Source: a bacterium
Lineage (GTDB): Bacteria > Desulfobacterota > Binatia > DP-6
Direction of reading: 5' to 3'
NCBI GenBank assembly: GCA_026129405.1
Contig: JAHCID010000008.1
Coordinates: forward strand, 62,001-126,000
DNA: 64,000 nt
The position numbers and the translations under genes were made by a program. The notes beneath the pieces were generated by a model. That model saw only the letters and a program-made list of their open reading frames with translations. It did no database searches and was not told the origin of the DNA. This document shows, piece by piece, positions 1-64,000 of the stretch (positions are counted from its first letter, which is position 1; every line of letters begins with the position of its first letter).

Positions 1-67
1 CCACCGTGCGGCCCTGCACCACGACGGTGCGTGCAGCGTCGACGGGCGCCGCCGGAGCGGTGGTCAC
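1..67 (-). CDS. Possible 5' end of an unidentified protein, cut by the left window edge
   Basis: A minus-strand frame opens after a stop near 101 and offers a GTG start at 67. The 22 visible codons read like a genuine soluble N-terminus, with a short Ala/Pro/Thr-rich lead and then a TVVVQGR strand. A purine-rich GGAGG lies almost directly against the GTG, closer than an ideal ribosome site. The frame is still open at base 1. Too little is present to name a family. It would be the next gene downstream of the lipase after a 77-bp gap. Confidence 0.3.
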   Translation of the reverse strand, partial: MTTAPAAPVDAARTVVVQGRTV

Positions 68-144
68 GCCTCCGGTCGTACGGCCGGGCGCGCGCCGTTG
101 TCAACGTGGGGCGCAGCGACTCCCGCCGCACGACGAGGCGACGC

Positions 145-1251
145 TCATTCGGCCAGCAGGAAGCGCATGACGTCGTCCCACAGCGCCTCGAAGGCGCCGC
201 GGTCGAATCCCGTGCCGGTAGCGAGCCAATCGACGTGCGGCGGCTCGGCGCCGTAGTGCCCGAGGACGTCGAGGTGGTCGCCGCGCGCCGCGTGCAGCAG
301 CGTGCCCCACGGCTGCGAACGTGTCGGCACGACGCCGTCGTTGGCGTCGGCGTCGGGCACCGTGCCGTAGGCCGCGCGCATGACGTCGGCCTGCGCGTCG
401 GTGCACGGAGGCACCTCCTCGGGGCGCATGCGGGTCAGGCGGTGCAGTGCCTGATACATGACGTGGGTCGCCTGGGCGGCGGGGTCGAGGCCCACGCGCA
501 GGGTCGAGCGCACGCCGGGCGGCGCCGCCATCGCGACCACGGAGCCGGCGCGCAGCCCCGGGCGCGGGGCGGCGGTGGCGTTGAGGAGCGCCATGCCCTC
601 GGGCGTCAGCTGGGGGAGGAGGCCGCGGTCGGACTCCACGTCGGCGAGGAAGGCGGCGACGGCGTCGCGCCGCTCGGGCGAGAAGTCGGCGAGCAGCTGC
701 GCGTACAGCTCGTCGAGCAGCGCGCCCTCGAGGCCGAGGCGGCCGTCCAGATGCGCGAAGACCTGGCCCACCTTGAAGACGGCCGTCAGCGGCAGATGGC
801 CGAAGCGCAGGACGTAGATCGTGACCAGCGAGAGGAGCTGGAGCAGCCGCTGGCCGAGCAGCCCGGTGAAGACCGCGGCGAGCGGCGTGCCGTGGTGCGG
901 CGTCGTCACCGTCACCACCGAGCGCACGCGGGCGAGCAGCGCCTCGACGGCGACCTCGGTCGGCAGGGCGACGCCGGGCGAGGTGAGGAGGCGAAGGTCG
1001 AGCCCGCCGCTCGAGTGCCCGACGAGGTGCACCGGCGCGCCGTCGTCGGGGAGCGTCGCGAGCGTGGCGGCGACGCGGGCCGCGCGTCGCGGCAGCGACG
1101 CCGTGGGCAGCGTGCGCACGACCGCGACCGAGGCCTCGAGCCCGCGCGCCGCAAAGCCGCGCAGCAGGGCGTCGCGCACGTGGCCGAAGTAGCGCAGGTC
1201 GCCGAGGTTCGTGAAGCCGAAGAATCCCGGCACCAAGAGGACGTGCTGCAC
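145..1251 (-). CDS. Lipase/esterase-like alpha/beta-hydrolase
   Basis: Predicted serine hydrolase of the lipase superfamily, 368 aa. A VPGFFGF segment at residues 7-13 fits the oxyanion-hole strand of microbial lipases. The nucleophile elbow is GHSSGG with Ser80. An NDGVVP stretch supplies the likely acid (Asp305) and GDHLDV the likely His326, so the triad looks complete and in normal order. There is no signal peptide, so it probably acts in the cytosol, or depends on a route not visible here. The start is GTG and no alternative keeps the first strand. It lies 50 bp downstream of the copper-protein gene on the same strand and may share its transcript. The family is clear; the substrate (acylglycerol, polyester or other ester) cannot be read from sequence. 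Confidence 0.75.
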   Translation of the reverse strand: MQHVLLVPGFFGFTNLGDLRYFGHVRDALLRGFAARGLEASVAVVRTLPTASLPRRAARVAATLATLPDDGAPVHLVGHSSGGLDLRLLTSPGVALPTEVAVEALLARVRSVVTVTTPHHGTPLAAVFTGLLGQRLLQLLSLVTIYVLRFGHLPLTAVFKVGQVFAHLDGRLGLEGALLDELYAQLLADFSPERRDAVAAFLADVESDRGLLPQLTPEGMALLNATAAPRPGLRAGSVVAMAAPPGVRSTLRVGLDPAAQATHVMYQALHRLTRMRPEEVPPCTDAQADVMRAAYGTVPDADANDGVVPTRSQPWGTLLHAARGDHLDVLGHYGAEPPHVDWLATGTGFDRGAFEALWDDVMRFLLAE

Positions 1252-1301
1252 GCGGCGGTCCTACCCGAGCCCGGCGCGCCGGGCCAGTCCGGCGCGCACC
1301 G

Positions 1302-2273
1302 TCAGTGCCGGACCGTCACCGTGACCCGGCTGTCCTGCTGCACGCAGGTCATGAACTCCTGCTTGCTGAGCGTCGGGTAGTAGAACGCGAACAGGTTGCA
1401 GTGCTCGTTGTCGTCGGTGAAGGGTCCGAAGGTGTAGTCGCGATCGGTGTCGTTCTCGTAGGTGCAGGTCCACTCGATGCCGGGGATCTGCGCCTGCTCG
1501 CCGGCGGCGAAGCGACGGAACGTCGGCTCGTCGTAGCCGTGATACTCGTAGAGGGGCGTGCCGGTCTTCTCGCCGTCCCACACGTGGGCGGTGAACTTCA
1601 CGCCGCGGAAGTGGTAGTGCCCGGTGAGCGCGAGCAGGTCGACCGGCCGATCGAAGACGCAGCGGGTGGTTGCGGTGGCGATCGAATGCGCGGGCACGAC
1701 CACGTCTTTGTCCTGCCCGAAGAGCGCGCCCGCGTACGACGTCACCTTGCGCTCCGGAATCGCGTAGAGGTTGTAGATCGCCCAGCCGTCCGCCGGCGTC
1801 GAGAGCGCGCCGTTGTCGACGAAGTGCGTCTGCGCCGCGAGCTGCTCGCGCGCGGTGAAATGGAAGGCGATGCCGTCGGGCAGCTTCCAGTTGAGCAGCA
1901 CGCTCTGGCTGCCGAGGATCAGCTGCCAGACGTCGAAGTCGAGCGCGAAGTTGCACGTCTCGTGGCCGTTCTCGATCGACAGCGTGCGGTCGTGGGGCCG
2001 ATAGAGGTGGATGTGGTGGCTGCCGCCGTTGACCTTGATCTTCACCTTGTTGACGGCGAGATCCTTCCTGCTCGGCAGCTTCATGTAGGTGCACTCGGTG
2101 ACCTCGGAGCCCTTCGGCACCTTGATCGGGCCGACCACGATCTGGGCCCCGCGGGCGGGCTTCGACATGCGGATCGGCGCCCGCTTCTTCGCCTTGGCGG
2201 CGGCATCGCCGGCCAGGGCGAGGACGAGCGACAGGGCGAGTGCGCAGGCGAAGACGCGGCGTGCTGCGGGCAT
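1302..2273 (-). CDS. Secreted copper type II monooxygenase-like protein (PHM/DBH fold) with His in place of the CuM methionine
   Basis: Exported protein of 323 aa; the signal peptide covers about residues 1-26. Its metal and disulfide pattern tracks rat peptidylglycine monooxygenase. His86/His87 and His150 match the CuH ligands (spacing 64 here, 65 in PHM). His219 and His221 match the CuM pair, and residue 291 sits exactly 72 after His219, as Met314 does after His242. Residue 291 is His, not Met. Cys270-Cys292 and Cys205-Cys310 fit two of the conserved disulfides. The family hydroxylates C-H bonds using O2 and ascorbate; whether this member does is unknown. I chose the ATG at 2273 because it gives a clean signal peptide; longer open frame upstream overlaps gloA and is not protein-like. 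Confidence 0.6.
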   Translation of the reverse strand: MPAARRVFACALALSLVLALAGDAAAKAKKRAPIRMSKPARGAQIVVGPIKVPKGSEVTECTYMKLPSRKDLAVNKVKIKVNGGSHHIHLYRPHDRTLSIENGHETCNFALDFDVWQLILGSQSVLLNWKLPDGIAFHFTAREQLAAQTHFVDNGALSTPADGWAIYNLYAIPERKVTSYAGALFGQDKDVVVPAHSIATATTRCVFDRPVDLLALTGHYHFRGVKFTAHVWDGEKTGTPLYEYHGYDEPTFRRFAAGEQAQIPGIEWTCTYENDTDRDYTFGPFTDDNEHCNLFAFYYPTLSKQEFMTCVQQDSRVTVTVRH

Positions 2274-2404
2274 CGGGGTCGATCGAAGCAAGGCGTGCGC
2301 CAGTGAGGAGCCGCGCACCGTCGTGCGCCGCCGACCGATCGGCCGTGCATGGCTGCGAGACCCGGCGGCACTGCATCGCGCAGACGCGCCTTGTGGCGCA
2401 GGGG

Positions 2405-2800
2405 TCAGTCGGTGCGGCCGCGGAGCTGGATCAGCTCGATCTTGTAGCCGTCCGGGTCCTGGAGGAACGCGATCACCGAGCCGCCGTGCTTCATCGGGCC
2501 GGGCTCGCGCGTGATCGTCGCGCCGCGCGCGCGGAGCGCGCCGCAGGTGGCGTAGATGTCCTCGACGCCGATCGCGACGTGGCCGTAGCCCGTGCCGACG
2601 TCGTAGTGGCTCGCGTCCCAGTTGTGGGTGAGCTCGAGGACGGTGTGATCCGCCTCGTCGCCGTAGCCCACGAAGGCGAGCGTGAAGCGGCCGCTCGGGT
2701 AGTCCTTGCGGCGCAGGAGGCGCATGCCGAGCACCTCGCAGTAGAACGCCAGCGAGCGCTCGAGGTCGCCCACCCGCAGCATCGTGTGCAGCATCCGCAT
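2405..2800 (-). CDS. gloA: Lactoylglutathione lyase (glyoxalase I)
   Basis: Converts the hemithioacetal of methylglyoxal and glutathione to S-lactoylglutathione, a cytosolic detoxification step. The 131-aa protein is one VOC-fold subunit of the usual homodimer. The four metal ligands known from E. coli GloA are at identical positions: His5, Glu56, His74 and Glu122, which points to the Ni/Co-dependent bacterial type. Length is normal. The gene is divergent from the DUF1330-like gene with 57 bp between starts. It lies upstream of the copper-protein gene on the same strand, separated by 131 bp with no clear terminator. Confidence 0.92.
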   Translation of the reverse strand: MRMLHTMLRVGDLERSLAFYCEVLGMRLLRRKDYPSGRFTLAFVGYGDEADHTVLELTHNWDASHYDVGTGYGHVAIGVEDIYATCGALRARGATITREPGPMKHGGSVIAFLQDPDGYKIELIQLRGRTD

Positions 2801-2857
2801 GCCGCCCGGCTAGCACGAATTTCGTCCGCCCGCCCGCCGGTGCTATGGGCGGCGCCC

Positions 2858-3268
2858 ATGCTCGTGCGCAACGCCCTGCTCCCCACCGGCGATCAGCTGA
2901 GCGCCGTCGCCGCCGACGGCCGCGACGTGCCGATCGTCATGCTGAATCTCCTCAAGTTCCATCCCCGCGCGCAGTATCCGGACGGGCGCGACGCGCACCT
3001 CACCGGCGAGGAGGCCTATCAGCGCTACGCGGATCTCATGGTCCCGTTCGTCGAGTCGCGCGGCGGCCGCCTCCTGTACCAGGGGCGGGCGCTCGGCGTC
3101 GTGCTGGGCGAGGTCGAGGAGCCGTGGGACCTCGTGGGGCTCGTGCAGTACCCGTCGCCGCGCGTCTTCGTCGAGATCGCGACCTCGGCCGAGGTCCACG
3201 GCTTCGGCGTCCATCGCGAGGCCGGGCTGGCGGGGCAGCTGCTCGTCATGCTCGAGCCGCGCGCCTGA
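2858..3268 (+). CDS. DUF1330-like dimeric alpha/beta-barrel protein
   Basis: A 136-aa cytosolic protein. The VPIVMLNLLKF strand after a short lead, a central helix beginning with EEAYQRYADL and a late LVGLVQYPS strand are typical of DUF1330/ferredoxin-like dimeric barrels. These include monooxygenase-like and uncharacterised stress proteins. No cofactor motif is visible. The ATG at 2858 is preferred because it starts just before the first strand and leaves a 57-bp divergent spacer to gloA; the longer open frame upstream runs antisense through gloA. Function unknown. Confidence 0.7.
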   Translation: MLVRNALLPTGDQLSAVAADGRDVPIVMLNLLKFHPRAQYPDGRDAHLTGEEAYQRYADLMVPFVESRGGRLLYQGRALGVVLGEVEEPWDLVGLVQYPSPRVFVEIATSAEVHGFGVHREAGLAGQLLVMLEPRA

Positions 3269-3340
3269 ACGCACGCCGCCGGCCGCCGTCGCGGCCGCCC
3301 GGCTCGGCACGGTGAGCGGTTCTGGTTAGACTCGGCGCCG

Positions 3341-4192
3341 ATGGACGGGCGAATCTGCGTCGTCACCGGTGCCACCTCGGGCATCGGCCGTGAGATCGCG
3401 CGGGCGCTGGCGGCAGCGGGCGACCACGTCGCCGTCGTCTGCCGCGATCGCGGCCGCGGCGAGGCCGTCGCGGCGGAGCTCGACGCCGCGGCCGGCCGAC
3501 CGGCGGCGTCGGTGCACCTCGCCGATCTGTCGCGCCAGGCCGACGTTCGCCGCGTCGCCGGCGAGCTGCTCGTGCGCTGCCCGCGCATCGACGTCCTCGT
3601 CAACAACGCCGGCGTCGTGAATCTCGCGCACGCGACCACCGACGACGGCATCGAGACCGTCTTCGCGACCAACCACCTCGCGTACTTTCTCCTGACGTTG
3701 CTCCTCCTGCCGCGGCTGCGCGCGAGCGCGCCGGCGCGCATCGTCAACGTCGCATCCGAGGCACACCGCTTCGGGCGGCTCGATCTCGACGACCTCGGGC
3801 AGGCGGGGAGCTACCGCGCGATGCGGGTCTACGGCACGTCGAAGCTCTCGAACATCCTCTTCACCTACGAGCTGGCGCGGCGGCTCGAGGGCTCGGGGGT
3901 CACCGTGAACTGCCTCCATCCGGGCGCGGTCGCCACCGGGCTGGGCCACAACAACGGGCGCTGGGCGATCCTCGCGACGCGGCTTCTCGCGCCGTTCTTC
4001 CGCACCCCGCGCCAGGGGGCCGACACCGCGATCTGGCTCGCGTCGGCGCCGGAGGCGGCGGGCGAGCACGGCCGCTACTTCGTGCGCCGCCGCGCCAAGC
4101 GCACGTCGAGGCCGACCTACGATCGCGCGCTCGCCGCCCGGCTGTGGGACGTCAGTGCGGCGCTCTGCCGCGTCGATCCGTCCGTCGCGTAG
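3341..4192 (+). CDS. Short-chain dehydrogenase/reductase (retinol-dehydrogenase-like)
   Basis: Classical SDR of 283 aa that oxidises an alcohol or reduces a carbonyl with NAD(P). The cofactor-binding TGATSGIG lies at residues 9-16. Arg35 after the second strand hints at NADP preference. NNAG is at 88-91. The catalytic residues are Ser139, Tyr164 and Lys168 (Y-x3-K). The C-terminal part with a HPGAVATGL segment is typical of the retinol dehydrogenase/WWOX-like branch. No membrane anchor or signal is evident. The stop is only 3 nt from the aat start, so the two are probably co-transcribed, though no functional link is obvious. Confidence 0.88.
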   Translation: MDGRICVVTGATSGIGREIARALAAAGDHVAVVCRDRGRGEAVAAELDAAAGRPAASVHLADLSRQADVRRVAGELLVRCPRIDVLVNNAGVVNLAHATTDDGIETVFATNHLAYFLLTLLLLPRLRASAPARIVNVASEAHRFGRLDLDDLGQAGSYRAMRVYGTSKLSNILFTYELARRLEGSGVTVNCLHPGAVATGLGHNNGRWAILATRLLAPFFRTPRQGADTAIWLASAPEAAGEHGRYFVRRRAKRTSRPTYDRALAARLWDVSAALCRVDPSVA

Positions 4193-4195
4193 CCG

Positions 4196-4858
4196 ATGCC
4201 GGTCCGCCGCTTTCCCGACCCGCGCAGCGCGAATCCCGAGGGCGTCGTCGCCATCGGCGGCGACCTGCACCCGGACACGCTGCGGCTCGCCTATCGCCAG
4301 GGCATCTTTCCATGGCCCGCCCGCGGGTTGCCTCTCCTGTGGTTCTCGCCGCCGGCGCGCGGCATGCTCGACTTCGCCGACCTCCACCTGCCGCGCAGCC
4401 TCGTGCGGGCGCGTGCGAAGACCCGCTTTCGCTGCACGATCGATCGCGCCTTCCCCGAGGTCATCGCGGGCTGCGCGTCCACACCGCGTCCCGACCAGGA
4501 GGGCACGTGGATCACGCCCGACATCCACATGGCCTACGTGCGGCTGCACGAGCTCGGTACGGCGCACAGCGCCGAGGCCTGGGACGGCGACCGCCTCGTC
4601 GGCGGCATCTACGGCGTCGACGTCGACGGCGCGTTCGCCGCCGAGAGCATGTTCTACCACGAGCCCTACGCGTCGAAGCTGGCGCTCCTCCATCTGATCG
4701 ACCACCTGCGCAGCGCCGGCCTCGACTGGCTCGACATCCAGGTCCTGACCCCGCACATGGAGCGCTTCGGCGCCCGGGCCGTGCCGCGGGACGCCTTCCT
4801 GCTGCGCCTGGCGGCGACCCGGGCGCGCGGGCTCGTGCTGTTCCCGCCGCGCCGGTAG
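4196..4858 (+). CDS. aat: Leucyl/phenylalanyl-tRNA--protein transferase
   Basis: Transfers Leu or Phe from aminoacyl-tRNA onto proteins with N-terminal Arg or Lys, marking them for ClpS/ClpAP in the bacterial N-degron pathway. The 220-aa protein shows the family's characteristic N-terminus: FPDP, then VAIGGDL, a YRQGIFPW segment around residue 40 and WFSPPARG shortly after. The central GTWITPDI and the GGIYG and AAESMFY stretches of the acetyltransferase-like C-domain are present. Length is normal for Aat. It starts 3 nt after the SDR stop. A short inverted repeat lies between this gene and the next start at 4955. Confidence 0.95.
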   Translation: MPVRRFPDPRSANPEGVVAIGGDLHPDTLRLAYRQGIFPWPARGLPLLWFSPPARGMLDFADLHLPRSLVRARAKTRFRCTIDRAFPEVIAGCASTPRPDQEGTWITPDIHMAYVRLHELGTAHSAEAWDGDRLVGGIYGVDVDGAFAAESMFYHEPYASKLALLHLIDHLRSAGLDWLDIQVLTPHMERFGARAVPRDAFLLRLAATRARGLVLFPPRR

Positions 4859-4927
4859 CCCTCCGGCGCGGGGCGCGCGGGCCCGGTCCCTCGCGCCCGC
4901 GGATCGCATCGTCCGGCGTGTACGTCC

Positions 4928-4953
4928 GGGAGCCGCCTGCTAGCCTGGCTCCC
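4928..4953 (+). promoter_or_regulatory. Short inverted repeat directly before the acyl-CoA dehydrogenase start
   Basis: Seven-base arms GGGAGCC (4928-4934) and GGCTCCC (4947-4953) flank a 12-nt loop, and the repeat ends one base before the ATG at 4955. It could fold over the ribosome site or simply be chance in GC-rich DNA. No separate Shine-Dalgarno sequence is apparent. Confidence 0.2.
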
Positions 4954-4954
4954 G

Positions 4955-6676
4955 ATGGCGACCGAGTATTTCCACCGGGACATGCAGCTCTTCCTCGACC
5001 ACCGCTTCGACTGGGCGCGGTACTTCCGCCTGCGCCGCGGCGGCGAGGTCGACCCGGCCGAGGAGGTGTCCACCTACAAGGACATCCTGCGCACCACCGG
5101 CGAGATCTGTGCGTCCATCGACGCCGGCTCGCGCGGGCACTGGGAGGAGGAGGTGCGGCTCGAGCAGGGCGAGGTCGTGGTTCCGTCGCACATCGCCGCC
5201 GGCTACGAGAAGCTGCGCCAGGCGGGGCTCCTCTGCCTCACCATGCACGCGGACTACGGCGGCTACGGCCTGCCGCTGCTCGTCAACACGCCGTACCTCG
5301 AGATGGTCTCACGCGCCGACGCGAGTCTCATGACGATCGTCGGCCTCCAGGCCGGCGTCGCGCTCGACATCGAGAAGTACGGCGACGAGGCGCTGAAGCG
5401 CGCCTACCTGCCGCGTTTCCAATCGGGCGAGCTGCAGGGCGCGATGGATCTCACCGAGCCGCAGGCCGGCTCCGACCTGGGCGGCATCACGACCCGCGTC
5501 ACGCGCGAGGGCGCCCGCTGGTTCATCGAGGGCGAGAAGATCTTCATCACCAACGGCGGGGCGCAGATACACCTGGTGCTCGCGCGCGACGCGGCGACGT
5601 TCGAGCAGTCGAAGGGCACGACGAACGGCCTCAATCTGATGCTCTGCCCGCGCACGCTGCCCGACGGGCGCCCCAACGCGCTGGGTGTCGCCCGTGTCGA
5701 GCGCAAGCTCGGCATCCACGGCTCGCCGACCTGTGTGGTCACGTTCGATCGCGCCGAGGCGTGGCTGCTCGGCAAGCCGGGCCAGGGTTTCCGCGCCATG
5801 CTCGACCTCATGAACAACGCCCGTCTGGGCGTCGCCGCGCAGGCGCTCGGGATCGCGCAGGGCGCCTATCACGCCGCGCGCGAGTACGCCGCGCAGCGCG
5901 TGCAGTTCGGTGCGCCGATCCTCCAGCAGCCGCTGGTGAAGTCGATGCTGACGCTCATGCGCATCAACATCGAGTCGGCGCGCGCGCTGCTCCAGCGGAC
6001 GTCGGCCATGATCGACATGACCGACGCGATCCGCACCTACCTCGCCACGCCGCCGGGCCAGGCCGATCCGCAGGGCCCGGCGCTCCAGGCCGAGATGGAT
6101 CGCAACACGCAGCTGATCCGCTTCTTCACCCCGCTCTGCAAGTACTACGCGACCGAGATCTCGAACCACGTCACCCGCCAGGGCATCCAGCTCCACGGCG
6201 GGCTGGGCTACATGGCCGAGTCGGTCGCCGGCCACTACCACTCCGACTCGATCATCACGACCATCTACGAGGGCACGTCGGAGGTACAGGCGAGCTTCGC
6301 GCTCAAGGAGATGGGCAAGGGCGCGCTCTTCGCGACCCTCGAGGAGGTGCGCGCCGAGCTGGAGACGCTGCGCGGCACGTACCCCGAGCTGGTGGGGCTC
6401 GTCGCCGCCGGCATCGAGACGCTCATGAGCACCGCCCCGGCGCTCATGGGCGATCCGCAGTACGCGCTGCTGAACGCCAAGCGCGTCGCGGAGATGGTGA
6501 TCGACGTGGTCGCGAGCGCCGAGCTCCTGTGCCTCGCCGACACGGCGCCGGGCCGTCTCGAGCTGGCGCAGAGCTTCATCCATCGCCACATGGCGGCGGT
6601 GCAGCTGAACGCCGACCGCATCACGAGCGGCGATGCGTCGCGCATCGCCCGCTACGACCGCATCCTCGGCCTGTGA
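4955..6676 (+). CDS. Acyl-CoA dehydrogenase, long form (573 aa)
   Basis: FAD-dependent enzyme introducing the alpha-beta double bond into an acyl-CoA. The 573-aa length is that of the extended FadE/DmdC-like branch, with an N-terminal extension before the first helical domain and a C-terminal helical addition after the core. MDLTEPQAGSDLGG and the EGEKIFITNGG strand of the flavin site are intact. The YEGTSEVQ loop puts the likely catalytic Glu at residue 439. The insertion near residues 335-380 before the last core helices is typical of this branch. It is a single gene, convergent with the peroxiredoxin gene through a hairpin. Chain-length or thioester specificity cannot be read. Confidence 0.88.
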   Translation: MATEYFHRDMQLFLDHRFDWARYFRLRRGGEVDPAEEVSTYKDILRTTGEICASIDAGSRGHWEEEVRLEQGEVVVPSHIAAGYEKLRQAGLLCLTMHADYGGYGLPLLVNTPYLEMVSRADASLMTIVGLQAGVALDIEKYGDEALKRAYLPRFQSGELQGAMDLTEPQAGSDLGGITTRVTREGARWFIEGEKIFITNGGAQIHLVLARDAATFEQSKGTTNGLNLMLCPRTLPDGRPNALGVARVERKLGIHGSPTCVVTFDRAEAWLLGKPGQGFRAMLDLMNNARLGVAAQALGIAQGAYHAAREYAAQRVQFGAPILQQPLVKSMLTLMRINIESARALLQRTSAMIDMTDAIRTYLATPPGQADPQGPALQAEMDRNTQLIRFFTPLCKYYATEISNHVTRQGIQLHGGLGYMAESVAGHYHSDSIITTIYEGTSEVQASFALKEMGKGALFATLEEVRAELETLRGTYPELVGLVAAGIETLMSTAPALMGDPQYALLNAKRVAEMVIDVVASAELLCLADTAPGRLELAQSFIHRHMAAVQLNADRITSGDASRIARYDRILGL

Positions 6677-6683
6677 GCCGGGT

Positions 6684-6705
6684 GGGGCGCGGGTGATCGC
6701 GCCCC
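6684..6705. terminator. GC hairpin between convergent genes (candidate bidirectional terminator)
   Basis: A perfect 8-bp stem GGGGCGCG/CGCGCCCC with a 6-nt loop lies in the 35-bp gap between the acyl-CoA dehydrogenase stop (6676) and the peroxiredoxin stop (6712). There is no T-run on either side, so it is not a textbook intrinsic terminator. Confidence 0.4.
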
Positions 6706-6711
6706 GGCCTC

Positions 6712-7227
6712 TCAGGGCTTCGCGACCAGGTCGGCGAGGACGTCGGCCGCGTGCGTCGTCGGGATCACCATCCCGTAGGTCTTGATGACCTTGCCGTCCG
6801 GGCCGACGAGGAACGACACGCGGCGCGAGACCGGGGCGTCGGCGGAGGCGGCGGCGCCGACCTGGAGGGCGAGGGTGCGGTCGGTGTCGGAGAGGAGGCG
6901 GAACGGGAACTGCTCGGCCGTGACGAAGGTGGCGTTGGCCCTCGGGTCGTCGAACGACACCCCGAGGATCTCGACGCCGCGCTGCTGGAACGACGGGAAG
7001 TCGTCGCGGAGCCCGCGCCCCTCGATGGTGCAGCCGGGGGTCTGGGCCTTCGGGTAGTACCAGAGCAGGTAGGTCTTGCCCCTGAGGCTCTCCGAGGTGA
7101 CGACCGTGCCGGTGTGGTCGCGCAGCGACCAGGACGGGAACGCAGTGCCTATGGCGGGAAGCTCGGAGGCGGCGAGCGCGGGCGTCGCGAGCACGAAGGC
7201 GAGCAGGGCGGCCGAGAGGCGATGCAT
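6712..7227 (-). CDS. Exported peroxiredoxin (PrxQ/BCP type)
   Basis: Thiol peroxidase reducing H2O2 or organic hydroperoxides. The 171-aa precursor has a signal peptide of about 20 residues ending ALA-A, so it should act in the periplasm rather than the cytosol as E. coli Bcp does. The active-site TPGCTIE segment gives the peroxidatic Cys66. I find no second cysteine in the protein, so it would be a 1-Cys type needing an external thiol. The SFLVGPDG strand with its preceding Arg pair fits the family. It is the last gene of a minus-strand run and is followed by a hairpin shared with the convergent dehydrogenase gene. Confidence 0.88.
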   Translation of the reverse strand: MHRLSAALLAFVLATPALAASELPAIGTAFPSWSLRDHTGTVVTSESLRGKTYLLWYYPKAQTPGCTIEGRGLRDDFPSFQQRGVEILGVSFDDPRANATFVTAEQFPFRLLSDTDRTLALQVGAAASADAPVSRRVSFLVGPDGKVIKTYGMVIPTTHAADVLADLVAKP

Positions 7228-7276
7228 GCACCGCCTCTCGGGGTTCCGCCGGGCTCAGTCAACCACGTGCGGCGTA

Positions 7277-8722
7277 TCAGTCGGCCGTCACGCTCCACGC
7301 GAAACGCACCGCCAGCGCATCGTGGTCGCTCAGGCGGATGTTGCCGTTGCGGACGAAGACGTCGGTCTCGAAGCGGTGCGACAACGCCGTCAGCGTGACC
7401 TTGCCGCCGCTGCGGAACGCGAACTTGTCGATGCGGCTCGGGCTCGGGCAGCCGACCGCGGCGCACACGTCGGTCAGGCCCGCCTCGCTCAGCAGCCGCG
7501 CGTACTGCGAGCCGGCGGGCTGGGTGTTGGTGTGCAGGTTGAAGTCGCCGCCGATGATGACCGGGCGTCCCGCAGAGTAGCCGTTCATCGCGGTGACGAG
7601 CTGGGTGATGCCCTGGTTGCGCGCGACGTTGTCGGCCGGGTCGCTCCCCGCCTCCATGTGCAGGTTGTAGACGTCGACGACCACGCCGGGCGCGAAGGTC
7701 GTGCGGGCGATGCTGAAGCCCTTCGTGGCGAGGCAGTCGGCGGCGCTCTCGACGCAGGTGGCCCAGGGGATGCGGATCTCCTCGTCGAACGGGAAGTTCG
7801 AGAAGCGGTTCAGGCCGTCGGCGAGGATCGCGCTCGGGCGGAAGGGGTTGGTGCCGAGCGGCTGCGGCGCGGCGATCGAGCGGAAGGGATGCCGCGCCGT
7901 GGCCTCGAGGATCTCGTGGTACACGCGCAGCGGCGCGAGCGGGTTCGGATCCGGGGTCTTCCACGTCTCCTGGAGGAGCGTGATCTCGTAGTTGTTCAGC
8001 AGCGGGCCGATGAGGGGGGTGTTGATCTCGGGGTCGGAGCCCGACAGGCCCTGGGGCAGACCGGCGACGTTGTAGGCGAGAGCGAGGAACTCGCCGGTGA
8101 CGGTCGCGGGGCAGCCCTTCGTCGCCGGCTTCTTCACGCGGAAGGCGCGGGCGGCGTCGTTTCTCACCGCGCCGTCGGCATACTGGACGCAGTAGCGGTC
8201 GCCGGTGCCGAAGGTCAGCGTCACCGTCGCGGCGGTGCCGTCGGCGGGCGGCGTCACCGTCAGGCCGTCGCCCTTCAGCGTGCCCTTGATCTGCACGGTG
8301 CCGTTCACGGCGCGACGCAGGCGCAGCAACGTGACGGGTCCGAACTCGCCGCGCGCGTCGGAGTAGAGGAAGCCGCCGGGCTTGAGCGTCCGCCACAGCG
8401 GCTTGCCCGCGGCGGTGTCGCGCTGCGGCAAGACGAACGTCTGGCTACCGGGCGTCGCGCCGGCGACGTCGATACGGAGGGTCGCGCCGGCGGCGTTCGT
8501 GGGCACGCGCGGATCGCCGACCACGGTGTGGCCGCCTCCGACTTCTTTTGCGACGAAGGTGAGCTTGCGCTTCGCGGGCTCGCCCGGCTTCGGGTCGGTC
8601 ACGGCGAACGTCATGCCGCGAACGGCCTGGTCGGCGGCGAGGGCGGCTGCGGACGGCAGGGCCAGCGCGGCGGCGAGGGCGAGCAGCGGAAGAAGGCGAC
8701 GAGGTTGGGCACGCATCGTCAA
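7277..8722 (-). CDS. Secreted exonuclease/endonuclease/phosphatase-fold enzyme with an N-terminal lineage-specific beta module
   Basis: A 481-aa precursor with a signal peptide ending near ALAA (residue 30). Residues 33-205 form a module shared with the secreted hydrolase at 40121-42328: a TDP-x-PGEPAKRK opening, GATLRI, GGFLYSD, and a late RYCVQ strand with a Cys. Residues 208-478 are an EEP-superfamily domain. Key residues are seen in LAYNVAG, LLQETWK (Glu), VYNLHME, the GGDFNLH Asp-x-Asn pair and the terminal LSDHDALAV Asp-His. Sphingomyelinase C, DNase I and inositol phosphatases share this fold, so a phosphodiester or phosphomonoester substrate outside the cell is likely, but which one is unknown. 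Two Cys near residues 330-340 may form a disulfide. Confidence 0.8.
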   Translation of the reverse strand: MTMRAQPRRLLPLLALAAALALPSAAALAADQAVRGMTFAVTDPKPGEPAKRKLTFVAKEVGGGHTVVGDPRVPTNAAGATLRIDVAGATPGSQTFVLPQRDTAAGKPLWRTLKPGGFLYSDARGEFGPVTLLRLRRAVNGTVQIKGTLKGDGLTVTPPADGTAATVTLTFGTGDRYCVQYADGAVRNDAARAFRVKKPATKGCPATVTGEFLALAYNVAGLPQGLSGSDPEINTPLIGPLLNNYEITLLQETWKTPDPNPLAPLRVYHEILEATARHPFRSIAAPQPLGTNPFRPSAILADGLNRFSNFPFDEEIRIPWATCVESAADCLATKGFSIARTTFAPGVVVDVYNLHMEAGSDPADNVARNQGITQLVTAMNGYSAGRPVIIGGDFNLHTNTQPAGSQYARLLSEAGLTDVCAAVGCPSPSRIDKFAFRSGGKVTLTALSHRFETDVFVRNGNIRLSDHDALAVRFAWSVTAD

Positions 8723-8815
8723 CGAAACGTCGCATGCCCGTCATCGAACCGTCAACGAACATTTGCGCCGGCGGGCGCCGGTGCCGGCGGCGCCCGCGCC
8801 GCTCGGGGCGGCCGG

Positions 8816-10060
8816 TCAGCCGTCGGCGAGCAGGTTGCGTGCGATCTGCGAGACCTGGATCTCGTCGGTGCCGCCGTAGATCTGGAGCACCTTGGCGTCG
8901 CGGGCGAGCTGCTCGACGCGGTACTCGGCCATGTAGCCGTTGCCGCCGAAGAGCTGCACCGCCTCGAGCGCGACCTCCATCGCGGCGCCTGCTGCGTAGT
9001 ACTTGCAGGCGGACGCTTCGGCGAAGCTGAGGCCCTTGCCCTCCTGGGCCAGCTCGATCTGGCGGAAGACGAGGTTCTGGAGGTTCATGCGCGCGACCTC
9101 CATCTTGGCCAGCTTCAGCTGGATCAGCTGGAACTCGCCGATCGGGCGGCCGAACTGCACGCGCGTCCGGGCATACTGCACGCAGAGCTGGAGGCACTCC
9201 TCGACGATGCCGAGCGCCATCGCGGCGACGCCGGAGCGCTCCATCGAGAACGTCGCCTTCGCGCCCGAGCGGCCGCCGGCGACCTCCTCGGTTTCGCCGA
9301 GGAGCCGATCCTTGCCGCAGCGCACGTCTTCCAGGAACAGCTCGCCGGTGGGAGAGGAATGCATTCCCATCTTGCGCAGCGGCCGCGACTGCGTGAGCCC
9401 GGGCATGCCGCGCTCCAGCACGAACTGCAGGACCTTGCGGTCCTTCGCCGGGGTGGTGCCGTCGTCGAGCTTGCAGATGAAGACGATCGTGTCGGCGTAC
9501 GGGCCGTTCGTGATGAACGTCTTCGAGCCGTTCAGGACGTAGCCGTCGCCGTCGCGGCGCGCGGTCGACTTCATGCCGCCGAACGCGTCGGAGCCCGAGC
9601 CCGGCTCGGTGATCGCCCAGGCGCCGACGTGCTCGAGCGTGAGGAGCGGCAGCACCCAGCGCTCCTTCTGCGCCGTCGTGCCCTTGGCCATGATCGCCTG
9701 GGCGGTCAGGCCGACGCTGACCCCCATGGCCGTCACCATGCCGGGGCACCAGCGGCAGAGCTCGATGATCGGGATGATCTGGAGTCCGACGTCGTGGCCT
9801 TCGCTCTCGCGCGCGGGCCGCGCCGGCGGCGCCTCGCCGCGCGCGCGGGCCGCGGCGGCCTTCTTCTCGCGCGCGATCTGCCCGGCGAAGCGCTGGCGCG
9901 CGACTTCGTCGAGGCCGAACGTACGCATCAGATTGCGCAGGATGTCGTACGGGGGCAGGTCGCCGTGCTCGAGGTCGTCGAGCTTCGGCTTGATTTCGGC
10001 GTCGATGAACCGCCGCATCATGTCGCGGATCATCAGGTGCTGCTCGCTCCACTCGATCAT
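8816..10060 (-). CDS. Acyl-CoA dehydrogenase, standard length (414 aa)
   Basis: FAD-linked acyl-CoA dehydrogenase. The flavin site shows AITEPGSGSDAFGG near residues 150-165 and a NGSKTFITNGP strand. LFGGNGYMAEY and IYGGTDEIQ occur near the C-terminus. The usual YEGT glutamate position is Gly here, as in many short/branched-chain-type members, so the catalytic base may come from another position. An Ala/Arg/Lys-rich insert around residues 65-95 is longer than usual for the N-terminal helical domain. It is not adjacent to the other dehydrogenase gene but follows a small conserved gene (10085) by 24 bp, so the two may be co-transcribed. Confidence 0.88.
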   Translation of the reverse strand: MIEWSEQHLMIRDMMRRFIDAEIKPKLDDLEHGDLPPYDILRNLMRTFGLDEVARQRFAGQIAREKKAAAARARGEAPPARPARESEGHDVGLQIIPIIELCRWCPGMVTAMGVSVGLTAQAIMAKGTTAQKERWVLPLLTLEHVGAWAITEPGSGSDAFGGMKSTARRDGDGYVLNGSKTFITNGPYADTIVFICKLDDGTTPAKDRKVLQFVLERGMPGLTQSRPLRKMGMHSSPTGELFLEDVRCGKDRLLGETEEVAGGRSGAKATFSMERSGVAAMALGIVEECLQLCVQYARTRVQFGRPIGEFQLIQLKLAKMEVARMNLQNLVFRQIELAQEGKGLSFAEASACKYYAAGAAMEVALEAVQLFGGNGYMAEYRVEQLARDAKVLQIYGGTDEIQVSQIARNLLADG

Positions 10061-10084
10061 CGAAGACGGCTCCTCGGCGTTCGC

Positions 10085-10327
10085 CTAGCCCTTGGCTTTC
10101 AGGGCGGTGTCGTTGTCGCGGATGAAGGCGCGGATGTCCTCGGCCATGTCGAGGAGCTTCACCCACTGCTCCTTGTAGAGCGTCACGGGGAAGCGCCCCA
10201 TGCCGTAGACACTGAGCGCGCCCTTCTCGCTGACCTTGAGGGTCACGCCCCGGGTCTGCGCCTTCTTCAGACGCTCGACCTCGGCCCGCAGCCGCTCCAC
10301 TTCCCTCGCGTCGTCTTCGTCCGCCAT
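10085..10327 (-). CDS. Conserved hypothetical protein (80 aa), coiled-coil lead plus small beta domain
   Basis: I do not recognise a named family. Residues 1-20 are acidic, then helical with REVERLRAEVERLKK heptads. The rest (VTLKVSEKGALSVYGMGRF, then TLYKEQWVKLLDM) looks like a small beta-beta-alpha domain that I have an impression of seeing as a free-standing hypothetical in proteobacteria. I use the ATG at 10327; the more upstream start would overlap the divergent cyaY promoter region. It is 24 bp upstream of the acyl-CoA dehydrogenase and divergent from cyaY (49 bp). Confidence 0.65.
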   Translation of the reverse strand: MADEDDAREVERLRAEVERLKKAQTRGVTLKVSEKGALSVYGMGRFPVTLYKEQWVKLLDMAEDIRAFIRDNDTALKAKG

Positions 10328-10376
10328 GGCCGGCTGGGATAGCAAGGGCGCCCAGTCGGGGCTAGTGTCCGCGCCG

Positions 10377-10691
10377 ATGGATGCCGAGACCTATCTCCGC
10401 CTCGCCGACCAGGCGCTCGATCGGGTGGCGCGGGCGCTCGACGTGAACGAGGATCTCGAGGTCACGCGCGCCGACGGCCTCGTGGCGATCGTCTTCGAGG
10501 ACGGCACGAAATACGTCCTCAACCGCCAGTCCGGCGCGCACCAGATGTGGTTCGCCGCCGCGGCGCGCGCCTGGCACTACGACTGGGAGCCCACGCGCGA
10601 GACGTGGGTCGACGACCGCGACGGGCACGAGCTGTGGACCCGCGTCGGCGAGGTCGTCGCGCAGAAGCTGGGGACGCCGGTCAGCGTGTGA
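10377..10691 (+). CDS. cyaY: Frataxin-like iron donor protein CyaY
   Basis: Small acidic iron-binding protein that modulates IscS and Fe-S cluster assembly. The 104-aa length is typical. The first helix is acidic (MDAETYLRLADQALDRV). The central strand LVAIVFEDGTKYVLNRQ leads into the diagnostic GAHQMWFAAAARAWHYDW stretch. The ATG at 10377 is chosen because it begins the first helix; the frame is open further upstream but antisense to the hypothetical gene. The 3' end overlaps the convergent secreted-protein gene by 11 bp. No isc or suf gene is near. Confidence 0.9.
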   Translation: MDAETYLRLADQALDRVARALDVNEDLEVTRADGLVAIVFEDGTKYVLNRQSGAHQMWFAAAARAWHYDWEPTRETWVDDRDGHELWTRVGEVVAQKLGTPVSV

Positions 10692-11409
10692 GATTGGTCG
10701 CGGCGGCGGCGGCGAGCATCGCCTCGGCATGGCTGGCGACCAGACCGAGCGCGTTGCCGCAGGCGTCGCGGGCGGCCATCCGCCGCGCCTTCTGCCGCAC
10801 CTTGAAGAGGCTCCGACGGGCGCGGCGCACGGCGCGCTTCGTCGGCTCCCCGCTCGCGACCAGACGGTCCGCCGCGGCGAAGAGCCGCCGTACGCGACGC
10901 GGCACGGTGCAGCCGCTCACCGCGAGGTCGACGGCGAGGGCGCAGCGGGCCGCGTCGAACAGCCCGGCGCCGCTGCGGCAGCAGAGGTTCAGATAGTCGA
11001 CGTCGCGGAGCGCGCCGTTGCCGCGCGCGAGCACCGTCGCGCCGCTCGCCGTGCCGACCGGCACGACGACGTCGGCCGCCTCGCCGCAGGCGCCGTCCTG
11101 GCTCGGCAGCGGCGGCTCGGGCAGCGCGAGGCCCGCGACGGTGACGCTGCTCAGCGTCGCCGGGTCGCAGGTGGGCGCGTCGACGCCGGTGCACAGTCGG
11201 ACCGTGAAGCGGCACTGGCCGTCGGCGACGCCGTCGCGGTCGCAGGTCGGGTCGCCGTCGGTGCACACGACGCCGCTCGCGCCGGCGGTCGCGTCGACGT
11301 CGCCGAAGGCGATGCGGCAGTCGGCGTCGACGAGACCCCCGCCGAGGACGACGGCGAGCGCGCGCCCCGTGGTCAGGCAGAGGAGGGCGGCGGCGAGCGC
11401 GAGGCGCAT
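10681..11409 (-). CDS. Secreted Cys-rich protein sharing a DGDPTCD module with the protein at the right edge
   Basis: A 242-aa precursor with a signal peptide of about 19 residues (ends RALA-V). A Cys-rich block at residues 48-73 (VVC-x-DGDPTCD-x-DG, then DG-x-C-x-F) repeats almost exactly in the thrombospondin-repeat protein at 62501-62581. In both it is followed by a beta-rich stretch ending in a CC or C. The C-terminal 80 residues are basic and helical (RRVRRLFAAADRLV, then RRARRSLFKVRQKARRMA), possibly a surface- or polymer-binding helix. Function unknown. Its 3' end overlaps cyaY by 11 bp, tail to tail. Confidence 0.65.
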   Translation of the reverse strand: MRLALAAALLCLTTGRALAVVLGGGLVDADCRIAFGDVDATAGASGVVCTDGDPTCDRDGVADGQCRFTVRLCTGVDAPTCDPATLSSVTVAGLALPEPPLPSQDGACGEAADVVVPVGTASGATVLARGNGALRDVDYLNLCCRSGAGLFDAARCALAVDLAVSGCTVPRRVRRLFAAADRLVASGEPTKRAVRRARRSLFKVRQKARRMAARDACGNALGLVASHAEAMLAAAAATNLTR

Positions 11410-11469
11410 CGTCTCGACAGCTACGGACCGCGCCCGCGGCGGTCAACCACGCAGGCGCCGCCGCAGCCG

Positions 11470-12804
11470 TCACGGCTCCGGCGGCGCCTGCCAGAGTCCC
11501 CGCCGGGTCTCGGCGACGAGCACGCGCTGGAGCGCGAGGAGCGCGATCAGGTTCGGGATCGCCATGAGCCCGTTGGCGATGTCGGCGAACGCCCATACGG
11601 CCGGCAGCGAAGCGACCGAGCCGATCATCACCGCCACGACCCATGCCCAGCGGTACGGGGTGATCGCCGGCGTGCCGAACAGGTACGCGATCGCGCGCTC
11701 GCCGTAGTACGACCAGCCGAGGATCGTCGAGAAGACGAAGGTGAGGAGTCCGACCGTGAGGACGATCGGTCCGATCGTCGGGATCTCCGCGAACGCCGCG
11801 CGTGAGAGCTGCGCGCCGCCGAGCCCGTCCTGCCAGTGGCCCGAGTTGACGACGACGAGCCCGGTCATCGCGCACACGACGACCGTGTCCCAGAAGGTGC
11901 CGGTCGACGACACGAGCGCCTGCCGGACCGGATCCGAGGTGCGCGCCGCAGCGGCGACGATCGGCGCGCTGCCGAGCCCCGACTCGTTCGAGAAGAGCCC
12001 GCGTGCGATGCCGAAGCGCGCCGCCGCGACGATCCCCGCACCCGCGAACCCGCCCACCGCCGCCTGGCCGGTGAAGGCGGTCTCGACGATGAGGCGGACC
12101 GTCGCCGGCAGCGTGTCGGCCCCGAGCCACAGGAGGATCGCGCAGCCGACGACGTAGAACAGCGCCATGAACGGCACCAGCCACTCGCAGACGCGGGCGA
12201 TGCTGCGGATGCCGCCGACGATCACGAACGCCGTGCCGACCGCCATCGCGAGCCCGCTGACCCAGGTCGGCACGCCGCCCGTGTCCCAGGCGAGCTGCGC
12301 GACCGAGTTCGCCTGCACCATGTTGCCGATGCCGAACGCGGCGATCGCCGTCAGCGCCGCGAACGCGGCCCCGAGCCGCCGCCAGCCGAGGCCGCGCTCG
12401 AGCACGTACATGGCGCCACCGCCGAACGTGCCGTCCGGCAGGCGGACGCGGTAGTGCACGGCCAGCAGCGACTCGGCGTACTTGGTGGCGATGCCGAAGA
12501 CGCCGGTGAGCCACATCCAGAGGACCGCGCCGGGCCCGCCGGCCGCGACCGCGGTGGCGACGCCGACGATGTTGCCGGTGCCGATCGTCGCCGCGAGGGC
12601 GGTGACGAGCGCCCCGAAGTGGCTGACGTCGCCTTCGCCCTCGGGATCGCGCGCCACCGACAGGCGGATGCCGCGCCAGACCCAGCGCTGCGGGAACCGC
12701 AGGCGCACCGTGAGGAACAGGTGCGTGCCGAACAGGAGGACGAGGAGCGGCCAGCCCCAGACGAACCCCGCGATCGCGTCGAGCCATGCTTCCACCGCCG
12801 CCAT
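11470..12804 (-). CDS. Sodium:alanine/glycine symporter (AGCS family)
   Basis: Inner-membrane Na+-coupled amino-acid carrier of 444 aa with about ten or eleven hydrophobic segments. The family signature lies in the stretch GALVTALAATIGTGNIVG, which contains residues of the substrate and Na+ sites. GPGAVLWMW, the KYAESLLAVHYR loop and ARGLFSNESGLGSAP, all AGCS hallmarks, follow in order. I start at the ATG at 12804 rather than an upstream one at 12831 because the conserved N-terminus begins just before WLDAIAGFVWGWP. It follows gltA on the same strand after 56 bp. Confidence 0.9.
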   Translation of the reverse strand: MAAVEAWLDAIAGFVWGWPLLVLLFGTHLFLTVRLRFPQRWVWRGIRLSVARDPEGEGDVSHFGALVTALAATIGTGNIVGVATAVAAGGPGAVLWMWLTGVFGIATKYAESLLAVHYRVRLPDGTFGGGAMYVLERGLGWRRLGAAFAALTAIAAFGIGNMVQANSVAQLAWDTGGVPTWVSGLAMAVGTAFVIVGGIRSIARVCEWLVPFMALFYVVGCAILLWLGADTLPATVRLIVETAFTGQAAVGGFAGAGIVAAARFGIARGLFSNESGLGSAPIVAAAARTSDPVRQALVSSTGTFWDTVVVCAMTGLVVVNSGHWQDGLGGAQLSRAAFAEIPTIGPIVLTVGLLTFVFSTILGWSYYGERAIAYLFGTPAITPYRWAWVVAVMIGSVASLPAVWAFADIANGLMAIPNLIALLALQRVLVAETRRGLWQAPPEP

Positions 12805-12860
12805 CCACCCCTCCCGGCCCGCCGCACGCATCCCGTGCGCGGCGCGCCACCGTCACCTCG

Positions 12861-14189
<1,329 letters not shown>

Positions 14190-14288
14190 GGCAGACACTC
14201 TAGCGCTGCGGAGGAACAGGGAAAAGGTCGCCGGACCTTCGCGTCGCGATCACCCGGAGGTAACCGCGCGCGGCTACCCTCGCAGAGC

Positions 14289-14298
14289 AAGGAGGTGA
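14289..14298 (+). promoter_or_regulatory. Consensus Shine-Dalgarno site of olsB
   Basis: AAGGAGGTGA is a full-length complement to the 3' end of 16S rRNA and lies 3 nt before the ATG at 14302 (about 6 nt counting from GGAGG). Most genes in the window have weak or no recognisable sites, so olsB should be translated strongly. Confidence 0.7.
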
Positions 14299-14301
14299 CC
14301 C

Positions 14302-15042
14302 ATGCAGGCCACCAACATGCCCCGGCAACCCTTCGCGGTGACGCTCGCCACGACCCGGGACGACGTCCGCGCCGCGCAGCGGCTCCGCTGGCAGGTCTTT
14401 GCCGAGGAGCTCGGCGCACGGCTCGACACGCTCGAGGCCGGGCTCGACGTCGATCGCTTCGACGACTTCTGTGCCCACCTGCTGCTGCGTGAGACCGCCA
14501 GCGGGCGCGTGGTCGGCACCTATCGCATGCTGACGGCGGCGCAGGCGCGCCGCGCCGGCAGCTTCTACTCCGAGACCGAGTTCCACCTGACGCGCGTGCT
14601 CGCGCTCGGCAGCGGGCTCGTCGAGGTCGGACGCGCGTGCGTCGCACCGGAGCACCGGCGCGGCGCCGCGATCGCGGCCCTCTGGGGCGGCCTGCTGCGC
14701 TGGCTCGGTGACGTCGGCGCCACCACCGTCATCGGCTGCACCAGCATCAGCCTCGCCGAGGGCGGCGCGCCGGTCGCCGCGCTCTGCCGCCGGCTGCGGC
14801 GCGAGCACCTGGGGCCGCCCGAGCTGCGCGTCTTTCCGCGCCGCCCGCTACCGCTGCACCGGCCGCCCGTCGAGGACGAGGCGCCGATGCCGCCACTGCT
14901 GAAGGCGTACCTGCGGCTCGGCGCCTTCGTCTGCGGCGATCCGGCGTGGGACCCGGACTTCGACTGCGCCGACCTGCTCGTCCTGCTGCCGCTCGCGCGC
15001 ATGAGCCGGCGACACGCGGCGCACCTCCTCCGTGCGGCCTGA
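14302..15042 (+). CDS. olsB: OlsB-type N-acyltransferase (ornithine lipid synthesis, first step)
   Basis: GNAT-fold enzyme that N-acylates ornithine with a 3-hydroxyacyl group from acyl-ACP, giving lyso-ornithine lipid. The 246-aa protein shows the family layout: RLRWQVFAEELGA near residue 30, DDFCAHLLL around 55, GRVVGTYRMLT, then the acceptor-site strand LVEVGRACVAPEHRRGA. A Cys-x-SISLAEGG segment and a long C-terminal tail follow. Hemolysin-like and autoinducer-synthase-like proteins share the fold, but the adjacent PlsC-type acyltransferase overlapping by 11 nt makes the ornithine-lipid role most likely. It has the best ribosome site in the window. Confidence 0.85.
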   Translation: MQATNMPRQPFAVTLATTRDDVRAAQRLRWQVFAEELGARLDTLEAGLDVDRFDDFCAHLLLRETASGRVVGTYRMLTAAQARRAGSFYSETEFHLTRVLALGSGLVEVGRACVAPEHRRGAAIAALWGGLLRWLGDVGATTVIGCTSISLAEGGAPVAALCRRLRREHLGPPELRVFPRRPLPLHRPPVEDEAPMPPLLKAYLRLGAFVCGDPAWDPDFDCADLLVLLPLARMSRRHAAHLLRAA

Positions 15043-15829
15043 GCGGGAGCGCCACCGCGCGGTGCGGCTCGCGCGGACGGTTGCGCTGGTCGCGCATCTC
15101 GTCGTCGTATGGCTCGCCGCCGTGACGCTCGTGCCGCGTCTCGGCGCGGACACGCGCGCCGTGTGGCTGGCGCGCTTCGCGCGCCAGACGCTGGGCATCC
15201 TCGGCGTGCGCCTGGTGCGCCGCGGCGCGCGCGGACCGGTGGACGGCCCGGTGCTCGTGGTCGCCAACCACGTCTCCTGGCTCGACGTCTATGCGCTCCA
15301 GGCCTGGCGCGGCGGCCGCTCGGTGGCCAAGCGCGAGGTGTGCGACTGGCCGGTCGCCGGCGCGATCGTGCGCGGCTTCGGGACGTTCTTCATCGTCCGC
15401 GGCTGCTGCCGTGACGCCGCCCGCGTGAAGGACACCGTGGCTGCGGCGCTGCGCGCCGGCGAGCGCGTCGTCGTCTTTCCGGAGGGTACGACCACGGACG
15501 GCGCCGCCGTCGGCCGGTTCTACGCGGCGCTGCTCCAGGCGGCGGTCGACGCCGGTGTCCCCGTGCAGCCCGTGGCCCTGCGCTATCTCGCCTCCGACGG
15601 CGCGCGCGATCCGGCGGCGGCCTTCGTCGGCGACATGAGCTTCGTCGACTCGCTGCGGCAGGTGCTCGGGCGTCGTGCGCTCGCCGCCGAGCTCACCTGG
15701 GGGCCGCTGCTCCAGCCGGCGGGGGAGACGCGGCGTACGCTCGCCGCGACCAGCCATCGCTTCATCGCGACGGCGCTGTGCGACGTGCCCGACCTGCCGC
15801 GCCCGATCCGGCTGCCGCAGGCCGCATGA
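15032..15829 (+). CDS. olsA: OlsA/PlsC-type 1-acyl-sn-glycerol-3-phosphate acyltransferase
   Basis: Membrane-bound acyltransferase of 265 aa that would O-acylate lyso-ornithine lipid (OlsA) and may also act on lysophosphatidate. One N-terminal hydrophobic segment spans about residues 17-35. The catalytic H-x4-D motif is NHVSWLD (His80, Asp85), and FPEGTT is at 149-154. It begins with GTG and overlaps the olsB end by 11 nt, so translation is probably coupled. The pairing with olsB decides between OlsA and a general PlsC. Confidence 0.88.
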   Translation: MRPERERHRAVRLARTVALVAHLVVVWLAAVTLVPRLGADTRAVWLARFARQTLGILGVRLVRRGARGPVDGPVLVVANHVSWLDVYALQAWRGGRSVAKREVCDWPVAGAIVRGFGTFFIVRGCCRDAARVKDTVAAALRAGERVVVFPEGTTTDGAAVGRFYAALLQAAVDAGVPVQPVALRYLASDGARDPAAAFVGDMSFVDSLRQVLGRRALAAELTWGPLLQPAGETRRTLAATSHRFIATALCDVPDLPRPIRLPQAA

Positions 15830-15923
15830 CGCGTGGCATCCCGCGCGCGTCCGGCGTCGCGACTCCGGGCCCGTGACACAGTACGCAGCTGCGGTCCGTC
15901 GTCAGTGGGCACAAGGAGGAACG

Positions 15924-16400
15924 ATGACCGCCCACCAGCCCGCCTTCGCCGGCTCCGAGCTCCTGGCCCCCGACACGGTGCTCCCCGAGCAGCTCGCCGC
16001 TCCGCGGCGGGACTCGCTCATCTCCGGTGAGCGGGCCCTCATGCTCGCCGTCCTCGAGGACGCCATCCGTTGCTACCTCGAGCCGCCGCGCGGCGCGATC
16101 CGCATCCAGCGCGAAGCCGAGCACTGGCTCTGGAGCGCCGACGAGACCTGGCCGTTCTCGTTCGTGAACATCTGCGACGCCCTCGGCATCGCCGCCGGCC
16201 CGCTGCGCCGCAAGCTGCGCGAGCAGACGGCACCCGGCCGCGGCGCGTGCCTCGCTACCGGCGGAGCCGCTCCGGCCGAGCGCGACAGCCCCCGCATCCG
16301 CATCCGTCTCCGCACCGGCGGCTTCGGCATGCGCCCGGCCCGCCGCCGGCCGCAGCCCGTCCTCGCCGCCGAGCTGAGCGCGCGCGCCGCCCTCGGCTGA
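15924..16400 (+). CDS. Conserved hypothetical protein (158 aa), possible helix-turn-helix-like
   Basis: I do not have a name for this family. After a disordered lead, residues 33-105 contain GERALMLAVLEDAIRCYLE, a helix with EAEHWLW, and WPFSFVNICDALGIAAGPLRRKL. The last segment reads like a small helix-turn-helix that picks a short loop after FSF. The tail is Arg/Pro-rich. I recall similar single-domain proteins in high-GC deltaproteobacteria. A good AAGGAGGA ribosome site at 15913-15920 fixes the ATG at 15924. It is in the same direction as olsBA, 94 bp downstream, and is closed by a strong hairpin. Confidence 0.7.
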   Translation: MTAHQPAFAGSELLAPDTVLPEQLAAPRRDSLISGERALMLAVLEDAIRCYLEPPRGAIRIQREAEHWLWSADETWPFSFVNICDALGIAAGPLRRKLREQTAPGRGACLATGGAAPAERDSPRIRIRLRTGGFGMRPARRRPQPVLAAELSARAALG

Positions 16401-16438
16401 TTCCCCAGGACGCGCCCCCACCCGTCCTCGCGCCCTGG

Positions 16439-16478
16439 GCTCGGGCGTCGCCGTCCCCGCGGGACGCGGCGCCCGAGC
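16439..16478. terminator. Long imperfect hairpin between convergent genes
   Basis: GCTCGGGCG pairs with a complementary arm ending at 16478, with two single-base bulges and about 17 paired bases. It stands between the 158-aa gene and the P450 gene, which converge. No U-tract is present. Candidate two-way terminator. Confidence 0.4.
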
Positions 16479-16561
16479 CGAGGGTCACCGCGGCTGGCGG
16501 CGCCGGTCGCTCGCGGCGGCGACGGCGGGTGCCACGAGCGGGAGCCCGAGGAGCCGGCGTG

Positions 16562-17914
16562 TCATCGCGGCGCGACGGCTCCCGGCAGGCCGTTGCGCGG
16601 GTGCAGCGTCGGCACCCAGCGCACGGGCGGCGCGCCCGGCGCCAGCGTCACCTGCCAGCGCCGGAGCAGCTCGCTCGCCACGATCTTCATCTCGAGCTGG
16701 GCGAAGGCCTGCCCGATGCAGAGGCGCGGCCCGCCGCCGAAGCCGACCAGGGCGTAGGGCACCGCGCGGTGCTCGTCGCGCGGCGGCGCGAAGCGCTCGG
16801 GGTCGAAGCGGTCCGGGTCGCGGAAGACCTCGGGCATGTGATGCGTCACCCAGGGCGAGTAGACGACGAGCGTCCCCGGCGGGAGCGTGTGCCCCGCCCA
16901 CTCGAGCGGCGCGGTGACGCCGCGCTGGCACAGGCTGATGGGCGGCCAGCGGCGCTCGACCTCCTTCAGCACGAGGTCGAGGTCGCGCAGCGCGCCGACG
17001 TGCGAGAGGCGCAGGGGCCCGTCGCCGACGACGCGGTCCTGCTCGGCGACGAGCCGCGCCTGCCAGTCCGGATGGTCGCGCAGCGCGACCAGGAGCGACG
17101 CCAGCATCGAGGTCGTCGTCTCGTGGCCGGCGAACATGAGGATCACGGCTTGCTCGAGCAGCTCCTCGTCCGAGAGCGCGGCGCCGGCCTCGTCGCGCGC
17201 CGCCATGAGGAGCCCGAGGGCGTCGCTGCCCGGCTCGGCGCGCCGCCGTGCGATGACGCCGCGCAGGTACGCCCGCAGCGCGTCGCGCGCCGCGAGCCCG
17301 CGGCCGTAGGTCGTGAAGCGCCAGCCGACGCGCAGGAACGCGCTCGTGCCGCGGGCGAGCGCGTCGTTCTGGGCCGACAACTCGGCGAGCGCGACGTCGC
17401 CGCCGACACCGAGCACGAGCCGCGCCATGACGTCGAAGGTCAGGTGGCGCAGGCGCTCGTACATCGGCCCGGGGCCGGCGGCGGCCCAGCGCGCGACGTG
17501 GGTTTCGGTGCACTCGGCCATCACGTCGAAGTACTGCGCGACGCCCTTCTGGTGGAACGCCGGGGTCATGAGCGTGCGGTTGCGACGGTGGACCTCGCCG
17601 TCCTGGAAGAGGAGGCCGTCGCCGAGCACCTCGCGCACCATGGCGTAGCCGAGGCCGTGCGAGAGCCGGTCGCGCGCGGTGACGAGGAGGTGGCGATTCG
17701 CCTCCGGACCGCAGAGCGCCACCATGGTGAAGCCGAAGAGCCGGAACTGGAACACCGGGCCGAGGCGGCGATAGCCGTCGAGCAGGTACGCGCCCGGGTG
17801 GGAGAGCATCGCCCAGGGTGCGCCGAGCCACGGCAGGCCGCGGTGCGACGGCAGCCGGGACGGATCCGCGAGCGCGAGGGGAGCGATCGACACGCGACGC
17901 CGGCAGTAGCGCAC
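16562..17914 (-). CDS. Cytochrome P450
   Basis: Haem-thiolate monooxygenase of about 450 aa. The I-helix AGHETTTS oxygen-binding motif is near residue 268. KEVERR supplies the ExxR pair, FDPERF the meander, and FGGGPRLCIGQAFA near residue 395 carries the Cys haem ligand. The SPWVTHHMPEVFRDPDRFDPERF run resembles CYP110/CYP102-type fatty-acid or alkane hydroxylases, but the substrate is inference. There is no membrane anchor, so it should be soluble and need separate redox partners, none of which are adjacent. The start is uncertain: GTG at 17914 or GTG at 17893. A strong hairpin stands immediately upstream. Confidence 0.93.
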   Translation of the reverse strand: MRYCRRRVSIAPLALADPSRLPSHRGLPWLGAPWAMLSHPGAYLLDGYRRLGPVFQFRLFGFTMVALCGPEANRHLLVTARDRLSHGLGYAMVREVLGDGLLFQDGEVHRRNRTLMTPAFHQKGVAQYFDVMAECTETHVARWAAAGPGPMYERLRHLTFDVMARLVLGVGGDVALAELSAQNDALARGTSAFLRVGWRFTTYGRGLAARDALRAYLRGVIARRRAEPGSDALGLLMAARDEAGAALSDEELLEQAVILMFAGHETTTSMLASLLVALRDHPDWQARLVAEQDRVVGDGPLRLSHVGALRDLDLVLKEVERRWPPISLCQRGVTAPLEWAGHTLPPGTLVVYSPWVTHHMPEVFRDPDRFDPERFAPPRDEHRAVPYALVGFGGGPRLCIGQAFAQLEMKIVASELLRRWQVTLAPGAPPVRWVPTLHPRNGLPGAVAPR

Positions 17915-17935
17915 TCGGCCGCGGCGAGCGAGACA

Positions 17936-17969
17936 CGCGGCCCGATCGTCGCGGGACGATCGGGCCGCG
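17936..17969 (-). terminator. Perfect 15-bp hairpin after the EF-hand gene
   Basis: CGCGGCCCGATCGTC (17936-17950) and its exact complement (17955-17969) enclose a 4-nt loop, the strongest short hairpin in this part. On the minus strand it follows the EF-hand gene and precedes the P450 gene by 22 bp. It could end the EF-hand transcript and insulate the P450 gene. No U-run follows. Confidence 0.5.
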
Positions 17970-18012
17970 GAAGGCGGCGGGCGCCGGGGAAGGCGGCGCC
18001 GCCGCGCGTGGG

Positions 18013-18315
18013 CTACATCGGCAGCGTGCTCTTGCGGCGCTCACGCCGCTGCGTGCGCCACTGCTCCTTCGCTGCGGCGAGCTCGTCCTGGGTCACGACG
18101 CCGTCCTGGTTGAGATCGAGCTTCTGGAACTTCTCGTTGGCGCGGGCCTGGGCGCCGGCGGCGAACTCGTCGGCGGTGAGCGCGCCGTTCTTGTCGGTGT
18201 CGAGGTCCTCGAAGCTCGGCCGCTTGCCGTGCGAGCAGTCCTTGGCGAGCGCCGCGCCCGCCGAGAGCACGAGGGCGGCGGCACCGAGCAGCGGAACGAT
18301 GAGGCGAGGCTTCAT
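18013..18315 (-). CDS. Small exported EF-hand protein (ZraP position)
   Basis: A 100-aa precursor: signal peptide residues 1-24 (ends AALA-K), then two canonical EF-hand loops. DTDKNGALTADE (residues 39-50) and DLNQDGVVTQDE (67-78) both have acidic or Asn ligands at 1, 3, 5 and 12 and Gly at 6. A very basic tail (RTQRRERRK) ends the protein. It should bind Ca2+ in the periplasm. The gene faces a sensor kinase/sigma-54 activator pair and has its own -24/-12 promoter match. This is the arrangement of E. coli zraP, whose product is a periplasmic metal-binding repressor of ZraS. An AAGGAGAA site precedes the ATG at 18315. Role as accessory sensor is inference. Confidence 0.85.
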   Translation of the reverse strand: MKPRLIVPLLGAAALVLSAGAALAKDCSHGKRPSFEDLDTDKNGALTADEFAAGAQARANEKFQKLDLNQDGVVTQDELAAAKEQWRTQRRERRKSTLPM

Positions 18316-18362
18316 GTCGATTCTCCTTCTGCGCGAGTCGCGCTCGCGATGCTGGTCGTCAG

Positions 18363-18378
18363 TGCGAGCGCCATGCCA
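18363..18378 (-). promoter_or_regulatory. Candidate sigma-54 promoter for the EF-hand gene
   Basis: On the minus strand TGGCATGGCGCTCGCA matches the -24/-12 consensus TGGCACG-N4-TTGCW at 10 of 12 fixed positions, with the exact GG-N10-GC spacing. The predicted start site near 18352 gives a 37-nt leader. The inverted repeat is centred about 96 bp upstream, a normal distance for an activator site. Confidence 0.6.
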
Positions 18379-18428
18379 GCGCCGGGACGCGCGCCGGGGT
18401 TGGGTGCGGTGCGAACACGCCACGGCAG

Positions 18429-18468
18429 GGCTGCGGAATCCGCATGCGCGCGTGCGGATTCCGCAGCC
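18429..18468. promoter_or_regulatory. 16-bp inverted repeat, candidate binding site of the sigma-54 activator
   Basis: GGCTGCGGAATCCGCA (18429-18444) is repeated perfectly inverted at 18453-18468 with an 8-nt spacer. It lies in the 268-bp gap between the divergent EF-hand gene and the sensor kinase gene, almost midway between two -24/-12 promoter matches. That fits an upstream activating sequence serving both. Confidence 0.6.
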
Positions 18469-18508
18469 GGTCGCTGGCGCCGGCGGTCGTCGCCACGGGC
18501 GCGGCGTG

Positions 18509-18524
18509 CGGCGCGCGCCTTGCT
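18509..18524 (+). promoter_or_regulatory. Candidate sigma-54 promoter for the kinase-regulator pair
   Basis: CGGCGCGCGCCTTGCT matches TGGCACG-N4-TTGCW at 10 of 12 fixed positions with GG-N10-GC spacing and a perfect TTGCT. The predicted start near 18535 gives a 49-nt leader before the ATG at 18584, with the inverted repeat centred about 86 bp upstream. Confidence 0.55.
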
Positions 18525-18583
18525 TTCCAGCGAGGCCGACGTTTTACCCCCGCGCCGCCGGCCCGTACGCTGGTCCGATCCGC

Positions 18584-19843
18584 ATGTCTGCCGCGCCGCC
18601 GTCCGATGCCAGCCGCTCCCTGCGCCGCGTGCGCTGGGCGCAGGTGCTCGTCTACGCCGTGCTGGCGCTCGCGCTCGTCGGCTCGGCCGTGCAGAGCTGG
18701 GTCGGCGTCCATCGCGTGCGGGCGGAGGTGTCGGCGGGCCAGGGCCGTCGCCTGCTGCACGCGCTCCGTCGCGGATTCCTGGACGGGCGCGTGCCGTCCG
18801 CCGAGCAGCTCGCGCGCCAGGTGCGGCGGCACGAGGACCTCGGACTGCGCTGCATCGCCGTGCGCGGGACGCCGCCGCTCATGGCCGGCGACTGCCGGCT
18901 CGATGCGGCGGCGGTCACGCGTCTGTTCGCCACCACGCCGCCCGCTACGGTGCACCAGCTCGGGCCGCGCGTCGCGATGGTCGCGCCGCCGCCGATGCGG
19001 CATCGCATGCGGCTGCGCCCGCCGCTTCCGGCGGCACCGCTGCTGCTCGTCGTCTACGAGCCGGCGGAGGCGAATGCGCTCGCGCGCTCGGTGCGACGCA
19101 GCCTGTTCGTCTCGCTCGCCGCGGTGGTGGCGCTCGTCTTCGCGACCGTCGTCCTATGGCGCCTCACGCGGCGCGCCGAGCTGCTCCAGGACGCCGCCGA
19201 GCGTGACCGCCGGCTCGTGACGCTGGGCGAGATGTCGGCGGTCCTGGCGCACGAGATCCGCAACCCGCTCGCGGCGCTGAAGGGCCACGCGCAGCTGCTC
19301 CAGGAGCGCCTCGCCGACGGCAGCCCCGAGCACGAGAAGGCGGCGCGGGTGGTGCGCGAGGCCCGTCGCCTGGAAGACCTCACCGAGGATCTCCTGCGCT
19401 TCGTGCGCGCGCCGCAGATCGAGCCCGCCCCCGCCGACCCGGCCGCGCTCCTCGCCGAGGCGACGCGCAGCGTCGACGCCGAGCGCATCCGTCTCGACAC
19501 GACGCGTGCGCCGCATCTGTGGCGGCTCGACGCCGCGCGCATCCAGCAGATGCTCGTGAACCTCCTGCGCAACGCGGTCGAGGCGTCGCCCGCGGACGCT
19601 CCCGTCGAGGCGTGCGTCGAGGCCGCCGACGCGGGCCTCGTCTTCACCGTGCGCGACCACGGGGCCGGGCTCCCCGGCGGCGACCCGAGCCGGCTCTTCG
19701 AGCCGTTCTACACCACCCGCGTCCACGGCACGGGCCTCGGCCTCGCGGTTGCGCGCCGCATCGTCGAGCTGCACGCTGGCACCATCACGGCGCGCACGCA
19801 TCCCGAGGGCGGCGGCGAGCTGCGCGTCGTACTGCCCGCGTAG
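18584..19843 (+). CDS. Membrane sensor histidine kinase (ZraS-like)
   Basis: A 419-aa two-component kinase. A first membrane helix at about residues 20-40 and a second at 172-193 enclose a periplasmic sensor region of about 130 residues with no recognised domain. Cys90 and Cys104 and a His/Met/Arg-rich stretch (MRHRMRLR, 138-145) lie in it. After a short linker come the dimerisation and phosphoacceptor segment [14 protein letters not shown] (His223), the N box with Asn330, DHGAGLPG (358-365), FEPFYTT and GTGLGLAVA. This is the ZraS/AtoS/NtrB type that partners NtrC-family regulators. The ATG at 18584 is the start that gives the first helix. The regulator gene follows after 9 bp. Confidence 0.9.
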
Positions 19844-19852
19844 GTTTCCGGC

Positions 19853-21181
<1,329 letters not shown>

Positions 21182-21185
21182 GCCG

Positions 21186-22040
21186 TCACTCGACCTCGAC
21201 GGCGTCGCCGACGGCCACGCGACCCGGCGTCACCACCGTCGCGTAGAGGCCGAGGCACTGGGCCGCGTCGCGGACGATCGTGCGCAGGACCCCCGGGTTC
21301 TTGGCGAGCCCCGGCTGCTCGAGCGTCGTCATCACGCAGCGGGCGGTCGGCATCTCGCCGTGGAGGACGAGCCCGCCGATGCGGAGGCGCCGGCCGGCGA
21401 GACCGTGCTCGACGAGGCCCTGGAGGTCGGGCGTCGACTGGACGAAGAAGTTCGGGCGGAAGCGGCGCCGGTCGAACACCTCCGCCGGCCCCAACGCGGC
21501 GAGCGCGGCGGTGCTGAGGAGATGGATCGGGAAGGCGTCGAAGAAGGTGCCGAGCGGCGAGGTGAACTCCATGAGCTCGGCCGGGAAGGCGGTGATGTCG
21601 GGGATGGGCTCGTCCTCGGTGCGGCCGAAGACCTGGCGCAGCTCGGCCATGATGTCCGGGTTGTCCGGCTCGGCGCGGCGGTAGAAGTCGGTGTGATCGG
21701 CCGGCTGCCGCGGCCACAGCGTCACGCGCCGGCCGACGAGGGACGTCAGCCGCACTGCCGCCTCGGGGTCGTTGCTGCGCAGGCGCGCGCCGTCGGGGAA
21801 GGTGATCTCCGCCGGCGGGACGTGGGTGGCGTCGGGCTCGATCGGGTACCTGGCCGTGCAGCGCAGGAGGCCGGGCAGCTTCTTGGCGCCGCGGATCTCG
21901 CCCTTCACCTCGTCGCGCACGGCCCAGCCGCGGTCGCCGGGCAATCCCTGGGGGCCGACGACGGTCGCGGCGATCTGCTCGCCGCCCATGGACTTCACCG
22001 GATAGCGCCACAGCTCCTTCACCGAGCCGATGCGTTCCAT
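21186..22040 (-). CDS. MOSC-domain protein (YiiM/MOCS2-like sulfur carrier fold)
   Basis: A 284-aa cytosolic protein. The beta-barrel N-domain opens with KELWRYPVKSMGGE and GLPGDRGWAV. The MOSC core later shows RRFRPNFFV and the conserved Cys in EMPTARCVMTT with GVLRTIVRD after it. MOSC proteins handle a Cys-bound sulfur or bind molybdenum cofactor, as in mARC-type reductases; no electron-transfer domain is fused here. Length is normal. It converges with the regulator gene (4-bp gap) and is divergent from dinB with 48 bp between starts. Confidence 0.88.
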   Translation of the reverse strand: MERIGSVKELWRYPVKSMGGEQIAATVVGPQGLPGDRGWAVRDEVKGEIRGAKKLPGLLRCTARYPIEPDATHVPPAEITFPDGARLRSNDPEAAVRLTSLVGRRVTLWPRQPADHTDFYRRAEPDNPDIMAELRQVFGRTEDEPIPDITAFPAELMEFTSPLGTFFDAFPIHLLSTAALAALGPAEVFDRRRFRPNFFVQSTPDLQGLVEHGLAGRRLRIGGLVLHGEMPTARCVMTTLEQPGLAKNPGVLRTIVRDAAQCLGLYATVVTPGRVAVGDAVEVE

Positions 22041-22088
22041 GGTCCCCCTGTGGCACGGGTCGGCGGGCGGTGCTAGCGCCGGAGCGGC

Positions 22089-23315
22089 GTGCACCGCGAG
22101 CCCACGATCCTGCACGCCGACATGGACGCGTTCTATGCGGCGGTCGAGCAGCGCGATCATTCGGAGCTGCGCGGGCGGCCCGTGATCGTGGGCGGCGGCT
22201 CCGTACGCGGCGTCGTGGCGGCGTGCTCGTACGAAGCGCGCGTCTTCGGCGTGCGCTCGGCGATGCCGGCGGTGCAGGCGCGCAAGCTCTGTCCCGACGC
22301 CGTCTTCGTGCGCGGCGACATGGCCAAGTATCGCCGCATCGGCGCGCAGGTGCGGCGGCTCTTCGAGGAGGTGAGCCCACTCGTCGAGCCGCTGTCGATC
22401 GACGAGGCCTTCATCGACGCGACCGGCTCGGTGGCGCTGCTCGGCCCGCCGCGGACCATCGCCGAGCGCCTGCGTGCTCGGGTGCGCGCCGAGACCGGGC
22501 TCGCGGTGTCGGTCGGCATCGGGCCGGGAAAGATGGTCGCGAAGATCGCGAGCGACCTCGCCAAGCCCGACGGCCTGCTCGAGGTGCCGGCGGCGGCCGT
22601 CGCCGCGTTCCTCGGCCCGCTGCCGGTGGCGCGCCTCTTCGGCGTCGGTGCGGTGATGCAGGCGGCGCTCGCCCGTGCCGGCATCGCCACCATCGGCGAC
22701 CTCGCCCGTGCCGACGCCGTGCGGCTCGCCGCCCGGATCGGGCCGATGGCCGAGGCGCTGGTCGCGCTCGCACGGGGCGACGACACCCGCGTCGTCGAGG
22801 CCGACCGCGCCGCGAAGTCGTACGGCGAGGAGGGCACGTTCGAGCGCGACGTGCGCGACGATCGCCTCGCCCGCGGCGCGATCATCGCGCACGCCGAGGC
22901 CGTCGCACGCCGCCTGCGCCACGACGGCGTGCGCGCCGGCACGGTCGTCCTCAAGGTGAAGCTCGCGACGCCGCTCGGCGGCGGCCGCTTCCCGCTCTTC
23001 ACGCGGCAGACGGCGCTCGACGAGCCGAGCGACGACGGCAAGGTGCTGTCCGATGCCGCGCTCGCGCTGTGGACGCGGCACCGTCCACACGAGGCCGTGC
23101 GGCTGCTCGGCGTCACCGGCGCCGGGATCGTCGGCGCCGTGTCCGCGGGCCAGCTCGGCCTCTTCCCCGACCCGACGCGCCGCCGCCGTGCGGCGCTCAA
23201 CGGCGCGCTCGACCGCCTCGCCGACCGCTTCGGCGCGCACAGCGTGACGCGTGCCGACGCGCACGCGCCGAAGGCGACGCCGACGGGGCAGGTGAAGCGC
23301 GGCGAGGACGAGTGA
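22089..23315 (+). CDS. dinB: DNA polymerase IV (Y family)
   Basis: Translesion polymerase of 408 aa. The catalytic palm has HADMDAFYA near residue 10 and SIDEAFIDAT near 101, giving the Asp and Asp-Glu metal ligands. ACSYEARVFGVRSAMP and the helix-hairpin-helix region around residue 180 follow. The little-finger domain ends in GQLGLFPD, a beta-clamp-binding motif of the QLxLF type, followed by a basic and then hydrophilic tail of about 50 residues. The start codon is GTG. No LexA-like box was recognised in the 48-bp divergent spacer to the MOSC gene. Confidence 0.95.
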   Translation: MHREPTILHADMDAFYAAVEQRDHSELRGRPVIVGGGSVRGVVAACSYEARVFGVRSAMPAVQARKLCPDAVFVRGDMAKYRRIGAQVRRLFEEVSPLVEPLSIDEAFIDATGSVALLGPPRTIAERLRARVRAETGLAVSVGIGPGKMVAKIASDLAKPDGLLEVPAAAVAAFLGPLPVARLFGVGAVMQAALARAGIATIGDLARADAVRLAARIGPMAEALVALARGDDTRVVEADRAAKSYGEEGTFERDVRDDRLARGAIIAHAEAVARRLRHDGVRAGTVVLKVKLATPLGGGRFPLFTRQTALDEPSDDGKVLSDAALALWTRHRPHEAVRLLGVTGAGIVGAVSAGQLGLFPDPTRRRRAALNGALDRLADRFGAHSVTRADAHAPKATPTGQVKRGEDE

Positions 23316-23477
23316 CGGCCGGCGACGGAGACCCCGTCGCGGACGCTCCGCCGGGAGCGCCATGGCGACACGGTGGCCACCATGTGCAGTGCGCGGTGTC
23401 CAGCCGCGATGCGTACGCGCCGCATCGGCCGAAGGTCGTATGGCAAGCTCGCAGCCAAGCATGTCATGATCGTCGGG

Positions 23478-24600
23478 ATGAGACGTCCGGGGGCCTCCGT
23501 CGTTGCACTCGTGCCGTGCGTGCTGTGGCTTCTCGTCGGGGTCGTGCCCGCGGCGGCCGTGCCGGTGTACGGCTGGCGCGACGTGCGGACGACCGTGGGT
23601 TCGATGAGCATGCGAACGACGGCGGGGGCGTCGTCGCCATCGGGGCCGTCGGGGATGGATCCCCGGGGACCGTCTCGTTGTACGCGCTGGGCTCGCTCGC
23701 ACCGCTTGCCGTCGCCACGTCGGGGGCCGTGGAGGGCTGGGACGGGTTCGGTGCGTCCCTCGCCGCCGTTCGCCGCGAGCTCGCCGTGGGCGCTCCGGGC
23801 CTCGGCGAGGTGCACGTGATCGATCGCCGTGGGGCGACGCGACGGCGTCTCGCGTTTCCCCCTGCGGCGCTCGGCGCGGACGTGTCGCTCGCGGCGTTCG
23901 GACGGTCCGTCGCCTCCACCCTCGGGATCGTCTTCGTGGCGTCGCAGTCCACGTGGAGTCCCATGGGCCGCGTGTCCGCCCGGCTGTGGGCCTTCGATGC
24001 GCGTACCGGCGCGTTGCGCTGGCAGGCCGAGCTGCCCACCGGCTCCTTCGGACGCTATCCGCTCGCGGCCGGCGGGCGGGTGGTCGCCGTTGCGGTGGGA
24101 AAGGAGGCGGCCCGCAAGGTCCTCCTGCTCGACGCGCGAACCGGCGCCGGCCTCGGGGCGATCGAGCCCCCGGCGGGCGTCCGAGGCGTCTTCGGCTTCA
24201 GCATCCATCTGGAGCGCGCGCGCCTCGTGGTCGGCGCGCTCGGGGACGGCGGGAGGGCAGCGCCTACGAGTTCCGGGTGCCCGGCGGAACGCCGGTGCGA
24301 GCCTACGCGCAGCCCGCCGTCGGAGGAACGCGCCAGGAGTTCGGCCATGCGGTGGCTCTCGAGGGCCGGTGGGTCATGGTGGGCGCCCCGCAGTACAGGG
24401 CCCCGGGGCCGGCAGCGTTCGGGGCCGTCCATGTCTTCGAGCGTCGGAGCGGCGCGCTGACGCAGTCGATCCTGCCGAGGACGTTCGACGACGGTGGGTT
24501 CGGCGCGTCGCTGGCGGTCGCACGGCGCCTCCTCTTCGTCGGCTACGCCTACGGCTGGGCGGGCAACGTGGAGGCGTGGGAGCGCCGGCGCGAGACGGGT
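23478..24600 (+). pseudogene. Frameshifted secreted beta-propeller protein (FG-GAP/PQQ-like repeats)
   Basis: Three reading frames together spell one exported repeat protein. A signal peptide (MRRPGASVVALVPCVLW, ending AAA-V) starts at 23478. After VYGWRDVR near 23590-23625 the protein continues in another frame with DEHANDGGGVVAIGAVGDG, then DGFGASLAAVRRELAVGAPG, LWAFDARTGALRW and VLLLDARTGAGLG. Near 24240-24260 it shifts again into YEFRVPGGTP and GHAVALEGRWVMVGAPQY. The GASLAV/GAP/LFDARTG pattern repeats about every 55-60 residues, as in bacterial propellers. The last clear blade ends near 24590 and the frame runs into the convergent MFS gene. Either a decaying gene or indel errors in the assembly. 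Confidence 0.6.
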
Positions 24601-24605
24601 GCCGC

Positions 24606-25907
24606 TCAGCGCCGCCGGCCGCGTGCCGCCGGCGGCGGTCGCACCTCGATCTCCTCCAGCGACAGGCCGCGCGTCTCCGGTGCCCAGCGCAGGACGCCGA
24701 GCCCGCCGAGGATCGGGCCGCCGGCGACCACCGCGACCGCGCCGGGGATGCCGAGCTCGACGGCGAGCGCGCCGATCAGCATCGGCGTGCCGAACTCGAG
24801 GACGCGGCCGAAGAGGTTGGTCGTGACGCCGTACGCGGTGGCGCGGATGGCGGTGGGGAAGAGCTCGGTGGCGTAGGTGCTGGTCACCGCGCTGGCGCCG
24901 AGGGCGGCGATCGCGGCGAGCGACATGAGCAGCATCTGCACCGGCACGCTGCGCGACGGCGTCCAGAACAGCGCCGCGATCGCGAACCCCGCCGCGATGT
25001 AGAGGATCGCGCAGGCGCGCCGGCGGCCGAGGTGATCCATGAGCCAGGCGGCGAGCGGCGAGCCGACGGCGAAGCCGGCGAGGAAGCCCGTCGCCACGAC
25101 GGCGCCGTAGGTGGCTGCGTCGTAGCCGAGCGTGCGCGCGGCGTGGATGGTCCAGAACGTCGTCGCCGGCGACGTCAGCAGGTGGTTGCAGTTCCACAGA
25201 CCGGTGACGAGGAGCACGCGCGGCCGGTATGCCGGCGCCAGCGCCGCGCGGATCTGCCGCAGCGGATGCGGCGGCTCGGCGTGTGCCAGCGCCTGGAAGC
25301 GGCGCGTCTCGCGCATGCCGAGGCGGACGAGGAAGACCAGCGCCAGCGGGATCAGCCCGAGGAGATACATGGCACGCCAGTCCCAGCGCGCGAGCACCCA
25401 GCCGGCCGACAGGAACGCGGCGATGGTGCCGACCGCAGCGACGCCGGTGAGGATGGCGATGCCCATGCTGCGCCGCCGCGTCGGGAACTCCTCGCCGATG
25501 ATGATGAGCGCGAGCGCGAACTCGCTGGCGAGGAAGATGCGCGCGCCGAGCTGCCAGGCGGTGAAGCTCTCGATCGACTGCGACAGCGCCGTGCAGCCGG
25601 TACACAGGGCGTAGCCGAGGATCGTCAGCGTGATGAGCCGCCGCCGCCCGTAGCGGTCGGCCCACACGAGCACCAGGAACGACAGCACCGCGCCGGTGCG
25701 CGCGAGGCCGACGACGAGCCCCCAGGCGCGGTCGTCGAGCCCGTACTGCGCCTGCACGAACGGGGCGACGGCGGACAGGATGGCCGCCTCGAAGCCCTCG
25801 AAGAAGGTCGCCGACGCGAGCATCGCCAGCAGCGCCCACAGGTAGGGGCGCATGCGGTCGTCGTCGGGCGGGGCGGGCGCGGGATCGCGGGCCGCGTGGG
25901 GCGTCAC
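24606..25907 (-). CDS. MFS transporter (metabolite:H+ symporter type)
   Basis: Twelve-helix inner-membrane carrier of 433 aa from the GTG at 25907, which overlaps the upstream HD gene stop as GTGA. An ATG 18 codons later (25853) is the alternative. The first helix is followed by DRAWGLVVGLARTG and the cytosolic loop ADRYGRRR, the A-motif of the sugar/metabolite branch. The equivalent loop after helix 8 is MDHLGRRRA. TAIRATAYG in helix 10-11 is typical of the SV2/PcaK/ShiA-like branch, which moves organic acids and aromatic acids. Substrate unknown; coupling to the HD oxygenase suggests they serve one pathway. Confidence 0.88.
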   Translation of the reverse strand: MTPHAARDPAPAPPDDDRMRPYLWALLAMLASATFFEGFEAAILSAVAPFVQAQYGLDDRAWGLVVGLARTGAVLSFLVLVWADRYGRRRLITLTILGYALCTGCTALSQSIESFTAWQLGARIFLASEFALALIIIGEEFPTRRRSMGIAILTGVAAVGTIAAFLSAGWVLARWDWRAMYLLGLIPLALVFLVRLGMRETRRFQALAHAEPPHPLRQIRAALAPAYRPRVLLVTGLWNCNHLLTSPATTFWTIHAARTLGYDAATYGAVVATGFLAGFAVGSPLAAWLMDHLGRRRACAILYIAAGFAIAALFWTPSRSVPVQMLLMSLAAIAALGASAVTSTYATELFPTAIRATAYGVTTNLFGRVLEFGTPMLIGALAVELGIPGAVAVVAGGPILGGLGVLRWAPETRGLSLEEIEVRPPPAARGRRR

Positions 25908-26548
25908 CGCGAGCCGATGGCCGCGGGCGGCTCGGGGGCGCGTTCCTCGCGTTGCTCCTCGGTGGCCGGCGCCTCGGGCCGGTAGATGGAGCGCACGGGG
26001 CGCGCGAGCACGCGCTCGACCATGGGCGCGAACGCCTCGAGCGGCAGCGTGTCGTAGGCCGGGTCGAAGGAGTTCTGGTCGTAGCGCGCGCAGAACTCGG
26101 CGCAGTCGCGGAACCAGGGGTGGTCGCGGAAGCGCTCGCGCAGGTTCGGGTCGAGGCCGACGTGGCCGAAGAAGTACCAGCCCTGGAAGATCGCGTGCTG
26201 CTGCACGATCCAGTGGTTCCGCTCCGAGACGAACGGCCGCAGGATCGCGGCGGCGACGTCGGCGTGGTTGTAGGCCCCGAGCGTGTCGCCGATGTCGTGC
26301 AGCAGCGCGCAGACGACGTACTCCTCGTCGCGCCCGTCGCGGTGCGCGCGGGTCGCGGTCTGAAGCGAGTGGGTGAGGCGGTCGACGGCGTAGCCGCCGT
26401 GATCGCCCGCGAGCAGCCGGAGATGATCGAGGATGCGCCCGGGCTGTGCCGCCTGATGCTTCAGGCCGGCGATGGCGACCGGCATCCATTCCTCGGGGCG
26501 TGCGTCCGCCATCGCCGTGAAGGCGGCGCGCGGGGAATCGTCGTCCAT
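25904..26548 (-). CDS. HD-domain protein of the PhnZ/MIOX-like (COG4341) type
   Basis: A 214-aa cytosolic protein. The metal site reads in order: Tyr and His in YAVDRLTHSLQTATRA, LLHDIGD (His-Asp), YNHADV (His), IVQQHAIFQ (His) and YDQNSFDP (Asp). This is the signature of the HD subgroup that contains PhnZ, a mixed-valence di-iron oxygenase cleaving a phosphonate C-P bond, rather than a phosphohydrolase. Members with the FEPMV-like segment (here FAPMVERVLARP) are often annotated only as HD proteins. The ATG at 26548 is used; the frame is open upstream only antisense to the next gene. It is coupled to the MFS gene by a GTGA overlap. Confidence 0.78.
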   Translation of the reverse strand: MDDDSPRAAFTAMADARPEEWMPVAIAGLKHQAAQPGRILDHLRLLAGDHGGYAVDRLTHSLQTATRAHRDGRDEEYVVCALLHDIGDTLGAYNHADVAAAILRPFVSERNHWIVQQHAIFQGWYFFGHVGLDPNLRERFRDHPWFRDCAEFCARYDQNSFDPAYDTLPLEAFAPMVERVLARPVRSIYRPEAPATEEQREERAPEPPAAIGSR

Positions 26549-26559
26549 GGGCTCCCTGT

Positions 26560-27522
26560 CTACGGGTTGCGACGGCGCGGCGCCATCTCCACGGTCGCCG
26601 GCGGCGTCGCCAGCTGGGGGCGCAGGAGCGCGCCGTAGCGCGGGCTGCGCGCGACGTAGCGCAGAAAGAACGGCACCGACCAGCGCAGCGTGGCGTCGTA
26701 GCCTTCCTTGAGGGGCAGGGTGCCGCAGGCGCCGCACAGCTGCGGCGCGCAGCCGAAGGTGAAGGCGCAGTGGCCGCCGCCCGCGAGGCCCACGAGCCAG
26801 CGGCGCCCGTCGAGGCGCTCGTACGAGCCGCGTGCGGCGGTCGCGAACGGCGTCACCGAGTCGGCCTCGCCGGCGATCACCATCCCGGGCTGGCGGATGA
26901 CCGCCTCCGGGGCGAGCGCCGGGGCGAGCGCCACGCCGGCCTTCACGCGGCGGTCGGCGGCGAGGAGGCGCAGCGTGGTCTGGCCGCCGAACGAGTGGCC
27001 GCTGACGCCGATGCGCTTCGGGTGGACGCGCCGCCAGAACGCCGACGACGGGTTCTGGCTCTCGAGCAGCATCGCCGTCAGCACCCATTGCAGGTCCGGC
27101 ACGCGGTTCAGGAACGAGTCGGGCGCGTTCGCCACGCACTGCGGGAAGTCCGCGGTCGTGTTGCCCGGGTGCGGCGGTGCCGCGACCACGAAGCCGAAGC
27201 TCGCGAGCGTCTCGACGTAGAACGGCGACTGGGCCGGGATGCCGCACGAGCCGTGCGAGAAGAGGATCAGCGGATGACGCTGCGGCGCCACCTCGGCGTT
27301 GCGCAGGATCGCGCCCTCGGCCGAGCCGGTGCCGGCCACCGCCGGGTACCAGATGAGCGTGTCGAGGACGCGCGGCTCACCCGTCGTGACCGACGTCTTC
27401 GTGAACGTGCGCTGCGTGAAGCCGACCGGGTACGGCCCGCGCGCCGGCAGCTCCGGGACCGCCGCATGGGCGACCAGGGGCAGGAGCAGGAGTGGAGCGA
27501 ACCAGAGTCGGCGATGGGTCAT
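26560..27522 (-). CDS. Exported alpha/beta-hydrolase (PAF-acetylhydrolase/dienelactone-hydrolase-like)
   Basis: A 320-aa precursor with a signal peptide of about 20 residues. LDTLIWYPA and PLILFSHGSCG (His90-Gly91, oxyanion region) lead to the nucleophile elbow GVSGHSFGG with Ser177. GEADSVTP supplies the acid candidate and GGGHCAF the His. The layout matches secreted platelet-activating-factor acetylhydrolase-like enzymes and cutinase/PETase relatives. Cys pairs near residues 250-265 probably form disulfides. It lies 12 bp upstream of the HD gene, so hydrolase, HD oxygenase and transporter may form one operon. Confidence 0.8.
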   Translation of the reverse strand: MTHRRLWFAPLLLLPLVAHAAVPELPARGPYPVGFTQRTFTKTSVTTGEPRVLDTLIWYPAVAGTGSAEGAILRNAEVAPQRHPLILFSHGSCGIPAQSPFYVETLASFGFVVAAPPHPGNTTADFPQCVANAPDSFLNRVPDLQWVLTAMLLESQNPSSAFWRRVHPKRIGVSGHSFGGQTTLRLLAADRRVKAGVALAPALAPEAVIRQPGMVIAGEADSVTPFATAARGSYERLDGRRWLVGLAGGGHCAFTFGCAPQLCGACGTLPLKEGYDATLRWSVPFFLRYVARSPRYGALLRPQLATPPATVEMAPRRRNP

Positions 27523-27548
27523 TGGGTCACCTCATGCGTCGGTCGACG

Positions 27549-30146
27549 TCACTGCGGGTCGCAGGGGCCGGTGCAGAACTGCTCGATGCGGCCGTTCGGC
27601 GAGAGGAAGGCGGAGATCTGCGCCCCGGCGGCGTCGCTCGAGGTCGAGCCGTGGGCGCGGTTGTTGAACGTCGGCGCCGTGTTCGTGAGCGGCGGCACTC
27701 CGGCGTCGCAACGCGTGCGCGTCGGCGGATCGCCGACGCCGGGGCAGTCGGCGTCGGTCTCGCAGACGGCGCCGGGGTTCGCCTGGCCGGGGACGTTGCA
27801 GCGCGAGAAGCCGAGCTGCGGATCGATCTCGACGAAGGCCGAGCCGTCGAACGGCGCCGCCATCTCGGGAATCTGGAAGAAGCTGCGGTGGACGGGGGTC
27901 AGCTGCGGGATGCCGAGCGAGCGCACCTCGATCTCGGTGCCGAGGTTCGAGACCTCGGAGTCGTAGGTCGCCATGTGGATCAGGATCTTGTGCGGCACCG
28001 GCGGGTCGGAGAGCGTGCCGGGGAGGATGTGCGGCAGGTAGCCCTGCGGCTCGGCGCGGTCCCACAGCTGCTGCGCCAGCGCCAGGATCAGCTGCTCGTC
28101 GAGGCGGTCCGGATAGTTGCCGCGCGTCAGCGCCAGGTACGGATCGAAGTCGATGCTGCGGTGGAGCAGCGTCGAGTAGTTCGCGGCCGGCACTGCCAGG
28201 AAGCCGCGGTCGAACTCCTCGGCGATGCCCATGATGGCGCCGCCGAAGATGCCGCCCTGGCTGCCGCCCGAGTAGTAGACCTCGGTCGAGTCGATGATCG
28301 ACACCGCCGGGCTGCCGAACCGGAACGCGGGATGCGTACCGAGGCCCGCGACCGGGTCGCGCATGAGACGCGCGAGGAGCAGGTGGTTCAGGAAGCCCTG
28401 GTGGAGGCGCTCGGGGATGCGGTGGAACTTCGAGTAGTCGGCGATCAGGTCGACGATGGCGGGCAGGTCGGGGTTCGACATGCCCTGCATGTCGACGCCG
28501 CCGATGACGAAGCCGAAGGCGTTCGCGAGCTGCGACAGCGAGCCGATCTGCGAGCGCGTGCCGAGGAGGCCGTGGCCCCACAGGGTCGGGCGGGCGGGGC
28601 GCGGCGTGCCGCCGCCGTTCAGCACCCAGTGCGGGATGTCGACCATGAACGGCACGGTCGCGTAGCCGTTCTGGCGCGGCACGCCGCCCACCAGGTTCAG
28701 GCGCGAGCCGGGGGCGTCGGCGGTCATGAAGAGCGGCGCCTGGAACGTGCCCTCGACGCGACGGAAGATGGTGGCGCTGCGGCCGAGGCCGCCGGGGCCG
28801 TCGTCGACGCTGGTCACGGTGAAGCTCGGCGTGCCGAGCGCGAACGCCTGGTCGCGCACCGCGACCATCCAGCCCGTCAGCGCCGTGGTGCTGGCGGTGG
28901 TGAAGTCCCAGGCGAGGACGAGGTCGGTGCGGGCGACGCCGGCCGCCGCGAGGCTCGCGAAGGTCGCCTCCATCGCCGGCCGTCGTGCCGCGATGCGCGC
29001 CGCGCAGGCGCTGCCGCAGGCGGCCGTCAGCTCGGCGTCGGCGGCGCCGTCACGCAGCGCCCGGAAGGCGAGGCGCGGCGTGATCGGCGTGCCCTGCGTG
29101 TCGACCAGCCGGCGGATGCCGACGACGTAGTGCGTGGCGTCGTCGAGGCGCTGGCCGGGACGGATGATGAACGCGCGCCGCGTGACGTCGGCGGTGTTCG
29201 CGTCGAGCTCGGCGAAGTGGACGACGCGGGTGCCGTCGGCCGTGGCGAGCACGGTGGGATGGCCCGCGTCGAGCGAGCGCGCGAAGCTCGTGTGGAAGGC
29301 GACGCCAGAGGCCTCGAGGTCGACGGCACGGCCGGTGTCGGGGAACAGCGTCATGATCACCGGGCCGGGGCTGAAGCCGTCGAGCGTGTTCCAGTCGGTG
29401 GGGTCGATGTGCTTGCCGGTGACGTTCGCCGGCAGCGCGTCGGCCGGGTAGGCGAGGCGCAGGCCGGTGGGCGTGGTCGGATCGGGGCGGAGGAACTGCG
29501 ACGAGGGGAAGGGCAGCACGCAGCGCTCCTCGACGAGGAAGTCGCAGCCGTCGTCGGCGGGCAGGGCGAGGCCGCACAGCGCCGAGGTGGCGCCGCGCGC
29601 CGGCTTGCGGCGGGCGCCGAAGCCCTGGTCGGCAGCAGGCACGTAGTCGGCGCTCGGACGGCAGGCGAGGGCGCCGTGGCCGCGCGCGGTGCACGCGCTG
29701 GTGCAGGAGCGGACGCAGCTGCCCGCCGCGCCGGCGAGCTCCAGACGCAGGGCGCGGTCGTCGGAGCTGTTCGCCGTGGTCGCGCGCGGGTCGCGGACCT
29801 CGAGCCGCACGGTGTCGGCCTGCTGCGGGTCGACGGCGACGCGGATGCTGCCCCGGAAGCTGCCCTGGCGGTCGTAGCGCAGGCCGCTGCCCTTCGTGCG
29901 GAAGCGCGCGGCGGCAACGTCGAGCGTGTAGACGACGGCGCCGTCGTTGGCGTCGACCAGGCGCAGACGGAGGCCGCCGGCGACCAGCGCCGCCGGATCG
30001 AGACCGGCGCGGGTGACGGTGGCGCGCAGGCGCACGCGGCCGGCGGTGACGTCGAGGCCGGTCAGGTCGGCGCCGGTGCAGTCGGCGGCGCGGGCGGACG
30101 GGGCGAGAACGAGCACCGCCAGGGCGGCGGCGAGTAGGGCACGCAT
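27549..30146 (-). CDS. Large secreted alpha/beta-hydrolase with Cys-rich N-terminal region
   Basis: An 865-aa precursor with signal peptide residues 1-20. Residues 22-145 are a beta-rich module resembling those of the other secreted enzymes in this window (RFRTKGSGLRYDRQG compares with GWRPSGGGGFRYAARG). Residues 144-210 hold nine Cys, followed by a DDGCDFLVEERC-VLPFPS start of the catalytic part. The oxyanion loop is LWGHGLLG (523-530) and the nucleophile lies in YYSGGSQGG (Ser629). Function is likely ester hydrolysis outside the cell; family is not one I can name. The ATG at 30146 is chosen for the signal peptide. It ends 26 bp before the next hydrolase gene on the same strand. Confidence 0.75.
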   Translation of the reverse strand: MRALLAAALAVLVLAPSARAADCTGADLTGLDVTAGRVRLRATVTRAGLDPAALVAGGLRLRLVDANDGAVVYTLDVAAARFRTKGSGLRYDRQGSFRGSIRVAVDPQQADTVRLEVRDPRATTANSSDDRALRLELAGAAGSCVRSCTSACTARGHGALACRPSADYVPAADQGFGARRKPARGATSALCGLALPADDGCDFLVEERCVLPFPSSQFLRPDPTTPTGLRLAYPADALPANVTGKHIDPTDWNTLDGFSPGPVIMTLFPDTGRAVDLEASGVAFHTSFARSLDAGHPTVLATADGTRVVHFAELDANTADVTRRAFIIRPGQRLDDATHYVVGIRRLVDTQGTPITPRLAFRALRDGAADAELTAACGSACAARIAARRPAMEATFASLAAAGVARTDLVLAWDFTTASTTALTGWMVAVRDQAFALGTPSFTVTSVDDGPGGLGRSATIFRRVEGTFQAPLFMTADAPGSRLNLVGGVPRQNGYATVPFMVDIPHWVLNGGGTPRPARPTLWGHGLLGTRSQIGSLSQLANAFGFVIGGVDMQGMSNPDLPAIVDLIADYSKFHRIPERLHQGFLNHLLLARLMRDPVAGLGTHPAFRFGSPAVSIIDSTEVYYSGGSQGGIFGGAIMGIAEEFDRGFLAVPAANYSTLLHRSIDFDPYLALTRGNYPDRLDEQLILALAQQLWDRAEPQGYLPHILPGTLSDPPVPHKILIHMATYDSEVSNLGTEIEVRSLGIPQLTPVHRSFFQIPEMAAPFDGSAFVEIDPQLGFSRCNVPGQANPGAVCETDADCPGVGDPPTRTRCDAGVPPLTNTAPTFNNRAHGSTSSDAAGAQISAFLSPNGRIEQFCTGPCDPQ

Positions 30147-30193
30147 GCGGGCGTGGTAACGCACCCCGCGCAATCGGGGCAACGCATTTCGCA

Positions 30194-30215
30194 CGCTCCG
30201 CCACGACGCGGAGCG
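30194..30215 (-). terminator. 8-bp hairpin between two minus-strand genes
   Basis: CGCTCCGC and GCGGAGCG with a 6-nt loop lie just downstream of the 136-aa secreted protein gene and upstream of the large hydrolase. Without a U-tract it is only a candidate terminator. Confidence 0.3.
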
Positions 30216-30224
30216 GCACGGCGT

Positions 30225-30635
30225 TCAAGGGGCCGGCGCCGCGCGGATCGTGCTGGCCATGAAGCGACGGCCGTCGGCGAGCCAGCCTTCGATGACGAGC
30301 ATCTGCCCGTCGGGCGCCTCGCGATACGGCGCGAGGACGCTCTTCGGCCCGCTCAGGAAGAGCGACGGCTTCAGCGGCTCGAGCGCGTCGCGCACGCTGG
30401 CGGCCGAGCGGCGTCCGGTGACGACCTCGAGGGCGAGCAGCTGGAACGCCCGCTGCGTGCCACCGTCGTCGACGACGAGCGACTGTGGCGTGCGGCCGTC
30501 GGCCTTCGGCGGGCCGGGGTAGCCGGTGAGGCGGATCAGCTCGGGGGCGCTGCCGTCGAACGGGGGCGCAGCGTGGGCGAGGCCGAGGCCGAGCACGACG
30601 AGCAGGCAGACCGCGCGATGGTGGAGCAGGCGCAT
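30225..30635 (-). CDS. Small exported protein of unknown function (136 aa)
   Basis: Signal peptide of about 22 residues (ends AHAA-P), then a compact alpha/beta protein with LIRLTGYPGPP, a SLVVDDGGTQRAFQLLALEVV strand pair and GQMLVIEGWLADGRRFMAS at the end. No Cys in the mature part and no motif I recognise. It is divergent from the CHASE2 gene with a 176-bp spacer containing a small GTCCAC-ggac-GTGGAC inverted repeat at 30705-30720. Position suggests common control with the CHASE2 module but nothing more. Confidence 0.6.
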   Translation of the reverse strand: MRLLHHRAVCLLVVLGLGLAHAAPPFDGSAPELIRLTGYPGPPKADGRTPQSLVVDDGGTQRAFQLLALEVVTGRRSAASVRDALEPLKPSLFLSGPKSVLAPYREAPDGQMLVIEGWLADGRRFMASTIRAAPAP

Positions 30636-30811
30636 GACCGAGAGAACCCCACGACGACGGTTGCGGCAATGGGCCTGCGCGCTGGTCCAGCGGCGGGGAC
30701 GGACGTCCACGGACGTGGACCAAGAAGGAATAGGCGTTCCGAAGGTAGCTAGGCAGATCGCGCTCGGCAGGTCCGGGCCGGGGTGGAGTCGGATTTGCAT
30801 CCCGTGCCCGC

Positions 30812-32425
30812 GTGCCGAGGGCGCGTAAGCGGCGACCGTGGAAGCGCTTCGGCTCGGTCCTGAGGCGGTGGGGGCTCTACGTCCTGGTCGCCGCCACGCT
30901 GTTCCAGCTCGACTGGTTCGGCCTCGAGGCGCGCTCGCGGGCGCGCTCGCAGGACGTGCTGAACCAGGTCTTCGCCACCAGCTATCCCACGGCGCAGCCG
31001 CACGCCGGTGGACCGAAGCCGCCCGTGGTCGTCCTCGTGACCGACGATGGGCTGCGTGCGCGGGGCGCCTCCTGGCCACCGTCCTATCGCTTCCATCGCA
31101 AGGTCCTCCAGCGCATCCACGCCTTCGGGCCCGACGGCGTGCTGATCGACGTCCTGTTCGCCGACGCGCGACCCGGCGAGCGGCTCGACGACCTGGTGCG
31201 GGCCTTCCGCAGCTACGGGTGGAGCCACACCCCGGTGGTGCTCGCCTGCGGGGCCACCTGCGACTGCGAAGCGATCCGACCGGACCTCGGGCACGACGCC
31301 GTCGACGGGCTGCGCCCGCGGCTCGGCAGCGCGCTCCAGCTGGCGCCGGTGCCGCGGCTCGCGAGCCACGTCGACGACGTCGTCCGCCGCTACCCCCTGA
31401 TGCTGCCCTTGCGGGCGATCGATGCCGAGGACCCGGGCGAGGAGGTCTACGTCGGTCGCAAGCCCCGCTGTCGTACCGGCGCCTTCCAGCTCCATCGCGC
31501 CCGTCAGGTCGGCCTCGCCGCCGCCGCCATCCGCGCCGACGCCACGCGGTTCGACACGCCGCTGGAGGTGATGTGGGGCGCGCCCTGGCCGGGCCCCAGC
31601 ACGCGGCGTGCGCACGTCGATTGCACGCACGTCGGCAGGCTGTCGGCGGCGGCGCGCGTCCTCGTCGGCGGCGACGTCCGCTACGCCTGCCCGTCGATGC
31701 CCGTCTTCACCGTCGCCGACCTCTACGATCCCGGCCGCGCGGGCGACGTCGCGGCGGCGATCGCCGGCGCGCCCGTCGTCTACGGCATGGACCTGGTCGG
31801 CGTCGCCGACCGCTTCACCGGTCCGATCCACGGCCGGCAGGCCGGCGCACACCTGCACGCGATGGCGCTCGACAATCTGCGGCACTGGGGCGACGCCTAC
31901 GTCCGCCGCCGCTCGACGCCGCTGTGGGACGATTACGGCTTCGGTGTGGCCGACCTCGTGGTCGCCATCGTCGCCGGGCTCGCGTGGGCGGCGGCGCACG
32001 AGGGCGACTGGTGGCGCCGCTGGGCGCGCCGTCTCGCGGGACCGGGAACATGGATCGCGCGCGGCGTGGGCTTGCTGCCGCGGCTCCTCTATTGGCCGCT
32101 CGCGCTCGTGCTCGGGCTGCTGCTCGCGCTGGCGGCGGCGGTGCCGTCGCTGCCGGCGGTCGCGATCGTCGGCTACGCGCTCTTCAAATGGTGGGCGCTC
32201 GCACCGGTGAACGTGGTCGGGCAGGTGTTCGTCACCGGAACCGCCGAGCTCGCAGAGCGCTTCCTCCAACGCTTCGGCGACGTCCACGCCTGGACCGAAT
32301 CCCTGCGACCTCCGCCGCCGCCACCGCCGCCGGCTGCGGTCGCCGCGGTGCAGGTCACGGTCGTCCATGCCGTCACCACCACGGTCGCGAGCGCCACGCC
32401 CGACCATGAAGGAGACCTTCCATGA
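30812..32425 (+). CDS. CHASE2-domain membrane protein without an output domain
   Basis: A 537-aa inner-membrane protein. An N-terminal helix (about residues 19-36) leads to a periplasmic CHASE2-like sensor domain with the characteristic PPVVVLVTDDG and FHRKVLQRIHAFGPDGVLIDVLF blocks, where DDG and DVLF are conserved. It ends in VVYGMDLVG. Three hydrophobic segments follow (about 395-415 and 440-495). CHASE2 usually feeds a kinase, cyclase or adenylate domain; here only a Pro-rich cytosolic or periplasmic tail remains. The start is GTG; no good ribosome site is visible. The stop overlaps the next gene by ATGA, so all three genes 30812-34436 are translationally linked. Confidence 0.75.
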   Translation: MPRARKRRPWKRFGSVLRRWGLYVLVAATLFQLDWFGLEARSRARSQDVLNQVFATSYPTAQPHAGGPKPPVVVLVTDDGLRARGASWPPSYRFHRKVLQRIHAFGPDGVLIDVLFADARPGERLDDLVRAFRSYGWSHTPVVLACGATCDCEAIRPDLGHDAVDGLRPRLGSALQLAPVPRLASHVDDVVRRYPLMLPLRAIDAEDPGEEVYVGRKPRCRTGAFQLHRARQVGLAAAAIRADATRFDTPLEVMWGAPWPGPSTRRAHVDCTHVGRLSAAARVLVGGDVRYACPSMPVFTVADLYDPGRAGDVAAAIAGAPVVYGMDLVGVADRFTGPIHGRQAGAHLHAMALDNLRHWGDAYVRRRSTPLWDDYGFGVADLVVAIVAGLAWAAAHEGDWWRRWARRLAGPGTWIARGVGLLPRLLYWPLALVLGLLLALAAAVPSLPAVAIVGYALFKWWALAPVNVVGQVFVTGTAELAERFLQRFGDVHAWTESLRPPPPPPPPAAVAAVQVTVVHAVTTTVASATPDHEGDLP

Positions 32426-32787
32426 CGCGAATCGTCCTCGTGCTGGGGCTCGCGACGCTCCTCGCCGCCGGCGACTCGGTTGCGCTCGCCGGGCCGGCCC
32501 ATCTGGTCGGGCCGGCCGTCCGCGGCGGCGAGGTGACGCTGTTCGGCAGCGAGCAGGCCGCCGCCGAGGGAGAGCCGGCGGGCAGCACCGTGCCCGGCGC
32601 CTCCGTCGCCCGCGCGCCGATCCTGCGCGTGACCGCCGACGCCTATCAGGTGAGCATCGGCGGACGGACCTGGTGGGTGAATCGCGGCGACGTCATCGCC
32701 GACGACGAGCAGCGCCGGCCCTGCACGCGCGGCGCGGGCACGCACCTCGACGTCGCCGCCAGCCGCGGGCTCGGAGACTGTCCGTGA
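32422..32787 (+). CDS. Small exported protein, possibly SH3-like (121 aa)
   Basis: Signal peptide of about 23 residues, then a short beta protein. ILRVTADAYQVSIGGRTWWVNRGDVIAD resembles one end of a bacterial SH3-like fold, where the W-V-N-R-G-D-V strand is typical. A Cys pair near the end could be a disulfide. It starts at an ATGA overlap with the CHASE2 gene and its stop overlaps the M48 peptidase GTG start, so it is expressed with both. It may act as a periplasmic adaptor between sensor and peptidase; this is inference. Confidence 0.65.
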   Translation: MTRIVLVLGLATLLAAGDSVALAGPAHLVGPAVRGGEVTLFGSEQAAAEGEPAGSTVPGASVARAPILRVTADAYQVSIGGRTWWVNRGDVIADDEQRRPCTRGAGTHLDVAASRGLGDCP

Positions 32788-34436
32788 GGCGGCGGCCGTG
32801 GCCGGCGCCGCTGCTCTTCGGCGTCGCGGGCTGTGCGACCGCGGGTCTGATGGCGGGGCGCGTGCCCGACACGCGCATCATCGAAGACGTCGCGCCCGCC
32901 GCTTTCAGCGCTCCGGCGGGCGCCGAGTCGGCCGAGCGTGCGCTCGCCGCGCAGCGGGCCGAGGGCTACGGCCTCGTGCCGGTGCCCGAGCTGACGGCGT
33001 ACCTGAACGGTGTCCTCGGCAAGCTGGCGGCGGCCTCGCCGGTCACCGGCCTGCCGACGCGGGTATACGTCACGGCGAGCCCGGCGCAGTTCGGAGCGAA
33101 GTCGACCGGTGACGGCACGATCTTCGTGTGCCTCGGCACGCTGAACGACGTCGCCAACGAGGACGAAGCGGCAGCCGTGCTGGCGCACGAGCTGAGTCAC
33201 GTTGCGCGCGGCCACACGGCCGTGGACGCGAGCAGCGACGTGCAGGCCCACGCCGCGCTGTGGGCGAGCATGGCGCTCGTGGTGCACGCCGGCGTCGCGA
33301 GCGGCAAGGGCACGGGGGCGAGCGGCGCCCTCGAGCATCAGGCGGCGGCGCTGGGCGCGCAGGGCCTGCTGCTCGCGTTCACCCAGCGCGTGCTGCTGCC
33401 GTCCTGGTCACGGGCCCAGGAGCGGGAGGCGGACCTCCTGGCCGTCGATCTGCTCGCGGCCTCGGGGTACGACCCCTACGCGTTCGAGACCGTCCTCGAT
33501 CTCCAGCTCGCCGCCGAGGCGGCCGAGCCCGACACGTCGGCGCTCGGTGCGGCGCTCGGCCAGACGCTCGGCGACGTCACCGCGCGGTATCTGCGCGGCG
33601 GGTCCGGCGACGACGTCCGCAACGCCGCGATCGACGGCGCCACCCGGTTCCTCCTCGACCAGCTCGGAGGCTCGCATCCGAGCACGCCGGAGCGACGCGA
33701 GCTGGTGTCGAAGTACCTCGCGCGTCACTACCCCGGCGGTGCGCGCGAGCGCGCCACGGCCGCGTGGGGCAAGGCGATGAAGGTGCCGCGCACGCAGATC
33801 ACCCTGCGCAACTATCGCAACGCCGAGCGCGCGCGGCAGCTGCTGACGGAGGGCAAGCTCGCCGACGGCAAGGAGGTCGCCGCCCGCTCGGCGAAGCAGC
33901 ACACGCGCGACCATGCCTATCCCGCCGCGGTGCTGGCCACGGCGCACCAGCAGACGAACGACGTCGCGAGTGCGCTCGGCGTGCTGCGCCGGGCGATCGA
34001 CGGCCCGGAGCCCGCGTGGGAGCCGTATCGGCTGAAGGGACGCTTCGAGCTCGAGGCGGGCCGCCCCGACCAGGCTGCGCGCACGTTGGAAGAGGGCTAT
34101 CGACGCCTGGGAGAGCCCGAGCAGGCGATTCCCTATCTGCTGTTCGCCTATCAGCAGGCGGGGCGCGACGACGAGGCCCGGCGGCTCGCGGCCGCCTGCA
34201 TGATGAGCCATCCCCAGCGCGGGCTCGGGGGCCTCTGCCAGCCGGCCGCAATCCCGGCGTCGGGCACCGAGGCGCCTGCAGGGGTCGCCGGCGCAGCGGC
34301 CGCGGCCGCTGCCGATCCGCGCGAGGCCCAGCGTGAGGCGGCGCGCCAGCAACGCGAGGCGGCGAAGGCGGCGCGGGCGGCGGCACGCAGCGAGGAGCGC
34401 GCCCGTCGCAAGGCCGCCGCGACGCTGTCCTGGTAG
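32784..34436 (+). CDS. M48-family lipoprotein peptidase with TPR-like C-terminus (BepA-like)
   Basis: A 550-aa precursor starting with GTG (GTGA overlap). A short signal ends in a lipobox FGVAGC, so it is anchored to a membrane by lipid. The zinc site is HELSH (135-139) with the third ligand in EREADLLAVDLLAASG near residue 215, and the GHTAVD follow-on is standard. Helical repeats fill the C-terminal third (NAERARQLL, YPAAVLATAHQQ, YLLFAYQQAGRDDEA), as in BepA/YfgC, which degrades misfolded outer-membrane proteins. The last 60 residues are a charged Ala/Arg/Glu coiled coil, unusual for the family. It is the end of the three-gene module; two hairpins follow. Confidence 0.85.
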   Translation: MRRRPWPAPLLFGVAGCATAGLMAGRVPDTRIIEDVAPAAFSAPAGAESAERALAAQRAEGYGLVPVPELTAYLNGVLGKLAAASPVTGLPTRVYVTASPAQFGAKSTGDGTIFVCLGTLNDVANEDEAAAVLAHELSHVARGHTAVDASSDVQAHAALWASMALVVHAGVASGKGTGASGALEHQAAALGAQGLLLAFTQRVLLPSWSRAQEREADLLAVDLLAASGYDPYAFETVLDLQLAAEAAEPDTSALGAALGQTLGDVTARYLRGGSGDDVRNAAIDGATRFLLDQLGGSHPSTPERRELVSKYLARHYPGGARERATAAWGKAMKVPRTQITLRNYRNAERARQLLTEGKLADGKEVAARSAKQHTRDHAYPAAVLATAHQQTNDVASALGVLRRAIDGPEPAWEPYRLKGRFELEAGRPDQAARTLEEGYRRLGEPEQAIPYLLFAYQQAGRDDEARRLAAACMMSHPQRGLGGLCQPAAIPASGTEAPAGVAGAAAAAAADPREAQREAARQQREAAKAARAAARSEERARRKAAATLSW

Positions 34437-34486
34437 CCGCGGCGGCGCGCACGATGCGCTGCCGTTTCCACGCTCGAAGGATTCCC

Positions 34487-34538
34487 GTCCGCCCGGATGG
34501 GCGGACCTTGCCCGTCGCGTGCACGCGACGGGCAAGGT
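34487..34538. repeat. Two tandem hairpins including a 34-bp perfect palindrome
   Basis: GTCCGCCC-GGAT-GGGCGGAC (34487-34506) runs straight into a perfect palindrome of 34 bp, ACCTTGCCCGTCGCG-TGCA-CGCGACGGGCAAGGT (34505-34538). They lie 51 bp after the M48 gene and 32 bp before the broken secreted gene. They could be a strong terminator pair without U-tract, a dimer operator or a repeat element. Confidence 0.65.
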
Positions 34539-34569
34539 TGTAAGCGATCTTGATGCCGTACGTCGTGGC

Positions 34570-35280
34570 ATGGCGGTTGCGGCGGCGCGGGCGGATGCGA
34601 ACTCTGCCGTCGGCCTCCCCGCGCTCCGGTATGCTCCGGGCTGTCTCGTCCTGCTCGCCGCGACGCTCCCGCTCGGCACGGCAGCCGCCGCCAAGAAGCC
34701 CCAAGCCCGCGCCGTGCCCGCCGGCGCGCTACCTCGTCGTCGGCGCGCCGCTGGTGGCGGGGGAGCCGGGACCGAGCACCGATGCGGTTCAGGTGGGGGC
34801 CGACTTCATCGTGATCGACGATCTCTGCGGCCCCGTGCGCCTGAAGCCGAAGCGCACGGGGCCGCTCAAGGTGAAGTTCCGATCCTGTCCGCGCCTTCCG
34901 GGCAAGGTCACGCTGAACGTCCGGCTGGCCGACGAGTGCCGCCGCCTGGTGGGAACGTTCAAGGCGAAGGGACAGCCCCGGCGGAAGATCGAGGCGCGCA
35001 TCTCCACCTGCGGCGACGGCGTCCTCGACCCGCTGGCCGGCGAGCAGTGCGACGACGGCAACGCCGTCGCCGGCGACGGCTGCGAGCCGACGTGCCGGCC
35101 GACGTCCGACGGACCCGGCGTGACGACGACCACGGTCACGACGACGCCCACCACGCTCGCGGCGACGACCACCACGAGCATCCTCGTCGGGCCGCCGACC
35201 ACGACCGTGCCGACCGTGACCACGACCTGGCGCGAGCCGAACTTCGCCGAGCGCACGTCGATCAGGAAGCCAGCCCGGCT
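34570..35280 (+). pseudogene. Frameshifted secreted Cys-rich protein with Thr-rich tail
   Basis: The beginning (from ATG 34570) encodes a signal peptide (LVLLAATLPLGTAAAAKKP). After about 34700 that frame becomes Arg-rich nonsense while another frame continues with CPPARYLVVGAPLV, IDDLCGPVRLKPKR, KFRSCPRLPGK and STCGDGVLDPLAGEQCDDGN. The last is the CGDG-x-GEQCDDGN motif common in myxobacterial-type surface proteins. A Thr-rich linker then ends near 35250, after which the sequence stops looking like protein and the HAD gene begins at 35398. The single base shift lies near 34690-34730. A decaying gene or an assembly indel. Confidence 0.65.
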
Positions 35281-35397
35281 GCACCGCCGCCGCGACCGGG
35301 TCCTGCATCGATCCGATCTTCGGCCGGCGATCCCGGGCGGCTGCTGGACGACCACTGCGCGTTGCAATACGTCCCCACGCCGCTACTCTCCCGGCCC

Positions 35398-36018
35398 GTG
35401 CCCATCCGCGCAGCGATCTTCGATCTCGGCGGCGTCGTCGTCGGCTCGCCCCTCCACGTCATCGCCGCCTACGAGCGCGAGCTGGGCTACGCTCCGAACG
35501 CCATCAACCGCGTCGTCGTCACCACCGGCCCGACCGGCGCCTGGTCCCGCCTCGAGCGCGGCGAGCTCGACCTCGACGCCTTCTACCCGCTCTTCGACGC
35601 CGAGTGCGCCGCCGCCGGCGCCCCCATCGACGCGCGCCTGATGATGGCGCGCGTCGCCACCGCCATCGGCCCGCGCCCGGAGATGCTGGAGGCGATCCGC
35701 CGCATCCGCCGCTCGGGTCTCAAGGCCGCCGCGCTCACCAACAACTGGGTCTCGAACGACCCGGGTACGAGCGTCCTCGCCCCGCACTTCGACGTCTTCG
35801 TCGAGTCGGCCGTCGTGGGCCTGCGCAAGCCCGACCCGCGCATCTACCGGCTCGTCTGTCGCGAGCTCGACGTCGCCCCCCCGGAGGCCGTGTTCCTCGA
35901 CGACATCGGCTCGAACCTGAAGGCCGCGCGGGCGATGGGCATGACGACGATCAAGGTCGACGAGCCGGGGCAGGCGTTGGCGGAGCTGGAGGGCGTGCTG
36001 GGGCTGGCGCTGCGCTGA
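35398..36018 (+). CDS. HAD-superfamily hydrolase (HAD-IA)
   Basis: A 206-aa cytosolic phosphatase-like enzyme. Motif I is FDLGGVVV, where the usual second Asp is Gly-Gly, as in the epoxide-hydrolase N-domain/ACAD10-like branch. Motif II is ALTNN. Motif III is the Lys in GLRKPDPRIY, and motif IV is FLDDIGSNLKAARAMGM with the Asp pair. The start is GTG at 35398. The loss of the second Asp of DxD could mean it lacks classical phosphatase chemistry. It is in tandem with the broken gene before it. Confidence 0.88.
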   Translation: MPIRAAIFDLGGVVVGSPLHVIAAYERELGYAPNAINRVVVTTGPTGAWSRLERGELDLDAFYPLFDAECAAAGAPIDARLMMARVATAIGPRPEMLEAIRRIRRSGLKAAALTNNWVSNDPGTSVLAPHFDVFVESAVVGLRKPDPRIYRLVCRELDVAPPEAVFLDDIGSNLKAARAMGMTTIKVDEPGQALAELEGVLGLALR

Positions 36019-36034
36019 GCCGAGCTGCTCGCGC

Positions 36035-37015
36035 TCAGGACGGCTCCGCCAGCTCCGCCGCGAGCGCTCGGATCGTCAGCGGCGCCGATCCCTCGGCCTT
36101 GTTGTTGATCACCGCGTACGCCGCCCGCCCCGCCGCGGCCGCTGCGCGCAGGAGCGTCGCCACCTGCCGCCGCACCGGCGGGTTCTCGTCGACCAGCCGG
36201 TCGAAGGGCCGATAGCGCTCCACGGCCGCGTCGTAGGCGAACCCGCGGCCCAGCATCCAGCGCACGACGAGCGGCCCGTGCGTGCCGACGCGCGCCGCCT
36301 GCACGGGCACGTCGGGCATCGCGGGGTGGACGTTGAGACAGTGCACCGCGCCGGTGTCGGCGAGCGCGGCGGCGTAGGCGTCGCACAGGAGCTGCGGCGT
36401 GCGCAGCTCGACGGCATAGCACGGGCCTGCAGGCAGGGCGCGCAGGAACGCCCGCAGCCGCGCCGCGAACCCCACCGGCCCGCCGAGCAGCTCGGCCGGC
36501 TGCGGCGGGAGCTGGAACACGACGACGCCGAGCTTCGCACCGAGACCGGCGAGCGCCGGCGCCACGACCTCGCGGGCGGTGTACGCCGCGTCGAGGAACC
36601 AGGGGCTCGCCTGTCCGCGCAGCGCGCCGTGGCGCTCGTGCGATGGTACGCGCGCCATGCAGATCAGCTCGTGCGCCTTCACGACGAGGCGGAAGTCGTC
36701 CGGCACCTCTGCCGCCATGGTCGCGAACGCGTCGGCGTCGATCGGGGCGTAGTAGGTGCGATCGAGGCCGACGGCGCGCAGCAGCGGGTGCTGGGCGTAG
36801 GCCCGCAGACCGTGACGCGCGAGCACCGCGGGCGTCGCGGGGCGGTCCCACACGATGCCTTCCCAGCCGGGAAAGCCCCACGACGAGGTGCCGAACCGCA
36901 CGCCGGCAGGCAGCCGCGCCGCGAGCGCCGTCAGCGCGGGCGACGCCGGTGCCGGGCCGACGCGGAGCGGCTCGGGGACGGTGAACAGCTCCAGCTGGTC
37001 GCGACGCCGTCCCAT
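36035..37015 (-). CDS. DUF72 (YecE-like) TIM-barrel protein
   Basis: A 326-aa cytosolic protein. The DUF72 opening FGTSSWGFPGWEGIVW and YAQHPLLRAVGLDRTYYAPID is unmistakable. FRLVVKAHE, GVVVFQLPP, YAVELR and YAVINNKAEGSAP follow as barrel strands. The fold resembles sugar-isomerase-type barrels and the family has no settled function. A QLELF segment at residues 7-11 is worth noting because it looks like a beta-clamp-type motif. The ATG at 37015 is followed upstream after 4 bp by the secreted propeller gene on the same strand. Confidence 0.88.
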   Translation of the reverse strand: MGRRRDQLELFTVPEPLRVGPAPASPALTALAARLPAGVRFGTSSWGFPGWEGIVWDRPATPAVLARHGLRAYAQHPLLRAVGLDRTYYAPIDADAFATMAAEVPDDFRLVVKAHELICMARVPSHERHGALRGQASPWFLDAAYTAREVVAPALAGLGAKLGVVVFQLPPQPAELLGGPVGFAARLRAFLRALPAGPCYAVELRTPQLLCDAYAAALADTGAVHCLNVHPAMPDVPVQAARVGTHGPLVVRWMLGRGFAYDAAVERYRPFDRLVDENPPVRRQVATLLRAAAAAGRAAYAVINNKAEGSAPLTIRALAAELAEPS

Positions 37016-37019
37016 CGGC

Positions 37020-37904
37020 TCAGCGCTCGGCGCATTCGACGAGGTAGAGCGGCGCGCCGACCCCTTCGGAGCCGAGGAGATAGCCGCGGCCGTCCGACGT
37101 GTAGCTGATCGCCTCGGCCTGCGGCTGCGAGGCGCTCGTGACGGCGACGGGCGTGGCGTCGAGCACGTCCTCGAAGGCGCGGGCGCCGGGGCTGCGCAGC
37201 TCCCAGACGCGGCCGTAGGTGCGCAGCAGGACGCGCTCGCCGTCGGGATGGACCGCGGCGGCGGTGGTGTACGAGTCGAACTCGTTCGGGGCCCGCAGGC
37301 GGCGCACGCGCACCGCGGTGCCGCCGGCGCGCGAGCCCAGGCCGTCGACGCGGAAGACGTCGCCGAGCGACGCCAGCACCTTCGAGATCACGAACACGCG
37401 CGCGGTGCGGGGATCGACGAGGATCGCCTCCGCGTTGCGCGGGCCCTCGGCGTAGGTGAAGGGCAGAACCTCCGCGCGCAGCGGCTGGTTGCGCAGCTCG
37501 GCCGGCTCGCGCAGCTTCAGGAGCTGGACGCCCGCACGCCGCTGGCCGTTGTCGCCGATGTCGGCCAGGTAGATGCACCATGCGCTGCGGGTCGCGTCGC
37601 ACGGGCCGACGGCGACGTCCTCCGGATCGCGGCTCTTCACGCCGGGGATGGGGAAGGTCGCGACGATGCGGCCGTCCTCGCGGATGGCGTGCAGCGCGAG
37701 CGCGTTGCCGGAATCGTTGTGCGCCCAGTAGATGCCCGGGTGGCGCCGGCTCGCGGCCAGGCCGGACAGCTCGCGCAGCGCCTCGGGGACGCTGCCGACG
37801 CGGCGCGCTCGCAGGGCGTAGGTCGGGCAGACCCCCGGCGCCGCGCTCGCGTCGTGCGCGAGCAGGGCACCGAGCACGAGGGGTGCGAGCAGGGAGCGGC
37901 GCAA
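37020..37904 (-). CDS. Exported beta-propeller protein (SdiA-regulated/phytase-like)
   Basis: A 294-aa precursor beginning with TTG, the only start giving the signal peptide (RRSLLAPLVLGALLAHDASA). Repeated blades read IYWAHNDSGNA, AVGPCDATRSAWCIYLADIGDN, ILVDPRTARVFVISKVLA and AAAVHPDGERVLLRTYGRVWEL. HNDSG and DIGDNG are Ca-binding-like loops seen in such secreted propellers. It lies 7 bp after the acyl-CoA synthetase stop and 4 bp before the DUF72 gene, so all three are probably one transcript. No catalytic residues can be named. Confidence 0.75.
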   Translation of the reverse strand: MRRSLLAPLVLGALLAHDASAAPGVCPTYALRARRVGSVPEALRELSGLAASRRHPGIYWAHNDSGNALALHAIREDGRIVATFPIPGVKSRDPEDVAVGPCDATRSAWCIYLADIGDNGQRRAGVQLLKLREPAELRNQPLRAEVLPFTYAEGPRNAEAILVDPRTARVFVISKVLASLGDVFRVDGLGSRAGGTAVRVRRLRAPNEFDSYTTAAAVHPDGERVLLRTYGRVWELRSPGARAFEDVLDATPVAVTSASQPQAEAISYTSDGRGYLLGSEGVGAPLYLVECAER

Positions 37905-37911
37905 TCCGGGC

Positions 37912-39735
37912 CTAGCGATCGAGGACGTCGAGCTTCTCCGCCGCGGCGAAGGCCTGCCGCAGGCCGGCGTAGTCCTCCTGGCCGAAGGGACGGTACGCGG
38001 TATCGCCGCGCGTGCGCCAGAAGACCGGCGCGTCGCCGAGACGGTTCAGGTCGAAGTGCACCTTCTTGAGATTGCGGACCAGGATCTTCTCGGTCTGCGT
38101 GTACTCGAAGTCGTCGACCAGGCGCACGAAGTCGGGGAACCACTTGCGGTCCATGCCGCCGCCGCCGATCTGCTGCTCGCAGAAGTCGAAGAAGCTCTTC
38201 GGATCGAACGTGGTGCCGGGCTTCAGCTTGAGCGCCACCATGACGAGCTCGTCCGAGACCGAGCAGGGCACGCCGTAGGCGGCGGCGAGCACGATGTCCG
38301 GGTGCTCCTGGATCAGGCGCGCGACCTGGAGCGCGGAGAAGTTCTCGCCGTCCTTGCGGATCCAGTCGTCGGTGCGGCCGTCGAAGAAGAGGTAGCGGGT
38401 GCCGTCGCGCTCGACGATGTGGCCGAGGTCGCCCGAGTGGTAGACGCCGTCGCGGTACTTCGAGGTGTTGGCGTCGGGGTTGTCGAAGTAGCCCTGGAAG
38501 AGGCCGGTGTCGGCGGCGACGCGGCATATCTCGCCGACCGCCTCGGCGTAGTTCGTGATCTTGCCGTCGGCGTCCAGGATCGCGGGCGGGCAGGGCTCGC
38601 CCTTCTCGTTCAGGATCTGCACCGCCGGATCGGTGACCTCGCCGACCGAGCCGCGCGGGTCGCCCTTCTTGCGGAACGTGCTGATCGCCGCCTCGGTCGA
38701 GCCGTAGAGCTCGAACATGTCGTCGAGGCCCATCCAGGCCATGAACTTCTCGATGTCGGGCGCCGAGGCGCCGTTGCCGACGGCCCACGCGAGGGTGTTC
38801 TTCGGATCCTGCGCGACCTCCTTCAGGATCCGCTGCTCGTCGCCGCCGTACTGCTTGGCGATCGCGTTCAGCACGTAGTGCACGGGCTCGCCGACGTAGT
38901 TCCAGAAGGTCACGCCGTGCTGGCGGACGTCGGGCAGGAAGCTCGAGGCGCTGAAGCGCTCGCGGATCGCGAGGCGGCCGGTCACGTGGAAGATCGGGTG
39001 GAAGCCGAGGAAGATGGCGTTGGAGTGGAAGAGCGGCATGCAGGCGTAGCCGCAGTCGTCGGGACCGAGGCCCAGGTTCGACGACACCGCCATGCCGATG
39101 GCGAGCAGCTTGAAGTGGTTGTTGTTGATGCCCTTCGGCAGGCCCGTCGTGCCGGAGGTGTAGATGACCATGTGCGGCGCCATGGCGTTGACGTCGATCG
39201 CCGGCGCGTCGAGCGCCTTCGCGATCGGGCCGACCTCGCTCTCGACGGCGGCCATGAGATCGACCGCATCGTCGACCGCCGAGTCCTCGGTGCGCAGCAC
39301 GACGACGTTCTCCGGCGCGACCGTCGTGAGCTGCGGCAGCACGCGGGCCACCTCGGGCCAGAGGCGCTGATCGACGACGAAGAGGCGGGCGCGCGATTGG
39401 TTCACGACCCCGGCGAGGGTCTCGCCGCGGAGCCCCGTGTTGACGCCGAACAGCGTCAGGCCCGCGTAGCCGCAGGCGCCGTAGAGCGCCAGGAGCTCGA
39501 GGTGGTTCTCCAGCAGCATGGCGACGTGTCCGGGCCGCGAGTCGTCGATGGTGCCGAGGCGCGCGAGGAGGAAGTGGGCCAGGCGGACGCTCTCGTCGCG
39601 GAAGCGACGATACGTCCAGGTGCGGTCGTGCTGGTGGAGGAACGCCTTCCGGCCGACCTCGGGGTGCAGGCCGCGGGCCTCGATCTGGGCTCCGATCGCG
39701 AGCGGGGCGTCGAACGACGGGACGGGGGTGGACAC
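37912..39735 (-). CDS. Acyl-CoA synthetase (ANL superfamily)
   Basis: ATP-dependent CoA ligase of 607 aa. The AMP-binding P-loop is YTSGTTGLPKG near residue 194. FELYGSTEAA is the A5 motif and YHSGDLG follows. The C-terminal hinge Asp and Lys are in FFDGRTDDWIRKDGENFS. The mixture of short loops resembles the FadD17/bile-acid-CoA ligase branch, suiting bulky or long acyl chains. Start GTG 39735 is set by a GAGGAGGT ribosome site 8 nt upstream; frames further upstream are Arg-rich and not protein-like. It leads an operon with the propeller and DUF72 genes. Confidence 0.9.
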   Translation of the reverse strand: MSTPVPSFDAPLAIGAQIEARGLHPEVGRKAFLHQHDRTWTYRRFRDESVRLAHFLLARLGTIDDSRPGHVAMLLENHLELLALYGACGYAGLTLFGVNTGLRGETLAGVVNQSRARLFVVDQRLWPEVARVLPQLTTVAPENVVVLRTEDSAVDDAVDLMAAVESEVGPIAKALDAPAIDVNAMAPHMVIYTSGTTGLPKGINNNHFKLLAIGMAVSSNLGLGPDDCGYACMPLFHSNAIFLGFHPIFHVTGRLAIRERFSASSFLPDVRQHGVTFWNYVGEPVHYVLNAIAKQYGGDEQRILKEVAQDPKNTLAWAVGNGASAPDIEKFMAWMGLDDMFELYGSTEAAISTFRKKGDPRGSVGEVTDPAVQILNEKGEPCPPAILDADGKITNYAEAVGEICRVAADTGLFQGYFDNPDANTSKYRDGVYHSGDLGHIVERDGTRYLFFDGRTDDWIRKDGENFSALQVARLIQEHPDIVLAAAYGVPCSVSDELVMVALKLKPGTTFDPKSFFDFCEQQIGGGGMDRKWFPDFVRLVDDFEYTQTEKILVRNLKKVHFDLNRLGDAPVFWRTRGDTAYRPFGQEDYAGLRQAFAAAEKLDVLDR

Positions 39736-40120
39736 TGCAGCGTACCTCCTCGGGCTGGGGCTGGGAGGGTTGCAATAGCCCAGGACCCGATGGGCGGAAA
39801 GCGCTGCGCGGTGGACCCGGGAGTCGCGCATCGCCCCGCCCGCGGGCGGCGCCGAGCCGCTTTTCTCTTGACCGTTCCCGCCGAGGGAATGGTACCTCCC
39901 CCGGCCATGCGGACTCGTCGGGGAGCCGTCTGGAATCGCCGCCTCGGGCTCGTGCCGTTGGTCGTGCTGGCGCCCGCGTGGGCCATGCCGATCGCCGGTC
40001 CCTCGGCGGCGATCTCCCGCGGCGGGCGACGCTCGTGGCCGACGTGCCGTGCGCGGCCGCCGGCGGCGACGTGCACGTGATCGCGGTATCGGCTGCCGCA
40101 GCACGAGCGAGGGGGCGCTC
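39736..40120. other. 385-bp divergent intergenic region
   Basis: It separates the minus-strand acyl-CoA synthetase from the plus-strand secreted hydrolase and must hold both promoters. A TTGACC at 39868-39873 could be a -35 box, but no convincing -10 follows. A plus-strand ATG at 39907 opens a 57-codon frame that begins like a signal peptide (LGLVPLVVLAPAWAMP) and ends in Arg/Pro-rich nonsense. I do not call it a gene; it may be a remnant. Confidence 0.5.
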
Positions 40121-42328
40121 GTGAGGGGGGCGACGAGGCGGCGGCGGGCGATGTCCGCCGCCGTCCTCGTCGCTGCGGTCCTGTCCGCAGGCCGGGCCGC
40201 CGCCGCCGAGTTCCCGGTGCGCGGCGCGAAGCTCGTGGTGTCCGATCCGACCGGCGACCCGGCACGGCGCAAGGTCGTCGTGACCGCGAAGGACGGGCCC
40301 GGTAGCGCCGCCTATGCGGGCGGCGATCCCACCACGGCCGGCGCCACGCTGCGCATGGTCTTCACCGGCGGCACGCCGTCCGACCTGGCGCTCGCCCTCG
40401 ACGCGGCCGGCTGGCGCCCGAGCGGTGGGGGCGGGTTCCGCTATGCCGCGCGCGGCGCCGGCGGGTCGAGCGTGGCGGCGGCGCTGTCCCGTTCGGCGAA
40501 GGGCGTCGTCAAGCTGAAGGTGCAGCTGAAGGGCGTCGACGGCGTCGTGCCGCCGGCGCCCGGCGACACCGCGGACGTCGTGCTGAGCGTCGGCGGCGGC
40601 CACGCCTGGTGCGTCGGCTTCGGCGGCGCCGCCGGCGGCACCGAGACGCGCGACGACGCGCGGGCGTGGCTCGTGCGCAAGCCGGGCGTGCCGACGTGCC
40701 CGCCGCCGCCCACGACGACCAGCACCTCGACCACGAGCACGACGAGCAGCACCGGCACGACCGCGACGACGACGACCAGCACCACGGTCACCACCATCTC
40801 GGCCACGAGCACCACGTCGACGAGCAGCACGACGACCACCACCACGACGACCCAGCCGCCGGTCACGACCACGACGACCACCGTCCCCCCGCCGACGACC
40901 ACGACCACCACGACCGCGCCGCCGGTCACGACGACGACCACCACCACCACGACCACCACCGCGCCGCCGGCGTCGACCACGACCACGACGACCATCCCGC
41001 CGCCGACGCTGATCGAGGTGAACCTCCTCTACGTCCACGGCCTCAAGAGCTGCGCCGGCGCCCGCACGAGCGCGCACGACACGCTGGCCGCGCTCGACGC
41101 CGCCGTCGCCGCGGCCCTGCCGGCGCGCATCGCGGCCTGGGAGGCCGCGCATCCGGGCAAGCAGCTGGTCGTGCGCAGCGCGCGCGCCAACGTCTACACG
41201 GCGACCGCGTCCGGCATCCATCCGTCGGACTCGCCGAACCCGCTCGACATGGACGACTGGGAGGTCGGCGACCCGGGTTGCACCGCGACCGCGCAGGGGC
41301 AGCCGTGCACGACGGCGTACGAGTGGCGCTACCGTCTGGCGAAGGAGATCGAGCGGCTCTATCCGGCACCGGCGAAGAACGTCGTCCTCGTCGGCCACAG
41401 CGCGGGCGGGCGCGCGGCGATGGAGGTGGCGGCGAACGTCGGCCCCGGCGGCGTCGGCACCATGGACTGGGGCGTGCAGCAGCGCATCGCCGGCGTCGTC
41501 AGCGTGCAGGGCATGATCGATCAGCTCGGCACCAGCAAGTACAACGTCGTCGGCATCACCAGCTTCGAGACCGCCTGCAAGAACGGCGATGCGATCCTCG
41601 GCTTCGGCGAGTCGTGCGCGCCCGGCAACGGCTTCTGCGAGTGGGCGGCCCGCGTGTCCGGCTTCCCCGCCGCCGACTGGGTGGCGCAGAACCGGCGCGC
41701 GCGCATGCTGATCTCGTGGGGAAGCTGCTCGCCGTCGGCGTGGACGGGGCGCAGCGACGGCACGCTGCCGTACGACGCGCAGGGCAGCACCTTCGCCGTC
41801 GGTCTCGACATGACGCCGGCACCCGGCCAGACGTGGCGGCCGGCCCACGGCGAGAGCTACGGCAGCTTCTGCCACAGCGCGGTGACCAACGCGTCGAACG
41901 GCAGCCACGTCGCCGCGCGCACCGCCGCTCGCGATCGCATCCTCGAGTTCCTCTTCACCGCCGCGCCGCGGGTCGCGGCGCAGGGCAGCGACACGACCGG
42001 CTCCATCGCCCACAACCAGTCGACGGGCACCTTCCCGATGGGGGCGAGCTGTCCGTCGGGCGACGTCGACGACACGGTCACGAGCGGCACCAAGGGCCCC
42101 GGCATCGACGTCGTCGGCGTCTGCCGGCACCCGGGCTTCTTCGACGGCGACGACCACGCCGTCGCGCTCGCGGAGCTCACCGTCGCGAACGGCGCCACCT
42201 GCAACGGCACCTACCGCTGGACGCAGGCGCACGACGCCAGCAACAACCACGCGGCGCAGTTCTGGTGGAAGACGCGCTCGCTGCGCGCGAACGGCCCGGA
42301 TCTGGTGTCGACGCTGCCGGCGAGCTGA
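40121..42328 (+). CDS. Secreted lipase-like hydrolase on a long Thr-rich linker, with the shared N-terminal module
   Basis: A 735-aa precursor. I start at GTG 40121, which gives a basic n-region; ATG 40151 is possible. The signal ends near residue 29. Residues 31-190 match the N-terminal module of the EEP-fold protein at 7277-8722 (VSDP, DPARRK, GATLRM, GGGFRYA, HAWCVGF). Residues about 195-303 are a Thr/Pro linker of more than 100 residues. The rest is an alpha/beta-hydrolase with LLYVHGLKSC and the elbow VVLVGHSAGG (Ser427), plus several Cys pairs, a layout of secreted lipases or polyesterases. Likely acts on an extracellular ester substrate. Confidence 0.75.
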   Translation: MRGATRRRRAMSAAVLVAAVLSAGRAAAAEFPVRGAKLVVSDPTGDPARRKVVVTAKDGPGSAAYAGGDPTTAGATLRMVFTGGTPSDLALALDAAGWRPSGGGGFRYAARGAGGSSVAAALSRSAKGVVKLKVQLKGVDGVVPPAPGDTADVVLSVGGGHAWCVGFGGAAGGTETRDDARAWLVRKPGVPTCPPPPTTTSTSTTSTTSSTGTTATTTTSTTVTTISATSTTSTSSTTTTTTTTQPPVTTTTTTVPPPTTTTTTTAPPVTTTTTTTTTTTAPPASTTTTTTIPPPTLIEVNLLYVHGLKSCAGARTSAHDTLAALDAAVAAALPARIAAWEAAHPGKQLVVRSARANVYTATASGIHPSDSPNPLDMDDWEVGDPGCTATAQGQPCTTAYEWRYRLAKEIERLYPAPAKNVVLVGHSAGGRAAMEVAANVGPGGVGTMDWGVQQRIAGVVSVQGMIDQLGTSKYNVVGITSFETACKNGDAILGFGESCAPGNGFCEWAARVSGFPAADWVAQNRRARMLISWGSCSPSAWTGRSDGTLPYDAQGSTFAVGLDMTPAPGQTWRPAHGESYGSFCHSAVTNASNGSHVAARTAARDRILEFLFTAAPRVAAQGSDTTGSIAHNQSTGTFPMGASCPSGDVDDTVTSGTKGPGIDVVGVCRHPGFFDGDDHAVALAELTVANGATCNGTYRWTQAHDASNNHAAQFWWKTRSLRANGPDLVSTLPAS
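40706..41012 (+). repeat. Low-complexity ACC/ACG tract encoding the Thr-rich linker
   Basis: About 300 bp of ACGACC-, ACCACG- and GCGCCG-rich DNA codes almost only Thr with short PP, APP and IPP spacers. It is an in-frame coding tract within the secreted hydrolase and prone to slippage. The antisense strand reads as poly-Val. The linker probably varies in length between strains. Confidence 0.85.
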
Positions 42329-42496
42329 CGACGACCGGCGGCGCAGCGTGCGGCGCGCCCGGGCGCTCCGGCGCAATCGCGCGCGGCCCGACGTGCACGC
42401 GCCCGGCTCGGCTCCCCAGCGCCGCCAGCCGCGCCAACGCCGTGCCTCCGCCCCGGTTTGCGCTCCTCCGGAATCGCCGGTAACCACCTCGATTCG

Positions 42497-43486
<990 letters not shown>

Positions 43487-43501
43487 CCGTCCCCGGCTCC
43501 G

Positions 43502-44377
43502 ATGCTGAGCCGCGAGCAGCTGAAGGCGGTCCGGAAGATCCAGATCCGGACCAGCCACCTGGTGACCGACCTCTTCGCCGGGCAGTACCACAGCGTCTTC
43601 AAAGGACGCGGCATGGAGTTCGCCGAGGTGCGGCTCTACCAGCCCGGCGACGAGGTGCGCACCATCGACTGGAACGTGACGGCGCGCACCAGCGTGCCGT
43701 ACGTGAAGCGCTTCGCCGAGGAGCGCGAGCTGACCGTCATGCTCCTGGTCGACGCCAGCGCGTCGACGTTCTTCGGCAGCGTACGGCAGACGAAGAGCGC
43801 GCTCGCCGCCGAGCTGGGCGCGGTGTTCGCCTACTCGGCGATCACGAACAACGACAAGGTCGGCCTCGTCATCTTCTCCGACCGCATCGAGATGGCGTTG
43901 CCGCCGCGCAAGGGCACGCATCACGTGCTGCGCGTGATCCGCGAGGTGCTGTCGTGCGCGCCGCAGGGACGCGGCACCGACATCGCCGCCGCGCTCGAGC
44001 ACCTCGGGCGTGTGACGACGCGGCGCTGTGTCGTCTTCCTGGTGTCGGATTTCCTCGATCCGAATTGCCAGCGGGCGCTGCGCGTGGCCGGCCGCCGGCA
44101 CGATCTCATCGCCGTCGTGCTCGACGATCCGCGCGAAGCGGAGCTGCCCGACGTCGGCCTCGTCGAGCTGGAGGAGGCGGAGACGGGCGCCCGCTACGTC
44201 GTCGACACCGGCGACGCCCGCGTGCGCACGGCCTTCGCCAAGCAGGCGGCGATGGGGCGGGCCGCGCGCGACCGCGTGCTGCGCGCGGCGGACGTCGACG
44301 CCGTCACCATCCGCACCGACCGCTCGTACACCGACGCGCTGATGCGCTTCTTCCGCGCGCGGGAGAAGCGGCGGTGA
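43502..44377 (+). CDS. DUF58 protein (Bat operon)
   Basis: A 291-aa cytosolic protein with the DUF58 core: GQYHSVFKGRGMEFAEVRLYQPGDEVRTIDWNVTAR in sequence order. A VWA-like fold has LLVDASAST (a DxSxS metal site), TNNDKVGLVIFS and RCVVFLVSDFLDP. DUF58 proteins accompany MoxR ATPases; the metal site is intact here. It starts 15 bp after moxR and its stop overlaps the next gene as GTGA. Confidence 0.92.
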   Translation: MLSREQLKAVRKIQIRTSHLVTDLFAGQYHSVFKGRGMEFAEVRLYQPGDEVRTIDWNVTARTSVPYVKRFAEERELTVMLLVDASASTFFGSVRQTKSALAAELGAVFAYSAITNNDKVGLVIFSDRIEMALPPRKGTHHVLRVIREVLSCAPQGRGTDIAAALEHLGRVTTRRCVVFLVSDFLDPNCQRALRVAGRRHDLIAVVLDDPREAELPDVGLVELEEAETGARYVVDTGDARVRTAFAKQAAMGRAARDRVLRAADVDAVTIRTDRSYTDALMRFFRAREKRR

Positions 44378-45333
44378 GGCGGCGCGCGCTCCTCGGCCTG
44401 CTGATGGCCCTCGTGGCCGGCCTCGCGCGGGCCGACGAGGCCCCCGCGCCGGTCGCCGTGCGGGCCTGGTACGCGCCCGAGAAGCTCACCGTCGGCGACC
44501 GCTTTCGCTACTTCATCGAGGTGTCGGCGGCGCCCGGCGTCGAGGTCGTGCTCGCGCAACCGACCGAGAAGCTCGGCGACTTCGACATCCTCGACTTCGG
44601 CAACGAGGCGCCCGTCACGCGCGACGGGCGCGCGATCCTCGTGCGCTGGTACGAGGTCGTCGGTTGGAGCCCCGGGCACCACCTCGTGCGCTCGCCGCCG
44701 GTGCAGTACCGGACCCAGTCGGGCAGCCCGCTCGAGAGCGCGACCGGCGACGACCTCGGTATCGAGGTGACGAGCGTCCTCGGCGAGGCCGACGCCACCG
44801 GCGACATCCGCGACATCGCCCCGCCCGAGGACTTCCCGCGCGACTGGCGCCCCGTGCTGCTGCTGGGCGGCGCCGGCCTGGCCGTGCTCGCCGCGATCGC
44901 GGCGCTCGTCTGGTGGCGCCGCCGGCGCGTCCGCGGCGCCCGGACGGCGGCGCCCGAGCCGGCGCACGTCGTGGCCCTGCGGGCGCTCGAGGCGCTGCGG
45001 GCGCGGCAGCTGCCGCAGGCGGGCGCGTGGAAGGCGTTCTACTCGGCGCTCTCCGACGTTGTGCGGGCGTATCTCGAGCACCGCTTCGGCGTGCGCGCGC
45101 CGGAGATGACGACCGAGGAGTTCCTCCAGGCGGCCACGCGCGGCGGACGGCTCGAGCGCGCGCACCGCCAGCTGCTCGCCGACTTCCTCGTCGAGTGCGA
45201 CCTCGTGAAGTTCGCGCGCCACGTGCCGACGCTGGAGCAGTGCGACCGCGCCTTCGCCGCCGCGCGCCGGTTCGTCGACGAGACGACCGCGGTCACGGCG
45301 CTCACCCCGGAGCGGGGCCGTGCGGCTGGCTGA
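44374..45333 (+). CDS. Bat-operon membrane protein (DUF4381/BatD-N-like)
   Basis: A 319-aa exported and membrane-anchored protein. A short signal (LLGLLMALVAGLARA) leads to a periplasmic beta domain of about 140 residues that resembles an Ig/BatD-like domain (APEKLTVGDRFRYFIEVSAAPGVEV). A single helix follows at about residues 165-183 (VLLLGGAGLAVLAAIAALVWW). The cytosolic tail is helical with AWKAFYSALSDVVRAYLEHRFG, a DUF4381-like segment. It starts at GTG in a GTGA overlap and its end overlaps batA by 14 nt. Confidence 0.8.
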   Translation: MRRRALLGLLMALVAGLARADEAPAPVAVRAWYAPEKLTVGDRFRYFIEVSAAPGVEVVLAQPTEKLGDFDILDFGNEAPVTRDGRAILVRWYEVVGWSPGHHLVRSPPVQYRTQSGSPLESATGDDLGIEVTSVLGEADATGDIRDIAPPEDFPRDWRPVLLLGGAGLAVLAAIAALVWWRRRRVRGARTAAPEPAHVVALRALEALRARQLPQAGAWKAFYSALSDVVRAYLEHRFGVRAPEMTTEEFLQAATRGGRLERAHRQLLADFLVECDLVKFARHVPTLEQCDRAFAAARRFVDETTAVTALTPERGRAAG

Positions 45334-46315
45334 GCCCGTATGGCTGCTGCTGCTCCTGCTGCTGCCGCTGGTGCGGGCGCTGCGGGCGCGACGTCCCGCC
45401 GATCCGTCGGTGCGCTGGCCGACGCTCACCCCGCTGGAGGCGATCGCGCCCGGCGGGGCGCGGCGGCGGCGTGCGATCCTGGGCGCGCTGCGCACGGCGG
45501 CGGTCGTGCTCGGCGTCGTGGCGCTGGCCCGGCCGCAGGTCGGGACGGCCACCGTCGAGGTCCACCGCGAGGGCGTCGACGTCGTGCTCGCCGTCGACGT
45601 CTCGGGCAGCATGCTCGCCGAGGACTTCAGCGTCGGCGGCAAGCGCGCCAACCGGCTCGAGGCGGTGAAGGGCGTCGTCGAAGAGTTCGTGAAGGCACGG
45701 GCCGACGACCGCATCGGTCTCGTCCTGTTCGCCGGGCGGCCGTACACGCAGTGCCCGCTGACGCTCGATCACGGCTGGCTCCTGCAGAACCTCGGCCGCG
45801 CCAGGATCGGCATGATCGAGGACGGCACGGCGGTGGGCTCGGCGCTCGCCACCGCAGTGAACCGGCTGCGCGCCTCGAGCGCGCCCAGCCGCTTCGTCGT
45901 CCTCCTCACCGACGGGCAGAACAACGCGGGCCGCATCACGCCGCAGACGGCGGCCGAGGCGGCGAAGGCGCTCGGCATCAAGGTCTACACGATCGGCGCC
46001 GGCACGCGCGGCATGGCACCGTTCCCGATGCAGGACCCGTTCGGCGGCACCGTCTATCGGCCGGTGCAGGTCGACATCGACGAGCCGACGCTGGAGGCGA
46101 TCGCGAAGGAGACCGGCGGCCGCTACTTCCGCGCCACCGACACGGACTCGCTGCGCGAGATCTACGCCGAGATCGACCGCGCCGAGAAGGCGCCGATCGA
46201 GGCGCCCGAGCACGAGGAGCGGCGCGAGGCGTTCGCGTGGCTCCTGTGGCCGGCGCTCCTCTTGGTGCTGGGTGAAGCCGTGCTGGGCGAGACCCGCCTG
46301 CGGAAGCTGCCGTGA
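45320..46315 (+). CDS. batA: BatA, VWA-domain membrane protein
   Basis: A 331-aa protein with two N-terminal helices (about 5-20 and 55-72), a VWA domain from residue 90 and a C-terminal helix. The metal-ion site is AVDVSGSM (DxSxS), with the Thr in VLLTDGQNNAG and a later Asp. QVGTATVEVHREGVDVVLAVD is the usual lead. It acts with MoxR in the aerotolerance/Bat complex at the inner membrane, which is known as an association in Bacteroides and Spirochaetes but not mechanistically. It overlaps the upstream gene by 14 nt and the next gene by TGATG. Confidence 0.9.
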   Translation: MRLAEPVWLLLLLLLPLVRALRARRPADPSVRWPTLTPLEAIAPGGARRRRAILGALRTAAVVLGVVALARPQVGTATVEVHREGVDVVLAVDVSGSMLAEDFSVGGKRANRLEAVKGVVEEFVKARADDRIGLVLFAGRPYTQCPLTLDHGWLLQNLGRARIGMIEDGTAVGSALATAVNRLRASSAPSRFVVLLTDGQNNAGRITPQTAAEAAKALGIKVYTIGAGTRGMAPFPMQDPFGGTVYRPVQVDIDEPTLEAIAKETGGRYFRATDTDSLREIYAEIDRAEKAPIEAPEHEERREAFAWLLWPALLLVLGEAVLGETRLRKLP

Positions 46316-48312
46316 TGGACGCCGTGCGCTGGGACCATCCGCCGTTCCTGCTGGCGCTGCTCGCGGCGCCGGCGCTGGCGGCGTTCTTCGTGTGGGCGGC
46401 GGGCCGGCGGGCGCGTGCCCTCCGGACCTTCGTCGCGGCGAGCCTCCTGCCCGTGGTGGCGCCCGACGTCGACCCCCGCCGGCGGCGCCTGCGCGCGGCG
46501 CTCGTGGTGGCGGCGGTGGCCTGCCTCGGCCTCGCGCTCGGCGGGCCGCGCTGGGGCTTTCGCTGGGAGGAGCTGCGGCGCGAGGGCATCGACATCGTGG
46601 TCGCGCTCGACACCTCGCGCAGCATGCTGGCGACGGACGTGAAGCCGAACCGCCTCGCGCGCGCGAAGCTCGCCATCCGCGACCTCGCCGACGCCGCCAG
46701 GGACGATCGCCTGGCCCTGGTGCCGTTCGCCGGCTCGGCGTTCGTGCAGTGCCCGCTGACGCTCGACCACGGGGCGTTCCTCGAGAGCCTCCAGGCGACC
46801 GACGTCGGGATCATCCCGCGCGGCGGCACGGCGCTCGCCGTCGCCATCGACACGAGCCTCGGTGCGTTCGAGGGCCGGGAGGGACGGCACCAGGCGATCG
46901 TGCTGGTGACCGACGGCGAGAGCCACGAGGGCGACTGGAAGGCCGCCGTCGCGCGTGCGAAGGAGCGCGGCGTCGCGATCTTCACCGTCGGCCTCGGGAC
47001 CACCGAGGGCGAGCTGCTGCCGGCGGAGCAGGGGCCCGGCTTCTTCAAGGACCGGCGCGGGCAGGCGGTGAAGTCGCGTCTCGACGAGACCACGCTCGAG
47101 CAGGTCGCGGTCGACACCGGCGGTGTCTATTTGCATCTCGCCGGCACCGGGCCCGGGCTCGCCGAGCTCTACCGCGACCACATCGCGGAGCTCGATCCGC
47201 GCCAGCTCGGCTCGACGCTCGAGAAGCGCTACGAGGCGCGCTATCGCTGGCCGTTGCTGGTGGCGCTCGTCCTCCTGCTGCTGGAGCCGCTGGTCTCCGA
47301 TCGGCGATCCGCTGCCGGCGGCCGCGGGCGGCGCTTCTGGGGCGCGGCGCGCGCGCCGGCGGCGGCGCTCGTCATCGCGAGCCTGTCGATCGGCTGGCTC
47401 GATCCGAACGCGAAGGCGCGCGAGGGCGTGACGCTCTACCGCGAGGGCCGGTTCCCCGAGGCGGCGCAGGCGTGGAACGAGGCGCTCGTCGACACGCCGG
47501 AGGTGCCGGCGCTGCACTACGATCTCGGTGCCGCGTTCTACCGCCTGCAGAAGTGGGACGAGGCGCTGGGGTCGTACGAGAAGGTGCCGGCGGCGCCGGG
47601 CGACGATCCGGCCCGCGCCGCGCGCACCTGGTACAACGTCGGCAACACGCGCGTGCGCCGCGGCGAGGCGTCGGAGCAGGAGAAGCCGCAGGAGACGCTC
47701 CAGCAGTGGGGCGAAGCGCTCGTCGCCTACCGGCGTGCGCTGACGGCGGACCCGACGCTCACCGACGCCAAGTACAACCTCGAGCTGGTGGCGAAGAAGG
47801 TGGCGGCGCTCGAGGAGAAGCTGAAGCAGCAGGAGCAGGAGCAGGAGCAGCAGCGGGGCGAGGAGCAGCCGAAGGATCGGCAGCCGCAGGACGACCGGCA
47901 GCAGGCGGGCGAGGAGCCGAAGCCGGAGGATCGGCAGCCCGAGGACGGCCAGCCGCCGTCCCCGGAGCAACCCCCCGAGCAGCCGGCGGAGCAGGAGCCG
48001 CCGCAGCAGCCCGACGAGCAGGGCGAGCCCCAGCCGCGGGACGACGAGCCGCCGCAGGAGCAGGCCGGCGACCAGGCGCCGCAGCCCGAGGCGGAGGAGG
48101 CCCCGTCGCAGGCGGCTCCGTCCGAGGCGGGGGAGCCGTCGAAGGAGCAGCCGCAGGGCGACGACTCCGCCGGCGAGCGCCGCGACGGCGAGATGAGCCC
48201 CGAGGAGGCCGCGGCGCTGCTCGACGCGCAGCGGGCGGAGGAGGTCTCGCCCGAGGACGTCGCGCGACGCATGCAGGGAGGGCGCGTGGCCGGGCCGGCG
48301 CAGGACTGGTGA
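46315..48312 (+). CDS. BatB-BatC fusion (VWA domain plus TPR and Gln/Glu/Pro-rich tail)
   Basis: About 665 aa. Two N-terminal helices and a VWA domain with VALDTSRSM (DxSxS) and VLVTDGESHEG make the BatB part. A helix follows at about residues 310-325 and another near 345. Then TPR-like repeats of the BatC part (EGVTLYREGRFPEAAQAWNEAL, HYDLGAAFYRLQKWDEALGSYEK, KYNLELVAKKV) run from residue 365 to 505. The last 160 residues are almost only Gln, Glu, Pro, Asp and Lys, a long acidic, disordered tail ending in a short conserved-looking block (EEAAALLDAQRAEEVSPEDVA). In most genomes batB and batC are separate. The ATG at 46315 overlaps the batA stop; a GTG is one codon earlier. Confidence 0.88.
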   Translation: MDAVRWDHPPFLLALLAAPALAAFFVWAAGRRARALRTFVAASLLPVVAPDVDPRRRRLRAALVVAAVACLGLALGGPRWGFRWEELRREGIDIVVALDTSRSMLATDVKPNRLARAKLAIRDLADAARDDRLALVPFAGSAFVQCPLTLDHGAFLESLQATDVGIIPRGGTALAVAIDTSLGAFEGREGRHQAIVLVTDGESHEGDWKAAVARAKERGVAIFTVGLGTTEGELLPAEQGPGFFKDRRGQAVKSRLDETTLEQVAVDTGGVYLHLAGTGPGLAELYRDHIAELDPRQLGSTLEKRYEARYRWPLLVALVLLLLEPLVSDRRSAAGGRGRRFWGAARAPAAALVIASLSIGWLDPNAKAREGVTLYREGRFPEAAQAWNEALVDTPEVPALHYDLGAAFYRLQKWDEALGSYEKVPAAPGDDPARAARTWYNVGNTRVRRGEASEQEKPQETLQQWGEALVAYRRALTADPTLTDAKYNLELVAKKVAALEEKLKQQEQEQEQQRGEEQPKDRQPQDDRQQAGEEPKPEDRQPEDGQPPSPEQPPEQPAEQEPPQQPDEQGEPQPRDDEPPQEQAGDQAPQPEAEEAPSQAAPSEAGEPSKEQPQGDDSAGERRDGEMSPEEAAALLDAQRAEEVSPEDVARRMQGGRVAGPAQDW

Positions 48313-50831
48313 TGCGACGCCTTCTCGCGCTGCTGGCCCTGCTCGTGGTCGCCGCCGCGGCGCCGGCGCGGGCAGCGGTGACGCTCTCGGCGCGCCTCGA
48401 GCCGTCGCGCGCGGCGGTGGGCGATCCCGTCGACCTGGCGGTCACCGTGAACGGTGCGCAGGACGCGCCCGTGCCGACGTTGACGCCGCCGGACGGCCTC
48501 TCGATCCGCTACGTCGGCCCGGAGACCCAGGTCTCGATCGTCAACGGCCAGATGACGTCGTCGATCACGCACCACTACACGGTGGTGGCGCAGCGCGAGG
48601 GGCTGTTCTCGGTCGGGCCGATCACGCTCGACTACGAGGGCACGAAGCTCGGCGCCGGCAGCCCGCGGCTCACGGTGACGGCATCGCCGACCGGCGGCCC
48701 GACCGGCGGCGAGCAGCTGCGCCTCGTGCTCGAGGCGCCGAAGACGACGGTGTACCTGCACGAGCGGCTGCCGCTCGGCCTGTCGCTGTGGGTCGGCGAC
48801 ACGAGCGTGGGCGATCTCCAGTATCCGGTGATCGGCGGCGACGGCTTCGCGCTCGATCCGTTCCGCGAGCCGTCCCAGCGGTCGGTGCGGACGGCCGACG
48901 GCGCCTTCCAGCTGGTCGACTTCACGACCACCCTGGTGCCGCTGCGCGTGGGCACGCTGAGCGTCGGCCCCGCGACCATGAGCCTGGCGCAGGTGATGCA
49001 GCGGCCGCGGCGCGGCTTCTTCCTCGGCGGCTCGGGTCGCCAGCCGATCGAGCTGCGCTCCGAAGCGATCACGCTCGAGGTGCTGCCGCTGCCCGAGGCG
49101 GGACGACCTGCGGACTTCGGCGGCGCGGTAGGCAGGTTCTCGCTCGACGTCGCGGCGGCGCCGCGCGATCTCGCCGCCGGTGATCCGGTGACGCTCACCA
49201 TCACGGTGCGCGGCACCGGCACGCTCGAAGGGGCGGCCACGCCCGCGGTGGCGGAGCGGCCGGGGCTCAAGGTGTATCCGGTGCAGGCGGCGGCGCAGCA
49301 GCCGGCCACGACGCCCGGCGAGATCACGCGGGTCTTCGAGCAGGTGGTGATCCCGCAGCAGCCCGGCACGGTGACGCTGCCGCCGGTGCGTCTCGCGTAC
49401 TTCGATCCCGAGGCACGCGCCTACCGCGTCGCGCAGCACGGCCCGATCGTGCTCGCCGTGGTCCACCCGGCACCCGGCACGCCGACGCCGCAGGTCGTCG
49501 GGGCCGCCGCCAGGCCGGCTCCCGCGGTCGCGACGCCCGAGCCCCTCGGGCGCGACCTCGTCTTCATCAAGGACGCGCCGGGCGCCCTCGTGCCGGCGGC
49601 GGCGGCGCGCTGGCGGCGGCCGGCGTTCTGGCTGCTCCAGCTCGTCCCGCCGCTCGTCTGGGTCGCGGTGATGCTGTGGACGGCGCGGCGGCAGCGCCTC
49701 GGCAGCGATGCGCGCTTCGCGCGCTTCTCGGCCGCGGGACGGACCGCCCGGACGTCGCTCGCGGCGGCGCGCACGCGTCTCCAGGGCGGCGACCGCGCCG
49801 GCTGCGTCGATGCGGTCGCGCAGGCGGTCACGGCCTACCTGTCCGCGAAGCTCGACCTGCCGCCCGGCAGCGTCGACCCGGAGCGCGCCGGCGAGCGGTT
49901 GCGCGGCACGCGGGCGGGCGGAGCGGTCGTCGACGACCTGCGCACGCTGCTCGCGACCTGCGAGCGCGTGCGCTTCGCACCCGGGAGCAGCGCGGACGGC
50001 GAGGCCGAGCGGGCGCTGGGCCAGGCCGAGGGCATCGTGCGCACGCTCGAGCGCGAGCGCCGTCTCGGGCGCGGCTTCGGCGCGACGGCAGCGTCGTGCC
50101 TGGTGGCGTTGGGGCTCGGGCTCGCGGGCCCGGCGCCCGCCGCCGACGAGACCCCGCAGGCCGCGTTCTTCCGCGGCAACGCGCTCTACGCCGACGGGCG
50201 CTTCGCCGAGGCGGCCGACGCGTACGCCCAGGTGCTGGCGGCGGGCGTCGAGAGCGGCCCCACGTACTACAACCTCGGCAACGCCCGCCTGCGCGCCGGC
50301 GACGCCGGCGGCGCGGTGTGGGCGTACGCGCGCGCACCGGCTGCTGCCGCGCGACGCCGACGTCGCCGCGAACCTCGGCTTCGCGCGGGCGCCGGGCACG
50401 GAGCCGCCGCCGGCGCCCCTGTGGGTGCGCGCGGCCTTCCGCTCGCGGACGTCGCGACCGCGGACGAGCTCGCGGGCGCGGCGGCCGTCGCCTGGTGGCT
50501 GCTGTTCGGGTTGCTGGTGGCGGCGCGGCTCGTGCCGGGCGCGCGTCGCGGGCTGCGACGCGCGGCGTTCGCGGTCGGGCTCGCCGGGCTGGTCGTGCTG
50601 CTGTCGTTCGGCTGGCGACTCGCGACCGTCGATCTGCGCGCCGAGGCCGTGGTCGTCGCGCCCGCCGCGGTGAGCGTGCGCTTCGAGCCGTCGGCGACCG
50701 GGACGTCGCATTTCACGGCGGCGCCGGGCAGCGTGCTGCGCGTGCTCGGGGCGCGCGAAGGATGGCGGCAGGTGGCGCGTGGCGACGGCGCGCGCGGCTG
50801 GGTCGAGGCGAGCGCGCTCGCGGATCTATGA
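48312..50831 (+). CDS. BatD-BatE fusion; the TPR region contains a probable double frameshift
   Basis: An open frame of 839 codons. The BatD part has a signal peptide, long Ig-like beta domains (residues about 20-420), a helix at about 438-457 and a cytosolic DUF-like helical region. A second hydrophobic segment near 593-610 leads to TPR repeats (FRGNALYADGRFAEAADAYAQVL, YYNLGNARLRAGDAGGAVWAYARA) typical of BatE, two helices near 721-741 and 752-771, and an SH3-like end. Between bases 50328 and 50440 the frame turns into Arg-rich nonsense, while the next frame carries the expected RLLPRDADVAANLGFAR and PLWVRAAF. The normal frame then resumes with PLADVATADELAG. Two single-base indels, probably opposite in sign, would explain this. 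Confidence 0.8.
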   Translation: MRRLLALLALLVVAAAAPARAAVTLSARLEPSRAAVGDPVDLAVTVNGAQDAPVPTLTPPDGLSIRYVGPETQVSIVNGQMTSSITHHYTVVAQREGLFSVGPITLDYEGTKLGAGSPRLTVTASPTGGPTGGEQLRLVLEAPKTTVYLHERLPLGLSLWVGDTSVGDLQYPVIGGDGFALDPFREPSQRSVRTADGAFQLVDFTTTLVPLRVGTLSVGPATMSLAQVMQRPRRGFFLGGSGRQPIELRSEAITLEVLPLPEAGRPADFGGAVGRFSLDVAAAPRDLAAGDPVTLTITVRGTGTLEGAATPAVAERPGLKVYPVQAAAQQPATTPGEITRVFEQVVIPQQPGTVTLPPVRLAYFDPEARAYRVAQHGPIVLAVVHPAPGTPTPQVVGAAARPAPAVATPEPLGRDLVFIKDAPGALVPAAAARWRRPAFWLLQLVPPLVWVAVMLWTARRQRLGSDARFARFSAAGRTARTSLAAARTRLQGGDRAGCVDAVAQAVTAYLSAKLDLPPGSVDPERAGERLRGTRAGGAVVDDLRTLLATCERVRFAPGSSADGEAERALGQAEGIVRTLERERRLGRGFGATAASCLVALGLGLAGPAPAADETPQAAFFRGNALYADGRFAEAADAYAQVLAAGVESGPTYYNLGNARLRAGDAGGAVWAYARAPAAAARRRRRREPRLRAGAGHGAAAGAPVGARGLPLADVATADELAGAAAVAWWLLFGLLVAARLVPGARRGLRRAAFAVGLAGLVVLLSFGWRLATVDLRAEAVVVAPAAVSVRFEPSATGTSHFTAAPGSVLRVLGAREGWRQVARGDGARGWVEASALADL

Positions 50832-50876
50832 CGCGACGGCGTGACGCGCGCCCGGCGTCGTGGTAGCCGAGCGCTC

Positions 50877-51386
50877 ATGCCCAAGAGCAGCCGCAAGGCG
50901 ACCGCAACGAAGCGCACCTCCGCTCGCAGCACGAAGCCGACGGCGAAGAAGACCGTCGCGAAGGCGGCCAAGCCCGCCGCTCGCGCCGCGAAGCCGATCG
51001 GCAAGACGACGGCGGCGACGAAGACGCCCGGCAAGAGGGCCGCCGGCAAGACGGCGCTCGCCAAGACGGCGCTCGCCAAGACGGCGGTCGCCGGGAAGGC
51101 CGTCACCAGAAAGGCCGCCGGCAGGCCGGCCGCCGCGCGCGCGGCGAAGAAGCCCGCGCCGCGCCCCGCGGCGAAGCAGGTGGCGAAGGCGGTGGCCGGC
51201 GTGGTGGCCACGACCGTCGCCGTCGCGAAGACGCTGGTCGAGAAGGCGACCGCCGTCGTCGCGCCGGGGAAGGCGCCGCGCAAGGCCGCGGCGGTGCCCC
51301 GCCTGCCGATCGAGCCGGCGAACGCGAAGGCGTCGTCGACGCCCTCGAACGTCTGGCCGGGCCTGCCGCCGCGTTACTTTCGCTGA
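50877..51386 (+). CDS. Histone-H1-like Lys/Ala-rich protein
   Basis: A 169-aa, very basic protein. Residues 1-120 are mostly Lys, Ala, Thr and Arg in PAKKA/TKRT-type repeats and should bind DNA or other polyanions as an extended chain, like Bordetella/Pseudomonas AlgP and chlamydial Hc proteins. Three 15-bp tandem repeats (51048-51092) encode KTALA-KTALA-KTAVA. A short Val/Ala helix follows around 120-135. The end, SNVWPGLPPRYFR, is not basic and may be a docking peptide. It starts 45 bp after the Bat operon at ATG 50877. Confidence 0.75.
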   Translation: MPKSSRKATATKRTSARSTKPTAKKTVAKAAKPAARAAKPIGKTTAATKTPGKRAAGKTALAKTALAKTAVAGKAVTRKAAGRPAAARAAKKPAPRPAAKQVAKAVAGVVATTVAVAKTLVEKATAVVAPGKAPRKAAAVPRLPIEPANAKASSTPSNVWPGLPPRYFR

Positions 51387-51392
51387 GCCCTC

Positions 51393-51662
51393 TCAGCCAC
51401 CGCGGCATTCCGCGATGGCGTTGAACATCTCGGCGGGCGCCTCGCCGCGGGCGAGGCGCGCCTCGAAGTCGCGGAACTGCTCCAGCGTGAAGGCACGCTG
51501 GAGCTTCTCGATCGAGCACGAGCAGGACTCGACGGTGGTGCCGCGCTGGGCGCGGCACGAGGCCATGAAGGCCTCGACCACCGCGTCGGGGTAGGGATGC
51601 TCGATCGACTTCTCGCAGGCGGCGAGGAGGGCCAGGGCGGCAAAGAGGAGCGCGCGACGCAT
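51393..51662 (-). CDS. Small lipoprotein with conserved-looking Cys cluster (89 aa)
   Basis: An 89-aa precursor whose signal ends in a lipobox ALLAAC, so the mature protein begins at Cys16. The rest (HPYPDAVVEAFMASCRAQ, then VESCSCSIEKLQRAFTLEQF and EMFNAIAECRGG) has four Cys and two helices. It looks like a small helical hairpin lipoprotein with disulfides. I recognise no family; similar small Cys-hairpin lipoproteins with an SCSC motif occur in proteobacteria. It converges with the histone-like gene (6 bp apart) and is divergent from the flavin oxidoreductase gene. Confidence 0.7.
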   Translation of the reverse strand: MRRALLFAALALLAACEKSIEHPYPDAVVEAFMASCRAQRGTTVESCSCSIEKLQRAFTLEQFRDFEARLARGEAPAEMFNAIAECRGG

Positions 51663-51802
51663 CGGCGTCCCGCTCTAGCCCGCGCGCGCCCGGGCGTCCA
51701 TTGGCGGCCGGATCGGGCAGGCCTGCACGCAGAGGCGCCCCTTCGGCGGATGGACGGCCCGGGGGGCGGCCGTGCTACAGCTCCGCCCATGAGGCGAGCC
51801 GT

Positions 51803-52783
51803 ATGACGATGATCGCGCTCCGCTACGACCTGCGTGCGCCCGCGTTCGCCAGGACCGGCCATGCGGAGCTCTACGGCGCGTGCCTCGATCAGTGCGCCTG
51901 GGCCGATCGTCTCGGGCTCGACATGGCCGTCCTCTCCGAGCACCACGGCGTCGAGGACGGCTTCATGTCGGCGCCGGTGACGCTCGCCGCCGCGATCGCC
52001 GGCCGTACGCAGCGCCTCGGCATCAACATCGCCGCCGCCCTGATCCCGCTGCACGATCCGGTGCGGCTCGCGGAGCAGATCGCCGTCGTCGCGCTGGTGA
52101 GCGGCGGGCGGCTCTCGATGGTGGCCGGCCTCGGCTATCGCGAGGAGGAGTTCGTGATGGCGGGCATCGAGCGCCGCCAGCGCGGCCGGCTCCTCGAGGA
52201 GTACGTCGAGGTCATGCGCCGCGCCTGGACCGGCGAGCCGTTCGAGTGGCGCGGGCGGATGGTCCGCGTCACGCCGGCGCCGCCGTCGCCGCCGATGGTG
52301 CTGATCGGCGGCTCGACCGACAAGGCCGCCAGGCGCGCCGCCCGCCTGCGTGCGGGCTTCTTCCCCGCCGTCGCCGACCCGAAGCTCGCCGAGATCTACG
52401 AGGCCGAGTGCGCGAAGCTCGGCGTCACGGGCTTCGTCGCGATGCCGGGTGGGCCGGGCTTCGTCCACGTGAGCGAGGATCCGGAGCGCGACTGGGCGCG
52501 CATCGCGCCGCACGCGCTCTACGACGCCCAGACGTACGCCTCGTGGCAGACGCCGGACCAGCGCTCGCAGGTCCACGTCGAGGCGCAGACGATCGACGAC
52601 GTCCGCCGCAGCGGCGTCTACCAGGTGCTCACGCCGGACGAGTGCGTCGCGCTCGCCCGCGAGACCGGGCGCCTCGTGCTGCACCCCCTCATGGGAGGCA
52701 TGTCGCCCGAGCTCGGCTGGCAGGGCCTCGAGTTGTTCGCGGCCAAGGTGCTGCCCCGACTGCGGGACGCGGGAGGAACGTGA
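51803..52783 (+). CDS. Luciferase-like (LLM) flavin-dependent oxidoreductase
   Basis: A 326-aa TIM-barrel flavoenzyme using FMN or F420. WADRLGLDMAVLSEHHG near residue 45, GRTQRLGINIAAALIPLHDPVRLAEQIAV, GGRLSMVAGLGYREEEF and PPMVLIGGSTDKAARRAARL are the usual LLM strands and loops. The substrate is not readable; hydrophobic-compound or F420-dependent oxidations are common in this group. The ATG at 51803 overlaps the stop of a 5-codon open frame (51789-51806) as ATGA, a curious tiny leader. No flavin reductase is adjacent. Confidence 0.88.
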   Translation: MTMIALRYDLRAPAFARTGHAELYGACLDQCAWADRLGLDMAVLSEHHGVEDGFMSAPVTLAAAIAGRTQRLGINIAAALIPLHDPVRLAEQIAVVALVSGGRLSMVAGLGYREEEFVMAGIERRQRGRLLEEYVEVMRRAWTGEPFEWRGRMVRVTPAPPSPPMVLIGGSTDKAARRAARLRAGFFPAVADPKLAEIYEAECAKLGVTGFVAMPGGPGFVHVSEDPERDWARIAPHALYDAQTYASWQTPDQRSQVHVEAQTIDDVRRSGVYQVLTPDECVALARETGRLVLHPLMGGMSPELGWQGLELFAAKVLPRLRDAGGT

Positions 52784-52836
52784 TGCCGGCTGCCCCCGAC
52801 CGTGTGCTATCTTCGAGGTCACGTACAGGCGCGCAC

Positions 52837-53001
52837 ATGCCCAAACCGAGACAGCGCTCCGAGGGCCGGTTCGGCAAGGTCGCCAACGAGTTCTACGTGG
52901 GGGCGCTGGTGGTGGGCGTGGTGGTGGTGGTGGCCGGCGTCGTCGCCGCGATCGTGGCCCTCACGATGTCCGTGAGCCGCTGGGTCGCCCTCGCGGACTG
53001 A
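52837..53001 (+). CDS. Small single-span membrane protein (54 aa)
   Basis: MPKPRQRSEGRFGKVANEF, then a hydrophobic helix of about 27 residues (YVGALVVGVVVVVAGVVAAIVALTM) and a short tail. The basic N-terminus suggests it faces the cytosol. It starts at ATG 52837, 53 bp after the flavin oxidoreductase and in the same direction, and converges with a sensor kinase gene. Too short for homology; called from the coherent n-region and helix. Confidence 0.45.
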   Translation: MPKPRQRSEGRFGKVANEFYVGALVVGVVVVVAGVVAAIVALTMSVSRWVALAD

Positions 53002-53073
53002 CGGCGATCGCGCTCGAGCCGGAGCCGCTTCCCGTCGGCGCGAGGCCGAGCGGTCGCGCCGCGTCCGCGGTGC

Positions 53074-55398
53074 TCAACCGACGGCGCGCAGCGGCGCCTG
53101 CTCGCGCCGGAGGGTCACGGTGAAGGTCGTGCCCTGGCCGACGACGCTCGCGACCGTCACCGTCCCGCCCAGCTGCCCCACGAGGCGGCGCACGATGTAG
53201 AGCCCGAGCCCGACGCCGGCGTACGAGCGCGCGTCCGAGCCGTCGACCTGCCGGAACATGTCCCAGATGACCGGCAGCTGCGCCTCGGGGATGCCGATGC
53301 CGGTGTCGCGCACGGTGAGGACCGCCGCCGCCGGCGTCTCGCGGCTGGAGACGACGATGCTGCCCGAGGGCGTGAACTTGAGCGCGTTGCCGACGAGGTT
53401 CTTCAGCACCGTGCGCAGCTTGCGCGGGTCGGTGACGAGCGACGCGCCCGCCGCGGCCTCCCAGACGAGCTCCGGGCCGGGGGGGCGTCGCATGGTCGCG
53501 AAGTCGACCTCGAGCTCGGCGAAGAGCGCCACCACGTCGATCGGCTCCAGCTGCGGGCGGTCCCGGCCGGCCTCGAGGCGGCCGAGGTCGAGCGTCGCCT
53601 CGATCAGCTCGAGCAGCTCGAGGCTCTGGCGCCGTACGCGCTCGAGGAGGGCGGCGCGCTCCTCGGGCGCGACGTCGGTGTCGCGCAGCATCTCGGTGTA
53701 GCCGATGATCACGCTGAGCGGCGTGCGCAGCTCGTGCGACATGGTGGAAACGAACTCGGACTTGAGTCGCGTCGCGGTGCGCAGCTCGTCGACGAGGCGC
53801 GCGTTCTCCAGCGCGAGCGCGCCGAGATGCACGAGGCCGGACGCGATGCGCGACTCGACGGCGGTGAACGCGCGGTCGGTCCGGCGCGCCGCGCAGAGGA
53901 AGCCGGCGATCGCAGGCCCGCGCCAGAGCGGCACGGAGAGCACCCGCGCCACCCCGAGCCAGCCGTAGATGCGTCGCGCCTGCTCCGAGCGCAGCTGCCC
54001 CGCGGGCACCTCCACGGCCGCCGTCGTGCGCAGCGTCTCGACGAGGGGTGCCAGCAGCGACGCCGGCATGGTGAAGCCGCGCAGGGCGGCCTCGTGCTCC
54101 GGCCTGTGACCGTGCGTCGAGGGGATGCGGAAGGTCTCGCCGTCGGCGTCGAGGAGGACGACGCTGGCGGCGTCGGCGGCGAGCAGCTCCGCCGCGAAGC
54201 GGCAGAGGCGCTCGAGCACGAGCGGCTCGTCGATCGTCGCGATCATCGCCTCGCCGACGCCGGCGAGCGCGCGGCTCACCTGCGACTCGTCGAGCAGCTC
54301 CCGCTGCGACGTCTCGAGCGCCGCCGCGGCGCGCCCGCGCTCGAGCGCGACGCCGGCCAGGCGCGCGGCCGACTCGAGCAGCCGCCACTCCGCCCGCCCC
54401 GGAGTGCGCGGCTCGCGGTAGTACATCGCGAACGTCCCATGGCAGGTCCCGTCCGCCGCGACGATCGGGACGGACCAGCAGGCGCGCAGCGCGTGGGCGG
54501 CGGCGAGGTCGCGGTAGCGCACCCAGCGCGGGTCGGTGCAGACGTCGTGCACCACCACCGGCACGCGATGGAAGGCGGCCGACCCGCAGCTGCCGGCTTC
54601 GGGACCGATGGCGATGCCGTCGATCGCCGCCGTCCAAGTGGGGGGGAGCGAGGGCGCCGCGCCCGCGTGGAGGCGGTCGTCGCGGCGGAGCAGCACGGAG
54701 CAGAGGAGGCCGGGCGCCTGCGACTCGATCATGCGGCAGAGCGCATCGAGCACGACCTCGAGCGGCGTGCCGGTCGCGATCATCTCGAGGATGCGGGTGT
54801 GGCCGGCGAAGAGGGTCGCGACCGCCTTGCGCGCGCGCCGGCCGAGCTCCTGCTGCCGCGCGACCACCACGGTGCCCGCCAGCGCCCCGACGACGCCGGC
54901 GATGCCGTAGGGGTCGGCGGGGAACGGGCGCCCGAGGGTCACGAGGGCGGCCGCCGCCCCGAGCCCGGACGCGAGCGCCACCGCGAGCTGGGCGCGTCCG
55001 CCCCACGGGATCAACGCGGCGGTGGCGACGTTGGCCGCGATCACCACGAGCGCCGCGACCTGACCGTCGCCGCGCAGGACCGCGGCGACGGCGCTGCTGG
55101 CGAACAGCAGGGCCATGGTGCCGGTTCCGGCCGCGAGCAGTCGTGCGGGCGTCCGCATGCTGCGGACGGCCCAGAGCGCCGCGCCGAGGAGCAGTATCTG
55201 TCCGGCCTTCAGGGCGAGCAGCGCGTCGCGCGCCTGCGGCTGCGAGAGCGCGTCCAGCAGAGTCGACCCGATCGCGATGGCGAGGAAGCCGGTGAGGGTG
55301 ACCCGCAGGCGCTGGCCGAGGATCTCGTGATGATCGGGGGCTGCCACGTTTCTGACGGGGTACGCCGCGTAGGGGCCCCGCTGTGCTGCAACCGGCAT
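53074..55398 (-). CDS. Membrane sensor histidine kinase with GAF domains
   Basis: A 774-aa kinase. About six helices (residues 34-180) form an integral membrane sensor. A first GAF domain at about 205-350 includes EAGSCGSAAFHRVPVVVHDV and the Cys residues of a possible cofactor or redox site. A second GAF at about 375-520 is followed by an RLVDELRTATRLKSEF linker. The HisKA box is MSHELRTPLSVIIGY (His555), then GNALKFTPSG (N box), DTGIGIPE and GVGLGLYIV. No receiver domain is fused and no response regulator is adjacent, so it is an orphan kinase. The gene is divergent from the hydrolase at 55544. Confidence 0.9.
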   Translation of the reverse strand: MPVAAQRGPYAAYPVRNVAAPDHHEILGQRLRVTLTGFLAIAIGSTLLDALSQPQARDALLALKAGQILLLGAALWAVRSMRTPARLLAAGTGTMALLFASSAVAAVLRGDGQVAALVVIAANVATAALIPWGGRAQLAVALASGLGAAAALVTLGRPFPADPYGIAGVVGALAGTVVVARQQELGRRARKAVATLFAGHTRILEMIATGTPLEVVLDALCRMIESQAPGLLCSVLLRRDDRLHAGAAPSLPPTWTAAIDGIAIGPEAGSCGSAAFHRVPVVVHDVCTDPRWVRYRDLAAAHALRACWSVPIVAADGTCHGTFAMYYREPRTPGRAEWRLLESAARLAGVALERGRAAAALETSQRELLDESQVSRALAGVGEAMIATIDEPLVLERLCRFAAELLAADAASVVLLDADGETFRIPSTHGHRPEHEAALRGFTMPASLLAPLVETLRTTAAVEVPAGQLRSEQARRIYGWLGVARVLSVPLWRGPAIAGFLCAARRTDRAFTAVESRIASGLVHLGALALENARLVDELRTATRLKSEFVSTMSHELRTPLSVIIGYTEMLRDTDVAPEERAALLERVRRQSLELLELIEATLDLGRLEAGRDRPQLEPIDVVALFAELEVDFATMRRPPGPELVWEAAAGASLVTDPRKLRTVLKNLVGNALKFTPSGSIVVSSRETPAAAVLTVRDTGIGIPEAQLPVIWDMFRQVDGSDARSYAGVGLGLYIVRRLVGQLGGTVTVASVVGQGTTFTVTLRREQAPLRAVG

Positions 55399-55543
55399 GC
55401 CTCAGCCCACGGCGTGTGGTCGGCCCTCCGGGCCGGCCCTCCCGACCGGAGCGGGCGGCTCGCCGTGTCGGGATGATGGCGCTGTGCGTATGGATACGAC
55501 GCTGCTGGCCGGTGCCCGGCGGGATTTGGTACGACGCCCGCAC

Positions 55544-56434
55544 ATGGCCAGCCCCCAGCTCGAGATGATCATCCAGCTCCTGCGCAGCCGCCCGGCGATC
55601 GTCGACTTCGACGTCGTGCGGCTGCGCCAGGGGCTCGAGGCGCTGGTCGGCACGAGCCCGGTCCCGGAGGGTGTCGCCTGCACGCCGCTGCGGGTCGCCG
55701 ACGTCCCCTGCGAGTGGATCGTCGCCGACGGCGCGCGCGACGACGCGGTGCTGCTCTATCTGCACGGCGGCGGATACTGCATCGGGTCGATCAACACGCA
55801 CCGCGCCCTGGTCTCGCGGCTCTCCGCGGCCACCGCGATGCGGGGGCTGGCCGTCGACTACCGTCTGGCGCCGGAGCACCCGTTCCCCGCGGCGCTCGAC
55901 GACGCGACGGCGGTCTATCGCTGGCTGCTCGGCCAGGGAGTCGCGCCCGAGCGCGTGGTCGTGGCCGGGGATTCGGCCGGCGGCGGTCTCACGCTGGCGA
56001 CGCTGCTCGCGACCCGGGACGCGCAGCTCCCGCGCCCGGCGGGCGGCGTGTGCCTGTCGCCGTGGACCGACCTCGAGGTGACGGGCGCGACCATGGACTC
56101 GCACGCCGAGCGCGATCCGATGATCCGGCGCGACGGCGCGCTCCGTCTCGCCGCGGCCTACCTCGGCGCCGCGCCCGCGCGCACGCCGCTCGCGTCGCCG
56201 CTCCACGCCGACCTCCGCGGCCTGCCGCCGCTGCTCGTCCAGGTGGGTACGGCCGAGACGCTGCTCGACGATTCGGTTCGCCTCGCGGAGCGCGCCCGAG
56301 CGGCCGACGTCGACGTCACCCTCGAGCCCTGGGAGGACATGATCCACGTCTGGCAGGCGTTCGCGCCGCTGCTGCCCGAGGCGGACGAGGCCATCGCCGC
56401 GATCGGCAGCTGGGTGCGGGCCCGCGTGCCCTGA
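55544..56434 (+). CDS. HSL-family alpha/beta-hydrolase (bacterial hormone-sensitive-lipase group)
   Basis: Esterase of 296 aa. The group's HGGG oxyanion motif is LYLHGGGYCIGS (His74-Gly77). The nucleophile lies in VVAGDSAGGGL (Ser144), preceded by YRLAPEHPFPAALDDA, a hallmark of the family. The acid and His are in ETLLDDSVRLAE and WEDMIHVWQAF. I choose ATG 55544 because MASPQLEMIIQLL is the usual beginning; an in-frame ATG at 55490 adds 18 Arg/Thr residues. Cytosolic. It probably hydrolyses short-chain or steroid esters. Confidence 0.88.
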   Translation: MASPQLEMIIQLLRSRPAIVDFDVVRLRQGLEALVGTSPVPEGVACTPLRVADVPCEWIVADGARDDAVLLYLHGGGYCIGSINTHRALVSRLSAATAMRGLAVDYRLAPEHPFPAALDDATAVYRWLLGQGVAPERVVVAGDSAGGGLTLATLLATRDAQLPRPAGGVCLSPWTDLEVTGATMDSHAERDPMIRRDGALRLAAAYLGAAPARTPLASPLHADLRGLPPLLVQVGTAETLLDDSVRLAERARAADVDVTLEPWEDMIHVWQAFAPLLPEADEAIAAIGSWVRARVP

Positions 56435-56464
56435 GGCGGCGGAGGGTCCCCGGAGGCATCGCGC

Positions 56465-58108
56465 GTGCCGCGCGAAGTCGTGCTGACGCTTCCGCCGTCG
56501 GCGGAGGAGCCGTCGCTGGACGCGGCCGCGTTGCGCACGCTGCTCGGGCGCGCCGGCGTGCCGGCGGGTGTGCTCGGCGAGGCGCGCGTGCGGCGCGTCT
56601 CGTTCGACGCCCGCCGGCGCGAGCGCTGCTGGCGGATCGTCGTCGACGTGTGGGCGCCGGGCGAGCCGGTGCCGCCGTCGCCGCGCACCACGCCGGCCGT
56701 CCTCGTGCCGCCGGCGCCGGGGGCGCCGCACGTGGTCGTCGTCGGCAGCGGGCCGGCCGGCCTGTGCTGTGCGCTCGACGCGCTCGCCGCCGGCCTGCGC
56801 GTCACCGTCGTCGAGCGCGGACGCGACGTGCAGACGCGCCGCCACGCGCTCGCGGCGGCGAACCGGGGGCAGGCGATCGACCCCGACTCGAACTACTGCT
56901 TCGGCGAGGGCGGGGCGGGGACCTACTCCGACGGCAAGCTCTACGCGCGCGCCGGACGGCGCGACGCCGTGCGCGGCGTGCTCGAGCTGCTGGTCGCGCA
57001 CGGTGCGCCGCTCGACGTGCTGACGAGCTGGCGGCCGCACATCGGCTCGAACCGCCTGCCGCGGGTCGTGGCGGCGTTGCGCGAGAGCATCCGCAGCGGC
57101 GGCGGCCGCGTGCGTTTCGCCACGCGCGCCGTGGCGCTGGTGGTCGAGGACGGGCGCGTGGCCGGCGTCGTCGTGCGCGACGTCGACGAGGGTGCGACCG
57201 AGACGCTGCCGGCCGCGGCGGTCGTCCTCGCCACCGGCCACAGCGCGCCCGATGCGCTCGCGATGCTCCGCCGCGCGGGCGCACCGCTCGCCGCGAAGGG
57301 CTTCGCGCTCGGCGTGCGCATCGAGCATCCGCAGCCGTGGCTCGACCAGCGGCAGTACGGCGGCCTGCGCGACGCCTGCGCGCTGCCGGCCGCGTTCTAC
57401 GAGCTCACGGCGCAGGTCGACGCCCGCGGCGTCTACAGCTTCTGCATGTGTCCGGGCGGCTTCATCGTGCCGGCCAGCACGGCGTCGTCGCGCGTGGTCG
57501 TGAACGGCATGAGTCTGCGCCGCCGCGACTCGCCGTTCGCGAACTCGGGGCTCGTCGTGCAGCTCGAGCCGGCCGACTGGTGCGGCGACGCGGGACGCGC
57601 CCTCGGGCTCGACCTGGTCGCCGGTCCGTTGCCCGAGCATCCCGACGCCGACCCGCTCTTCGGCGTCCGCCTCCAGGAGGGGCTCGAGACGCGGGCGGCG
57701 CAGGCCGGCGGCGGCGGCAACCGCGCGCCCGTGCAGCGCGCCGACGCGTTCGTCGAGGGCCGCGGCGCCACGCCCGCGCCGCTCGCGACGAGCTATCGGC
57801 CCGGGCTCGTCGCGACCGACCTCGCCACCGTGCTGCCGCCCGGGATCGTGGCCCGCCTGCGCGTCGCCATGCGCACGTTCGACGCGCGTCTGCCCGGCTT
57901 CGCGGGGGCGGAGGGGCAGCTCGTGGGGGTGGAGACGCGCACCAGCTCGCCGGTGCGCGTGCTGCGCGATCCCGAAACGCTGGAGAGCCCGGGCGTCGCC
58001 GGGCTCCATCCCGCCGGCGAGGGCGCCGGCTGGGCCGGCGGCATCGTCTCCGCCGCGCTCGACGGCCGCCGCGTCGCACGTGCGCTCGCGCGGCGCCTCC
58101 TCGGCTGA
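56465..58108 (+). CDS. NAD(P)/FAD-dependent dehydrogenase (COG2509-like)
   Basis: A 547-aa cytosolic flavoprotein starting with GTG. A short N-terminal RNA-binding-like alpha/beta lead (residues 1-80) precedes the Rossmann motif VVVVGSGPAGLCCALDAL near residue 95, where two Cys follow the dinucleotide fingerprint. SNYCFGEGGAGTYSDGKLYAR and the late FCMCPGGFIVPAST are characteristic of the COG2509/YtfE-independent FAD protein family. VLATGHSAPDAL and ESPGVAGLHPAGEGAGWAGGIVSAA complete it. Function unresolved in the family. It starts 30 bp after the hydrolase gene and may be co-transcribed. Confidence 0.9.
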   Translation: MPREVVLTLPPSAEEPSLDAAALRTLLGRAGVPAGVLGEARVRRVSFDARRRERCWRIVVDVWAPGEPVPPSPRTTPAVLVPPAPGAPHVVVVGSGPAGLCCALDALAAGLRVTVVERGRDVQTRRHALAAANRGQAIDPDSNYCFGEGGAGTYSDGKLYARAGRRDAVRGVLELLVAHGAPLDVLTSWRPHIGSNRLPRVVAALRESIRSGGGRVRFATRAVALVVEDGRVAGVVVRDVDEGATETLPAAAVVLATGHSAPDALAMLRRAGAPLAAKGFALGVRIEHPQPWLDQRQYGGLRDACALPAAFYELTAQVDARGVYSFCMCPGGFIVPASTASSRVVVNGMSLRRRDSPFANSGLVVQLEPADWCGDAGRALGLDLVAGPLPEHPDADPLFGVRLQEGLETRAAQAGGGGNRAPVQRADAFVEGRGATPAPLATSYRPGLVATDLATVLPPGIVARLRVAMRTFDARLPGFAGAEGQLVGVETRTSSPVRVLRDPETLESPGVAGLHPAGEGAGWAGGIVSAALDGRRVARALARRLLG

Positions 58109-58163
58109 CACGCCGCCGCTCCGACTGCTTGCCCCCCAGGCGGGCGCTCGTCATTGGTGGTGC

Positions 58164-58694
58164 ATGCGCCTTCGCGTCGCCCTCCTGGCCTCGACGACCC
58201 TGTTGGCCCTCGCGTTCGCCGGCTGCGGTGACGTCGCCGATCCCACGAAGGAGCGGGTCGCCGCGCTCGAGAGCCGCCTCGCCGACCTCGACCGCCGCCT
58301 CTCCGCCGTCGAGACCGGTCTCCCCGACACGAAGGCCCTGCGTGACCAACTCGCCGCCGTCGACACCCGCCTGACGGGCGTCGAAGGCCGGGTGACGAAG
58401 CTCCAGGAAGCCCCGCCGGTCGCGCCGTCCGCCGCGGCGGGCGCCGGCGCGATCACCGGCGCCGCCGCCGCGCGCCGCGGCCAGCCCGACGTCGAGCAGC
58501 GCCAGCGCGCCCAGGCGATGACGAATCTGGGCGCGGAGTACCGCCGCAAGCTCGCCGAGCTGAACGCCGCCCGCGGCGACGAGGTCGATCCGCGCGAGCG
58601 GGCGGCCCAGCGGCGCGAGCTCTCCCGCTGGTTCCGTGAGCAGCGGCGGGCGCTGCTCACCGGGGAGGCGCCGGCGGGAGGGACGGAGGAGTGA
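58164..58694 (+). CDS. Coiled-coil lipoprotein (176 aa)
   Basis: The signal peptide ends in a lipobox LAFAGC, so the mature protein is lipid-anchored. Residues 30-75 are coiled-coil heptads (VAALESRLADLDRRLSAVET and RVTKLQEAP), then an Ala/Gly linker and a basic helical C-terminal part (AQAMTNLGAEYRRKLAELNAA). It resembles Lpp/LemA-like or periplasmic coiled-coil spacers but no family is certain. The ATG at 58164 is set by the signal. It converges with the ligase fusion gene across a 156-bp gap containing a loose 9-bp inverted repeat. Confidence 0.65.
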   Translation: MRLRVALLASTTLLALAFAGCGDVADPTKERVAALESRLADLDRRLSAVETGLPDTKALRDQLAAVDTRLTGVEGRVTKLQEAPPVAPSAAAGAGAITGAAAARRGQPDVEQRQRAQAMTNLGAEYRRKLAELNAARGDEVDPRERAAQRRELSRWFREQRRALLTGEAPAGGTEE

Positions 58695-58850
58695 TGGTGC
58701 GGCGGGCGGGGCGCGGGGTCCCCGTGCCCGCTCCGGTCCTCGCTCCAGGCGCGCTCCCCACGTCGCGCGGGCGCTGCCGAGCCTCGGGCGCGCGCCAGGC
58801 GCTGCGGGTCGCGCCGAGGGGAACCGCGCGCCCCCCCTCCCGCGCCTCCG

Positions 58851-61037
58851 TCACCCCGCATTCACGGCCGGAGACGACGCCTGCAGGTCGAGCGACAGCG
58901 TGGAGATCGTCGCGCGATGCTTCCCCGTGCGCACCATCTCGATGCGCTCGACGAACTCCACGTCGATCGCCATGCCCGCGCCGAGGTACTCGCGCAGGAG
59001 CGCCAGCAACGCGGCGAACTGCGCGTCGGTGTGGCGCAGGCCCTTCACGACGCGGAGGCGGATCGCGCCGCGGTGCTCCTGGACGACCTGGTACTGGCGG
59101 ACGACGTGGTCGAAGTCCTTGAAGAGGTGCGCGAAGAAGGTGCCGGGGATGTAGGCGCCGTTCTCGGCGACGATGATGGCCTGCACGCGGCCCTCGATGC
59201 GGCCGATGCGCGGCAGGCCGCGGCCGCAGGTGCAGACCGTGTCGTCGTCCATCGCCACGGCGAGGTCGCCGACGCGGTAGCGGATGAGCGGCATGCAGAA
59301 GTTCGTGAGGTCGGTGATCACGACCTCGCCCATCTCGCCCGGGCGTGCGGGGAGGCCGTCCTTCAGGATCTCGACGACGTAGCTCTCCGCGACCACGTGG
59401 TGGCCGTCGTGGGCCTCGCACTCCCAGGCGATGCCGGAGAACTCGCGGCTGCCGTACTTGTCGAAGACGCCGCAGCCGAACGCCTTCTCGATCACCTCGC
59501 GGCTGTGATCGGGCAGCGCCTGCGCCGACGAGATGAGACCCTTCGGGCGCAGCCCGGGGAGACCGTGGTGCTTCAGGAACCAGGCGAGGAAGTTGAACGA
59601 CTCGGCGTAGCCGTCGATCAGGACGGGACGGTGGCGGCGCAGCGCGTCGACGAAGCGCGCGATGTTCGCGTCCGTCATCTCGAACGCCGGGATGAACAGG
59701 CGGCGGTTGAACCAGGCGTCGATGCGCTCGCGCAGGATCTGCGACCAGGTCATGCCGATGGTCTGGTGCCAGAGACGGGCCGTGCGGTCGCCGAAGCGGT
59801 AGCCGGTCCACTCCATGCTCCGCTGCGTCGCGGCCCAGCGGATCTCGAGCTGATGCTGGTCGGCGTAGCAGACGAGGGGCTCGCCGGTGGAGCCGCTGGT
59901 GGTGACCTTTTGGATGCGGCGCTTGTCGTGGTTGTCCGAGAGGAGATCGAAGTAGAGGTGCTCGCGGACGTCGTCCTTCGAGAGCAGCGGCAGCTTGCGC
60001 AGGTCGTCGAGCGTCTGGATGTCCTCGGGCCCGAGCCCGAGCGCGTCCATGCGCTCCCGCCAGTAGGCGGTGTGGTGGTACGCCTGCGCGACCAGACGCC
60101 GCAGCTTGCGCTCCTGGAGGGCGCGGACCTGCGCGGGCCCGAGCCACTGCGTGCGCAGCAGCTCGTCGTAGTAGTGCCGCGCCTGCCGCGTGATCATCCA
60201 GTGGTGCACCGGCATGGTCGCGAAGAACAGGCGCATCCAGAGCGCGCGCCAGCCGCGCAGGGGCGGCGTCGCGCGCGCCGGCGGATTGTCGCGCAGGAAG
60301 TCGGCCATCGCGCCTTCGCGCTTCGGCGCCAGGCGGAACTCGACCCACGCCTTGGCGACGTCGACGAGCGACCACAGGATCGCGCGCAGGGGCAGGGCGC
60401 CCAGGAACGAGGTGCCGAGGAGGCGCTTGTCGAAGAGCGTCTCGATCTCGCGCACGGTGTAGCCGCGCGACTGCGCCGCGACGCGGATGAAGGTCTGGTA
60501 GTAGCGATAGCGGTAGCGGTGGGTGAGGACGTCCTCGAGCACCTCGCGCCGCGCCAGGACGAAGCCGGACTTGTTGTCCCGCGCGCGCATCCCGAAGAGG
60601 CCGTTCAGGATCGCGTTGAGGCCGATCGAGAACCAGTAGCGATGGTCGCGCTCGCGGCCGATCGTGCTGCGCCAGCCCTGCACGAGGTCGGCGCCCGACT
60701 GACGCAGCTCGCGCAGCAGGCGCGGGACGTCCTCGGGCAGGTTCTGCAGGTCGGCGTCGATGAAGCAGACGTAGGTGCCGTGCGACGCGCGCAGGCCCGA
60801 GCGCCAGCCCTCCTCGATGCCGCGATTCACCGGATGGCGCACGACGACGAGGCTCGGGTAGGCGGCCTGGAGCCGCGCCGTCACGGCGGGGGTGTCGTCG
60901 GTGCTGCCGTCGTCGACGAGGACGATCTCGCCGCGCACGTCCTTCTTGCGCAGGGCACGGTCGAGCCGCTCGACCAGCTCGGGCAGGTTGCCGGCCTCGT
61001 TCAGGCAGGGCGCGACGACGGAGACGGTGGGCGTCAT
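58851..61037 (-). CDS. Glycosyltransferase-2/CapK-type ligase fusion protein
   Basis: A 728-aa single open frame with two domains normally found apart. Residues 1-240 are a DPM1/ArnC-like family-2 glycosyltransferase: APCLNEAGNLPE, VLVDDGSTDD, and FIDADLQNLPEDV with Asp94-x-Asp96 as the metal/nucleotide site. A final hydrophobic-amphipathic stretch at 213-233 could associate with the membrane. Residues 265-728 are a CapK/PaaK (phenylacetate-CoA-ligase-like) adenylate-forming domain: KLRRLVAQAYHHTAYWRERMD, TTSGSTGEPLVCY (381-387), YGSREFSGIAWEC and LIRYRVGDLAVAMDD. CapK-like proteins occur in capsule loci. The gene is coupled to the epimerase by an ATGA overlap. Start ATG 61037. Confidence 0.85.
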   Translation of the reverse strand: MTPTVSVVAPCLNEAGNLPELVERLDRALRKKDVRGEIVLVDDGSTDDTPAVTARLQAAYPSLVVVRHPVNRGIEEGWRSGLRASHGTYVCFIDADLQNLPEDVPRLLRELRQSGADLVQGWRSTIGRERDHRYWFSIGLNAILNGLFGMRARDNKSGFVLARREVLEDVLTHRYRYRYYQTFIRVAAQSRGYTVREIETLFDKRLLGTSFLGALPLRAILWSLVDVAKAWVEFRLAPKREGAMADFLRDNPPARATPPLRGWRALWMRLFFATMPVHHWMITRQARHYYDELLRTQWLGPAQVRALQERKLRRLVAQAYHHTAYWRERMDALGLGPEDIQTLDDLRKLPLLSKDDVREHLYFDLLSDNHDKRRIQKVTTSGSTGEPLVCYADQHQLEIRWAATQRSMEWTGYRFGDRTARLWHQTIGMTWSQILRERIDAWFNRRLFIPAFEMTDANIARFVDALRRHRPVLIDGYAESFNFLAWFLKHHGLPGLRPKGLISSAQALPDHSREVIEKAFGCGVFDKYGSREFSGIAWECEAHDGHHVVAESYVVEILKDGLPARPGEMGEVVITDLTNFCMPLIRYRVGDLAVAMDDDTVCTCGRGLPRIGRIEGRVQAIIVAENGAYIPGTFFAHLFKDFDHVVRQYQVVQEHRGAIRLRVVKGLRHTDAQFAALLALLREYLGAGMAIDVEFVERIEMVRTGKHRATISTLSLDLQASSPAVNAG

Positions 61038-62014
61038 GCCGCCGGCGCCTCCCGCATCCAGGCCCAGGTGCGCGCGAGCCCCTCGGCGAGCGGCACGCGC
61101 GGCGTCCAGTCGAGCGCCGCCCGGATGCGGGCGTTGGTGCCGGCGCGGCACGAGCCCGCGGTCCAGTCGGGCGGCTCGTGGACCGGCGCCAGCGCGCTGC
61201 CGGCGGCCGTGCACATGGCGGCGGTGAGCTCCGCGACGCGGACGGCGACGCCCGAGGCGACGTTCAGGAGCGCGCCGCTCGTCGGCGCGCAGAGCGCGCG
61301 CAGCGTCGCCGCGACGACGTCGTCGACGTAGACGTAGTCGAGCGCCTGGCGGCCGTCGCCGAAGATGCGCGGCGCCTCGCCGCGGGCGAGCCGCTCGAAG
61401 TTGCGCAGGATGACCGACTTGTAGCCCATCCCGGCGAACTGGCGCGGCCCGTAGACGAAGAAGTAGCGCAGCACGTCGCCGTGCATGCCGTCCGGCGACG
61501 CGTAGTGCGCGAGCAGGCGCTCGCCGCAGAGCTTCGAGATGCCGTAGATCGTCGCCGGCAGCGGCACCTCGGCCTCGTCCATCGGCGGACCCGTGAGGCG
61601 CCCGTAGGCATAGAGCGACGACGCGAACACGGTCTTGCGGACGCCCGCCGCGGCGGCGCACTCGAAGAGGAGTCGGGTGCCGAGGACGTTGGCGGTCAGG
61701 ACGGCGTCGGGATCGTCGCGCGACTGGTTGTGCTTCTCGGCGGCGAGGTGGACCAGCAGGTCGGCGCCGCGACACGCGTCCTCGAGCACCGCACGCGGCG
61801 CGTGGCCCAGGGTCGCGCGCACGAGGCGGATACGGTCGGCGTCGGCGCCGAGGTTGGCGGCGTCGCCGTAGCGCAGGCTGTCGAGCACGACCACGCGGCT
61901 GCCCTCGGCGAGGAGGCGGCGCACGAGGTGCGAGCCGATGAAGCCGCAGCCGCCCGTCACGAGGACGGTGGCGTCACGCAGGGCGGGCAGGTCGCCGGTC
62001 GGCTGGGCGCTCAT
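61034..62014 (-). CDS. NAD-dependent epimerase/dehydratase (SDR extended)
   Basis: A 326-aa nucleotide-sugar enzyme. The cofactor motif is TGGCGFIGSHL (residues 20-30). FASSLYAYG gives the catalytic Ser, and a YGISK segment near residue 155 gives the Tyr and Lys. RYFFVYGPRQ and ALDYVYVDDVVAA are typical of UDP-glucose-4-epimerase/GDP-mannose-dehydratase relatives. Its stop overlaps the ligase-fusion start (ATGA), so the two make one small glycan cassette. The ATG at 62014 is preceded by 201 bp containing a strong hairpin that ends the upstream secreted-protein gene. Confidence 0.9.
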   Translation of the reverse strand: MSAQPTGDLPALRDATVLVTGGCGFIGSHLVRRLLAEGSRVVVLDSLRYGDAANLGADADRIRLVRATLGHAPRAVLEDACRGADLLVHLAAEKHNQSRDDPDAVLTANVLGTRLLFECAAAAGVRKTVFASSLYAYGRLTGPPMDEAEVPLPATIYGISKLCGERLLAHYASPDGMHGDVLRYFFVYGPRQFAGMGYKSVILRNFERLARGEAPRIFGDGRQALDYVYVDDVVAATLRALCAPTSGALLNVASGVAVRVAELTAAMCTAAGSALAPVHEPPDWTAGSCRAGTNARIRAALDWTPRVPLAEGLARTWAWMREAPAA

Positions 62015-62140
62015 CGGGGATCGCGCGCCTGTCGCGGCGCGGGGACCGGCGACGCGCGTGCGCAGGCCATAGCATCGCCGCCGCGAAGCCGTAAACCGCC
62101 GTCGTCGTGGCGCACCTGTGGGGGCGGCGGCAGGGGTGGA

Positions 62141-62167
62141 GCGGCGGCGGCATCCAGCCGCCGCCGC
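62141..62167 (-). terminator. 11-bp GC hairpin after the thrombospondin-repeat gene
   Basis: GCGGCGGCGGC (62141-62151), loop ATCCA, and the exact complement (62157-62167) lie 49 bp downstream of the secreted protein's stop on the minus strand and 127 bp before the epimerase start. Candidate terminator without U-run. Confidence 0.45.
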
Positions 62168-62215
62168 CCCGAGCCATCCGGGCAACGGAGGAGGTCGTCC
62201 CGGACGGCGGCTGGA

Positions 62216-64000
62216 TCACCCGGGCGCGGGCTCGCAGGTGAGGGTGATGGAATCCGCGTCGCTGACGGTCTTGCCGTTCGGCTGGAGGACGCTGCGCGCC
62301 TTCACCTTGGCGCGCAGGGTGGTGCGGCCGAAGGTGGCGCCGCGCGGCTTCAGCGCGACGCGCAGGAGCTGCGGCGTGGTGCAGCGCTCGGTGAGGACCG
62401 GCAGCGCGGCGAGCAGCTCGGTGCCGAGCTGGGGCGGCGACGCCGACAGCGTGGCGATGCCGCTCGCCGTGCAGGCGAGCCGGGAGTCGACGTTGTTGGC
62501 GCAGATCGAGGCGAGGAAGGTGCAGCCGCCGTCGACGGTGCCGTCGAGGTCGCAGGTGGGGTCGCCGTCGAAGCAGCGTACCTTGCGGTCCGGCGTGCCG
62601 CGGCGGTCGAGCGGCGGCGTCGGATAGATGAGCCACTCGATGAGGCAGTCGAGCGTGGCGCTGCCGCCGCCCGGGACGCAGGCGCCCGGCAGCGGGCCGC
62701 GGCACTGGCAGGCGTCGCCGATGCCGTCGGCGTCGGCGTCCGTCTGGGCGGGGTTCGGGATGCGCGGACAGTTGTCGCAGGCGTCGCCGCGCTTGTCGGC
62801 GTCGGCGTCGGCCTGGTCCGGGTCGCTGACGCCGGGGCAGACGTCGCAGGCGTCGCCGGCGCCGTCGAGATCGCCGTCGGCCTGATCCTGGTTCGTGACC
62901 GCGGGGCAGTTGTCGCAGGCGTCGCCGATGGTGTCGCCGTCGCTGTTGGTCTGGAGCGGGTTGGCGACGGCGGGGCAGTTGTCGCAGGCGTCGCCGCGGC
63001 CGTCCGAGTCGGCGTCGGTCTGGGTCGGGTTGGCGACGTTGATGCAGTTGTCGCAGACGTTGCCGCGGCCGTCGCCGTCGGAATCGAGCTGATCGGGGTT
63101 GGCGACGTCGACGCAGTTGTCGCAGGCGTTGCCGATCTCGTCGCCGTCGCTGTCGGCCTGGCTGGGGTTCACGACGGCGGGGCAGTTGTCGCAGACGTTG
63201 CCGATGCCGTCGCCGTCGGTGTCGGTCTGGGTGGGGTTCGCGATCGCCGGGCAGTTGTCGCAGAGGTTGCCGCGGCCGTCGCCGTCGGAATCGAGCTGGT
63301 CGGGGTTGGCGACGGCGGGGCAGTTGTCGCAGGCGTCGCCGCGGCCGTCGCCGTCGGAGTCGAGCTGGAGCGGGTCGGGGTTGGCGGGGCAGATGTCGCA
63401 GGCGTCGGCGATGCCGTCGCCGTCGGAATCGAGCTGGTCGGGGTTGGGGACGAACGGGCAGGAGTCGCAGGCGTCGCCGATGCCGTCGTCGTCGGTGTCG
63501 GCCTGGTCGGGGTTGGGGACGTTCGGGCAGTTGTCGCTGCCGGAGAGGGCCGAGGCGCGTGCGACCGAGCCGAAGACGAGGCGGGGCGTGCGCTTGACGC
63601 CGCAGTCGTTGCGGTAGCGGACGTCGAGGACGAGCTGGTCGCCGGCGGCGAGGACGCGGTCGGCGAGCGGGGCGTTCACCATGTAGGGGATGAGGAACGG
63701 GTTGGTGAGGCCGCCGGAGCCCTTCGGCGTGGTGGCGATGAAGCCGCTGCCGCTGCCGATCGGCGTGTCGACGCCGGACCGCCGGCGGTAGAGCTGCAGC
63801 TTCACCTGGAGGCACGCGCTCGGCGTGGCGAGGTTCGAGTAGGCGTAGATATTGCCCGTGCCGCCGCCGCGGTTCACCGTCTCCGGCGCGCCGATCGGCA
63901 CGCTGGCGAAGACGCCGTAGCTCAGCTCGACGCCGGGGAGCAGCTCGAGCTCGCGCTCCGTGTCGTTGCTCGCGGTCGGCGCGCTCAACGAGAGGACGCC
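62216..64000 (-). CDS. Secreted protein with twelve thrombospondin type 3 repeats (5' end beyond the window)
   Basis: The frame is open through base 64000, so the start and signal peptide lie outside the window. The visible N-terminal part (63535-64000) is a beta domain with [10 protein letters not shown] and [19 protein letters not shown]. Then come twelve 23-residue units of the type DNCP-x-VANPDQ-x-DSDGDGxGDAC, the Ca-binding thrombospondin type 3 repeat, where the Asp clusters bind Ca2+ and Cys pairs link units. A [15 protein letters not shown] module at 62501-62581, shared with the protein at 10681, and a beta-rich C-terminal domain follow. A surface or extracellular protein, probably a stiff Ca-dependent stalk. 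Confidence 0.8.
62708..63535 (-). repeat. Twelve tandem 69-bp units encoding the thrombospondin type 3 repeats
   Basis: Units keep exact 69-bp spacing through all twelve copies. The GATAACTGT-like codons are all GC-rich equivalents (GACAACTGC, GACGGCGAC), and neighbouring units are highly similar at DNA level. It is an in-frame coding repeat, not a CRISPR. Confidence 0.9.

Follow-up and report, generated by a model that had tools for sequence, protein, structure and literature searches.

Copper type II monooxygenases of the PHM/DBH family are known as enzymes whose catalytic copper, CuM, is held by two histidines and one methionine (His2Met), and the accessible structures and papers show either methionine or an engineered substitution at the third position. 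Why PHM and DBH should place a weak thioether ligand on an oxygen-activating copper is an old question, and it has so far been probed mainly by engineered substitutions that harm the enzyme. In tyramine beta-monooxygenase, variants of methionine-471, reportedly with histidine among them, are reported to be impaired for the most part. In PHM, the M314I substitution causes a conformational change and reduces stability (PMC6123673). A literature search covering mainly open-licence papers, and therefore weak as evidence, found no report of a natural histidine clade or of an M314H variant.

The gene, its predicted fold and its candidate copper ligands

The gene described here occupies positions 1302..2273 (stop codon included) on the minus strand of the window, the whole 64,000-nucleotide stretch of bacterial DNA that was analysed. 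It encodes a PHM/DBH-like copper protein of 323 amino acids, identified through PF03712 and through profile and structure matches, which is probably secreted: residues about 1-28 (2190..2273, minus strand) read as a hydrophobic, predicted N-terminal signal peptide region, and the AlphaFold model places a helix at residues 3-27. Flanking the gene on the same strand are ORFs that, named by sequence reading, are glyoxalase-like (2405-2800) and alpha/beta-hydrolase-like (145-1251). Elsewhere in the window, an ORF at 62216-63988 (minus strand) carries many tandem DxDGxGDxCDNCP repeats resembling thrombospondin type 3 calcium-binding repeats.

Membership of the PHM/DBH family, first proposed in the initial annotation, is backed by sequence, phylogeny and predicted fold. 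The window protein matches PF03712 with an E-value of 3.4e-7 and 30.3 bits against a cut-off of 23; the same Pfam search reported no match to the N-terminal model PF01082, an NCBIfam search returned nothing relevant, and phmmer with the single protein gave chance matches only in the PDB. Built from 22 bacterial homologues, a profile retrieves PHM from the PDB at 7.6e-19 and DBH at 2.8e-10. The structure prediction that the initial annotation had called for yielded an AlphaFold (AF2) model with a pLDDT of 89.5 and a pTM of 0.83, in which the two-domain beta-sandwich fold of PHM is present. PHM is the top PDB match of this model in Foldseek (E 1.9e-15), and in VIA-align it superposes with a Z of up to 23.5 over 272 residues (rmsd 3.2), followed by DBH (4zel) at Z 22.7, while the next unrelated fold, PNGase F, reaches a Z of only 8.8.

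The alignments recover all three histidines of the CuH site, namely His86-His87 (2013..2018, minus strand; PHM His107/His108) and His150 (1824..1826, minus strand; PHM His172), each of them an invariant candidate ligand aligned to PHM. Two candidate CuM ligands lie in His219-Tyr220-His221 (1611..1619, minus strand), both histidines being invariant and aligned to PHM His242/His244, and the third member of the canonical His, His, Met set is replaced by H291. C205-C310 and C270-C292 are candidate cysteine pairs. The numbering of these residues, and their PHM-like spacing as originally described, hold on translation. Given this clear homology to PHM and DBH, the histidine type is a variant of the superfamily and not a canonical PHM or DBH enzyme, and sequence and modelled structure together support placing the window protein in the copper type II (PHM/DBH) family with a Met-to-His replacement at CuM.

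The CuM methionine column

His291 is encoded by CAC at 1401..1403 (minus strand) and lies within DNEHCNLFAFYYP, which reads as E-H-C-NLFAF-YYP and so reproduces the E-x-C-(5 aa)-YYP context reported earlier. Its distance from His219 is 72 residues, as from 242 to 314 in PHM, and in the profile-to-PDB alignment the PHM block TSSDEMCNLYIMYY aligns on the E-x-C-x5-YY block, making column 291 the Met314 column. Spacing and profile alignment thus agree with the initial annotation, which had assigned this histidine to the Met314 position.

The family count of Met and His that had been suggested was obtained from 47 non-redundant homologous domains, all drawn from the same bacterial class as the window: column 291 holds Met in 27, His in 16, and Gln or Arg in the remaining 4. 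The other five ligands (H86, H87, H150, H219 and H221) are kept in 16/16 of the histidine proteins, and in the His-type alignment they are invariant together with C205, C270, C292 and C310, among members with as little as 36% identity to the window protein. When partial genes are counted, the EHC motif occurs in 19 distinct sequences, 18 with CAC and 1 with CAT, and reaching either codon from ATG takes more than one substitution. Since histidine is invariant in the clade and more than one substitution is required, His291 is not the product of chance or of sequencing error; that explanation was rejected, with His in 16/16 full-length proteins and in the 19 distinct sequences that include partial ones. 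Pseudogene drift was likewise rejected as its origin.

It could also be argued that the alignment itself is wrong, a different methionine serving as the CuM ligand of an ordinary family member, and Met308, which sits 17 residues past His291 and had been raised in the initial annotation, is the obvious candidate. We find this hardly credible: Met308 is Met in just 2/13 aligned members and mostly Thr or Ile in the orthologues, no conserved Met column was found in the 13-sequence alignment of the histidine clade, and the residues flanking column 291, E290 and C292, are invariant across His and Met types. Met308 was accordingly rejected as the CuM ligand.

Origin and distribution of the histidine clade

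In an unrooted maximum-likelihood tree, the 16 histidine proteins make up one side of a single branch (support 100/98), for which one change suffices. Methionine is taken as ancestral because PHM and DBH have it, as do most of the homologues in bacteria. Judged from these sequences, the Met-to-His replacement evidently arose once and is fixed throughout a bacterial clade. The loop ahead of the ligand, residues 283-290 (GPFTDDNE; 1404..1427, minus strand), is one residue longer than in most Met types: between FG and E, the alignment gives six residues in the histidine clade and five or fewer in the Met types. This longer loop is not confined to the histidine type, since two Gln-type sequences share it. 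Tyr220, between the two CuM histidines, is characteristic of the histidine clade and is also seen in one group of Met types.

Besides the window's own family, several further families of its class have genes of the histidine type. When about 380 other genomes sampled from the phylum were searched with a His-type profile, no such gene was found; the weak further matches fell in only two genomes, both of the same class, where the homologues are Met-type. Across 148 genomes of the phylum PF03712 recovers the window gene alone, because the model is weak for bacterial homologues. Genome contigs gave zero matches when searched with the single protein and ten loci when searched with the alignment, and a tblastn search of plasmids gave zero matches. 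Across the ten loci, no conserved gene neighbour was found that might hint at a substrate, a reductant or copper handling.

Paralogues, proposed function and known systems

The window's own genome (G000) encodes three Met-type paralogues, with EMC (G000:C2:829000-830133), DMC (G000:C8:53866-55050) and EMF (G000:C1:861607-862131 and downstream) at the CuM position, together with a copy in which most ligands are missing (L095 3022-4575 = G000:C4:147938-149023). In this last copy HH has become QH, H150 has become N, HYH has become NFH and Met has become Arg (ERC), and, judged by these residues, it is likely to be a pseudoenzyme in which normal copper binding would not be expected at either site. 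In the homologues with Gln or Arg at column 291, CuH is lost at least in part. Homologues with EQC at the CuM position and incomplete CuH ligands (L071, L015 and L031) form a group of their own.

Members in other families (L034, L036, L038, L045; L056; L072 3243-5072) carry an N-terminal domain with CX4CH and, later, Met-Pro; the window protein is without this domain. Some family members give Pfam matches to Planctomycete cytochrome C, all of them sub-threshold, and the N-terminal domain of a fused member was modelled as helical with low confidence. One may speculate that the CX4CH domain, if it is a haem or c-type cytochrome domain, could feed electrons to CuH and so replace ascorbate.

On balance, sequence and modelled fold incline us to place the window protein, which would be periplasmic or secreted, among the copper type II monooxygenases and to regard it as probably still a redox enzyme; its CuM would be all histidine (H219, H221 and H291), and its CuH is intact (H86, H87 and H150). 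Both sites would bind copper, electrons would enter at CuH, and CuM would use O2 or peroxide to act on some substrate that is not the C-terminal glycine of a peptide. The His3 site should prefer Cu(II) more than His2Met does, and for this reason both the potential of CuM and its oxygen reactivity should shift. That all six ligand residues are retained points to functional selection; the Gln/Arg homologues, by comparison, have lost CuH ligands as well.

The main rival, which we regard as rather unlikely, is that a former monooxygenase now binds, delivers or senses copper, its all-histidine CuM holding the metal without activating oxygen. If O2 chemistry had been given up, the catalytic copper would be expected to lose its thioether, and the family does lose function elsewhere, as in the QH, N, NFH, Arg paralogue of G000; yet a single site would suffice for such a role, both are kept in 16/16 sequences, and no copper-handling gene is conserved beside the gene. 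Of the two options left by the initial annotation, redesigned chemistry is favoured by the six conserved candidate ligands, the CuH triad included, and a non-oxygenase carrier is the less likely.

Three-histidine sites are not selective for copper, which leaves room for the second site to hold zinc, iron or manganese instead, as a hetero-metal or structural centre that prefers three histidines. This we consider improbable: the fold and the CuH site match those of copper enzymes, and a long list of other metals fails to replace copper in PHM, though the site there is His2Met (PMC6123673).

If the redox reading is taken further, the histidine proteins would form a natural clade of single origin comprising active monooxygenases whose oxygen activation takes place at a three-histidine CuM, the thioether, regarded as essential in PHM and DBH, having become dispensable once the surrounding loop was rebuilt; we advance this only tentatively. 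A natural clade with exactly the Met-to-His swap, and with every other ligand kept, offers ready-made test proteins, and the Met-type paralogues in the same genome offer the controls. It lets one ask whether methionine is needed for O2 chemistry or merely for its tuning.

Compared with rat PHM, to which it is about 17-20% identical, the window protein shares the fold, the His3 set of CuH, the HxH of CuM, the CuM-domain cysteines and the E-x-C-x5-YY block, and it retains PHM Asn316 as Asn293. It differs in having His291 for Met314, Phe295 for Tyr318 and, in the profile-to-PDB alignment, Thr217 for Arg240, the residue of PHM that contacts the peptide carboxylate; this last difference makes peptide amidation unlikely. 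With DBH and tyramine beta-monooxygenase it has in common the fold of the catalytic core and the ligand set, except for DBH Met487, which is replaced by His, and it is too short to contain their DOMON or dimerisation domain. The Met-type bacterial paralogues of the same class, 19-26% identical to the window protein, match it in their five histidines and E-x-C block; they often carry a CX4CH domain at the N-terminus, and they differ in having Met (EMC/DMC) at CuM and a loop that is usually one residue shorter.
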